A stretch of 41,871 bases of DNA from a virus. Numbering within the stretch: position 1 is the stretch's first letter; every line of letters begins with the position of its first letter. The notes under the pieces were generated by a model. That model saw only the letters and a list, made by a program, of their open reading frames with translations. It was not told where the DNA came from and ran no database searches. The translations under genes and the position numbers were made by a program. Of the stretch, positions 1 through 41,871 are shown one piece after another. The stretch is taken from IMG/VR virus record IMGVR_UViG_3300020442_000102, positions 1 through 41,871 of that record; one strand, written 5' to 3'.

Positions 1-27
1 ATGCTGATTGTAATTTACAATCAGCAT
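1..27. repeat. Perfect 13-bp inverted repeat at the window edge
   Basis: ATGCTGATTGTAA (1-13), one T, then TTACAATCAGCAT (15-27): a perfect palindrome around base 14. The right arm encodes conserved DUF3310 residues (YNQH). The left arm encodes MLIV, which does not look like the family. A fold-back at a contig end, from amplification or assembly, explains this best. A real hairpin terminus is less likely. Confidence 0.9.
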
Positions 28-201
28 GGTATAGAATGCTTAGATGCAATACGAGCCGCAACAGGTGAGGGGTATCAGTACTATTTACAAGGAAATATAT
101 TAAAGTATTTGTGGAGATACAGATATAAGAATGGAAAAGAAGATCTACAAAAAGCATTATTTTATCTACAAAAAATGATTGAGGAAGTAGATGAAAGTTA
201 A
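1..201 (+). CDS. DUF3310 family protein, 5' end cut by window edge
   Basis: Small phage protein of the DUF3310 family, often labelled 'nucleotide kinase-like' without biochemical proof. The family core is visible: YNQHGIE near the start, then LQGNILKYLWRYR and KNGKEDLQKALFYLQKM, matching the usual H-Y-x-x-x-x-I-E ... GN-x-x-KY-x-x-R ... KNG-x-ED-L-x-KA pattern. The visible reading frame is 66 codons. Family members normally have residues before the YNQH block, so the ATG at base 1 is probably not the native start. The first 13 bases are the exact reverse complement of bases 15-27, so residues 1-4 may be an artefact. The stop overlaps the next gene by 11 bases. The gene sits beside RNR, as nucleotide-metabolism genes often do in phages. 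Family assignment is confident; function is unknown. Confidence 0.8.
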   Translation: MLIVIYNQHGIECLDAIRAATGEGYQYYLQGNILKYLWRYRYKNGKEDLQKALFYLQKMIEEVDES

Positions 202-364
202 AGTATTCTTAGTGCTTGACATTGATGAGGAAGAAAACATACTTCCCATTGACGATGGCATTGAGGATGCTGTACAAGGCATCATTGAAAATTTAATTTT
301 TGATGTTGATGGAATTGAAATAAAGAGCATAAAGGTGACACATGACAAACGCACTACCAACTGA
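191..364 (+). CDS. Small hypothetical phage protein (57 aa)
   Basis: Short ORF starting MKVKVFLVLDIDEEEN and ending in THDKRTTN. A good ribosome binding site, GAGGAAG, lies at 181-187, four bases before the ATG. It overlaps the DUF3310 gene by 11 bases and the RNR gene by 23 bases, the compact arrangement expected of translationally coupled phage genes. The sequence is acidic with alternating hydrophobic residues (KVKVFLVLDI; GIEIKSIKV), consistent with a small beta-rich fold flanking a helix. No catalytic motif is recognised. The coding call rests on the RBS, overlap and composition. Confidence 0.7.
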   Translation: MKVKVFLVLDIDEEENILPIDDGIEDAVQGIIENLIFDVDGIEIKSIKVTHDKRTTN

Positions 365-2246
365 TTATCAAAACTTCATAGCTGTTTCTCGCTATGCAAG
401 ATGGATCGCTGAAGAAAACAGAAGAGAAACGTGGACAGAAACAGTATCAAGATACATGGATTACTTATGTAGTAAGATTAATATAGACAATGCTACTAAA
501 GGGTATCTGTGGGAAGCAATACATAGCTTACAAGTAATGCCATCTATGAGAGCATTGATGACTGCGGGTGTTGCACTTGATCGTGACAATACTGCGGGAT
601 ATAACTGTGCTTACTTGCCTGTTGATGATCCCAAATCATTCGATGAAGCTATGTACATATTATTATGTGGTACAGGTGTTGGCTTTAGTGTTGAAAGACA
701 GTACACAGAAAAGTTACCTGAAGTTCCTGATAAGTTGTACAAGTCTGATACATGTATTAAAGTAAAAGATAGCAAAGAGGGATGGGCAAAGTCCTTACGT
801 ATACTGATATCACTTCTGTATGCGGGTGAGATACCAACTTATGATGTTTCAAAAGTACGTCCTGCAGGATCTAGACTAAAAACATTTGGTGGTACTGCAT
901 CGGGTCCCGGTCCACTAGTTCAATTGTTTCAATTCGCTATCAATACATTTGAGAATGCTAAAGGACGTAAACTTAATTCATATGAGTGTCATAGTCTTAT
1001 GTGTAAAGTAGGTGATGTAGTTGTATCAGGTGGTGTACGTAGGTCAGCAATGATTAGCTTATCTAATTTATCTGATATAAGAATGCGTCATGCTAAGTCA
1101 GGTGAGTTTTGGAAGACTGCACCTCATATGAGCATGGCTAACAATAGTGTTGTTTATACAGACAAGCCTGATGGTGCTACATTCTTACGAGAGTGGACTT
1201 CACTTGTCGAGTCTAAGTCAGGTGAACGAGGTATATTCAATAGAATTGCCGCACAAAAGCAAGCTGAGAAGAATGGAAGACGTACAGCAGATATAGATTT
1301 TGGTTGTAATCCATGCTCTGAGATTATATTGCGTCCATATCAGTTCTGTAACCTCACTGAGGTGGTAGTTCGTGATAAGGATACCTCTGATGACCTAGCG
1401 AGAAAGGTGCGACTAGCAACGATTCTAGGCACAGCACAGGCGACATTGACTAAGTTCCCATATCTTAGAAAAATATGGAAAGATAATACAGAAGAAGAAA
1501 GACTTCTTGGTGTTAGTCTTACAGGCATCATGGATAATGGTTTAACTAGTTCTACTTATGATTTGAAACATATATTACAAGAGCTAAAGCAAGTAGCTAT
1601 TGATACAAACAAAGTTTATGCTGAGAAGTTTGGAATACCACAATCTACTGCTATTACTTGTGTTAAGCCTAGTGGAACAGTATCGCAGTTGTGTGATTCA
1701 GCTAGTGGTATACATCCTAGATATGCAGAGTATTATATAAGAACTGTAAGAGGTAGCAATCACGATCCACTTACACAGTTTATGAAAGATCAAGGTGTTC
1801 AAAGTGAGCCTTGTGTAAATAAACCTAATGAAAATACTGTGTTTAGTTTTCCATTTAAGTCACCTCGCACATCAACAACGGCATCTAATATGTCTGCTAT
1901 AGCTCAATTAGAATTGTGGCTAACTTATCAAAGATATTGGTGTGAGCATAAGCCTAGCTGTTCGGTTTATGTTAGAGATCACGAATGGGCAGAGGTAGGA
2001 GCATTTGTTTACAAACATTTTGATGAAATGTCAGGTGTATCTTTCTTTCCTTTTGATGATCATGTATATCAACAAGCACCATATACTGAGTGTACTAAAG
2101 AAGAATATGAAGAAGCAATAAAAAAAGCCCCATCTAGAATAGATTGGAGCTTGTTAAAAGACTTTGAGAAAGAGGATACTACCTCTTCTAGTCAGACACT
2201 TGCTTGTAGTGGAGATTCATGTGAAGTTGTTGATATTGGTGTTTAA
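342..2246 (+). CDS. nrdJ: Adenosylcobalamin-dependent (class II) ribonucleoside-triphosphate reductase
   Basis: Makes deoxyribonucleotides from ribonucleotides for phage DNA synthesis, with a cobalamin-generated thiyl radical. Family landmarks are clear. NCAYLPVDD carries C89 and FCNLTEV carries C336, the likely active-site redox pair. LLCGTGVGFSVE lies at 108-118. GCNPCSEI supplies N323, C325 and E327, the N-C-E catalytic set. VKPSGTVSQLCDSASG starts at 441. The C-terminal CSGDSC (C622, C627) is the C-x4-C shuttle pair of the monomeric Lactobacillus-type enzyme. At 634 residues it is shorter than the roughly 740-residue L. leichmannii enzyme. The start has AAAGGTG at 331-337. It is followed directly by the endonuclease VII gene. 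Class II RNR needs no oxygen or metal-radical subunit but depends on host B12. Cobavirus-type roseophages are known for carrying it. Confidence 0.96.
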   Translation: MTNALPTDYQNFIAVSRYARWIAEENRRETWTETVSRYMDYLCSKINIDNATKGYLWEAIHSLQVMPSMRALMTAGVALDRDNTAGYNCAYLPVDDPKSFDEAMYILLCGTGVGFSVERQYTEKLPEVPDKLYKSDTCIKVKDSKEGWAKSLRILISLLYAGEIPTYDVSKVRPAGSRLKTFGGTASGPGPLVQLFQFAINTFENAKGRKLNSYECHSLMCKVGDVVVSGGVRRSAMISLSNLSDIRMRHAKSGEFWKTAPHMSMANNSVVYTDKPDGATFLREWTSLVESKSGERGIFNRIAAQKQAEKNGRRTADIDFGCNPCSEIILRPYQFCNLTEVVVRDKDTSDDLARKVRLATILGTAQATLTKFPYLRKIWKDNTEEERLLGVSLTGIMDNGLTSSTYDLKHILQELKQVAIDTNKVYAEKFGIPQSTAITCVKPSGTVSQLCDSASGIHPRYAEYYIRTVRGSNHDPLTQFMKDQGVQSEPCVNKPNENTVFSFPFKSPRTSTTASNMSAIAQLELWLTYQRYWCEHKPSCSVYVRDHEWAEVGAFVYKHFDEMSGVSFFPFDDHVYQQAPYTECTKEEYEEAIKKAPSRIDWSLLKDFEKEDTTSSSQTLACSGDSCEVVDIGV

Positions 2247-2675
2247 ATGCAATTTGATCTCTTTGAAGAGCTACCTACCGATGTAGGTGAAGATGGCAAG
2301 ACTTGTATTAAATGCAATAAATATTTACCACAAGAGTCCTTTGAATGGTTTTCAGGAGCTAGTACGTGGAGAAGACCAGAATGTAAAAAATGTAGAGGAG
2401 AAAGTAGGAAAGTAACAGAGACCTTAAAAAAGTGTACTCCCCCACCAAGTAAAGACCACACTTGCCCAATTTGTGAAAAAAGTTTAGAAGAAATATCTTT
2501 ACATAGATCAAAAAGTATGGGTTCATTTGTTTTGGATCACGATCACGAAAAAAATATATTTAGAGGTTGGCTGTGTCATTGTTGTAATACAGCTATAGGT
2601 ATGTTACGTGACGATCCAACCACAGTAATGAGAGCATATAAATACTTAAAGGAGTTCAAAGATGAACATAGTTGA
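2247..2675 (+). CDS. Endonuclease VII-family HNH nuclease (His-Me finger)
   Basis: Recombination endonuclease VII family protein; in T4 such enzymes resolve branched DNA before packaging. The core is LDHDHEKN-IFRGWLCHCCN at about residues 96-114, with catalytic DHDH and the C-x-C-C-N zinc/asparagine end, followed by AIGMLRDDP and a helix ending YKYLKEF. Two CxxC pairs frame the fold: CPIC (about 73-76) and LCHCC. The N-terminus adds a second small zinc finger, CIKCNKYLPQ...CKKC (about 20-49), of the type common in phage HNH proteins. The ATG abuts the RNR stop with no gap. It could be a free-standing homing nuclease next to RNR, a favoured site for such genes, or a true Holliday-junction nuclease. 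The family is secure; the role is not. Confidence 0.88.
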   Translation: MQFDLFEELPTDVGEDGKTCIKCNKYLPQESFEWFSGASTWRRPECKKCRGESRKVTETLKKCTPPPSKDHTCPICEKSLEEISLHRSKSMGSFVLDHDHEKNIFRGWLCHCCNTAIGMLRDDPTTVMRAYKYLKEFKDEHS

Positions 2676-2838
2676 TAAAGGTTACAAAGCATTTTGGAAA
2701 GGTAATTTAGTTAATCCTTACAATACAGGCACTTACAGAAATAAAGAGTGGGAGAGAGGATTTAACAAAGCTTACTTTGAGCAGTTAAAAAAGGTGAAGA
2801 AACATGAATCTAGAAAAGGAAGCAGAGCAGTTCATTAA
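2662..2838 (+). CDS. RMF-like small protein (58 aa)
   Basis: The protein starts MNIVDKGYKAFWKGN and is preceded by AAAGGAG at 2648-2654. It overlaps the nuclease gene by 14 bases. The pattern G-Y-x-A-x3-G ... NPY ... W-x-x-GF-x-x-A matches ribosome modulation factor (RMF), where E. coli has RGYQAGIAGR ... CPY ... WLGGWREA. The length (58 versus 55 residues) and basic charge also fit. RMF binds 70S ribosomes and drives dimerisation into hibernating 100S particles. Whether a phage copy shelters ribosomes, stops host translation or does something else cannot be read from sequence. The match is a short motif, so the call is tentative. Confidence 0.6.
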   Translation: MNIVDKGYKAFWKGNLVNPYNTGTYRNKEWERGFNKAYFEQLKKVKKHESRKGSRAVH

Positions 2839-2926
2839 TAACAAAGTAAAAGATTGCAAAGAAGACATTAAATTAATTATACAAGAATTGAAAAAAGCAC
2901 TTGACAAATTAGAAAAAATGCTTTAA
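2804..2926 (+). CDS. Short helical peptide, last + strand gene (40 aa)
   Basis: ORF starting MNLEKEAEQFINNKVKDCKE and ending LKKALDKLEKML, preceded by AAGGTGAAG at 2791-2799. It overlaps the RMF-like gene by 35 bases in another frame. Leucine/isoleucine spacing predicts one long amphipathic helix able to form a coiled coil. Function unknown. Coding is supported by the Shine-Dalgarno sequence and by the placement just before the terminator. Confidence 0.55.
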   Translation: MNLEKEAEQFINNKVKDCKEDIKLIIQELKKALDKLEKML

Positions 2927-2987
2927 TTTATAAGTAGATTGATTGCAATACCTTTCGTAATCAATCGTAGCTGTGTGGTCAACTCTG

Positions 2988-3025
2988 AGGGAGTGGTATT
3001 AATTTACTGCTCCCTTTCTTTTTTG
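2988..3025 (+). terminator. Rho-independent terminator closing the + strand cluster
   Basis: AGGGAGTGGTA (2988-2998) and TACTGCTCCCT (3005-3015) form an 11-bp stem with two G-U pairs and a 6-base TTAATT loop, followed by TTCTTTTTTG. The T tract lies on the + strand only. The stem overlaps the last codons of the convergent - strand gene, which ends at 3004. Confidence 0.85.
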
Positions 3026-6000
3026 ACTAACTTTGCAAACTTTAATATTTCTCTTAACTCAAAGTCAGACATAGATAGCATATCTTCTGTAGTAGTTTTT
3101 AAAGGCAACCTAGATCCCTCTGAAACTGCTTTGTTATAGGATTGTATTGCTTCAATCAAAGTTCTACTATCGTACTGTGCTATATCTGATATTGTTTTCA
3201 GTCTTAATAAATATTGTCTTGTTCCCATATTAGGAGACTGCCCCTCTCCACCTCTTATTTCTACTTCAGGTAAAACTAAACCCTCTCTTATTTCATCTAT
3301 AATTCTACCTTTTATATCATTTAACATAGCCTTTACTACTATCCTCTTATCTTCAGGGGATTTAGCTAAAAACTCTTTATCCTTTAACTTATGATATGCG
3401 GCATTTTCTAGATAAGGTGCTATTACAGATCGCACATACTTATCAGCTTGTGGGAACTTACTTCTATATTCTTGATTCCATGCTCTCATGTCAGCTATGT
3501 TTAATAGTCTTTCCATGTTTGTTGGCTGACCCATGCCTTTAAATCCTAGTATGTCGTACCATCCACCTGATGTGTACTCTTTATCTGTTCTTAGCATTGA
3601 TGACTTCGGCTCCATATAATACTCAACCGGCCCGTCACCACCTAGCATTCTCATTAAATTAGTTACATACCTAGTTGCATTGTACAGAATCTTGTCTCCT
3701 GAATCTCTGTCCTTAACTACAAGTTTCTCATCATCCTCTCCTAAAGCATATGTAGATAGCTTTTGTATTGGATCTGCTAATGGTCTAGTGTATCCTGAAA
3801 TGTAGTTCGTTGGCATAGCTAAGATTGCATTACTAGTTATTTCAACAAAAGATTTTGTATCTTCATTAACAACTTTCTGTAGGATTGTGTCAAAGTTAAA
3901 TATAGAACTAGTGTTTCTCGTTAATTGAGACAATGCTAATTGTTCACCTAATTCTTTTACTAAGGTAGGTGAGAGATCAGAAACAGTTGATTCTCCTCCT
4001 GTTATAGGATTAACATTTTTCTGTCTTAAAACATTAACTACTCTACCTAGTATGGCACATTGAGAATAAGGAAACAGATATGTAATATCTTTAGGTCTAC
4101 CATCTATTAGTTCCATATTCCATGACATACCTAGTCGTTGCTTCTCCATATCTCTTTCTGCACATGCACCTATTAAGGTGTACTTTAAAGCACCTGACAT
4201 CATAGTTTCTAGAAAACTTGTATCATCTAATTCTTTGCCTGTAAAATCACTAACCATTTGATTGGCTACATACCCTGTAGTAAGTAGTCCACCACCTGTT
4301 ACATTACCTTTAATGAAATCCCTAACTTTTTCTGATGATATTGGTTTACCTCTCATGCCTGCTCTGTAAAGTTCAGCCATCATATTAATATTACCACCAC
4401 CAAGTGAGTTATATGTAAAGGCTATGCTATTATTAAAAAACTTTCCAAATGGCATTAGTGTACCTATTAGAGGAACATCACCTACTTCTTCTAATCTAGA
4501 TGCCATCCAACCGAAAGGATCAGCTAAAGCATCTTTTACAATTTCACCACTTTTAATGTCTTTATATTTTATGCCTTTCCCTGTATGATATGATTTACTA
4601 AATATATCTTTAAGTGTAGCTTCCGTTGCACCTGCTTGAATATTAAAGAAGTCAGTGGACGTTAACGCTGTTTTTAATGTAGCTTCGTCCTGTGCCATAA
4701 ACTCTCTAAATCCCATATCATATTTTTCTCTTAGTAATCTATCTACATGACCTAAATAAGATTGTGATTTAGTAAAAGTATCAATAGCTGTTACTCCACC
4801 CATTTTTTGTACAAATTTTAAATAGGCTTCATTAGTACTCATCCACCACGGAGGTACACCTTGCACACTTGTCTTTCCACCATCTACTATTTTTTCTGCG
4901 TATCCAAACTTCTTTGCTAATTCATTAACATCTCTTACATCTACACCACCTACAATAACTTGTTGCAAAGACTTGGCACTTTCAGGAGATATTAACATCA
5001 TTTTATCAAAAGCTTCTCTTGTAGCATTTGGTTCTAGTAATGTAGCTAATTTAAATCCTAAATTTTTTCTTGAGTTTCTAGCTGTGGTCATAGCTTTACT
5101 ACTAATGACTGTTGCCCAACTTTTATTACCTGATAAGGCATCTAAAGATTGACCTATTACATTTAAGGGCATTGCCCATATGTTATTTAACATGAGTGCA
5201 GTATCTGTAGCTACATTTAATCCTGTAGTGGCTGTCCAACCACCTAAGTTTAAAGCTGTAGTAGACCATGTAGAAACCAATCCTCTTTTCCATCCTTGTT
5301 GAAAATAACTAAAAGGTCTCTTTTTTAAATTCTTTAATAGTTTTTCTTCTCCTAATTTCTCAGCTAATATGTTTTTTTCAACTTCTAAATCAGTCAGTAT
5401 ACTCTTTGATATTCTACTACCTATTTGTAAAGTTTTACCAGCATCACTTATCTTATAATTCATAGAGTCTATAAACTTATCAAAAGCATCAGGTTGATTG
5501 AAATCAACAGTGTTAAATAGCATCTCACTTTCTAACGTACCCTCTTCATTTAATCTGTCTTTAACTCTTTTCATAGCTTTAGTGTAAGCACCTTTCTGTT
5601 GAGGAGAGAGTGTTTCTTTTAATAACTTAGTAAATGCTGCCATAAATTGACCTGATCCTTTTTGATTTCTTAGATCAACAAAATACCTTAAATCTAATTC
5701 TTCAACCATATGTTGAATCATACCTTTTTGTTTTAATTCATCATTACCAAATAAAAAGAAATCCATAAAATCTCTACTAGCAAATACTTCATCTTCTCCT
5801 AATAGTTTTTCTCCTCTTTTTGTAGACTCTTCCCAAAACTTAGTGAGAGCATCAGCTTTCAATCCGATCTTCTTTACAATTGCTTCTTTTTGTTCATCTG
5901 TCTTAGGTTTTTTAGTGAAAAATCCCTCAAAGTTAAAAAACTTGTTTTTAGTTAAAGGCTGTCCTGATAGAGCTAACTCTATTCCTCCACCAATCATGCC

Positions 6001-6843
6001 CTCAAACAAAGATAAGAAGCCTTGCATCTGATTATATTCATCTTGCTTGCCCACCTTTATCATTGTTTCTTGGTAGTACTTATCTAAGCCATAAGCTAGT
6101 GCCATATCAGCTATTGTTACAGCACCTATATTTTTTAATATTTGACCTTTAGTATATTGCTTTACACCTTGTTCTAATGCTGTTCCAAATGCTGCATCTT
6201 TTATTTGTTTTTTAACTGCCCATTTTCCTAACAATTTAGGTAAAACAATTCCTGGTACAAAGTTTGTTGGACTCTCAAATGGATTAGCTGTGTTTGCTAA
6301 GTGTTCTGATAAACCTGATATAGCATCCCATGTGCCACTAAATCCCTCCTCTTTCCACCTACTGAAAATGCCTGGATATTTATCATAGATATCATATGCA
6401 TTTTTATAGATTGGATACTCTTCCTGTTTTGCCCTACCTACAGCTAAACCCTCATTTAATATGCCTACATCACTACTATCTACATTTCGCATTCTAGTTT
6501 GAAAACGATTCCATACTTCTTCATTAGTAAAGTTATCTGCTAATGTTCCTGCTCCTGACACAGCAAGATAATTTCTTAATGCAGTATTAATACTAGGATC
6601 ATTTATCATTTCATCTTCAGTTATCTTTTCAGTCTTCTTGATAAACTGAGGATCTACAGTTGTCATAAAAGGCTCAAGAGAGGAAGACATTTGATCACCA
6701 TAGTCTGTAAAATCCTGTTTAGGTACAGGAACTATATTTATCTTATCTGGTGTTATATCATCCTTAACTTCATCTATAGATGGTAAATTATATCCTGGTG
6801 TAATGCCATAAAAATCATCATCATTTAAAATTAAACCACTCAT
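3004..6843 (-). CDS. Giant internal virion / DNA-ejection protein (1279 aa)
   Basis: Last gene of the late operon, the place of T7 gp16-type ejection proteins, and similar in size (T7 gp16 is 1318 residues). Residues 150-295 form a module with DIYDKYPG, NPFES, then a glycine/alanine-rich hydrophobic stretch ending GLDKYYQETMIKVGKQDEY and MIGGGIEL. The same module occurs in the 1811-residue protein of this window. Residues 519-560 (RGLVSTWSTTALNLGGW onward) are hydrophobic and membrane-compatible. Residues 790-860, with PLIGTLMPFGKFFNN then a Gly-rich apolar run, resemble regions of large 'polyvalent'-type phage proteins. No lytic-transglycosylase motif was seen; that activity probably lies in the 332-residue neighbour. 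Inferred role: injected with the DNA and spanning the host envelope. Start ATG has a 1-base overlap with the upstream stop. Confidence 0.7.
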   Translation of the reverse strand: MSGLILNDDDFYGITPGYNLPSIDEVKDDITPDKINIVPVPKQDFTDYGDQMSSSLEPFMTTVDPQFIKKTEKITEDEMINDPSINTALRNYLAVSGAGTLADNFTNEEVWNRFQTRMRNVDSSDVGILNEGLAVGRAKQEEYPIYKNAYDIYDKYPGIFSRWKEEGFSGTWDAISGLSEHLANTANPFESPTNFVPGIVLPKLLGKWAVKKQIKDAAFGTALEQGVKQYTKGQILKNIGAVTIADMALAYGLDKYYQETMIKVGKQDEYNQMQGFLSLFEGMIGGGIELALSGQPLTKNKFFNFEGFFTKKPKTDEQKEAIVKKIGLKADALTKFWEESTKRGEKLLGEDEVFASRDFMDFFLFGNDELKQKGMIQHMVEELDLRYFVDLRNQKGSGQFMAAFTKLLKETLSPQQKGAYTKAMKRVKDRLNEEGTLESEMLFNTVDFNQPDAFDKFIDSMNYKISDAGKTLQIGSRISKSILTDLEVEKNILAEKLGEEKLLKNLKKRPFSYFQQGWKRGLVSTWSTTALNLGGWTATTGLNVATDTALMLNNIWAMPLNVIGQSLDALSGNKSWATVISSKAMTTARNSRKNLGFKLATLLEPNATREAFDKMMLISPESAKSLQQVIVGGVDVRDVNELAKKFGYAEKIVDGGKTSVQGVPPWWMSTNEAYLKFVQKMGGVTAIDTFTKSQSYLGHVDRLLREKYDMGFREFMAQDEATLKTALTSTDFFNIQAGATEATLKDIFSKSYHTGKGIKYKDIKSGEIVKDALADPFGWMASRLEEVGDVPLIGTLMPFGKFFNNSIAFTYNSLGGGNINMMAELYRAGMRGKPISSEKVRDFIKGNVTGGGLLTTGYVANQMVSDFTGKELDDTSFLETMMSGALKYTLIGACAERDMEKQRLGMSWNMELIDGRPKDITYLFPYSQCAILGRVVNVLRQKNVNPITGGESTVSDLSPTLVKELGEQLALSQLTRNTSSIFNFDTILQKVVNEDTKSFVEITSNAILAMPTNYISGYTRPLADPIQKLSTYALGEDDEKLVVKDRDSGDKILYNATRYVTNLMRMLGGDGPVEYYMEPKSSMLRTDKEYTSGGWYDILGFKGMGQPTNMERLLNIADMRAWNQEYRSKFPQADKYVRSVIAPYLENAAYHKLKDKEFLAKSPEDKRIVVKAMLNDIKGRIIDEIREGLVLPEVEIRGGEGQSPNMGTRQYLLRLKTISDIAQYDSRTLIEAIQSYNKAVSEGSRLPLKTTTEDMLSMSDFELREILKFAKLVKKEREQ

Positions 6844-8204
6844 TAAAATGTTCCTCTAATAACATCTTCTATCAGCACTGTTTGTACAATTCCATTTGCA
6901 TCTTTGTACTGTAACTGCGTTCCCGGAAGTAATTCTGCTGTTTCGTCCATGACATTTACAAATATTTTCAATGCTGCTCTGTTGTTAAACACAGTATCTT
7001 TATTAATATTTGCTATATTTAAAAAGTCTGTAGCTCTAAAAATTAACTTATTATCAGATGAAGTTTGTGCATAAGTATCCATCATATTTGCAAAATCTTG
7101 TTGTAATTTTTGTTTATTATCTGATTGCAACCATAAAAGTGAAAATACGTTTTTGCCTGCTTGAGCTATTGTGTTCATTCGACCTTTAATTGTTCCATCT
7201 GTATCATTTGGAATATCAAAATCAAGCTTATCTGGATTACCATCCCAATCATTAGGAAACATATTTTGTCTAAATATATCACTAAAACTAGCTTGTGCTG
7301 TTTCACTAGACCCTATAGCATTTAATAACAATAGTATCTTCTTACCAACTTTCTCTTCAATTTTTGAGTTAGTTGGATCACTCATACCTTTTGTTATATC
7401 ATAGTCTGCCATAGTATCTGCACTAGCCATATCAAATCCTATCTGTGATGGATCAAGTGTATCAAGTTGACTGTAATCAAAAGATCTGTTACCTACAGGT
7501 ATGTTGCCTGCCATCTTTAAGTATTTAGCTGACTCTTTAAGTGCTGAGTTAGGATCACCATACATAGCACCAAATACACCTGCATCATATTCACTAGGTG
7601 ACTTACTACTATTGAGAAGCTCCATATGACCTCTGTACTTTTGATCTAGTAATTTGTTGAGATCAACACCATCTGCTGATTCTAAATTAGCTACATCATT
7701 AAACAGATTATTGATAGTGTGTGGTTTTAACGTAGCACCATTATCTATATGATACTGTTGTAGATCTTCAATTTCTTTTCTGAATCTTTCAAAGGCAACA
7801 GGACCCGCTTTTATGATGTTCTGAATAATTCTAGGATCAACACCTTTGAGATCTTTAGTTATAAACTCTCGCATAGCTATAACGTCAGTCTCATTCTTTT
7901 GTAGTTTTGGTATTACATAATTTCTAACTCTACTAAGTGCAGACTTTGCTGTAGCTAAACCTAGCTCTCTAGACTTATCTAGATTATGCTGTATAACTTT
8001 AGCTTGTCCACCTCTTCCTTTTGGATTGGCTGCTGCTAAACCTAATGTACCTAACAAGAAGATCCAATCTCCTGTTTTCATATTCTTAGTCATGTTTCTT
8101 AGACTATCAGTTCCCTTTTGCATGAACGACTTTTTCTTCTTAGTTAAGAAATTATCTTCCCACTCATAACCTTCGGGTGGATTTGGTGTATCTTCTGGTA
8201 ACAT
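6843..8204 (-). CDS. Putative internal virion protein (453 aa)
   Basis: No family recognised. The N-terminus is charged (LTKKKKSFMQKGTDS) and leads into a short apolar segment near residues 47-58 (DWIFLLGTLGLAAANP). The rest is a mainly helical soluble protein with IIQNIIKAGP and an acidic C-terminal half ending QTVLIEDVIRGTF. It lies between an acidic 201-residue protein and the 1279-residue giant, with only two bases before it and a 1-base overlap after it. The 201/453/1279 series mirrors the small/medium/large ejection trio gp14/gp15/gp16 of T7 in order and size. That is an analogy of position, not shown homology. Confidence 0.55.
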   Translation of the reverse strand: MLPEDTPNPPEGYEWEDNFLTKKKKSFMQKGTDSLRNMTKNMKTGDWIFLLGTLGLAAANPKGRGGQAKVIQHNLDKSRELGLATAKSALSRVRNYVIPKLQKNETDVIAMREFITKDLKGVDPRIIQNIIKAGPVAFERFRKEIEDLQQYHIDNGATLKPHTINNLFNDVANLESADGVDLNKLLDQKYRGHMELLNSSKSPSEYDAGVFGAMYGDPNSALKESAKYLKMAGNIPVGNRSFDYSQLDTLDPSQIGFDMASADTMADYDITKGMSDPTNSKIEEKVGKKILLLLNAIGSSETAQASFSDIFRQNMFPNDWDGNPDKLDFDIPNDTDGTIKGRMNTIAQAGKNVFSLLWLQSDNKQKLQQDFANMMDTYAQTSSDNKLIFRATDFLNIANINKDTVFNNRAALKIFVNVMDETAELLPGTQLQYKDANGIVQTVLIEDVIRGTF

Positions 8205-8206
8205 AT

Positions 8207-8812
8207 TTATCTCCTAGACATAAGACCCATTTCAGGGTTTGGCATTTGTTCTGGTGTAGGCATCTCTTGTGGTGTTGGTTCTTCTTCTATTGGCATCTCT
8301 TCCATCGGTGGTTCTGCTTGTTCTAGATCCATCATAGGTTCTTCATCATCTAACATAGAAGCAGTACTTCTCATAAAATCAACACCCTCATCATCTTCTT
8401 CTGTTTCTGCAACTTGTTGTATTTCTCTACGAATCTTTTCAGCTAGGTGACTTGTACTCTCTTGTTGTTCTCCATCAGGATTTAATCCATCTACAACTTG
8501 AACACCTGCTTGTTTACCTAACATTCTTATATATTCATGTAACACAGGACTTATTAACATCTTATTGTCCATGCTATGTTTACCTTGCATTACAAAATAT
8601 GTTGTCATAGACTCAACAATTATTTCTACAGGAACACCCATATCTAACATTTCAATTGTGTTATCAACAACTTCATCTTGTGATATTCTACTTATGTAAA
8701 AGTCTATAACCTCACCTAATCTGCTCATTTCAGCAGGTCTCTCGTAAGGTCTACTTTTAGGTTCTACAACTAAGGATTCACCTGGTGTTGGTCTGTCAAA
8801 AAATTCTGCCAT
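8207..8812 (-). CDS. Acidic Pro/Glu/Met-rich virion-associated protein (201 aa)
   Basis: No family recognised. Residues 30-105 are an ordered helical domain (LGEVIDFYISRISQDEVVD; MGVPVEIIVESMTTYFVMQG). From about residue 130 the protein is disordered and very acidic. It ends in a run of short P-x-x-E-M units (EEMPIEEEPTPQEMPTPEQM) and a basic MSRR tail. The middle part (DMGVPVEIIVESM, then LISPVLHEYI) is a style seen in ejection-cluster proteins of marine phages. It overlaps the muramidase stop by one base. Likely an internal virion protein or a chaperone for its giant neighbour; inference from context. Confidence 0.5.
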   Translation of the reverse strand: MAEFFDRPTPGESLVVEPKSRPYERPAEMSRLGEVIDFYISRISQDEVVDNTIEMLDMGVPVEIIVESMTTYFVMQGKHSMDNKMLISPVLHEYIRMLGKQAGVQVVDGLNPDGEQQESTSHLAEKIRREIQQVAETEEDDEGVDFMRSTASMLDDEEPMMDLEQAEPPMEEMPIEEEPTPQEMPTPEQMPNPEMGLMSRR

Positions 8813-9810
8813 TATATCGCCCTCTTTGCTCCTAAACTATTTATCATAGGATGATCAGGATGATATTTGTTTAAGTGTTCATAGATAACTCCTTTTAACT
8901 GATTAGCATTTTTTGGAGTGTAGATTTTCTTTCCTTGACTATCCTTTTTAGTTTTACTTTCATCTCTAAATGATGCCCATCTTCTCATTACATTTTGCAT
9001 CATGCCATTTAAAGTCTTTTTTCTAGAGATAGTATCACTCATGTACCATACATACATTTTATCTTGTGTTTTTTTATCAAATATAGTATCTCCTGTTATA
9101 CCTAATTCTTTACCTCCTCTATCTAATATATCATTAATTGTACCACCTAGTATCTGATAAAACCCAACTGCTGTACTATCTAGTTTATATTTCTTTAAAT
9201 TGTATTTATGATATTTTCCATTCTTTTTGGCAAACTCAGCTACGTCTTTAATTTTCATTGTATTTACTTTTACGTTTTTAAATGGACTATCCTTACTTTT
9301 ACCTTGATCAGCTAATAATGTATCGTATTGTCCTAGCCCCTCTGCGTACATAGCTTTTGTTGCTAGAGGTAATCTTAGATCACTACTATCCATATTTACA
9401 AATGATTCATTATCAGGAAAATATGTAGTTCCCTTTACAGGACTTAGACTCACTGTAGGCACATCTTCTAATTTTTTATCTGCTTCTTCATTGAAGACAC
9501 CGAATAACTCTCCTAATGCATCCATTGAAGTAGCGTTCTCTTTGACATCATAAGGAGTCTTTAAACTTAATTTAGCTTTATCTAATTGATTCTGTAATAA
9601 ACTATTAGCGTCATCTGCCACCATTTGTGCTAACTCTGATTGATAAAATTGTGGAGAAAAGCCATTTACAGGTGTACCATCATCCATGCTTAACCCTCCC
9701 ATAACAAATCCACCTTTAGAGAATCCTCTCTTATCTTGATGAAATTGTTTTAATTGATTGTATAATTTTGCATAAGGAATTGTATCCTTTAAACTTTTTA
9801 TTTTTCTCAT
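8812..9810 (-). CDS. Virion-associated muramidase, lambda-lysozyme (GH104)-like
   Basis: Peptidoglycan-cleaving enzyme, by motif. The C-terminal half has the lysozyme-like core: YAEGLGQYDTLL with candidate catalytic E157, then DSTAVGFYQILGGT (211-224), the counterpart of the S-x-G-x-G-x-YQ block in lambda R, then GITGDTIFDKKTQDKM, matching the 'F-x-x-x-x-QD' end of that fold. The N-terminal 140 residues are different and carry a Gly-rich KRGFSKGGFVMGG tag (about 28-39) like two other late proteins here. Position inside the ejection cluster, with a separate M15 endolysin in the lysis region, suggests it is carried in the virion to open the wall during DNA entry. The AVGFYQ line fits best; the exact GH family is inferred. 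Confidence 0.7.
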   Translation of the reverse strand: MRKIKSLKDTIPYAKLYNQLKQFHQDKRGFSKGGFVMGGLSMDDGTPVNGFSPQFYQSELAQMVADDANSLLQNQLDKAKLSLKTPYDVKENATSMDALGELFGVFNEEADKKLEDVPTVSLSPVKGTTYFPDNESFVNMDSSDLRLPLATKAMYAEGLGQYDTLLADQGKSKDSPFKNVKVNTMKIKDVAEFAKKNGKYHKYNLKKYKLDSTAVGFYQILGGTINDILDRGGKELGITGDTIFDKKTQDKMYVWYMSDTISRKKTLNGMMQNVMRRWASFRDESKTKKDSQGKKIYTPKNANQLKGVIYEHLNKYHPDHPMINSLGAKRAI

Positions 9811-9814
9811 TGAT

Positions 9815-11941
9815 TTATCCTATATTTGCTATTGCATTAATCATTGTTTGAAAGAAACCACCATTAGCTTCTGCTTGTTTTGCATCTGCATCTAGCTGTG
9901 CTATAAATATAGAAGCAGCTCTTTGTAGTTCATTTTGGTCTGCTGTGAATGCCCAATTCATTAGATCTCTAGCTGCTTGGTAATCTTGCTCTAGTTGCAT
10001 TTTAGTCAAAGCTGTAGAGTTATTAGCATCGTTCATGTTAGCTTGGTTCAAAGCTCCATTATTAAAATTAGTTACAGACTGATACCAAGCTGCATTCGCA
10101 GTCGATACAGCTAAAGCATTAGTTGCATTGAATTGTGCCCGGTTCTCTTTTAACGATGCAAAGAATTTTGTTAGTGCTGCATCTTCTTTGAACTGAACTT
10201 GAGCCATAACATTCTGTTGTTCAGCATTGAATCTCTCTTGTGATGCTTGTAAGTTTGCCATTGCAACATCAACTTTATTTTTCTCAGTAATATTTAATTG
10301 TTTAGCTGCATTTTCAGCCGCCTGATCATTAAATAGAGCATCTATCTTAGCTTGACTTTTTAAAATACTTACTTGCTGTTCATTCTTTAAGTTTTGTATA
10401 TCCATTTCTAAGAAAGCTTCAGCGTTTGCAATTTGTGCTTGCTGTTTGTTTGTTAAATTTTGTATATCTAACTTAGTAAGAGCTGCTGCATCTGATATGA
10501 TTTTTGCATTTTCTGCATTTAAGTTTGCTATATCTACACTTTGAGCCATTCTTGCGTTCTCTAAAGCTATCTGAACGTCTGCATCATAATTTTGTTTAGC
10601 TATATCAGATATAGTAGATGCATTCTTTACTCTAGCTCTAAACTCTTGATCAAATTCTATACCTAAAAACTCTGCTCTCTGTTTTGCTGCTAGTATAGTA
10701 GCTTGCTGTCTGTTATTTAGATTTTGTAATTCAAAGTCTGCAACAGTCTTAGCATCTGCTTTCGCAATAGGTAATGCTGATTCCATAGCCGCCTGTACAA
10801 TAGCCTGACCTGCAAGAGATGATGCATTTAATCCTCTAGCATTCATAGCCGCTAATGCTGTTCTCATAGCTCCTGCTGCCCACGGGGGAGTACGACCTGG
10901 TTCAAAGTCAGACATTAACTCATCTAACTGCCCTTTTACCATTGCCTTTGTACTAGGATCTGCTGTCACAAAAGCTGCTTCTGTTTTCTTTATGACATCA
11001 TCAGCTTTTTCTTTATCATATGCTGACTGCACAAGTTCGTCATCTTGAACAGTTCTTTTATCAGGAGCTTTAACTGTAGTTGCTTCATCTATCTGTGCAG
11101 CTTTCAGATCTAATGCAGCTAAATCTTCAGGATTCATTGTCTCAGCTTTTACTTGAGCTTCATCTGATACTGTTCCTTTTACTGCTTTTACATCTTTTAG
11201 ATTCTCATCTATATCATCTGCTACTTTAGATATATCTTCATCTTTCATTTGAGCTGCATCTATCTGTCCTGCAGTTGTATCAACAGTTTTTGTATCAGAA
11301 ATATCTCCTATATCTATAGAATCAGGAGTACCAGATATTTGCCCTGTTCCCTCACTTACTAAAGTTTTATCTCCTGGTTTTACAGTTATCTGATTTACAG
11401 GAGTAGATGTTGCTAACTTAGCAAAGTTTTGAGGTGTTTCAATAGTTGTTCCTGTAGTGTCAGTAGTGTTAGTAGCTGTTGTGTTAGTATCAGTATTAGT
11501 AGTAGTATTAGTAGTTACAGGATCAGGAGTAAATGTAGTAGCACCAGGAACTGTTGAGCCAAACTTTTTATTCATGTCTGTAGCTTGTTGTGTATTAGAA
11601 CCTGCTCCCTCTGCTTTAGCTTGTGCCATCCACTCTTCTTTTGTAAATGGTGCGCCACTAAAATCGTAATTATCAAATGTAGATAAATCTTTATAATCCC
11701 CTGATGAACCACTAATATATTTGTTCATTTCAGATAGTGGCATACCACCTGGTGCAAACCCTCGTCTTTGTCTTCCTACAAGTGTTGTAGCTTCATTAAA
11801 CATTTCCATGACATAACTTTTAGCTTTATCGTTACCCATGATAAAATTATTTACTTCTTCGATATTGTTATTGCCCGTGTAGCCTTTCATCTGTGCTAAC
11901 TTGAACATTTGATCATTTGTAAATCCTGCAAAATCTGCCAT
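9815..11941 (-). CDS. Coiled-coil repeat structural protein with Thr-rich linker (708 aa)
   Basis: Large Ala/Gln/Asn-rich protein. Residues 1-55 form a small helical domain, followed by RQRRGFAPGGM (57-67). Residues 143-166 are a Thr/Asn linker. Residues 255-350 are acidic. From 355 (PPWAAGAMRTALAAMNARG) to 640 it is almost entirely helical, with about 22-residue repeats of the type D-I-x-N-L-x-N-x-Q-Q at 402, 469, 492 and 514. The C-terminus is NGGFFQTMINAIANIG, apolar and amphipathic. Similar Q-Q repeat proteins occur in pelagiphage and cyanophage-like genomes as unassigned virion proteins. It may be an internal or ejected protein, as placement before the muramidase suggests; no enzymatic motif. 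Its DNA is low-complexity in the linker. Confidence 0.6.
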   Translation of the reverse strand: MADFAGFTNDQMFKLAQMKGYTGNNNIEEVNNFIMGNDKAKSYVMEMFNEATTLVGRQRRGFAPGGMPLSEMNKYISGSSGDYKDLSTFDNYDFSGAPFTKEEWMAQAKAEGAGSNTQQATDMNKKFGSTVPGATTFTPDPVTTNTTTNTDTNTTATNTTDTTGTTIETPQNFAKLATSTPVNQITVKPGDKTLVSEGTGQISGTPDSIDIGDISDTKTVDTTAGQIDAAQMKDEDISKVADDIDENLKDVKAVKGTVSDEAQVKAETMNPEDLAALDLKAAQIDEATTVKAPDKRTVQDDELVQSAYDKEKADDVIKKTEAAFVTADPSTKAMVKGQLDELMSDFEPGRTPPWAAGAMRTALAAMNARGLNASSLAGQAIVQAAMESALPIAKADAKTVADFELQNLNNRQQATILAAKQRAEFLGIEFDQEFRARVKNASTISDIAKQNYDADVQIALENARMAQSVDIANLNAENAKIISDAAALTKLDIQNLTNKQQAQIANAEAFLEMDIQNLKNEQQVSILKSQAKIDALFNDQAAENAAKQLNITEKNKVDVAMANLQASQERFNAEQQNVMAQVQFKEDAALTKFFASLKENRAQFNATNALAVSTANAAWYQSVTNFNNGALNQANMNDANNSTALTKMQLEQDYQAARDLMNWAFTADQNELQRAASIFIAQLDADAKQAEANGGFFQTMINAIANIG
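10331..10738 (-). repeat. Degenerate repeats encoding D-I-x-N-L-x-N-x-Q-Q helices
   Basis: Within the 708-residue protein, units begin DFELQNLNNRQQATI, VDIANLNAENAKII, DIQNLTNKQQAQI and DIQNLKNEQQVSI. The last two are directly tandem at 22 residues. The units have diverged at DNA level, so this is old protein-level repetition. Confidence 0.75.
11444..11515 (-). repeat. Low-complexity GTN/ACN tract encoding a Thr-rich linker
   Basis: On the + strand this reads as runs of GTAGT/GTTAGT. On the coding strand it gives TTNTTTNTDTNTTATNTT, residues 143-166 of the 708-residue protein. Probably a flexible linker, and a likely place for length variation between relatives. Confidence 0.8.
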
Positions 11942-11946
11942 GTTGA

Positions 11947-12177
11947 TTAATCCTTACTTAATACTTTATCTAATTTATCTTCTAATCTGTGTAATGCATC
12001 CATCACTTGACTAAGATCATCACGCATTTCTTTACGTGTTACGTATTCTTCTCTTGTTTTATTTAAAAGTATGTCTATACGTTTTACTTCCTGTATGAGT
12101 CCTCTAAATGCCCATACAGCAGGAGCTATAACTAAAGTTAAAATGATGTTCCAAAACATCCACATACTAATTTCCAT
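11947..12177 (-). CDS. Small membrane-anchored coiled-coil protein (76 aa)
   Basis: One N-terminal membrane segment, about residues 5-24 (MWMFWNIILTLVIAPAVWAF), followed by a charged amphipathic helix (RLEDKLDKVLSKD) predicted to form a coiled coil. Five bases separate it from the next gene and three from the previous one. The topology suits a phage inner-membrane protein, for example a holin-like or spanin-like part, or a virion membrane protein. There is no proline-rich lipoprotein partner next to it, so an Rz/Rz1 call is not supported. Confidence 0.6.
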   Translation of the reverse strand: MEISMWMFWNIILTLVIAPAVWAFRGLIQEVKRIDILLNKTREEYVTRKEMRDDLSQVMDALHRLEDKLDKVLSKD

Positions 12178-12180
12178 ATT

Positions 12181-12657
12181 CTACTCCTGTATTGATTTTA
12201 AATACCATACGAGCCAACCAAAACCGACAATTGTACATAATAATAAAAATATAAAAATGCCCTCTATAATACGTTCTTTTATCTCTTGCTGACGATATAG
12301 CTGTTCTTGTCTAGCTTTTCTAATCTTGCCCTCCATTGCAATCAATTCTTCCCAAGCTTTATGACCATGTGAGAATTGAATGAAAGTTTTAAGCTCATAT
12401 CTTTGCTCTTCTAGTTTCTTCTTAGCGGCAAAGGCTTCTAATGCTTCTTGTTCTACTGATCCAAATACCTTACGAAAGATAGGTGGATTCTTAGCTTGTT
12501 TCTCTTTTTGTTCTATATCAGACACAGCACTCATCCATCTTGATAAATCTCCTGTCATAGATTCAATATCACGACCTGCTTGAAAAGCACGTTTGAGACC
12601 GGAAAATGCCGTACTTGCTGTGGTCAGGCAAGCACCAATTGTAATTGGATCAAACAT
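12181..12657 (-). CDS. Membrane-anchored helical phage protein (158 aa)
   Basis: Starts MFDPITIGACLTTASTAFSG, a small-residue amphipathic segment. A long charged helical region follows (EQKEKQAKNPPIFRKVFGSVEQEALEAF onward). Near the C-terminus there is a strong membrane span, about residues 132-152 (GIFIFLLLCTIVGFGWLVWY). Proteins of this layout recur next to tail genes in marine phages without assigned function. The TAATG-type junction with the upstream gene shares one base. Its pairing with the other TM protein suggests the two act at the membrane together, in infection or lysis; inference only. Confidence 0.6.
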   Translation of the reverse strand: MFDPITIGACLTTASTAFSGLKRAFQAGRDIESMTGDLSRWMSAVSDIEQKEKQAKNPPIFRKVFGSVEQEALEAFAAKKKLEEQRYELKTFIQFSHGHKAWEELIAMEGKIRKARQEQLYRQQEIKERIIEGIFIFLLLCTIVGFGWLVWYLKSIQE

Positions 12658-13166
12658 TAAGATGGTTTAGTTGGCCAGGTTACATTATATATGTCAGATG
12701 CTTTTGTTATATCACGTAGCTGTTGTCTATAAGTTCTCCATGCACTAGAATCTCCATCTGCATCTTCAATCTTATGTATCTGCCAATCAGCTTCAGCTAG
12801 TAATGGCTCTCTTTGTCCTCTCAAACTATCCATCATGTCACGATCTAACCTGTCTTGCCACTCAGCATCTTGTGATGCTTTTGTTACAGTTTTACCATCT
12901 TCATCTGTGTAGGTTTTATGTCTGTCTATTTCTGACCATTTTGTAAACCATTTATCATCTATTTTCTCCACACCATCTTGAACAATAATTTTTGTATTGC
13001 TTGATGGAGTAGGACTTCCTGAGGGATAAATTAATTCATATCCTAAATGATCAATTAGATCTGCATTTATACCTGAACCTAAAGGAAAGGACATATTTTT
13101 ATTATTTTCCTTAATTTCAGTTTCTGTATGTATCTCACCTGTATCTTTTTTTCTATATTCTGCCAT
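12657..13166 (-). CDS. Tail-fibre assembly chaperone-like protein (Phage_tail_APC type)
   Basis: The C-terminal 60 residues match the phage tail assembly chaperone signature: R-x-x-LLAEADWQIHKIED ... WRTYRQQLRDIT ... VTWPTKPS, that is, 'LLAxxDW ... W..YRQ.LRD ... WP..P'. The N-terminal part (DTGEIHTETEI; MSFPLG; LGYELIYPSG) resembles the usual leading domain of these proteins, which reads like a fibre-attachment segment. Such proteins help fold or attach fibres, and it follows directly on the modular 759-residue fibre-like gene, ten bases away. Confident on motif, moderate on exact role. Confidence 0.75.
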   Translation of the reverse strand: MAEYRKKDTGEIHTETEIKENNKNMSFPLGSGINADLIDHLGYELIYPSGSPTPSSNTKIIVQDGVEKIDDKWFTKWSEIDRHKTYTDEDGKTVTKASQDAEWQDRLDRDMMDSLRGQREPLLAEADWQIHKIEDADGDSSAWRTYRQQLRDITKASDIYNVTWPTKPS

Positions 13167-13175
13167 TTGTTTCTC

Positions 13176-15455
13176 CTATCTCAAAGCCATATACATATAT
13201 CTAGAAGTTGTTTGACCATCATTCATGTCATTAGATCTGTTATGGGTGCTACCCTCCTCAGCAGTTCTTACTGTGCCATCATTGCCCTTGACTATAAATC
13301 CACTAGAATGAGGAGATATTACGTTACCTGTAACACTCTGCCAACTTCCTGGAGAGGACAATTCATCATAAGCATCTACACTTGTTGTTATACCTCTATT
13401 AGATGTAAATAGCATCCATGTACCCCTATTTGCTCCTCCCGTTCCAGAATTGTCATAGTTTCTTATTAAAATAAATCTAGCTGAAGAAGAGAATCCACAA
13501 TCAACAGTTATATCATTAGCTGATCCTGAATAATTTCCTATTTTACATATGTTAGGATATGATGCGAACACAGTATACATAAAAACTTTACCATCAGCAT
13601 TTATGCCACCACCACCCATTCCTGTATCTTGCCCTACAGAAAAAGTATTTTTATTAGGATATAAATCTGCCCAAGCCTGATAATAATCACTCCACCTATT
13701 ATCACTCCAACCATAAGTATATCTATGTTCTGCTGTCATAGCAGAGAATCTTCCTGCGGGATCTCCTGGTCCTGCTGCTTTACAATAAATTACAAGTCCT
13801 GTATACCCTGACTGAGAATAGGAATTTACCCAAATCATTTCAGGTTCTACACCTAAGTTGTGCTTTACATGCTTAGTTCCCCCATTACCATAATAGTAAC
13901 CTGAATGTGCAAATTTAGGAAATTCTCTAATCATGTCACCATCTGTACGTGGACTGTTTAATAGTGTACTTGAATAAAACCCCTCTTTAAAAAAATCGTG
14001 ATTATAACTTTTTTCCATTCTCACTTGCTGATGCCATCTAGGATAGTATGCGTCTGGACAAATTCTTCTTGCAATTTCCATAGTTCTAGTATTAGAATTA
14101 GGTGTAGTAACCATTGCTATATCAGGGGGAAAGCCTGCAACTAATCGTGGATTATACGCACTTTGATTTCCATTAGCTCCTACATAGACATCTGTATGTG
14201 ATCTTGCTGGTTTCATAGGATTCGTTCTTATCGCTGTATATACATAAGTATCTCCATCATTGTTAAAACTTCTATGTGTTTGATTAGTATCGGAGATAAC
14301 ACTAGCATCATCAACTAATTTAAAACCATCAGGCATTTGATGAAACGTAACCCTATCTGTTGCAGAAGTTCCTATATCATTCATAGGTATATACTTACCG
14401 GTACTTCCATAACCATTTGTGCCTGACAATACTCCCTGAGTAGTATGAGTAAGATATGGTATGTTGAATCCGTAGCTTCCTGATGGTTTTTGATCACTCA
14501 TTACGAACCATCTTGCATCATTGTTAGTACTCCATGCACCTGTACCATCAGCATTTTTAACCATAACAAAACTTGGTTGCCATCCTACTGATATATGAGT
14601 TCCTCTATTACCAGAACCATTGCCCCCTGCGTTAACTCCCTCATAGCTTCCTGTCTGAATAAAGCTATTAGCACTTTCATCATGGGCAAATAAATAGGCT
14701 ACGTATTCATAACTAGATGCATTACTTGAATCTGCTGAATGAGTATTAGCACTTCCCTCTCCACCTCCATGAACTCCAACAGTAAAGTGAGTACTTGTTG
14801 GTGCAGTATTATTCCATATAGAACCACCACTTCCATCATCAGCACTTATAAATGCAGAAGTTAATTGTTCATATTTATGCCATTTTGTATGCCCCATTGA
14901 TCTGTGATAACAAGCCCAAGAAAAATTATAATTGCTAGGATTGGATTTGTTTTTTATTAATATCATTCCAGGTTCACATTGTAGATTATGTGCTATACTT
15001 TGAGGTGAACTTGAGCCTGTATAATTAACTATATCAAAAAATCTAGGTTTAACTCTAAACACCCAAAAATCATAATGAACACCATTTGTATTAATTTCAC
15101 TAAACGGCCCGATATTTGCAGCACCTCCACCACCACCTGCTCCAACATTGAGAAAGCTAACCCCCTGATTTGATCCTGGTGATGATAATCTAGCAGCTGA
15201 ACTTGTATCTAAATAATTTCCAACTCCTGTACCACCTTTATTTAAAGTATCAATTAGGTAATGCCTACTTCCTTTAATCCACATCAAACCATCATATGTA
15301 CTTAAATCAACATTACTTCCATTGTAATTGTTAAAAACAATTGTATCTGTTCCTCCTGATCCTGTATATGAACCAGAATAAAAATAATCTTCTATATATT
15401 CTGTAGGCTCAATTGCTGATTGTTTTCCTGTAATAGCTCTTGTTAAACGACTCAT
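13176..15455 (-). CDS. Modular repeat tail-fibre/adhesion protein (759 aa)
   Basis: A Gly/Ser/Asn/Tyr-rich beta protein built of related modules. Each opens with a Y-x-G strand (YSGSYTG at 26; VNYTGSS at 143; QTGSYEG at 267; HSGYYYG at 517; IGNYSGS at 639). Each continues with a 'G-[FW]/NL-x-P-x-[FM]-[IV]-x-[IV]-[KR]-N' strand (EPGMILIKN; QPSFVMVKN; EPEMIWVN; SARFILIRN), and modules close with Y-x-Y (EYVAYLF, TYVYTAI, FMYTVFA, YMYMALR). This is the DUF7483-like architecture seen in marine phage receptor-facing proteins. N-terminal LTRAITGKQSA looks like a virion-attachment helix. Position after the other tail genes and before the fibre chaperone supports host adhesion. No enzymatic motif was found. 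Confidence 0.7.
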   Translation of the reverse strand: MSRLTRAITGKQSAIEPTEYIEDYFYSGSYTGSGGTDTIVFNNYNGSNVDLSTYDGLMWIKGSRHYLIDTLNKGGTGVGNYLDTSSAARLSSPGSNQGVSFLNVGAGGGGGAANIGPFSEINTNGVHYDFWVFRVKPRFFDIVNYTGSSSPQSIAHNLQCEPGMILIKNKSNPSNYNFSWACYHRSMGHTKWHKYEQLTSAFISADDGSGGSIWNNTAPTSTHFTVGVHGGGEGSANTHSADSSNASSYEYVAYLFAHDESANSFIQTGSYEGVNAGGNGSGNRGTHISVGWQPSFVMVKNADGTGAWSTNNDARWFVMSDQKPSGSYGFNIPYLTHTTQGVLSGTNGYGSTGKYIPMNDIGTSATDRVTFHQMPDGFKLVDDASVISDTNQTHRSFNNDGDTYVYTAIRTNPMKPARSHTDVYVGANGNQSAYNPRLVAGFPPDIAMVTTPNSNTRTMEIARRICPDAYYPRWHQQVRMEKSYNHDFFKEGFYSSTLLNSPRTDGDMIREFPKFAHSGYYYGNGGTKHVKHNLGVEPEMIWVNSYSQSGYTGLVIYCKAAGPGDPAGRFSAMTAEHRYTYGWSDNRWSDYYQAWADLYPNKNTFSVGQDTGMGGGGINADGKVFMYTVFASYPNICKIGNYSGSANDITVDCGFSSSARFILIRNYDNSGTGGANRGTWMLFTSNRGITTSVDAYDELSSPGSWQSVTGNVISPHSSGFIVKGNDGTVRTAEEGSTHNRSNDMNDGQTTSRYMYMALR

Positions 15456-15464
15456 ATTTTATCC

Positions 15465-17195
15465 TTAATATTGGTTAGTTGCTGCATGAAACCCATGATA
15501 ATTAGCACCTGCATCATATGTTATAAATGTAAAAACATCATATCTTGATGCTGTAGATGATAGAGCTGGTGCTTGTCCTCCATCTGCCCACCTTATAGAT
15601 GATGGCCAGGTTGCTGCTCTATTACCTGTACCATCCTGTAAAAGCATTAATGTAAAACCATATGCTTTAGTGTTATCAAAAGTTTCAGTAAAGGTAATAC
15701 TACAAGTAGTTGAATTTAATGTTCCTACAAATACAACATCAGCATCTAAGTTTAAAGCTTGACTTGATCCCATGTTACCTAAACTTATATACTCTTCACT
15801 CGTCACACCTAAATGTTTATTAGTAAGTGTTTGTGCAGTTGATAAATCTGCTGTAACTGATGTATCTATATTTAAGGTAACAGTACCTGTAGTGCCACCA
15901 CCTGAAAGTCCTGTGCCTGCAGTTACTCCCTCAATGTCTCCCTGAATAGTACTAACTGTTGTATCTACATAATCTTTAACAGCTGCACTTGTTGGTAAAG
16001 TTGTATCATTATCGTTACTTCCGATACCCTCAGATTCTGTAACTATAGCACTTGCTTTAAAGTTATCTACTTCTATGTTTGATACAGTATTGTTATCTGC
16101 ATCTATAGTTTTATTTGTTAGCGTATCAGTAGATACTCTAGAAACTAATGTACTATTAGCTCCTTGAGGTAGTGTCATAGTATTAGTAGTTCCTGTACCA
16201 TGAGGTTGTGCCTTAATTATTTGACCATGACTATTATCGTGGCAATTAAGTTGAATCTGTCCTACAATACTTTGACCACCCACACCTGCATTGCCCTGTA
16301 CTTCTAATATATTAGTTGCAGCTCTAACTTGTAAATTACCTGATGCAGTAGTTGATATGCCACTAAATACAGGGGCTGTTAATGTTTTATTTGTAAGTGT
16401 ATCAGTTGTTGCTCTACCAACTAAAGTGTCTGTAGATGTTGGAAGAGTTAATGTTCCTGTATTACTAATGGTTGAAATAACAGGTGCTGTTAATGTTTTA
16501 TTTGTAAGTGTTTTAGTTGTCTGTGATAAATAGGTATCAAATGTATCTACAGATGTAGATCTCATTGTGCCATTATCATTAGTAATAATACCATCACCAC
16601 CTGCAACTGCTGTTGTACCTATACTAGTTACATCTCCATCTAGTACATTTAATTCAGCTGCTGTAGTTGTGACTGCTGTGCCACCTATAGCTAGATCATC
16701 TTTAGCTAATTTAACTAAACCACTACCTTTAGGTGTAAGCACCATACTAACATTAGTATCAGATCCTGTAGCAGAAAGAGTAATATCATTTCCTGTAGCA
16801 GAATTAGCTGCAGTAAATTGATTTACAGCAGTAGATGTAGCAGAAAGGATAATGCTATCTCTACCATTTGTATCAATCAATTTAGCTGTTTTTACAATGG
16901 CAGCATCTACTGTGCCACTATAGAACGCATCTCTAAATTTATTTCCTGTTGTACCTACATCAATTGTAGATGAACCCGGTGTAATAGCTGTAGTTGTCGT
17001 TCCTAGCTCACTATTTGCACCTAGTGTTGTAACTCTAGGACTATCTGTACCATTATGGGTATGTCCTGTACTAGCATTAAATGCTCCAATAATGTTGGTA
17101 AATTCATTATTCAGATGCTCCTCTCTAATGATTCCACCAGATACGGGCAAGCCTACATTACCTATGACTCCCCTTGTTTGATATGTATTTCCCAT
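15465..17195 (-). CDS. Tail fibre/structural protein with TLTNKT repeats (576 aa)
   Basis: N-terminal GLPVSGGIIREEHLNNEF and GHTHNGTDSPRV are typical of marine phage tail fibre bases. The middle carries repeated phage-fibre units: TKTLTNKTLTAPVIS, TDTLTNKTLTAPVFS, TDTLTNKTIDADN and TAQTLTNKHL, plus the GDGIITNDNGTMRSTSVDTFD spacer. Such units form triple-stranded beta-helix shafts. The C-terminal 130 residues (LNLDADVVFVGTLNSTTC; RAATWPSSIRWADGGQAP; VFTFITYDAG) form the conserved end domain of many marine phage fibres. Two near-identical DNA copies of the central repeat are listed separately. Likely a fibre or a baseplate-like shaft; receptor unknown. Confidence 0.75.
   Translation of the reverse strand: MGNTYQTRGVIGNVGLPVSGGIIREEHLNNEFTNIIGAFNASTGHTHNGTDSPRVTTLGANSELGTTTTAITPGSSTIDVGTTGNKFRDAFYSGTVDAAIVKTAKLIDTNGRDSIILSATSTAVNQFTAANSATGNDITLSATGSDTNVSMVLTPKGSGLVKLAKDDLAIGGTAVTTTAAELNVLDGDVTSIGTTAVAGGDGIITNDNGTMRSTSVDTFDTYLSQTTKTLTNKTLTAPVISTISNTGTLTLPTSTDTLVGRATTDTLTNKTLTAPVFSGISTTASGNLQVRAATNILEVQGNAGVGGQSIVGQIQLNCHDNSHGQIIKAQPHGTGTTNTMTLPQGANSTLVSRVSTDTLTNKTIDADNNTVSNIEVDNFKASAIVTESEGIGSNDNDTTLPTSAAVKDYVDTTVSTIQGDIEGVTAGTGLSGGGTTGTVTLNIDTSVTADLSTAQTLTNKHLGVTSEEYISLGNMGSSQALNLDADVVFVGTLNSTTCSITFTETFDNTKAYGFTLMLLQDGTGNRAATWPSSIRWADGGQAPALSSTASRYDVFTFITYDAGANYHGFHAATNQY
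16371..16511. repeat. Pair of 30-bp direct repeats in the TLTNKT fibre gene
   Basis: Bases 16371-16400 and 16482-16511 differ by a single base (AGGGGCTG versus AGGTGCTG at the left end) and both encode TLTNKTLTAPV. They are 111 bases (37 codons) apart, so recombination between them would delete or add one in-frame shaft unit. Confidence 0.85.
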
Positions 17196-17216
17196 TCTGT
17201 TTCCTTTCCTGTATGG

Positions 17217-18839
17217 CTATTGTCTAGTGTCTGTGCTGTACTCTAATACAGCGGTATCTAATCTAAATGGTGGATTAGTTGACTCTTCTTCAATTCTAAT
17301 GGCTACTGTTTTACCAGAACCAATTATATTATTATTATATAGCTTCTCAAATTCTGCACTATATCTACTTGTATCGTATGTTGACTGTGTAGCATTATAA
17401 AATGCCAATCCTTGTCCTGTTGTTGTTATACTGATAGCATTTGGCTGAATTACAGTAGCTTCTCCTAAATCATATTTTATGTTTACAGTAGCAGTAATCG
17501 CACCTTCGGGATCTAAATACAGACCCATCTTATAGAATGTCTTACGTATTGTAGGATCTTGTATTGGCATGTAAGGTGATTCATAAATACCTCTAATATT
17601 AGATCCATCAAATCCATTTCCTATTTCACCTTGATAAATAAAACCATCATCATGTGCAAACACGACCAATTCTTGTACTGCACCAACTGCCCCATAATAT
17701 CTTGAATCTGAAGCATATGATTTAAATCCTCGTAAAGTTGCCCAATTTAAACCTGTACCACCTTGATCTACAAACTTTGTAGCTAATAGTGCTTCTGAAT
17801 CGTCTGTTGTAAAACTCTGATTAAAAGCTAATAGTCTGTACTGTGCTTTTTCTCTAATAACAAAAGAATCAAATGATGTTCCTGTTAAAGAGTCTACGTC
17901 TTTTTTAATTGGCTTAGATGCAACGTCCAATCCAAAATCACCAATCTTTTCAGTAGCTGCAAGTGATCTGATACCATCAGGGGCAAAAAACAAAACGTCA
18001 CCACCAACCTCTTGAATAGTATCCTCTCTAATACATCCTATGTCATTTGTAATTGGAGCTATCTTAAATCCATCTGTTCCTGATGTAGCAGAGCCTGTCA
18101 TTCTTTGAATACTATTTTTAGTAAAAACAATTAGTTGTTCTCTAAATACAATTAAACCTGTTATGGTGTCTTTTACTTTTATTTCTGCACCACCATTAGC
18201 TGGTCTAAAATCATTATCTAAAGACAATGCACTTATAATAAGAGAGCTACCCTTGCCTAATACGAGATGGTTTTTAAACTCTACTGCAAATTTAGCTCCT
18301 ACAGTTGGTGCAATTTGAGCAGATGTTTCATCAGAAAAAGAAACTCTATTTGTACCTGATTGCGATCCATCATAATATGCTATTGAATTAACACCATCTA
18401 CAATTAAAGTCTTTTCGCCTGCACCAAAATTATAATTTGCAAATCTAATCTTTGCACCATTTAAAGCAGTTCTTTGATTTCTATACGTGGCATTATCAAG
18501 ATGTGTTTCAGTAATTGAGGTGCTTGTAACAGCATAAAATTTATCGTTTCTAGCTACTAACGCAGTATATCCATTACTAACACAAGCAACCATCTGTATT
18601 AACTTCTGTTGATCATTTGGACTGCCTATTACATTACCACTAGTATCTTCAATAGGTACTGCACTTGAGTTAAATTTTGCAAATCCTTTTATCTTTTTAT
18701 AACCACCTGACAAAGATGGCTCAAAGTTTTCAAGAATAGTTGCACTACCTATCGCATTTGTACCTTGTTGCAAAGGACTTAGATTTGATATTAAACCACC
18801 TTTAAATTCTAGTGGAAATGTCTTCCAATCTGTAGCCAT
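17217..18839 (-). CDS. Tail nozzle / DNA-stabilisation-like protein (540 aa)
   Basis: Starts MATDWKTFPLEFKGGLISNL, then SPLQQGTNAIGSATILENFEPSLSGG, the opening of podovirus-type proteins that close the head-tail channel (P22 gp10-like, T7 gp12-like nozzle). The body has WD/beta-propeller-like blades: GYTALVARNDKFYAV, GEKTLIVDGVNSIAYYDG, LIVFREQLIVFTKNSIQRM, GGDVLFFAPDGIRSLAA. The gene's start codon follows the upstream stop with no spacer. It has adaptor-type partners upstream (311 and 113 residues), matching the usual adaptor-nozzle order. Length suits the family (P22 gp10 is 472 residues, T7 gp12 about 790). Function by similarity of motif and place. Confidence 0.7.
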   Translation of the reverse strand: MATDWKTFPLEFKGGLISNLSPLQQGTNAIGSATILENFEPSLSGGYKKIKGFAKFNSSAVPIEDTSGNVIGSPNDQQKLIQMVACVSNGYTALVARNDKFYAVTSTSITETHLDNATYRNQRTALNGAKIRFANYNFGAGEKTLIVDGVNSIAYYDGSQSGTNRVSFSDETSAQIAPTVGAKFAVEFKNHLVLGKGSSLIISALSLDNDFRPANGGAEIKVKDTITGLIVFREQLIVFTKNSIQRMTGSATSGTDGFKIAPITNDIGCIREDTIQEVGGDVLFFAPDGIRSLAATEKIGDFGLDVASKPIKKDVDSLTGTSFDSFVIREKAQYRLLAFNQSFTTDDSEALLATKFVDQGGTGLNWATLRGFKSYASDSRYYGAVGAVQELVVFAHDDGFIYQGEIGNGFDGSNIRGIYESPYMPIQDPTIRKTFYKMGLYLDPEGAITATVNIKYDLGEATVIQPNAISITTTGQGLAFYNATQSTYDTSRYSAEFEKLYNNNIIGSGKTVAIRIEEESTNPPFRLDTAVLEYSTDTRQ

Positions 18840-19775
18840 TTATGACACCCTCAATACGTTATTTACTCCACTAGTCTGAACAATCATTGATGATCTTAAA
18901 TAGTCATATCTATTAATATATAAACTTCTCATATATTTTATGCCTTGCTCAAACTTCTGTTGAGATATCTGGGCTGATTGTGTATCTCCTCTAAATTGAT
19001 AAGCATAAAACATTGCCCCATCTACAATTACATGTTGAAATTCTTTTGGAACACTAGGCACATCTGAATGCAAAGATAACGATACAGGATTCTGATAGTA
19101 TTCATAAACTACTTCATACGCTTTATCAGGGCATGGATAAAATATAAATTCTTGACTTGGTGTTCGTATTATGTTTCTAGGCACAGTTCTAATACTATTG
19201 TTCGTATTATATTCGTGATCTACATAATTATCTAAATACTCTTGATAATCCATTGCTTTTAATTTTTTAGTTTCAACACCTAGTCCTTTAGTAAAAGTCA
19301 ATGCAACATCATCACTCAATGTTTGTTGTGTTGATAGCACTAAATTATTCTGATCTGATAGACTAGAAACAGTAACTGTACCGACAATGCCCTCTCCTGT
19401 AACTGTCATGCCTGCTGTAATTGTTCCTACATTTGTATCCACTACTAATGTAGTTGTGTTTGATGTAGCACCATTTACTCTTGCAGTAGATGTAATTCTT
19501 TCATTTCTTTTAATTCTAAAACTATCCATGTGAATTAACTTAGCATCTTCAGGATACGAATATCTAACAATGCCTGCAGATAGAACTTCTTCCTCTTCTC
19601 TGTGATTCCACGGCCAGCTAAACTCTTCATGATTTATATGTCTAATTGAAGAATTAACTGCATCTTTTGCTGTCTGATAGAAGCCTATAGCTGTAGGAAA
19701 TGTTGTTGTGTTCAATTCAACTTCATTCAATCTTCTGTTAATTTCATTGACTAATTCTAAAAAGTTATAAGCCAT
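18840..19775 (-). CDS. Head-to-tail adaptor / tail tubular protein A-like (311 aa)
   Basis: The N-terminal FLELVNEINRRLNEVELN, with FYQTAKDAVNSSIRHIN, is the helical start of podovirus adaptor proteins (gp4 of P22, gp11 of T7). SWPWNHREEEEVLSAGIVRYSYPEDA and MDSFRIKR are characteristic, as are the later DYQEYLDNYVD ... FIFYPCPDKAYEVVYEYYQNP and VIVDGAMFYAYQFRGDTQ. Residues about 97-165 (VNGATSNTTTLVVDTNVGTI) look like a beta-sandwich insertion of Ig-like kind, not part of the core. The adaptor binds below the portal ring and links it to the nozzle. Confidence 0.75.
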   Translation of the reverse strand: MAYNFLELVNEINRRLNEVELNTTTFPTAIGFYQTAKDAVNSSIRHINHEEFSWPWNHREEEEVLSAGIVRYSYPEDAKLIHMDSFRIKRNERITSTARVNGATSNTTTLVVDTNVGTITAGMTVTGEGIVGTVTVSSLSDQNNLVLSTQQTLSDDVALTFTKGLGVETKKLKAMDYQEYLDNYVDHEYNTNNSIRTVPRNIIRTPSQEFIFYPCPDKAYEVVYEYYQNPVSLSLHSDVPSVPKEFQHVIVDGAMFYAYQFRGDTQSAQISQQKFEQGIKYMRSLYINRYDYLRSSMIVQTSGVNNVLRVS

Positions 19776-19776
19776 A

Positions 19777-20118
19777 TTAGTTTTCCTTAATTCTTAATGT
19801 TACAGTTCTTTCAGATACAAGTCCGTTAGGTGCAGATGTCATTTGACAAGTTATCTTATATGTTTTGTTTAATGTTCCACCCTCTAATCTAATAGTAGCA
19901 ACTGTATCTGTTTGAGTCTGTAATACCCCTTTAGAAAGTAATCCATCTACAGTAACATCTTGCCCAAATGTAGCTGCAGTTTTCACTCCATCTGCATCAT
20001 TTATAAACCATGCAATACGAGGATTTGTTGATATTGTTTGATCACCTAAAAATCTAGACCAATCTATACTGTAGTCTAGTTTTTCATCTGGATCTTTTGG
20101 CGGCCATTTATATGACAT
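19777..20118 (-). CDS. Ig-like fibre/adaptor protein (113 aa)
   Basis: The opening MSYKWPPKDPDEKLDYSIDW, then SRFLGDQTISTNPRIAWFI, is a very recognisable start of small phage structural proteins placed beside adaptor genes. The rest alternates short beta strands (TVATIRLEGGTLNKTYKIT; ERTVTLRIKEN), giving an Ig-like beta sandwich of about 80 residues. Strong RBS AAGGAGATACC before ATG. Encoded between the beta-repeat protein and the adaptor. Most likely a virion fibre-attachment or tail-completion protein. Confidence 0.65.
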   Translation of the reverse strand: MSYKWPPKDPDEKLDYSIDWSRFLGDQTISTNPRIAWFINDADGVKTAATFGQDVTVDGLLSKGVLQTQTDTVATIRLEGGTLNKTYKITCQMTSAPNGLVSERTVTLRIKEN

Positions 20119-20127
20119 GGTATCTCC

Positions 20128-21525
20128 TTATGCTGCTAATAATGTTTTTGATCTAACATTGTGTTGTTTTTCAGGTATATAAATAGTTCTATCTTCTTCC
20201 TCAATAATAACTACATTGTTAATAAAGTTGTCTCTAAAATCTACATACACAGTTCTGTCTTTATTATAATCTTCTGCACTTACAGCAGTATAAATATAAT
20301 TTGTTGAAAAGAAACTAGACAATACTACAGATGCAATCTCTACAACTGCGTTAGCTACAACTGAAACAGTACCTAAAGTAGCAGTAGTAGATACAGAAGC
20401 TAGTGTTAAATTAGCATCACCTACAAAACTTAATGTACCTACTGAACCATTAACTTGAAATCCTGTAGGCTCTACTATTGCATTTCCTATAACTGTAGGT
20501 GCATTTAGTGTTATAGTTCCTTGTACAGATGTTAAAGTAAAAGTAGCAGTTCCTACAATAGATAATGTGCCTATATTGCTAACAACAACAAGTCCACTTG
20601 AACTAAAGAAATTGCTGTCATAAATTGCAGTATCATAATTGGATTGTTGAACATTTTCTGCTAGAGTTACATTTGCATCTGCACTAACAACTGCTAATGC
20701 TCCACCAAATTGTGTAGTTGCTACAAAACTTATACTTGTAAAATCAACATTAGCATCAGATTCTACTGACGGAGCATTTACTGTAGATAAAGCTCTTGTT
20801 TCATTATTACCTGTAAAAGCTGCAATACTAACATTTGCAGTACCAATAAGTGTTAAGTTTCCAATTGATCCTGTTAAAGTAACACTATCTGGTTCTACTT
20901 GACTGTCTGTAGTAACAGATGTTGTACCTAAAGATAAATTGGCTTGAACAGCTTGTTCATGTCCACCTAATACCATGTTTGTTATAGTTGTCACACTAGG
21001 TGGATTAACTGTAAATGTTCCTACTATAGAAGAGGGTGTAACATTTGCAGTAGTTGTTATTGTGAATGAACCAACTGCTGTTGTTGTCTGAAAATTTGAT
21101 GCAGATACTAAAGCGTTAGATACGACACTCAAATTACCAATAGCTGTTATTCCTTGTACACCTATTAAGGTAACACTACCTGTTGTAGAAAAACCTAATG
21201 TACCAATTGCTGTTGTTGCAGACAATCCTGTTGTTGAAACTATAGCTGATGTTACAGGTAAAACTGTTCCGACTGATGTTGTGCCTGATGCAGAACCTAA
21301 TGTTACAATTGCTGTACCAATAATAAGAGGTGAACCTACTGCCCCTACTGTCCTAGTTTCATTGTTGCCTGTAAAAGCTGCTATACCAACAGTTGCAGTA
21401 CCTACTATTGCAATGTTTCCTACATTAGTATTAGTAACTAAACTTGCAAATCCAGAAACAGTTACACTAGTGCTACCCGGTCCTGAAAAAGAATCTTGGC
21501 TAAATGTTACTGCACCAAATGACAT
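20128..21525 (-). CDS. Beta-repeat (solenoid-like) virion protein (465 aa)
   Basis: Residues about 15-400 are a chain of short units, each about 23-26 residues, of the form 'T-x-x-G-x-[LV]-x-[IV]-x-x-x-A-x-[VL]-x-[LP]' (for example NVGNIAIVGTATVGI, AIGNLSVVSNALVSAS, SIGNLTLIGTANVSI, SVGTLSFVGDANLTLA). An about 30-residue block ending AAFTGNNETR occurs twice, near residues 35-60 and 224-250, and is also near-repeated at DNA level. Composition is extreme: few charged residues, rich in T, V, S and A. The last 60 residues change character: AEDYNKDRTVYVDFRDNFIN, then EEEDRTIYIPEKQHNVRS, a charged domain also found in other marine phage structural proteins. Likely a fibrous or surface-display protein; function unknown. 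Confidence 0.65.
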   Translation of the reverse strand: MSFGAVTFSQDSFSGPGSTSVTVSGFASLVTNTNVGNIAIVGTATVGIAAFTGNNETRTVGAVGSPLIIGTAIVTLGSASGTTSVGTVLPVTSAIVSTTGLSATTAIGTLGFSTTGSVTLIGVQGITAIGNLSVVSNALVSASNFQTTTAVGSFTITTTANVTPSSIVGTFTVNPPSVTTITNMVLGGHEQAVQANLSLGTTSVTTDSQVEPDSVTLTGSIGNLTLIGTANVSIAAFTGNNETRALSTVNAPSVESDANVDFTSISFVATTQFGGALAVVSADANVTLAENVQQSNYDTAIYDSNFFSSSGLVVVSNIGTLSIVGTATFTLTSVQGTITLNAPTVIGNAIVEPTGFQVNGSVGTLSFVGDANLTLASVSTTATLGTVSVVANAVVEIASVVLSSFFSTNYIYTAVSAEDYNKDRTVYVDFRDNFINNVVIIEEEDRTIYIPEKQHNVRSKTLLAA

Positions 21526-21528
21526 TTA

Positions 21529-21681
21529 TTATTTCCTACATTTTTCGCAGTCACAAGATGAACATGTACAATTAGGATTGTAACATTGTAGACCACAATG
21601 AGAAGAACAGCCACAATTATGACACATTATACCATGCATTTGGCTGTGATTTGGTATATCTGTTTCATCTTGTTGAGCCAT
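21529..21681 (-). CDS. Cysteine/histidine-rich metallothionein-like mini-protein (50 aa)
   Basis: ATG at 21681 shares its A with the upstream TAA (TAATG) and has GGAGGG upstream, so this start is preferred to a longer in-frame one at 21720. The product is MAQQDETDIPNHSQMHGIM followed by a segment with ten cysteines in 29 residues (C20, C23, C25, C29, C33, C38, C40, C43, C45, C48) and histidines at 12, 16, 21 and 28. Three CxC and three CxxC steps are interleaved, the layout of metallothioneins. A folded metal cluster is the obvious reading. Disulfides are unlikely for a protein kept in the cytoplasm but possible if exported on a virion. No homologue is identified. It is coupled to the lectin-like fibre gene. 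Confidence 0.75.
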   Translation of the reverse strand: MAQQDETDIPNHSQMHGIMCHNCGCSSHCGLQCYNPNCTCSSCDCEKCRK

Positions 21682-23273
21682 TAATACCCTCCAATATACT
21701 CTGCTGCTAAGTTTTGACATAGTTCATATCTTCTAGCAGAAGACATGGGATGAGTATACATACTTAAATGCATCAAGTCGTAGCACTCATTGCTTATGCC
21801 TGACCAAGTATTCCAATATGACGGGCCCCATTGTGGACTCCATCTATAGTTACTATTATTATAAGAACCACCAGAAATTTTAGCATTCTGTGATGTGCCA
21901 TTATAACTTTGACTTCTTATATTAACATAGTTAGATAAGTTCGTAAAAGAGCCTGTTGCACTAGTTTTAATTATTTCAGTCACGTTACCTGTAACTGATC
22001 CTCCTCCTGAAGAAGAACTAGTTGCTCTTTGATAAGAACCACTAAAAGAAAAAACCCTAATCCACCATATATCTTGAATACTGCCATATCCACTTGCTCC
22101 TGATGGCCAGGTACTATAACCATATTGATTAGAATATTGAGATTGATTATAATACATTGAACCACAGTACCATACATTGTAACCATTAGGATTATACACG
22201 TACCAACCTATATTTGCGTACTCACTTATCCCACTTCCCCATATTATAAAAGGTCTTGTCCATGTATCAGTTGTGCCTCTAGTTGAAAGCAATCTAAATG
22301 CCATAGCTACTGTCCAACCACCTGTATTACATATTTCTTGAGAGGGATCTCCATTTCCATTACAATCTTGAGGATATTGATTGTTACCAAACGCATTATT
22401 ATAAACAGTTTGAAAATATGAACCTCCTGACGAATATGTACTCAGTTGAGGATAGAATCTTTTCCAATAAGGTTGAAAATAAGGTAGTCCTCGCAATCTC
22501 ATGCAGTATGTTGTACCGGGAAATGTAGTTCGTGGTCTAGTATAAGATTTTAATTGAGTTCTTGGGTATGGATTACTTGTATTGCCTGTTATCCATTGAC
22601 CTCGACCTGCATTTCTATTATCATAACTATTATATGTGCCAGATGAATATGAAGTATTATGTGTATTTGCATAATTTGGAGCTGGCTTCCAATAATCACT
22701 ACTTGCACTATGATCTGCATTAGACATGCTCGATTCATCTGCTCCTGCTTTTTTGTACATAGAAGCTAATAATGTATTACTTTCTGTCCACGGGTATTGA
22801 CTCGTATTTAACGTATTGAGTTGAGGATGATTACCCTGTCTATATGCTCCCTCTGTAGCAGCATCAAATACAAAAAGAGGTTTTAATGCTTTTGAAGTTG
22901 GAGAATAAAAATTATTAGGATATGCCCATACTCTAGAATAAGGTCGATAGTTATCATACAAATAACTTGCAGCAACTTGTTGACCTAATGGATATACTCT
23001 AGTTACACCAAATCCTGTTTCATCATTTTCGTTATCTATTAACCATTGAGGGTGTGAGCTAGATGTATATTGTTTATCTTTTTCATATTGTGGTTGATAT
23101 TGAGAATAACCTGTTAATAAATGTGAATTGCTATTCCAATAGTTTTTTACACCTCGACTACCTAATAAAGCACCTACATCTTGTTCTCCTAATCCACAAT
23201 GTGAATCAGAAGCTCTACCTAACTCTGTATTTATATCTGCAAAACTAACTTGACCACTACTAGTTATTGCCAT
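21681..23273 (-). CDS. Lectin-like (ConA/LamG-type) tail-fibre protein (530 aa)
   Basis: Residues 1-20, MAITSSGQVSFADINTELGR, form the standard virion-anchoring start of marine phage fibres. The central part is unusually rich in Tyr, Asn, Ser and Trp. From about residue 317 (NTGGWTVAMAFRLLS; RPFIIWGSG; GWYVYN) the pattern is a jelly-roll lectin/LamG-like domain, and the end (SMYTHPMSSARRYELCQNLAAEY) matches the terminal strand and helix ('lsxxERxxvexYLaxKYG') of that family. It should bind host surface glycans. The start overlaps the upstream S74 fibre by 14 bases with GGAG spacing. The shared 1-base junction couples it to the Cys-rich gene. Confidence 0.7.
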   Translation of the reverse strand: MAITSSGQVSFADINTELGRASDSHCGLGEQDVGALLGSRGVKNYWNSNSHLLTGYSQYQPQYEKDKQYTSSSHPQWLIDNENDETGFGVTRVYPLGQQVAASYLYDNYRPYSRVWAYPNNFYSPTSKALKPLFVFDAATEGAYRQGNHPQLNTLNTSQYPWTESNTLLASMYKKAGADESSMSNADHSASSDYWKPAPNYANTHNTSYSSGTYNSYDNRNAGRGQWITGNTSNPYPRTQLKSYTRPRTTFPGTTYCMRLRGLPYFQPYWKRFYPQLSTYSSGGSYFQTVYNNAFGNNQYPQDCNGNGDPSQEICNTGGWTVAMAFRLLSTRGTTDTWTRPFIIWGSGISEYANIGWYVYNPNGYNVWYCGSMYYNQSQYSNQYGYSTWPSGASGYGSIQDIWWIRVFSFSGSYQRATSSSSGGGSVTGNVTEIIKTSATGSFTNLSNYVNIRSQSYNGTSQNAKISGGSYNNSNYRWSPQWGPSYWNTWSGISNECYDLMHLSMYTHPMSSARRYELCQNLAAEYIGGY

Positions 23274-26200
23274 TAAGTTGCTCCTTTAAACAATCAATTT
23301 GTATCTGCTGTTCTTTTATAGCTTCAATTAAAAGTGGTACAAGCTTTTCATAATCAACTGTTTTATAATCTTCACCTGACTTACTTGTTCCATCTTCAGC
23401 TATATCAAAAGGTGCTTGACTTACAATTTCAGGCAATACTTTTTCTACCTCTTGTGCTGATACACCTATCTGTTTCTTATCTTGATTTTCATATCCATAT
23501 TCTTTTGCTTTATCATTTTCAGAAAAGTAATATCCATTAAGTTGTTTTACTTTATCTACAGCATTTTCTATCTTACCATGAAAATCTTTGAGCCTTTCAT
23601 CTGAATAATATGCAATAATATTTCCTGTTGCTCTAAGCTCACCTTGACTTCCTGTACTAGATGTACCAACACTAAAAGCATTAGCATATCCTGTAAAGTT
23701 AGCTGAATATCCACCACTAGAGGGAGTTACCCATTGTGGAGGTGCAGCATTTCCATATGATGTAAGAACTTGCCCTGAACTTCCATATTCCATATTTGCA
23801 GGAGCTTGATTTGTATTTGTAGCATTACCACCTTGAGTAAATCCAATAGCACCATAAGTATTGATATTTAAACGTAATGCTGGAGTAGCATATGTTCCAC
23901 CACCTGTCATAAACCCTAAATTTGCATAGTTCTGATTTGCATCTGCACGTAGGTTTTTAAACATAAAGTTAGCACTACCCTCGTTCCATAAGATATTAGC
24001 TTTTTCTGTTGATCCCCCATAAAGACGAATACCTCTATTATTGTTACCACTAGCTTCAAGTCTAAGAATAGGATCAGCAGAGGTGACATGGATTGAATCA
24101 GAAGGATCTGAATTATTTACACCTATTTTACCATCTTGATGTACAGAAAACTTACAATGAGTAACTTGTGCAGTATCATAACTCATAGATGCATTTGCTT
24201 GATTACAAACCATCCATCTATGTTGAGTTGTTTCATTGTATACAGTACCTGAATACCAATTCTCATCAGCACCCTCGTTAAACAGATATACACCTTGTCC
24301 TCTGTATTCAGGTGAACCACTAGAGGGATGACTTCTTAAAACAATAGCACCTTGTGTGTACCCTGACCCATCTCCTTTAACTTCTAAACCTACTGCACCT
24401 GCTGAATAGGCATAAATACCACCATAAAAATATGCACTTCTATCTTGACCAAAAAATAATGCATCTTGAAAAACATTTGAATTGTTTCTCGTTTGTATTT
24501 TCATACCTCCACCATATGTACCATTACCATCTGCTAGAGCTATTAAATTAAATCTTCTGTTATTTCCATTTCCTCCATCTGATCTACCTGTAAACACATT
24601 TCCCGTATATGAGTTTATATTATTTCCACCATTAACTTCAAGTCCTACAAGGGTTTCAGGATCACACCTTATCCCAAAATCTCCATTTGTACCATGTATA
24701 GATGTAGCTAAAGTACCATTAGCTTGAGGATATGTTCCACTACCACCTACAAAAGATCTTACTCTATTTACACCTGATCCATCTCTATAAGCTAACTGAG
24801 AAAATACATGATTTGAGCCTGAATAGTAATTCAAACCACTATAGTAAGTTCCTTTTGATCTTAGATTAACCCAAGCATTAGCATTACTTACACTTCTACC
24901 CTCAGCTGCTGTTACTTCAAGATTAGATGCATTATCATCTGAACCATCTGTAGAGGTATACATATAGCAGATTGGTTTAAAAAGTGTGCCATCCCATTCA
25001 CCAAAACTATGTTTTTCATTTGGTGAAGAATTAGTTCTAATATCTTGGAAATAGAATAAAGATTTGTAAGAGTTACTTTGTCTAGCTACTCCACCCCCTG
25101 TATTCTCATCCATATTAATTGCCCACCCATTTGAGTAACCATTACTATCACTATAAACAAGAACATTTTGACTTACAGTTGTTTCACCATTTTTATAAAT
25201 CTCTAGAGCATTTGCAGTATCAGTTCCACCTGTTGCAGTACTAGTACTAACTTTTAATGCCGCAGAATTAACAAGTGAAACCCTATCTTGCCAAGCACTA
25301 GATTCATACGTTTGCATTACAATAGGTTGAGCTTCCGACCTTATTGTACTTTTACTGCTATCTTGTTTTAGGTAAAATCCACCACCTGTTCCTACATTTA
25401 CTGTTGTTGTTGCAGTTACTGAAGAATTAAACGTAGCTGCTCCTGAAGCAGACATATCAAGTTTAAGAGCCTCACTAACTCCGTTACCATCAAATATTAT
25501 ATCACCATTAGATACTTCATTTTTTATAACTACATTATTTGATGCAAATCCACCAATTGTTCCAACAAGTGAGCCATCATCTTTTAATAAAATATCACCC
25601 CCACCTACATCAAGAGTTAAATCTCCTGCAACATCAATGGTTAAATCGCCACTAGATAAATCAATCTCTGTGCCATCAATGGTTATGTTGTCTATAGATA
25701 CTCCTGCATTTGCAGTTACACCACCTGTAAAAGTAGCACCAGATAATGCAGCATAAGAAGACAAATCACTTGTTAATGCCACAGTTCCTGTTGCATCAGG
25801 AAATGTTATTGTCCTATCATTAGCAGTTGGATTTGTTACAACTAGTATAGTCTCATTAAAGTTTTCTGATGTTCCCTCAAAAGTAATTCTATCACCATTG
25901 ATGTATACATCATTGTCTAATTTAATAATTCCTGTACCATTAGCTGCAATATTAACATCACCATTAGTAATACTTGTTGTTAAAAATCTTCCATCTAAAT
26001 CTATATTGCTAGCAGCATTTCCATACACGGCTCTTCCTGCAGGCTGTGTTACAAATACTTTTTGATTACCTGTACAACTTATCTTATTTGTATTACCTGC
26101 AGAAGTTTGTAATACTGTATCTCTAGATAGAGTAGTGCCACTAGCAGTATATGTACCAATACCTATTTCAAAATTACTGCCATCTTCAATACAATAATAC

Positions 26201-26325
26201 GTAGTATTACTATTGCCTATATCTGCAAAAGTACGAAATCCATCAACAGCACCACTAAGAGTTAGTGTTCCTGTCCCGGTAGTACTAGATGTTTCTTTTA
26301 TTCGATCTTTTACAACTAAAGCCAT
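23260..26325 (-). CDS. Tail fibre with C-terminal S74 self-cleaving chaperone (1021 aa)
   Basis: N-terminus MALVVKDRIKETSSTTGTGT, with VFVTQPAGRAVYGN near residue 100, is the fibre-base domain found in many marine phages. A long middle of beta-helix-type shaft follows (TITFPDATGTVAL; DLTIDVAGDLTLDVGGGDIL). The last 114 residues are a Peptidase_S74 intramolecular chaperone: SDERLKD at 908-914, giving S908 and K913 with the five-residue spacing of the endosialidase dyad, then IGVSAQEVEKVLPEI and DYEKLVPLLIEAIKEQQIQI. The chaperone trimerises the fibre and is then cut off before S908. It is the longest fibre here and the first in the cluster. A depolymerase domain was not seen. Confidence 0.88.
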   Translation of the reverse strand: MALVVKDRIKETSSTTGTGTLTLSGAVDGFRTFADIGNSNTTYYCIEDGSNFEIGIGTYTASGTTLSRDTVLQTSAGNTNKISCTGNQKVFVTQPAGRAVYGNAASNIDLDGRFLTTSITNGDVNIAANGTGIIKLDNDVYINGDRITFEGTSENFNETILVVTNPTANDRTITFPDATGTVALTSDLSSYAALSGATFTGGVTANAGVSIDNITIDGTEIDLSSGDLTIDVAGDLTLDVGGGDILLKDDGSLVGTIGGFASNNVVIKNEVSNGDIIFDGNGVSEALKLDMSASGAATFNSSVTATTTVNVGTGGGFYLKQDSSKSTIRSEAQPIVMQTYESSAWQDRVSLVNSAALKVSTSTATGGTDTANALEIYKNGETTVSQNVLVYSDSNGYSNGWAINMDENTGGGVARQSNSYKSLFYFQDIRTNSSPNEKHSFGEWDGTLFKPICYMYTSTDGSDDNASNLEVTAAEGRSVSNANAWVNLRSKGTYYSGLNYYSGSNHVFSQLAYRDGSGVNRVRSFVGGSGTYPQANGTLATSIHGTNGDFGIRCDPETLVGLEVNGGNNINSYTGNVFTGRSDGGNGNNRRFNLIALADGNGTYGGGMKIQTRNNSNVFQDALFFGQDRSAYFYGGIYAYSAGAVGLEVKGDGSGYTQGAIVLRSHPSSGSPEYRGQGVYLFNEGADENWYSGTVYNETTQHRWMVCNQANASMSYDTAQVTHCKFSVHQDGKIGVNNSDPSDSIHVTSADPILRLEASGNNNRGIRLYGGSTEKANILWNEGSANFMFKNLRADANQNYANLGFMTGGGTYATPALRLNINTYGAIGFTQGGNATNTNQAPANMEYGSSGQVLTSYGNAAPPQWVTPSSGGYSANFTGYANAFSVGTSSTGSQGELRATGNIIAYYSDERLKDFHGKIENAVDKVKQLNGYYFSENDKAKEYGYENQDKKQIGVSAQEVEKVLPEIVSQAPFDIAEDGTSKSGEDYKTVDYEKLVPLLIEAIKEQQIQIDCLKEQLNGNN

Positions 26326-26786
26326 TAGGCTACCCGTATTATGGCATTACTTGCGTCAGCAGTTGGCATTGTAATTGTAAATGTACCATTATCAGAAGAT
26401 TGTGTTGAACCAAAATTAATAACACAAACAGCAGGATTATTTGTTGCTGTGTCGTTGTAGATGATACAACCATCTGCATCTAATGTAGCACTTGTAAATT
26501 GTGGATCATTAAAATCAACAAAGGCTGTTGTACCTGATAAACTTACAGCAGTACCGGCTAGTGTCACACCACCTGTGGTATATCCATTACCATTAGCATG
26601 TTCATCATTGTTACCACCTGTCAAAGAATTAGAACCATTGTCGTAACTTGTAGTTGCTGCACCATAGTTATCGGTTGGACTTTCTTTAATCAATGCTAAC
26701 TTGAAAGTATGTGATCCAAAATTATGCGTACCATTTAACAATTCTTGCTTAAACGTGTTACATAAAGCTGTCGTAATTGTTCCCAT
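26325..26786 (-). CDS. Small structural protein after capsid module (153 aa)
   Basis: Starts MGTITTALCNTFKQELLNGT; then HTFKLALIKESP, GYTTGGVTLAG, TTAFVDFNDPQFTSATL and ADGCIIYNDTATNN. This is a frequent marine phage protein located beside fibre genes and labelled hypothetical. It is beta-rich with no charged core. The next gene's ATG overlaps its stop by one base. It is the first gene after the post-capsid stem-loop, with GGGAG upstream. It probably forms part of the tail or fibre base. Confidence 0.6.
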   Translation of the reverse strand: MGTITTALCNTFKQELLNGTHNFGSHTFKLALIKESPTDNYGAATTSYDNGSNSLTGGNNDEHANGNGYTTGGVTLAGTAVSLSGTTAFVDFNDPQFTSATLDADGCIIYNDTATNNPAVCVINFGSTQSSDNGTFTITMPTADASNAIIRVA

Positions 26787-26811
26787 TTTTTTCTCCCATT
26801 AATTATATAGA

Positions 26812-26841
26812 GAAAGAGGGCAAGTTTCCTCGCCCCCTCTC
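26812..26841 (-). terminator. Stem-loop after the capsid/decoration genes, GAAA tetraloop
   Basis: On the - strand a 13-bp stem GAGAGGGGGCGAG / CTTGCCCTCTTTC (three G-U pairs) closes a GAAA tetraloop. It starts eight bases after the decoration-gene stop. It is followed by TCTATATAATT, not a solid T run, so it may be a partial terminator or an mRNA stabiliser. Its place matches terminators after capsid genes in T7-like phages. Confidence 0.6.
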
Positions 26842-26848
26842 AAGTAGC

Positions 26849-27337
26849 CTACGCTAAGTAGTCTCTAGAGACTTCATCAGCTGCTTTTGATGAGCCTGAA
26901 TCAGTACAGTCCATCATCCATGCCCAAATACGAAACTTGCCTGTAGTTACTGCACCACCTGAAAGTGTTGCAATAGTTAAGTCAATGTTGTCGTTAGCAA
27001 CAGCCATTACAGGCTGAAATGCCGCAGGATTTTGAGCAACAACACCTGCTGCAGATGTACCATCAAAGCCATCTACAAATACGTCAGGATCTACCATGCC
27101 TAAATCTACAGTAAATGTAGATCCGTCACTAGCTGTATCAACCTCTATACCTGCATTAATTACCATTGTACCTTTTGGCACAGCGATAACAGGAATAACA
27201 TCAGCTGCTGCTAATGCACCCCCTTTATCAGATAAGGCTGTAGCAAGATTTAGCACAGTTTGAACCATGTAAGGTTTTCTACCAGGATTGGAATCCGAAC
27301 CTCTAGCAGATTGAAGTGTATTATCACCTAAAGCCAT
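26849..27337 (-). CDS. Putative capsid decoration/cement protein (162 aa)
   Basis: Encoded 14 bases after the major capsid gene. Begins MALGDNTLQSARGSD, and KPYMVQTVLNLATALSDKGG is characteristic of small head proteins of marine podoviruses. The middle (DVIPVIAVPKGTMVINAGIEV; TFTVDLGMVDPDVFVDG) is a jelly-roll-like beta protein of 160 residues. IDLTIATLSGG ... GKFRIWAWMMDCTD closes the fold. A capsid-stabilising role is inferred from size, fold and the fixed position after the capsid gene. Confidence 0.7.
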   Translation of the reverse strand: MALGDNTLQSARGSDSNPGRKPYMVQTVLNLATALSDKGGALAAADVIPVIAVPKGTMVINAGIEVDTASDGSTFTVDLGMVDPDVFVDGFDGTSAAGVVAQNPAAFQPVMAVANDNIDLTIATLSGGAVTTGKFRIWAWMMDCTDSGSSKAADEVSRDYLA

Positions 27338-27351
27338 ATTCAGTTCCTCCC

Positions 27352-28422
27352 TTACGCTACGTTATATTTAGCAGTAACAATTGCTTCAGGACGTAGTATT
27401 TTACGACCATAGAGGTGCATACCTCTTACAATGTCTGCAAATGAGTCAGGATCACGATAAGTTTCTGTCTTGCTGATTTGTTCAGCAGTAGCAACAGCAG
27501 AATCATGTCCTGCAACAATCACACCGAAATTTGTATTATTAGCTCCTGTACCTGAAGTACCTGCACCTGTACCTAATGATGGTAAGTTGCTAGAAACATG
27601 TACTCTAAATCCGCCAAGATTGTTTATAGTAAGTCCATTTTTAAGACCTGCTTCAGAATAATCAGCATTAATTAGCTTTGAATTTTCATCCTGTAGTAGC
27701 TCCATAAAAATTGGATCAACGACTAGCCAACGACCTTGAGTATCAACTTGCTGTTGATTCAATAGTCTTGACATTCTGTTAATGACTTGCATAGGTGTAA
27801 CAGTTGTAGTTACTGCACTTGCTTGACCTGGCAAGACATTTGCTAATGGAATAGAATTGTCTCCACCATTACCTGAATTGATTGCACTAAAATCACCTTT
27901 TTTAAGTTTCATAGAGCTTAACAATTCATCATTACCAGCGGTTGCAACAGCCTTTGTTCCATTAACGACTGAGTTCACAGCATTACCAACAGCATGTTTG
28001 GATGGCTGTGAGTAGCCTGACATATATGCCAATACTTCTTGGTCATAGTTATCAGATAGTCTATATGCAGCTCTGTCAGTTGCGAGTTGCATAAAGTTTA
28101 CGTGACTATGAGCTTCTTCAATGTCATCCATCTTGAAAGCATAGTAGTTTGCTTTGTCGATAACGAGACTGAAGTCCTCATCGTCTAGGTCTTGTGCGGA
28201 TACTTGCGTACCACGCTTATATTCACTAACCGAAATTTCCGGTTCCTTGATAATCTTTACTGTATCCCCTTGATTAGCAATTTCCCCGAAATAATCAGAA
28301 TTAGTGATGTCTCCAACTACAGTAGACTTACGAAAGGCAAGCTGTACTTGTTTGGAGTAAATGATCGCAGAAAAATTACCATTAGGTAAATTACCATGAC
28401 CAGCTTCTTTTGGAAAAGCCAT
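27352..28422 (-). CDS. Major capsid protein (HK97 fold, 356 aa)
   Basis: Builds the icosahedral head. Start chosen at MAFPKEAGHGNLPNGNF (28422), because AAGGAG lies eight bases upstream; a longer in-frame start at 28449 has no such site. The protein has an early N-arm (FSAIIYSKQVQLAFRKSTVV), an E-loop-like stretch (GDTVKIIKEPEISVSEYKRG), a spine-helix region (YDQEVLAYMSGY), and a P-domain end (DSFADIVRGMHLYGRKILRP). It follows the scaffold gene and precedes the decoration gene. This resembles P22-coat/N4-gp56-type capsids of marine podoviruses. The exact family cannot be settled by eye. Confidence 0.88.
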   Translation of the reverse strand: MAFPKEAGHGNLPNGNFSAIIYSKQVQLAFRKSTVVGDITNSDYFGEIANQGDTVKIIKEPEISVSEYKRGTQVSAQDLDDEDFSLVIDKANYYAFKMDDIEEAHSHVNFMQLATDRAAYRLSDNYDQEVLAYMSGYSQPSKHAVGNAVNSVVNGTKAVATAGNDELLSSMKLKKGDFSAINSGNGGDNSIPLANVLPGQASAVTTTVTPMQVINRMSRLLNQQQVDTQGRWLVVDPIFMELLQDENSKLINADYSEAGLKNGLTINNLGGFRVHVSSNLPSLGTGAGTSGTGANNTNFGVIVAGHDSAVATAEQISKTETYRDPDSFADIVRGMHLYGRKILRPEAIVTAKYNVA

Positions 28423-28550
28423 ATCACATCTCCTTAATATTTGGCTCAAGAATAGCTAACACTTAGAGAGAGGTCATACTTTTAAGGTGAATACGTATAT
28501 TGGCTTAATCGTATGAGTGGTTCTTCTTTTGTATTACTATTAAATAGTGG
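28423..28550 (-). other. 128-base gap between scaffold and capsid genes
   Basis: The longest non-coding gap in the late operon. It contains the capsid RBS (AAGGAG, eight bases before the ATG) and the palindrome ATACGTAT. A weak hairpin ACTAT-TTA-ATAGT lies near its start. I see no convincing -35/-10 pair. A longer leader before the most highly expressed gene suggests a promoter or mRNA processing site, but this is only inferred from spacing. Confidence 0.5.
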
Positions 28551-29447
28551 TTATCTTGCACCACCTGATATGTCATACACAAATTGTCCTGTACGAATCG
28601 CTTCCATGATTTTATCTTGGTTCTTTTCATACTCTCGTGTAGACATTTTATTTACTACCGACTCTTTAAGGTAGGATGCAGTTGCATCGGCTTGAGGTGT
28701 CGATCTTCCTCTTTTTGGTGAGACAGCCTTAGCGGCTGACAAATCAACATTTGATTTTGTTGATATTCCTTTATCTGCTTTATACAAATCAATTACTCTA
28801 GATGCTGCTTTAGCATCTGTTGCATTTTCGTATAGAGCATCCTGAATCCATTTAGGCTGACTTTCTGCCCAATCATGGAACTCATCTTTTTCTCTAATCT
28901 CTGCAAAGTCAGGATGAAGTGCTAGTAGTTCAGCTTCTGCTTTTTCTACTTTAGCTGATTCTCTCATTCCCTCTATTTCTTTGACTCTTTTATCTAAATC
29001 TTGTGATGCTTCTCTTGCTTTCTTGCTTGCAATAGTTTCAACTATGCCTGCAACATCAGGATATTTCTTTGCCCATGCATCAATTTCATCTTCTGATTTA
29101 GGTAAGACTAATTCATTCTTAGTTGCTAAATCTAATTGCTTTTTTAGTTTATCAATCTCTTCAGAAAGATTCTTCTCTTTATCAGCTAAATGTCTTCGTA
29201 GATCTCCATATCGCTTTTTAAATGTCTGTTCTTCCTTACTAAGGCTCTCATCTTTGCTGTCAGTTTCAGGAACTTCTGAACTCGTGACCTTTTCAGTTGT
29301 TTCTGAAACCCCATCTCCTTGTGCTTGAGAAGACAGTTGTTCCAATTCTTTTTCAGCTTGTTCTATCCTTTCCTTATTTTTATTTTTTGGTCTAGGATTT
29401 ACATATCCTGCGGTTTTTGGTTTTTCTACTTCTGCTAATTCTGGCAT
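28551..29447 (-). CDS. Capsid scaffolding protein (298 aa)
   Basis: Directs procapsid assembly inside the head, then leaves. It is acidic and helical, with a long coiled coil (QTFKKRYGDLRRHLADKEKN; LSEEIDKLKKQLDL) and a C-terminal NKMSTREYEKNQDKIMEAIR segment with RTGQFVYDISGGAR, the usual coat-binding end. The N-terminus is disordered and charged (ELAEVEKPKTAGY). Position immediately upstream of the capsid gene is the standard one. High confidence from architecture and gene order. Confidence 0.82.
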   Translation of the reverse strand: MPELAEVEKPKTAGYVNPRPKNKNKERIEQAEKELEQLSSQAQGDGVSETTEKVTSSEVPETDSKDESLSKEEQTFKKRYGDLRRHLADKEKNLSEEIDKLKKQLDLATKNELVLPKSEDEIDAWAKKYPDVAGIVETIASKKAREASQDLDKRVKEIEGMRESAKVEKAEAELLALHPDFAEIREKDEFHDWAESQPKWIQDALYENATDAKAASRVIDLYKADKGISTKSNVDLSAAKAVSPKRGRSTPQADATASYLKESVVNKMSTREYEKNQDKIMEAIRTGQFVYDISGGAR

Positions 29448-29490
29448 TATTTCCTCCTATAGGGTCTATATATTAGAGTAGCTATATTGG

Positions 29491-31191
29491 TTACTTCTTC
29501 TTTGTGGTTCTTTTTCTTTTCTTTGCAAGTCCACCCTTGTTTCCTACAAAATAAACATCTTCATCTTTTGCATCTTGACTAGACACTCCAGACTTTTTTG
29601 CAGACTTTATATTTTCTTTTGCTAAGTCTTTTGCAGCTTTTACACCTGTATCACTTTTTGCTACATTAAAAGCTGAAGTAGCTTTTTCTTGTTGTCTAGC
29701 TTGTCTTCTGTCCTCATTATCATTTTGCCTTTTCATTTCATTGAACTGATCATCAATTGCTGCAAATACATCATCATCATCAGCATCTTCACTATCGTCA
29801 GTAAATGTATATTTAGTTCCACCTGTTGCTGTTTTTGATTCTGTAATACCGGGACTACCTGTTCCTGTTCCTGTTGGATCAAAACCATAATTAGCACTAC
29901 CGGGATCATCTGTTCCTGATTTTATAAATTGTCCTGGTGGTTTTATTTTGGGTTTGGGTTTTGGATCTAGATCTGGATTAATTACACTTTCACCACCTAT
30001 TAATGTAGGATCAAAAGTATCTGACTCATACGTACCTGTTTCAGGATTCCACGCAATAGTTCTACCACCTATATTGAATGCACCCTGAATCATTCCACCA
30101 GGATTCATCTTCAGTATACCTGTTAGTATATCTATCTGAGCTTTTGAAAGATCTTCTCCTGTCTTAGGATCTTTACGACCCTCTAAAAGTGTCATAGCTC
30201 TACCTACAATATGCTTATGATTAAGTTTAACAATAGGTTTAGTTATACCTTTTAGTATGCCACCTATTAATGTATCCTCTGTGCCATCATAAAATTTAGT
30301 CATATCACCAAAATAGTCAGTCATCTTGTCCATGTTCCAACCTTTGATAAAATCATCTTCTTGTGGCTCTCTTCTTCCATCATCATCATCTGGTTGTGGT
30401 TCAGGCTCACCCTCTACTTTAGTTTCTGTTTCAGTAGGTCTAGTTTCTCCACCCTTATACTTATCATATTCAGCTTGTCCGATACGATCTATAACAAGTT
30501 TTTCTTCACTAGGATTCAACGATATCTCACTACATCCTTTTACGATATTCAAACCTGCATCACTCGTTATGTCTACATAGTTAACACCATCTACTTCTGT
30601 AGAACCTGCTGTAATTGGAACACGATTACCTGATACTAGCACTTCTTTCTGTTTACAGCCTGGTGCTATAAAACGAGCAAGTGAAGCTTGATTAGTGCTG
30701 CCCCTACTAGGATTACTAAAATAAGCATCTGTATTTGAAAAGTCTAATTTTGGTTTAGTAGTCTGCCCTGATACACCTGTAAAAACTCCCTCATTAGCAT
30801 ATATAACACCACCTCTGTTCATCATAGGCATAGGCTGTTGAGGTGCAGATTCTTTAGTTTGTAATTCAGATATGTCAAATGGCAAAGCTTGAGGTGTTTG
30901 TTCTTGTGGTACAGGCTCTCCACCTATCCTACCTCTAGCATTCATATCTGCTAATCCCATCTTAGCTTCTTGTACTGTTGTTTCATAAAACTTTAATCCA
31001 TGAAATTGTACAGCATCTGCTGGTATCACATACTCACCCTCACTCAATTGAGCAGGTATATCATCACGAACTTCTTTAGCTAATGATCCGGGAGGTACTT
31101 CATTACCACTTACAGGATCACGAGTCATGCCATCATCTTGCATTCCCCCTTGTTGCATTAGCATATTCATTTGTTCATCTTGTGTTGCCAT
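29491..31191 (-). CDS. Structural protein, DPVSGNEVPPGS family (566 aa)
   Basis: No enzymatic motif. A strongly conserved-looking opening (DPVSGNEVPPGSLAKEVRDD; IPAQLSEGEYVIPADAVQF; GLADMNARGRIGGEP) is common to hypothetical virion proteins of marine phages. MNRGGVIYANEG (124-135) is a Gly-rich tag of the sort also seen in the 708- and 332-residue proteins. Residues 260-285 and 480-500 are acidic/disordered, and the C-terminus is KKRKRTTKKK, so basic that it could bind DNA. It sits between the giant protein and the scaffold. Its start overlaps the giant's stop by 17 bases. Probably an internal head protein. Confidence 0.55.
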   Translation of the reverse strand: MATQDEQMNMLMQQGGMQDDGMTRDPVSGNEVPPGSLAKEVRDDIPAQLSEGEYVIPADAVQFHGLKFYETTVQEAKMGLADMNARGRIGGEPVPQEQTPQALPFDISELQTKESAPQQPMPMMNRGGVIYANEGVFTGVSGQTTKPKLDFSNTDAYFSNPSRGSTNQASLARFIAPGCKQKEVLVSGNRVPITAGSTEVDGVNYVDITSDAGLNIVKGCSEISLNPSEEKLVIDRIGQAEYDKYKGGETRPTETETKVEGEPEPQPDDDDGRREPQEDDFIKGWNMDKMTDYFGDMTKFYDGTEDTLIGGILKGITKPIVKLNHKHIVGRAMTLLEGRKDPKTGEDLSKAQIDILTGILKMNPGGMIQGAFNIGGRTIAWNPETGTYESDTFDPTLIGGESVINPDLDPKPKPKIKPPGQFIKSGTDDPGSANYGFDPTGTGTGSPGITESKTATGGTKYTFTDDSEDADDDDVFAAIDDQFNEMKRQNDNEDRRQARQQEKATSAFNVAKSDTGVKAAKDLAKENIKSAKKSGVSSQDAKDEDVYFVGNKGGLAKKRKRTTKKK

Positions 31192-34100
31192 TTTCTGTTC
31201 CTTGTTCTTGTGCTATAGACCCAACTAAACCTGCTCCCCCTACTCCGATTGATAAACCGGGAATTGAATATAGGGATTGCCCATTTTCTATTGACTTTTT
31301 CATTTTTGGTGTAATTTTAATTGCGACATGCATAGGTTCTTTGTTTATAATAGATTTTACATCAGATGAATCGCCTGTATATACACCTAATGTTTTTTCT
31401 AATTTAATTATATTATTATCTGTTTTATTTAAAATCTTGTTAATTTTTTCTCTAAAAGGATTATCTAAGTCAAAACTTGTTCTATTTCTTCTTTCAGCCT
31501 CACTTGCTGGCTTATCAAATATTTGTGACCATTCTTTTAACTTTTGATATTGTTCAGTTATCTGATCCCCTATACTGCCTGTATCAAGCATTAAAGCACC
31601 ATCATCTCTAGCTTCTTGTTCAACTCGCTTTGTTGAAATTGGAGTTTCTAAAATATTAGGATCTATAACAAAACCTTTTCCATAACCACCTGGCATAGGT
31701 AAAGTAGCCAATTTTCCTTGAGGAACGAAAGATCTTTGTGCAAAAACATTAGTTAAAGCACTAGCATTTTTATCCATAAATTTTACCATTTCAGGAAAAA
31801 TCATGTCCTGAAAACCTTTTATGGTGGACGAATGATCAAATAGATTTAAACCTTTTTCTCTCTTTTCCTTTAGTAATAAATCATAAATTTCATACAAAGC
31901 TTTTAATTTTATATTAGGCAATTTCATTCTAACTCTAAAATCTCTCTCATTGTATGATTGTTCAAATGTAGATTCAGTTAATCTTCCAGATGGGTTATCT
32001 ATTTCTAACATTCTAGATTGATCTTTAGAAGAATTAGGTGTCTTTACATGTATTCCCTCAAGTGTAGCATCTGGATCTAACTCTTTTGCAGTATTTAAAA
32101 ATGTAGTTTGTAAATCTTTATATGCCTGTAGCATACCTACCCCTGATCCTCTTTTCCATCTTTCATATACATATTCAGGAGCAGTAAGCACAACATAATC
32201 TTTATTTTCATCAACTGCCATTGTAAATAATCTTTTAAACATCAACTTATGTGGTTTACTGCTATCTCCAGGAGATCCAACAAAAGGAATATTAGGAGCA
32301 ATTGTTCCAAAAGTAGATCCTCCATATCCCATTCCTCTCTGTCCAAATGGGGATTTTTGTAACATGTTTCTAATTTCAGTAGTTTTTAGTGAATCTGGTG
32401 CTAATTTATCAAGCTCAACACCATACAATACTTCTTCTTCTTCTCTAGCTTTTTTAAACAATTCTTTTAATTTTTTAGGAGTACCTACCTGTATGCCCCT
32501 TTGCCTTAGAAACTGTTGAGGGTCACTTTGCATTTCTCCAATTACAATAGCATCTCTTCCCCTATATTTAGAATCAATTATTAATGCATGAGTAATTTCA
32601 GTTACATCTTTTGGAAGAGTTCCTCCAAAATGTGAACCTGGATATAAATCTCTATAAATTCCTGACGGAGTTCTAGCAAAAGCTGGAGATGCCATACGTT
32701 GTGCTGAAGCAATTTTATCATAGACTCTTTTTCTAATGTCTATTTCTTTATCTAATCTTTTTAGTAAATTTGCATCATTAGGTGTAAGCCTATTAGGATT
32801 TAGAGGATCTTCTACTATGTCAGGTGAAACAGCTAATTTTCTTTTTTTTGTTTCTAGTGTCGTTGTTTCTGTCTCATAATCCTTTAATGTTTTTTCTATG
32901 AGTTCTGCACTTGCATCTGTATACATAGATGCTGCCCCTCTAGACTTTAATGTAGAACCATAACTTTGTTGTCCTTTTGCTTTTCTAGCTATTTCTTTTG
33001 GTTGTGTGTAATCTGTATAAGTACCCAATACTATTTCTCTAGGATTGTCAGAGTCTAATGTTCGCCAAGAAGATATGTAGCTCTGTATATACTTTGCTTT
33101 ACCAATTTCTTTTGGAATCAACTTGTCATCAAATTGATCAGAATACCCACTTCGTGCTTGATAGTCTTTAGCAATATCTATAAGCTTATGTCCAATAGTC
33201 ATTTCTCTCGTATTATTTCTAATATTACTCCTTGCAGAACTACTAGATATTCCCCTATCTAAAAAATTATCTCTTTCCATAGCTTCTATAATTTGTCTGT
33301 TTCTAAGCGTATTACTACTAGATACCGACACACCCTTAGTATCTATAAAATTTCTTTTATTATATATTTTAATGAGTTCATCCATATCCACTATACTCAT
33401 ATATGAACTATTTCCATGTATTTTTAAATCTAAACCATGATTACTTGCTTTATCAGATATAGCCTGTAATCTTCTTCTAATATTTGCTGTTAAATTTTGA
33501 AATTGATTTTCAAAAGCTATTTGATCTGTGCTTTTAGTTGCAGTCAAAATACTATTTTCAGGACGAGACAACCAATCTTTTGATAGTCTATCTGAATGCC
33601 CTGTATACGTACGCATTTCTAGCTCTGTATTAGATGCAAAGTTTTTAGGACTCGTAAAAGGTGTATTAGATACAGGATTCATAGTAGCATTAATGTTATT
33701 ATAATAGAAATTTGGATTTTCTAACATAAGCCAATGCATACCTGTAACTAAAAAATCATTTAAATTAATCTCTGTCATGTTATCTTTAGTAGGCATATAT
33801 CCACCAAGATCATCAAGCTTTGCTTGTCTTATTTTTTCTTGAAAATCTCTTAATCTTTGATCTCTAAATTGTATGTAAGTAGGGTCATTCGTAGCTTGAG
33901 AAAGTTCTTGTAATGAATAAGCTTTCTTTCTGCCTAATTTATTAGTAGAAGCAAATTCTTTAACTATGTCTTTTTTTGAGTTAATTATTTCTTTTGAATC
34001 TGGATTAAAAGCCAATCTTCCAGCAGGTATTTTCTTTCCACCATAACTGTAAAAAGTTACACCACTAATATCAGGATCAACAGCTTGTGGTATTTGTTTT

Positions 34101-36610
34101 TGTAAACCTGCTGAATATAGTAAGGTATTATAGTTATCTAAAATACTTTTAAAAGCTCTTTTAAATGCTGGAAAACTGCTAAATAAAATAACCTCTTCTG
34201 GTACTTTAATACCTCCCTGTTTTGCTGTTCTGTTAATTTTAGATGGTCTAATAACTACATCACCATAATCATTCCACAATTCTTTCCAAGTTCTTTGATA
34301 TATTGTTTTAGTTGGTGTTTTTGTATCTTTCCTGATGTTCTCTAAAAATCTATTTGTAAAATTATCTATTAAAGACATTTTTGTAAATTTTGACATGGCA
34401 TCCTTACCATTAGGAGTTAGCACATCTAATTCATTTTTACTAGGATAAAGACCATCCTCTATACCACCATATGTATTTAATACTTTTGGACGTTTAATTT
34501 CAATAGGAGCAAATGGAGATCCTCTTCTTCTTTTCATCTTTATAGGATCTGAGATATTAAAAAACTTAGCAGTATGAACAGCGTAAGGAGTTAATTGTGC
34601 ATCAAAATTAATGCCTCTATCATTTAAAGATTTAGAATATTTATTTATATTACTATTATCTATTTTAAAACCAAGATATCTCTCTTTAACTTCAGGATGC
34701 ATAAAATAAACAAAATCTTTTCGTGATGGACTTGTTAGTTTCATATCACTCAAAGTGTCAGGAAGCATTCCTCTACTATAATCACTATCAAGACTTTGAT
34801 ACATTCCCTCTCTTCTTAAAGGTATAAATATGTCTTCCAAATATAATTTAAAATCTTCAAAGTCAGGCATATGTATTTCAGGATTCATATTCATATTCTC
34901 TAAATTGTCAGGTTTAAAAACTTTTGGAAGTTGATCCTTATGCTCAAAATGAAAATTACCTTTATCTACCTGTACCTGTTTAGTATCACTTTTAAACGCA
35001 TTATATGAATTTAAATTAATTTCATTATTTGTAAATTGTTGAAATGGTTCAAATACAAAATTCTTTTCAATTTCAGTTTGTGAACCTTGTGGTAAATAGT
35101 CTTTTATTTTATCAGGAGATACTAACGACTTCTGAAAAACAGGAAAAGGTTTATCTTTAATCAGTTCTTGTAATTCTTCAAGTGTAATTCTTTTAGCTTT
35201 ATCACTTTCCAAATACCCTGTTAATCCCATATACTCCAATTCTTCTTTCTTTAATCCAAACTTATCTGCTTCTTTTAGAATATACTGCCCACTATGAAAA
35301 TTTGGATTTTCTAATTGTTTTTTAGGAATCGATATATTAGGATTATTAACAGCATTCATAATCCCTAATAAAGATGGAGAATACAACTTCATAACAGGAT
35401 CTTGAATATCTGTAGGCTCTATTACTTTTGTTCCATCTTTACTTTTAAATTTTAAAGTTAAATTACCAAAAGTAGAACCTAACGTATTTTCAGCCAATTC
35501 AATTTTTGGTATTTCAAATGTGGGAAAAGGATCTATCTTAGGAATATTTTTAAATTTATCGATGCCTGTTTTAACACCTGTTATGGCTAAATCACCTACT
35601 GCTGTTCCTCCAAAACCAAATACTCCACCAACTCCTAATGACAGTAATTGATTAGTAATATCTCTCTGACTTAATTCTTCTGCTTTGATTCCTATTGTCT
35701 GTCTATGAAATTCATCTAACCCCATATAAGCAGCACCCTCTGCTGAACCCACTGCATACATAGGAAATCTTTTTTTAATATTACCTAAAAGACTTTGCTT
35801 TACTGCTTCAGTTGTTAGCTTTTTACCAAATAAACCTTTTGCTGTTTGATACAAAGCACCTAACCCCATATAAGTAAAAGGATCAGTAGCGACACCTTTT
35901 GCAAATCTGCCCCAACCTTTTTTAGTAAAATTAGGTAGCTTATCATATATGTCCAACATACTATAAAGTGAAAAAGCTACATCAGGATCATCAATTGCCA
36001 CATCTCCTGCTGCCATTCCTAATTCAGCTAAATTGTAATTTAACTGTCCTATGTGATTGATGCCCCATTGTGCAAATTCTCTATCTGTTTTAGGATCAAT
36101 AGCACTTGTATCAAAAGGATCACCCTCAAAAGTTTTTGGATCAAAAGGATCACCTTTAATTCTTTTATTTTTAACACTAGCATTATATAATGTTTTACTA
36201 TATTCTGCCCATCTTTGAGCTATTTGATTTTCTTGATTTAAAAATGCTTCATCACCTTGATCTTTAATTACAGATTCAAATGCAATCTTTTGTGCATCTT
36301 CTTCAAAGGGAATTGTAGTATCACCTGGATTATAATTAGATGTTGCAAGAGCATCAAAATTGCCCTCTATTAAATTAATATTATCATCTTCTTTAGCAAT
36401 TAAATCTCTCCAAAAGGAGTCTTTTTTGGCTCTATCAGCAATGTTGAAAGCATAATCTCTGTCAAATCCTAAATTAATAACTTGATTAGCAATTTGATTA
36501 ACATACTTATTTTTATTGTAATTAAAAGAGCCTATAGCCTCTCTCTGTAAATCAGAAACACTATCTTCTTTTTCAAAAGCTGTTAACATTTGATTATCTA
36601 ATGTTGCCAT
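31175..36610 (-). CDS. Giant polyvalent-type virion protein (1811 aa)
   Basis: The largest gene here. Start at ATGGCAACA (36610), with GATGAG just upstream; another in-frame ATG lies nine bases earlier. Positions below count from that earlier ATG. Residues 222-345 (YDKLPNFTKKGW; DPFTYMGLGALYQ; then GLDEFHRQTIG and apolar GVGGVFGFGG) form a module shared with the 1279-residue protein. Near 1325-1500 there is HFGGTLPKDVTEIT, AIVIGEMQSDPQQ (E-x-QSD-x-x-Q at 1362-1369), KLMFKRLFTMAVDENKDYVV and the AYKDLQTTFLNTAKEL segment. KITPKMKKSIENGQSLY ends the fold at 1768-1784. That series, usually 'EEIQSDWHQ ... lKR ... ITPEM..GQ.L', is the core of large phage and plasmid polyvalent proteins. A Gly-rich apolar tail follows. 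It may enter the host with the DNA. The function of the conserved domain is unknown to me. Confidence 0.65.
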   Translation of the reverse strand: MATLDNQMLTAFEKEDSVSDLQREAIGSFNYNKNKYVNQIANQVINLGFDRDYAFNIADRAKKDSFWRDLIAKEDDNINLIEGNFDALATSNYNPGDTTIPFEEDAQKIAFESVIKDQGDEAFLNQENQIAQRWAEYSKTLYNASVKNKRIKGDPFDPKTFEGDPFDTSAIDPKTDREFAQWGINHIGQLNYNLAELGMAAGDVAIDDPDVAFSLYSMLDIYDKLPNFTKKGWGRFAKGVATDPFTYMGLGALYQTAKGLFGKKLTTEAVKQSLLGNIKKRFPMYAVGSAEGAAYMGLDEFHRQTIGIKAEELSQRDITNQLLSLGVGGVFGFGGTAVGDLAITGVKTGIDKFKNIPKIDPFPTFEIPKIELAENTLGSTFGNLTLKFKSKDGTKVIEPTDIQDPVMKLYSPSLLGIMNAVNNPNISIPKKQLENPNFHSGQYILKEADKFGLKKEELEYMGLTGYLESDKAKRITLEELQELIKDKPFPVFQKSLVSPDKIKDYLPQGSQTEIEKNFVFEPFQQFTNNEINLNSYNAFKSDTKQVQVDKGNFHFEHKDQLPKVFKPDNLENMNMNPEIHMPDFEDFKLYLEDIFIPLRREGMYQSLDSDYSRGMLPDTLSDMKLTSPSRKDFVYFMHPEVKERYLGFKIDNSNINKYSKSLNDRGINFDAQLTPYAVHTAKFFNISDPIKMKRRRGSPFAPIEIKRPKVLNTYGGIEDGLYPSKNELDVLTPNGKDAMSKFTKMSLIDNFTNRFLENIRKDTKTPTKTIYQRTWKELWNDYGDVVIRPSKINRTAKQGGIKVPEEVILFSSFPAFKRAFKSILDNYNTLLYSAGLQKQIPQAVDPDISGVTFYSYGGKKIPAGRLAFNPDSKEIINSKKDIVKEFASTNKLGRKKAYSLQELSQATNDPTYIQFRDQRLRDFQEKIRQAKLDDLGGYMPTKDNMTEINLNDFLVTGMHWLMLENPNFYYNNINATMNPVSNTPFTSPKNFASNTELEMRTYTGHSDRLSKDWLSRPENSILTATKSTDQIAFENQFQNLTANIRRRLQAISDKASNHGLDLKIHGNSSYMSIVDMDELIKIYNKRNFIDTKGVSVSSSNTLRNRQIIEAMERDNFLDRGISSSSARSNIRNNTREMTIGHKLIDIAKDYQARSGYSDQFDDKLIPKEIGKAKYIQSYISSWRTLDSDNPREIVLGTYTDYTQPKEIARKAKGQQSYGSTLKSRGAASMYTDASAELIEKTLKDYETETTTLETKKRKLAVSPDIVEDPLNPNRLTPNDANLLKRLDKEIDIRKRVYDKIASAQRMASPAFARTPSGIYRDLYPGSHFGGTLPKDVTEITHALIIDSKYRGRDAIVIGEMQSDPQQFLRQRGIQVGTPKKLKELFKKAREEEEVLYGVELDKLAPDSLKTTEIRNMLQKSPFGQRGMGYGGSTFGTIAPNIPFVGSPGDSSKPHKLMFKRLFTMAVDENKDYVVLTAPEYVYERWKRGSGVGMLQAYKDLQTTFLNTAKELDPDATLEGIHVKTPNSSKDQSRMLEIDNPSGRLTESTFEQSYNERDFRVRMKLPNIKLKALYEIYDLLLKEKREKGLNLFDHSSTIKGFQDMIFPEMVKFMDKNASALTNVFAQRSFVPQGKLATLPMPGGYGKGFVIDPNILETPISTKRVEQEARDDGALMLDTGSIGDQITEQYQKLKEWSQIFDKPASEAERRNRTSFDLDNPFREKINKILNKTDNNIIKLEKTLGVYTGDSSDVKSIINKEPMHVAIKITPKMKKSIENGQSLYSIPGLSIGVGGAGLVGSIAQEQGTENGNTR

Positions 36611-36821
36611 AAATCTCATCTCTTAATGCTCTTAAACGCTTTAATGCAGAAATTGCACCTTGCGTTCTATATACAATAATATCAGTGTCAGCTTGCTCTA
36701 GATTTCTATGTTGATTACTAATTAAATAATCTAGATAATTACTGAACTGTTCCCATTGCTCCCGGTTGTTGACCAAGCCCTTGAGGTTCTGTAGGTGCAG
36801 TTCCTTGTTGTTGTTGTGCAT
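36594..36821 (-). CDS. Small helical head protein overlapping portal end (75 aa)
   Basis: Compact helical protein: LHLQNLKGLVNNREQWEQF, YLDYLISNQHRNLEQADTD, then YRTQGAISALKRLRALRDEI. The pattern is found in small proteins beside portal genes in many podoviruses and siphoviruses. Its start lies 83 bases inside the portal gene, a large out-of-frame overlap, and its stop overlaps the giant gene's start by 17 bases. Both ends suggest translational coupling. The overlap lies under the Gln/Gly/Pro-rich portal tail, a low-constraint region that tolerates dual coding. Role unknown; perhaps portal or head completion. Confidence 0.65.
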   Translation of the reverse strand: MHNNNKELHLQNLKGLVNNREQWEQFSNYLDYLISNQHRNLEQADTDIIVYRTQGAISALKRLRALRDEIYGNIR

Positions 36822-38922
36822 TTCCTGTAAATCCTTGTTCTCCCGGAGTTGGTGCTTGTCCTGTGCCTATTGTACCCCCACCTGCTCCTGTTGGATCATT
36901 AGGGCTAGCACCTGCCACACCTTGCTCTTCAGGTAATGGTGGCATATTCTCCTGTTGAAATTTCTTTAAAATATCTGCTTGAATTGCAGCATCTTGTAAA
37001 CTGTTTGTGATCTTGTCTGGATCTAAATCCATTGCTTTTGCAATTTCACGTATAATATAATCCATCTTAGCAAATGGAGCTAATACAGGATTACTTGCTA
37101 CTTGTAAGAATTGCATCAATCTTTGACTACGTACTTCATTAGCCATTAAACTTTCTGTGCCTTGTGCTTTGACTTCAAGATCACCTCTAATTGATTCATC
37201 AAAGTCAAACTGCATATTAAAACTAAAAAAGGCTTTACCTAATGGTGCAATAAGATAATCATCTATGTTCTTTACGACACTTCTAATTGATCCATTAGCT
37301 GCTGACATTAACATACTTATACCTGAAGCAGTTCTACCTACACCTTGTATACCTGTCTGCCCATGAGCAAATGATGGAAAGCCTGAACTTTCATCTGCTA
37401 ACACTCTAGCTTTATCAAACAACTGCATATTCTCTTGTGCTACATTAGGAAATTTAGTTCCAAATATTGCCTGACCAGGTGCCCCGCCTTGTCTTCTAAA
37501 TACTTTACCCGGATATACAGATAAATCTTGACCTGGTGTTAAATTAGTTTCATCTACTTCTATGATAAGATTACCTGACAATGCTGCATTATCAATTGCC
37601 ATTCTCATGAAACCATTCATTAGCGTCTGTGTATCGTCCATATTTTCAGCAATACCTATACCAAAAAATGAATATGGATTATGTTCATATGGCACAGCAT
37701 AGTATGGTATACGCACAGGCTTAAATGGATTAAGCACAAGTCTTAATATCTGATTATTACATACCCATGCATTAACACTTACTTGATCTAACTCTTTTAA
37801 TTGTTTAGGGATCGTAACTCCGTTTTCTTCTAATATACTTGTATCTACGTATCCCCAAAACTCTAGTACTTCTAATCTGTCAGGACTATAGTTTGCACTA
37901 TTATCCTCCATGCTTTCTTCCCAATACTTACGTGTATAAGTATCTCCCATTTCAATTGCCATTTCAATAGCATCATTGTCAAAGTATGGACGAGACTTCA
38001 ATGACCTTAGTTGTGTTTTTGAAAGCTTATGTCGTTCAACTATGTATTCAGCATCGTCCATACTGTTAGCATCTGGATCAGGATAAAAGTTCCAGATGGA
38101 CACATGTTCAGTAGTAGGTACTGTTTTAATTAACGGATCATATTCTCCATCTTCTGACCAATTTGGATATTCTTTATCTTTAGCGAGCGGGCCTTTCATA
38201 ATGCCTGTACCAAATAAAGCCATCTCAAATGCTAATGACCTTAGTTGTTTATTAGCACCTGACTCTTCAAGTTGATCAAATATCTTCTTTTCCATTTTTT
38301 TAGCAGCTACCATCGCCGGATGGAATGTAACACTTGTCTGTGTTTTACCTGCACCCTCAATTACTTTTTCTGAAACTGATCCTAATTTTTTTTCTAGCGG
38401 GCCTAATCTATTCTGTAAGTCTTCTAAAGTTTCACCTGGTTGTAGTTTATTCTCTTCTGAATCAAATAAGTATGGTATGTTAGTTTGCTCTTCAAAAGTA
38501 TCTTTTATTTCATCCATACTAGATGTAACATTTGGATCTGTATTTAAATGAACAGATTCAGCTACACCATCTGGTAATATAGTAGGATTGATGCTCAAAG
38601 GAAATTTAGAACTTCCAAATAATACTTCTATGATTTGTCCATATGCTGCTAATGTTTTAGTTTTAGTTACTTTTACAAATACACGAGATTTTTCTGTTTC
38701 TGTAAACTGAACATCATTGCCATATATACCTCTATAGTTTTTATAGGCTTTTAAGAATCTCTGTTCATCATTTAATCTAGCATCTTCTGCTCTTTTAAAT
38801 CTTGATTCTATAAATGCAATAACTTGATTTACATCATTAGCTTCAATACCCTGATCGCCTGTAGTGTCTATTACAGCTACATCATCAGTTTCAAACATCA
38901 TTTCATTATCTTTATCTGCCAT
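36739..38922 (-). CDS. Portal (head-tail connector) protein (727 aa)
   Basis: Dodecameric ring through which DNA is packaged and ejected. Located two bases after the terminase stop. Length matches P22-type portals (725 residues). Characteristic segments: VFVKVTKTKTLAAYGQIIEV early, LEFWGYVDTSI, VPYEHNPYSFFGIGIAENMD with MNGFMRMAIDNAALSGN in the middle, then DESSGFPSFAHGQTGIQGVG and RTASGISMLMSAANGSIRSV, ending in a long barrel helix region (YIIREIAKAMDLDPDKITN). The last 70 residues are a Gly/Pro/Gln-rich tail (QQQQGTAPTEPQGLGQQPG), probably disordered. Confidence 0.9.
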   Translation of the reverse strand: MADKDNEMMFETDDVAVIDTTGDQGIEANDVNQVIAFIESRFKRAEDARLNDEQRFLKAYKNYRGIYGNDVQFTETEKSRVFVKVTKTKTLAAYGQIIEVLFGSSKFPLSINPTILPDGVAESVHLNTDPNVTSSMDEIKDTFEEQTNIPYLFDSEENKLQPGETLEDLQNRLGPLEKKLGSVSEKVIEGAGKTQTSVTFHPAMVAAKKMEKKIFDQLEESGANKQLRSLAFEMALFGTGIMKGPLAKDKEYPNWSEDGEYDPLIKTVPTTEHVSIWNFYPDPDANSMDDAEYIVERHKLSKTQLRSLKSRPYFDNDAIEMAIEMGDTYTRKYWEESMEDNSANYSPDRLEVLEFWGYVDTSILEENGVTIPKQLKELDQVSVNAWVCNNQILRLVLNPFKPVRIPYYAVPYEHNPYSFFGIGIAENMDDTQTLMNGFMRMAIDNAALSGNLIIEVDETNLTPGQDLSVYPGKVFRRQGGAPGQAIFGTKFPNVAQENMQLFDKARVLADESSGFPSFAHGQTGIQGVGRTASGISMLMSAANGSIRSVVKNIDDYLIAPLGKAFFSFNMQFDFDESIRGDLEVKAQGTESLMANEVRSQRLMQFLQVASNPVLAPFAKMDYIIREIAKAMDLDPDKITNSLQDAAIQADILKKFQQENMPPLPEEQGVAGASPNDPTGAGGGTIGTGQAPTPGEQGFTGNAQQQQGTAPTEPQGLGQQPGAMGTVQ

Positions 38923-38924
38923 AT

Positions 38925-40484
38925 TTAATATCCAAAATTAGGGTCTGCAACTTGAAATCCTTGATTCTGTGTTAACGGATCAAAATCAAATAAGTTACTT
39001 CGAGGTCTAGTCATAACACCATAACGCAATGCATCATATAAGTGATCTTCTGCATTTGTGTCTACATCTTCAGGGTTCTTCTTATCAAGTGGTAACGCTG
39101 GTAATTGTGAAATAATATTAGTGCAAGTGTTAAAAAATACTAATCTTGGTTCTTCTGTAAATTCATCTACTTGTAAACGTCTATGTATTTCATTCTTACC
39201 TGATACTCGACTTCCTTTACTTCTATCTGATGGTCGCCATCTACATCCACGCATAATCATTTGTTCTGCTAACGATGGGCCAGGATCTCCACGTTTATGC
39301 CACAAACTAGAGTCTAATACTCCATAAAGAATAGTACCATCTTCTTGTTCTAAATCTAAAATCATATCAGCCAAATCGGTAGCTAATACTTTCTTTACAT
39401 ATAATTCTCTATATACTACTAACTGATCACTAGGACTTATAGCAAACCACAATATGCCACTGTAGCTTCCATACCCATAGTCACATGCCCTAAATCTTTT
39501 CCAAGTTTTCGGTATAGAGAATGGATCAACGACATGAATATCTCTATTAAATTCTGAAAAGGCTGAACCCTCACTAACATCCCAATCTCCCTCTAGTAGT
39601 TGTTTTCTCTGATGTTCAGGTAAAGACAATAGCATTGTTTCGTATTCACCTGATTCAGCTAAGTAGGGATTATCAAATAATCTAGCTGGTATAAACCTAC
39701 GTTTAAATAATGGTTGACCCTCTTTACTGTGTCCTTTAGGATACGAAAGTCTATCACCTGTTTCTATATCTGTTGCCCAAAACGACTTATTATATGGAGA
39801 TGGATCAATAAACATTTTCTTGACCCATTGATGTCCTATACCACCTGGATTTGTAGTGGCTCTCATAAAGATAGGCAAGTCAGGACTAGCAGTACGTAAA
39901 CGTGAACGTAAATAATTCCATGCGAAAGGTGTAGACCATTGTGTAAGCTCATCAAATCCAATCCAACTAAATGCTAAACCTTGATATCTTAGTACATCTT
40001 CTTCTCTGTCTAAATATGAAAACCATAATCTGCCCCCTGATGGAGCTACCCATTGCATCTTTCGTTCTGACCATTTTATATTAGGTATAACTTTCGGATA
40101 CAGTTCTTGTGATTTCCAAACTAGTTCTCTTAATTCTTCAGTTGTATGTCTAACTAACAATCCTGAAAACTGAGGATGCATAATATAACGTAATGGATCA
40201 GCCAACATTGCATACGACTTCCCACCTCCTGCAGAACCGCCATATAAAACTTCTCTTTCACTAGATGCTAGAAACTCTGTCTGTGGACCGGGATTAGGTT
40301 GAAATATAACCTGTCTACCCTCGTATGGATCAGACTTTATTTCAGGAACTTCGACTTCTTCAATCTGTGGCTTTACTTGCACCGACTCTTTCGGTTTCGA
40401 TTTTTTCTGCCGCCTTGATGACTTCTTCGTACCTTTTGGCATACTGACGTTTAATTGAAGCTGCTTTCTTACGTCTTCGTTCAT
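38925..40484 (-). CDS. Terminase large subunit (ATPase/nuclease)
   Basis: Motor that pumps DNA into the head and cuts it. ATPase landmarks: Walker A GGSAGGGKS (82-90), Walker B WIGFDEL (174-180), coupling motif ATTNPGG (209-215). Nuclease: D335 in ACDYGYGS, D391 in GVLDSS, D484 in DHLYDALRYG, the three-acid RNase H-like site. ERKMQW at 140-145, preceding the Walker B strand, is typical of the family. Length 519 is normal for the subunit. Start uncertain: the ATG at 40484 has only GAG upstream, and MPKGTKKSS at 40442 is an alternative. Its N-terminus overlaps the HTH gene by 125 (or 83) bases. Upstream are the HTH protein, HNH-like protein and TerS. Confidence 0.95.
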   Translation of the reverse strand: MNEDVRKQLQLNVSMPKGTKKSSRRQKKSKPKESVQVKPQIEEVEVPEIKSDPYEGRQVIFQPNPGPQTEFLASSEREVLYGGSAGGGKSYAMLADPLRYIMHPQFSGLLVRHTTEELRELVWKSQELYPKVIPNIKWSERKMQWVAPSGGRLWFSYLDREEDVLRYQGLAFSWIGFDELTQWSTPFAWNYLRSRLRTASPDLPIFMRATTNPGGIGHQWVKKMFIDPSPYNKSFWATDIETGDRLSYPKGHSKEGQPLFKRRFIPARLFDNPYLAESGEYETMLLSLPEHQRKQLLEGDWDVSEGSAFSEFNRDIHVVDPFSIPKTWKRFRACDYGYGSYSGILWFAISPSDQLVVYRELYVKKVLATDLADMILDLEQEDGTILYGVLDSSLWHKRGDPGPSLAEQMIMRGCRWRPSDRSKGSRVSGKNEIHRRLQVDEFTEEPRLVFFNTCTNIISQLPALPLDKKNPEDVDTNAEDHLYDALRYGVMTRPRSNLFDFDPLTQNQGFQVADPNFGY

Positions 40485-40767
40485 CTTGTACTCGTTTTCT
40501 TAATCCTACATGAGATATATATCTGCCTGTTTGTTTCGATAACCAATTTGATATTTCTCTGTAACTATACTGCCCTAGATACTTTTTAGCTTTTTCTAAT
40601 GCATCTAATTCACTTTTAATAGGTCTAAGAATATTAGGATCTTCAGGATCTTCTACATAACCAAATGGTATTGTTCTTGCCATTTTAGGAATAGGCAACC
40701 ATTGATTTGTGTACCCTTTTATATCAGGCTGTGGTAAATCCCAATAACCTATACTTTCTGTTTTCAT
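40360..40767 (-). CDS. HTH-type basic protein between HNH and TerL (135 aa)
   Basis: Not recognised by family name. The N-terminus (IGYWDLPQPDIKGYTNQWLP; PFGYVEDPEDP) is unusual, rich in Pro and Trp. The centre, YLGQYSYREISNWLSKQTGR with YISHVGLRKRV, reads as a resolvase/sigma-type helix-turn-helix. A long Lys/Arg-rich helix follows (DERRRKKAASIKRQYAKRYE). Such proteins sit just before TerL in several marine phages. It may recognise the packaging site as a partner of, or substitute for, TerS. It has a 4-base overlap with the HNH-like gene, and its last third shares bases with the terminase start. Confidence 0.6.
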   Translation of the reverse strand: MKTESIGYWDLPQPDIKGYTNQWLPIPKMARTIPFGYVEDPEDPNILRPIKSELDALEKAKKYLGQYSYREISNWLSKQTGRYISHVGLRKRVQDERRRKKAASIKRQYAKRYEEVIKAAEKIETERVGASKATD

Positions 40768-41015
40768 CTTCTCTTAGTTTTAGTTTTTGGTTGCATTCTA
40801 ACATTTCTTCTTTTAGCTACAACTCGCAAATTTTTCTTTGAATTATTTAATGGATTCATGTCTTTATGATCTACGTGTTTATTATCACCTTTTGTAACTA
40901 GCCCTGCTTTTTCAAAAGCTCTTCTTGCTTTATTACGAGATGCTCTTTTCTTTTTTTGTAAAGGTGTCTCGTGATATTGCTTATATTCTTTTTTATAGTT
41001 ACGTTTGCGTTGCAT
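40764..41015 (-). CDS. Small HNH-like protein in packaging region (83 aa)
   Basis: Extremely basic protein. The N-terminus (RNYKKEYKQYHETPLQKKKR; ASRNKARRAFEKAG) is typical of small phage HNH proteins placed beside terminase genes. The HNH-like core is DNKHVDHKDMNPLNNSKKNL with RVV after it (V-D-H-K-D ... N ... N-L-R-V). The first histidine pair is DH; the C-terminal catalytic His is not seen, since N takes the place in the N-x3-N-L pattern usual for this group. Cleavage near the terminase, for cos or pac processing, is plausible. It overlaps TerS by 17 bases and the HTH gene by four. Confidence 0.7.
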   Translation of the reverse strand: MQRKRNYKKEYKQYHETPLQKKKRASRNKARRAFEKAGLVTKGDNKHVDHKDMNPLNNSKKNLRVVAKRRNVRMQPKTKTKRR

Positions 41016-41373
41016 CTGAATCTTTAGGTGGTAATATAAACAAACCTGTAGATGAAGTCACTTCCATCTTTTCAGTTTTAGCATGACCTGTTCTATCTAA
41101 TAAATCTTTAGCTGCAACCATCTTTTCTTTAATACCTAACTCTGTAGGATCATCTAAGACATTAGCCATTGAAAATGCAGCTTTAGGAGCAACACGAGCT
41201 AAGTATTCTCTAGTTGCTTCATTGATCTCATCTTTTAAACTGCGAACAACTTCAGACGATGATGTACCATCTGAATAGCCTGCTAATTTTTTAGCTTGAA
41301 CAATACTGCCTTGTGCTTTATCAAATAAAACATCTAAGAACAATCTTTGCTTTTGTGTCAACTCTCTTGGCAT
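40999..41373 (-). CDS. Terminase small subunit
   Basis: Binds the phage DNA packaging site and hands it to TerL. The start MPRELTQKQRLFLDVLFDKA with QGSIVQAKKLAGYSDGTSSS and EVVRSLKDEIN is a clear terminase small-subunit N-terminal HTH. The 70-residue C-terminus (YLARVAPKAAFSMANVLDDP; GIKEKMVAAKDLLDRTGHAK) is the helical oligomerisation and TerL-binding part. 124 residues is a normal size. The start shares one base with the upstream small gene. High confidence. Confidence 0.9.
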   Translation of the reverse strand: MPRELTQKQRLFLDVLFDKAQGSIVQAKKLAGYSDGTSSSEVVRSLKDEINEATREYLARVAPKAAFSMANVLDDPTELGIKEKMVAAKDLLDRTGHAKTEKMEVTSSTGLFILPPKDSDATQT

Positions 41374-41585
41374 TATATCTCCATCTTATCTGGCTGTTCT
41401 GTTCCCGGTATTACCTGACAAAATGGTTTTGCTTGATGTACCTGTGGATATGTAACAGCCTTATTTGCTTTTTCAATAGCACTTTTAAAACACTTCTCTT
41501 TACTTGTATGCAACTCATTACCTGTTATTACCATACAAGACTGTGCATTCATACTAGCACACAGTATCATTATAGACATCCACAT
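41373..41585 (-). CDS. Small exported cysteine-containing protein (70 aa)
   Basis: MWMSIMILCASMNAQS gives a short hydrophobic signal-like segment with a plausible cleavage after SMNA (residue 14). The mature part CMVITGNELHTSKEKCFKSA, with PFCQVIPG, holds three cysteines (17, 32, 56). No lipobox is present. It is between the endolysin and TerS, with overlaps of one base on both sides (TGATG and TAATG). Its place beside the endolysin suggests the periplasm and lysis, but no spanin signature is present. Function unknown. Confidence 0.55.
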   Translation of the reverse strand: MWMSIMILCASMNAQSCMVITGNELHTSKEKCFKSAIEKANKAVTYPQVHQAKPFCQVIPGTEQPDKMEI

Positions 41586-41871
41586 CAGATTAACTCAAAA
41601 TGTGGGGCATCTATGAACGGCCGTCTGCCCTCTGACCGGCGTAAATCAATATACTGATTCATCAAATCTTCAGCACTACCATCCCATTCATTTAGAGGTT
41701 TATGCCATGCTGCTCCCCATCGAATAGGTTTACCCTCTTTAATTGCTGCATCTTTCATAGCGTCAGCAATATCATCATAAAGATTCAACTCCCACGACAC
41801 ACGTCCCGAAATATAAGCGACTAAATCGACTGCGTGACTTGTGCCTGTAGACTCTTGTGGCAAATGGTGGG
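41585..41871 (-). CDS. M15-type peptidase endolysin, 5' end outside window
   Basis: Peptidoglycan-degrading D-Ala-D-Ala-type carboxypeptidase domain of the M15 family, used by phages to lyse the host. Visible C-terminal part: HHLPQESTGTSHAVDL (zinc-binding H and D of the S-x-H-x7-D-type motif), YISGRVSWELNLYDDIADAM, PIRWGAAWH and DAPHFEL, the last giving the third zinc ligand HFE. About 95 codons are present, and the frame is open to the window edge. A TTG at 41863 looks like an internal Leu codon, because conserved residues precede it. This is the first gene of the late operon in view. Confidence 0.88.
   Translation of the reverse strand, partial: HHLPQESTGTSHAVDLVAYISGRVSWELNLYDDIADAMKDAAIKEGKPIRWGAAWHKPLNEWDGSAEDLMNQYIDLRRSEGRRPFIDAPHFELI

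Follow-up and report, generated by a model that had tools for sequence, protein, structure and literature searches.

The stretch of viral DNA analysed here (IMG/VR record IMGVR_UViG_3300020442_000102, positions 1 to 41,871, 41,871 nucleotides; hereafter the window) carries on its minus strand, at 21529..21681, a gene for a mini-protein of 50 residues with 10 Cys and 4 His which is coupled to the fibre gene before it. The mini-protein very probably binds metal, and there is about an even chance that it is a metal-thiolate partner of the preceding fibre, acting in fibre assembly or in the virion. It is likely homologous to a wider, unnamed family which so far has been seen only in phages and which appears metallothionein-like in design.

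The Cys/His mini-protein gene

Translation of the minus-strand ORF of 50 codons gives MAQQDETDIPNHSQMHGIMCHNCGCSSHCGLQCYNPNCTCSSCDCEKCRK, in agreement with the initial annotation, which had counted ten cysteines and four histidines in 50 residues. The same annotation had described an ATG that shares a base with the fibre stop codon, and this overlap was found as TAATG. A Shine-Dalgarno region (GGAGG; 21682..21695, minus strand, TATATTGGAGGGTATTAATGGCT) lies within the final fibre codons. The closest relative of the window, IMGVR_UViG_3300020433_000192 (L002/L134, hereafter L134), retains both the TAATG overlap and the GGAGG motif. Its homologue of the mini-protein is 88% identical, is flanked by the same neighbour genes and keeps all 10 Cys and all 4 His. 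In this single close pair the mini-protein genes differ by 3 synonymous and 6 nonsynonymous changes, too few to judge purifying selection on this copy. The 50-codon version was preferred because the upstream ATG at 21720, which would give a 63-codon version, is missing in L134.

The exact 10-Cys pattern did not recur in any of 100 dinucleotide shuffles, and 200 Markov resamples of the window yielded no ORF of 30–90 aa in which Cys numbered 10 or more and made up at least 15% of residues. This is a genuine gene, beyond what chance would produce.

The adhesion module of the window phage

The window derives from an HMO-2011-type marine podophage, of which it is a fragment; its terminase is 72.5% identical to that of Puniceispirillum phage HMO-2011 and 61–79% identical to those of several Roseobacter CRP phages. 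The fibre/adhesin gene that would encode the partner of the mini-protein (21681..23273, minus strand, 530 aa, N-terminus MAITSSGQVSFADINTELG) is called a fibre solely from its position and its N-terminal motif; it has no match in Pfam or PHROGs, and the label "lectin-like" which it had been given found no confirmation by Pfam. AlphaFold2 modelling of this protein was uninformative (pLDDT 25). The fibre is 80% identical in L134 and 29% identical in a second related locus, L128.

The module genes listed next are also on the minus strand. Upstream of the fibre is a tail fibre with an S74 chaperone domain (23260..26325, 1021 aa, Pfam PF13884, E 1.1e-10). After the mini-protein come a repeat gene (20128..21525, 465 aa), a gp77-type fibre-tail adaptor (19777..20118, PF23148, E 1.1e-14), which served as an anchor, and an SU10-type adaptor protein (18840..19775, PF24175, E 1.1e-18), the two adaptors being backbone genes. 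Most relatives in which this region is present also have a gene of the repeat type 5' of the adaptor. Elsewhere in the window a tail assembly chaperone (12657..13166, minus strand, PF16778, E 6.5e-11) follows the fibre-region gene at 13176-15455 in an arrangement that mirrors the two-gene order of fibre and mini-protein. A recombination endonuclease VII gene was also present in the window at 2247-2672 (PF02945, E 3.5e-13).

Exchange of fibre and mini-protein as a cassette

Synonymous divergence between the window and L134 was uneven along the module, with dS values of 0.24 for the fibre and 0.13 for the mini-protein as against 0.85 and 1.17 for the two adaptor genes. The low values of the first pair compared with the adaptors mark a recently exchanged cassette. 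dS climbs again through the repeat gene (0.21–0.86 along its length), which is a third, partly exchanged cassette gene. The converse arrangement was found in L128, which is 96–100% identical to the window in the adaptors and downstream backbone genes but has had its cassette replaced. In the slot after its divergent fibre is a different Cys/His mini-protein, P0006 (L128 2230-2457, 75 aa, 6 Cys, ...VCMHSIEYNHPAHCG...TCDVCHCLKC...), and its start again overlaps the stop of the preceding fibre. P0006 was not recovered by the family profile described below and was rejected as a family member on its score, though it may represent another type of fibre partner. Its CxxCxCxxC motif and HCG pair, both chosen after the fact, occurred together in 11 of 500,000 shuffles.

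Cys/His mini-proteins were thus present in all three loci with this fibre type (window, L134 and L128), and none was found in about 40 other related slots lacking it, a co-occurrence that comes from few independent events (two loci with the exact version and one with the P0006 version). The small number of events counts against the fibre-partner reading, and so does the lack of the mini-protein in the isolated relatives HMO-2011 and the CRP phages. Several of the related slots hold tail-assembly chaperones instead, with a Pfam-supported Phage_tail_APC in CRP-207, and the chaperones in the CRP-207 slot and after window gene 13176-15455 argue that this is a slot for fibre partners. The coupling of the mini-protein to the fibre gene proposed from the window holds up: the stop and start overlap, the two genes are exchanged as a cassette, and the mini-protein co-occurs with the fibre type.

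If the mini-protein is a fibre partner, both genes would be read from one message and translation of the mini-protein would be initiated by stop-start coupling. Translation beside the nascent fibre could then supply the mini-protein at levels near those of the fibre, where it would most likely help to fold or cap the fibre or sit on it as a subunit, filling the place that tail-assembly chaperones hold after other fibres. The two genes pass from phage to phage together, in a single adhesion cassette. A more far-reaching version, which we consider unlikely as it stands, is that a metallothionein-type fold is dedicated to receptor-binding fibres as one of their structural or assembly subunits. 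Fibre and subunit would then be swapped as a host-recognition cassette of two genes, and the adhesion apparatus would include a metal cluster. A partner of the simpler kind would already be a new kind of accessory protein in the host-recognition cassettes of a very common marine phage group.

A wider family of phage mini-proteins

Viral contigs were scanned by pattern, since sequences as short and as rich in Cys as these escape homology searches. A tblastn search in annotated phages gave no match, a weak negative because the low-complexity filter may mask Cys-rich queries. The first scan used the last seven Cys of the window protein at fixed spacing, and most of what it picked up was repeat artefact. 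Six short ORFs from unrelated phages stood out from these, and each also has CxC-xx-H directly before the scanned part, a feature that the pattern did not require. A second scan with nine Cys and the conserved His gave real loci in at least 117 viral contigs, with at least 75 distinct proteins, mostly of 39–66 aa. A further scan for all ten Cys, in which the first spacing was that of the window protein, picked up L134 and one other locus, L342; the latter was discarded because the pattern there arises by chance in a frame of a repeat gene. The repeat gene at 20128-21525 is itself of low complexity with a conserved C-terminus, and its off-frames yield spurious Cys-rich ORFs which mislead pattern scans, as in L342.

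The family scaffold is CxC-xx-HC-xxx-C-xxxx-CxC-xx-CxC-xx-C with the consensus CGCxxHCGxSCMTDDCDCTECxCxxC, and the invariant columns are C20, C23, C25, H28, C29, C33, C38, C40, C43, C45 and C48. The core is rich in Cys, His, Gly, Ser, Asp and Glu and has few hydrophobic residues. The window protein has all nine Cys and the His at the family spacing, with its tenth Cys shifted by one residue, and carries CYNPNCTCSSC in place of the TD-rich segment (C-M-T-D-D/G-C-D-C-T-E-C) of most other members; it may accordingly be a divergent member or a case of convergence. Against the family profile HMM the window protein (P0001 in these comparisons) scored 26.2 bits compared with a maximum of 18.6 in 20,000 shuffles, a match to be read with the caveat that the Cys part of this protein had served to recruit the family. 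Under a stricter null in which P0001's own inter-Cys segments were permuted, 6 of 20,000 permutations scored as high. With P0001 above every shuffle and so few segment permutations reaching its score, homology with the family is likely, the alternative being convergence on one metal-cluster template. On free codons the median dN/dS of the family was 0.60, and 87% of pairs had a value below 1; a first estimate of 0.18 was discarded as biased by the imposed Cys.

The same nine-Cys and His pattern was sought in 84,980 prokaryote genomes, where the matches listed were Cys-run or incidental frames with no mini-protein among them, and a family profile search of 398 genomes, a scan run without a positive control, gave no match. 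Neither the mini-protein nor the family members gave a match above the cut-off in Pfam, PHROGs or NCBIfam, solved structures in the PDB held no significant match to the window protein or the family, and open-access literature searches returned no description of a phage or viral metallothionein. The initial annotation knew of no described phage role for such a protein, and within the libraries and papers searched no matching family is described. The libraries used for phage annotation have no such family, yet the contigs that carry its members come from unrelated phages.

Gene neighbourhoods of the family

The family members lie on phage contigs, several of them T4-like and some encoding a DNA polymerase of the T4 type (family B), and in most loci the mini-protein gene overlaps its downstream neighbour. 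Among the matches listed, a tail or structural gene lies directly upstream in 14 of 75 distinct loci and within three genes upstream in 30 of 75; these genes include a collagen-like tail fibre, a cluster with a Laminin_G_3 member and the PHROG 1645 virion protein. In 29 of the 75, again among the matches listed, a gene of a HiPIP-annotated cluster lies within three genes, HiPIP (high-potential iron-sulphur protein) being a label from GenBank names; the Pfam HIPIP profile scored no better than E 0.061, for one relative. Smaller groups of loci adjoin IscA (PF01521), IscU (PF01592), thioredoxin and both RNR subunits. Whether relatives always follow fibre genes, a check suggested at the outset, was answered in the negative: with neighbours as varied as these the family is not tied to fibre genes throughout.

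Several neighbours were recorded in their own right. The HiPIP-named gene at L242 190-612, with 28 similar loci, encodes a conserved Cys-containing phage protein of about 140 aa that is a frequent neighbour of the mini-proteins. At L223 1629-2185 and the adjacent genes, IscU and IscA flank a family member, and Fe-S cluster assembly genes beside mini-proteins recur in L220 and L109. The product of L109 1095-1733 (PHROG 3704) is a widespread cyanophage protein with conflicting public names, "ferredoxin" and "PurM", neither of which is supported by Pfam.

These neighbourhoods bear on the main rival to a fibre partner, an intracellular metal or redox buffer encoded by an auxiliary gene, which we regard as a serious if tentative possibility. 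Such a protein would keep a store of Zn, Cu, Fe or thiols while infection proceeds, perhaps as a supply for metalloproteins or as protection for phage enzymes, and its place in a late operon would be merely a matter of timing. The frequency of HiPIP-annotated neighbours and the occurrence of some members in operons with IscA, IscU, RNR or thioredoxin speak for it, as does the carriage of iscU and erpA by HMO-2011-type genomes (PMC9038755). The provenance of the HiPIP label and the marginal Pfam score behind it weaken this argument, and in the lineage of the window the mini-protein tracks the fibre in cassette exchange and is missing where the fibre type is missing, a pattern that favours a fibre partner there.

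Probable metal binding, fold and related systems

The fold is probably built around a metal-thiolate cluster of about three to four Zn(II) or other soft metal ions held by the ten Cys and the conserved His28. On the model of metallothioneins, this is judged from the ten thiols, the scarcity of hydrophobic residues, an invariant His adjacent to Cys29 and the CxC steps, an arrangement in which thiolates tend to bridge. Proteins with this number of ligands usually carry three to four divalent ions. The metallothionein-like character claimed in the initial annotation fits the conserved scaffold of ten Cys and one His and the near absence of hydrophobic residues; the metal binding itself we infer. 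The AlphaFold2 model of the mini-protein was loose (pLDDT 67, pTM 0.38), the method being unable to model metals, and a fold search with it returned no PDB fold match. If metal binding is true, infection by these phages would be linked to the handling of Zn, Cu or Fe.

Prokaryotic metallothioneins (SmtA/BmtA, PF02069) are small Cys-rich proteins with His co-ligands and CxC/CxxC spacing that fold around a metal-thiolate cluster. The mini-protein resembles them in its size, its Cys and His content, its spacing and its presumed cluster, but its Cys order differs, and the PF02069 profile gave no match to the window at E≤10 while the control Synechococcus genome was detected. The wheat Ec metallothionein, of the plant Ec type (Metallothio_PEC), has a CxC-xx-HC-like segment resembling CGCSSHCG; the mini-protein has no Pfam match.

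A metal-free alternative, in which a disulphide-bonded knob exposed on the virion serves as a knottin-like binding module decorating the fibre, would agree with the even number of Cys, and the weak PDB match of the mini-protein was to a small scorpion-type peptide (E 1.1). We consider this improbable, as the CxC steps, the invariant His beside Cys29 and the Cys near other ligands are better suited to metal-thiolate clusters, and the protein has no apparent signal peptide and would be made in a reducing cytoplasm. The metal lure for siderophore or metal receptors (Ferrojan-type) suggested in the initial annotation draws on the coupling to a fibre gene and on the tail-bound iron proposed for marine phages from HxH motifs (PMC11705849), and is very improbable here, since the mini-protein has no HxH motif, the basis of that proposal, and its soft thiolate ligands fit Zn, Cu or Cd better than mimicry of an Fe-siderophore. 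In T4 gp37 and Alteromonas phage R22Y the HxH pairs are in the tail fibre itself (PMC11705849); tail-bound metal in a marine phage is proposed for the window too, but there it would be in a separate thiol-rich protein.

For the fibre-partner reading the closest comparison is Phage_tail_APC (PF16778). The mini-protein differs from it in being shorter and rich in Cys and His, and shows no profile or sequence match to it, but in HMO-2011-type phages the two share a slot, the one that immediately follows a fibre gene.
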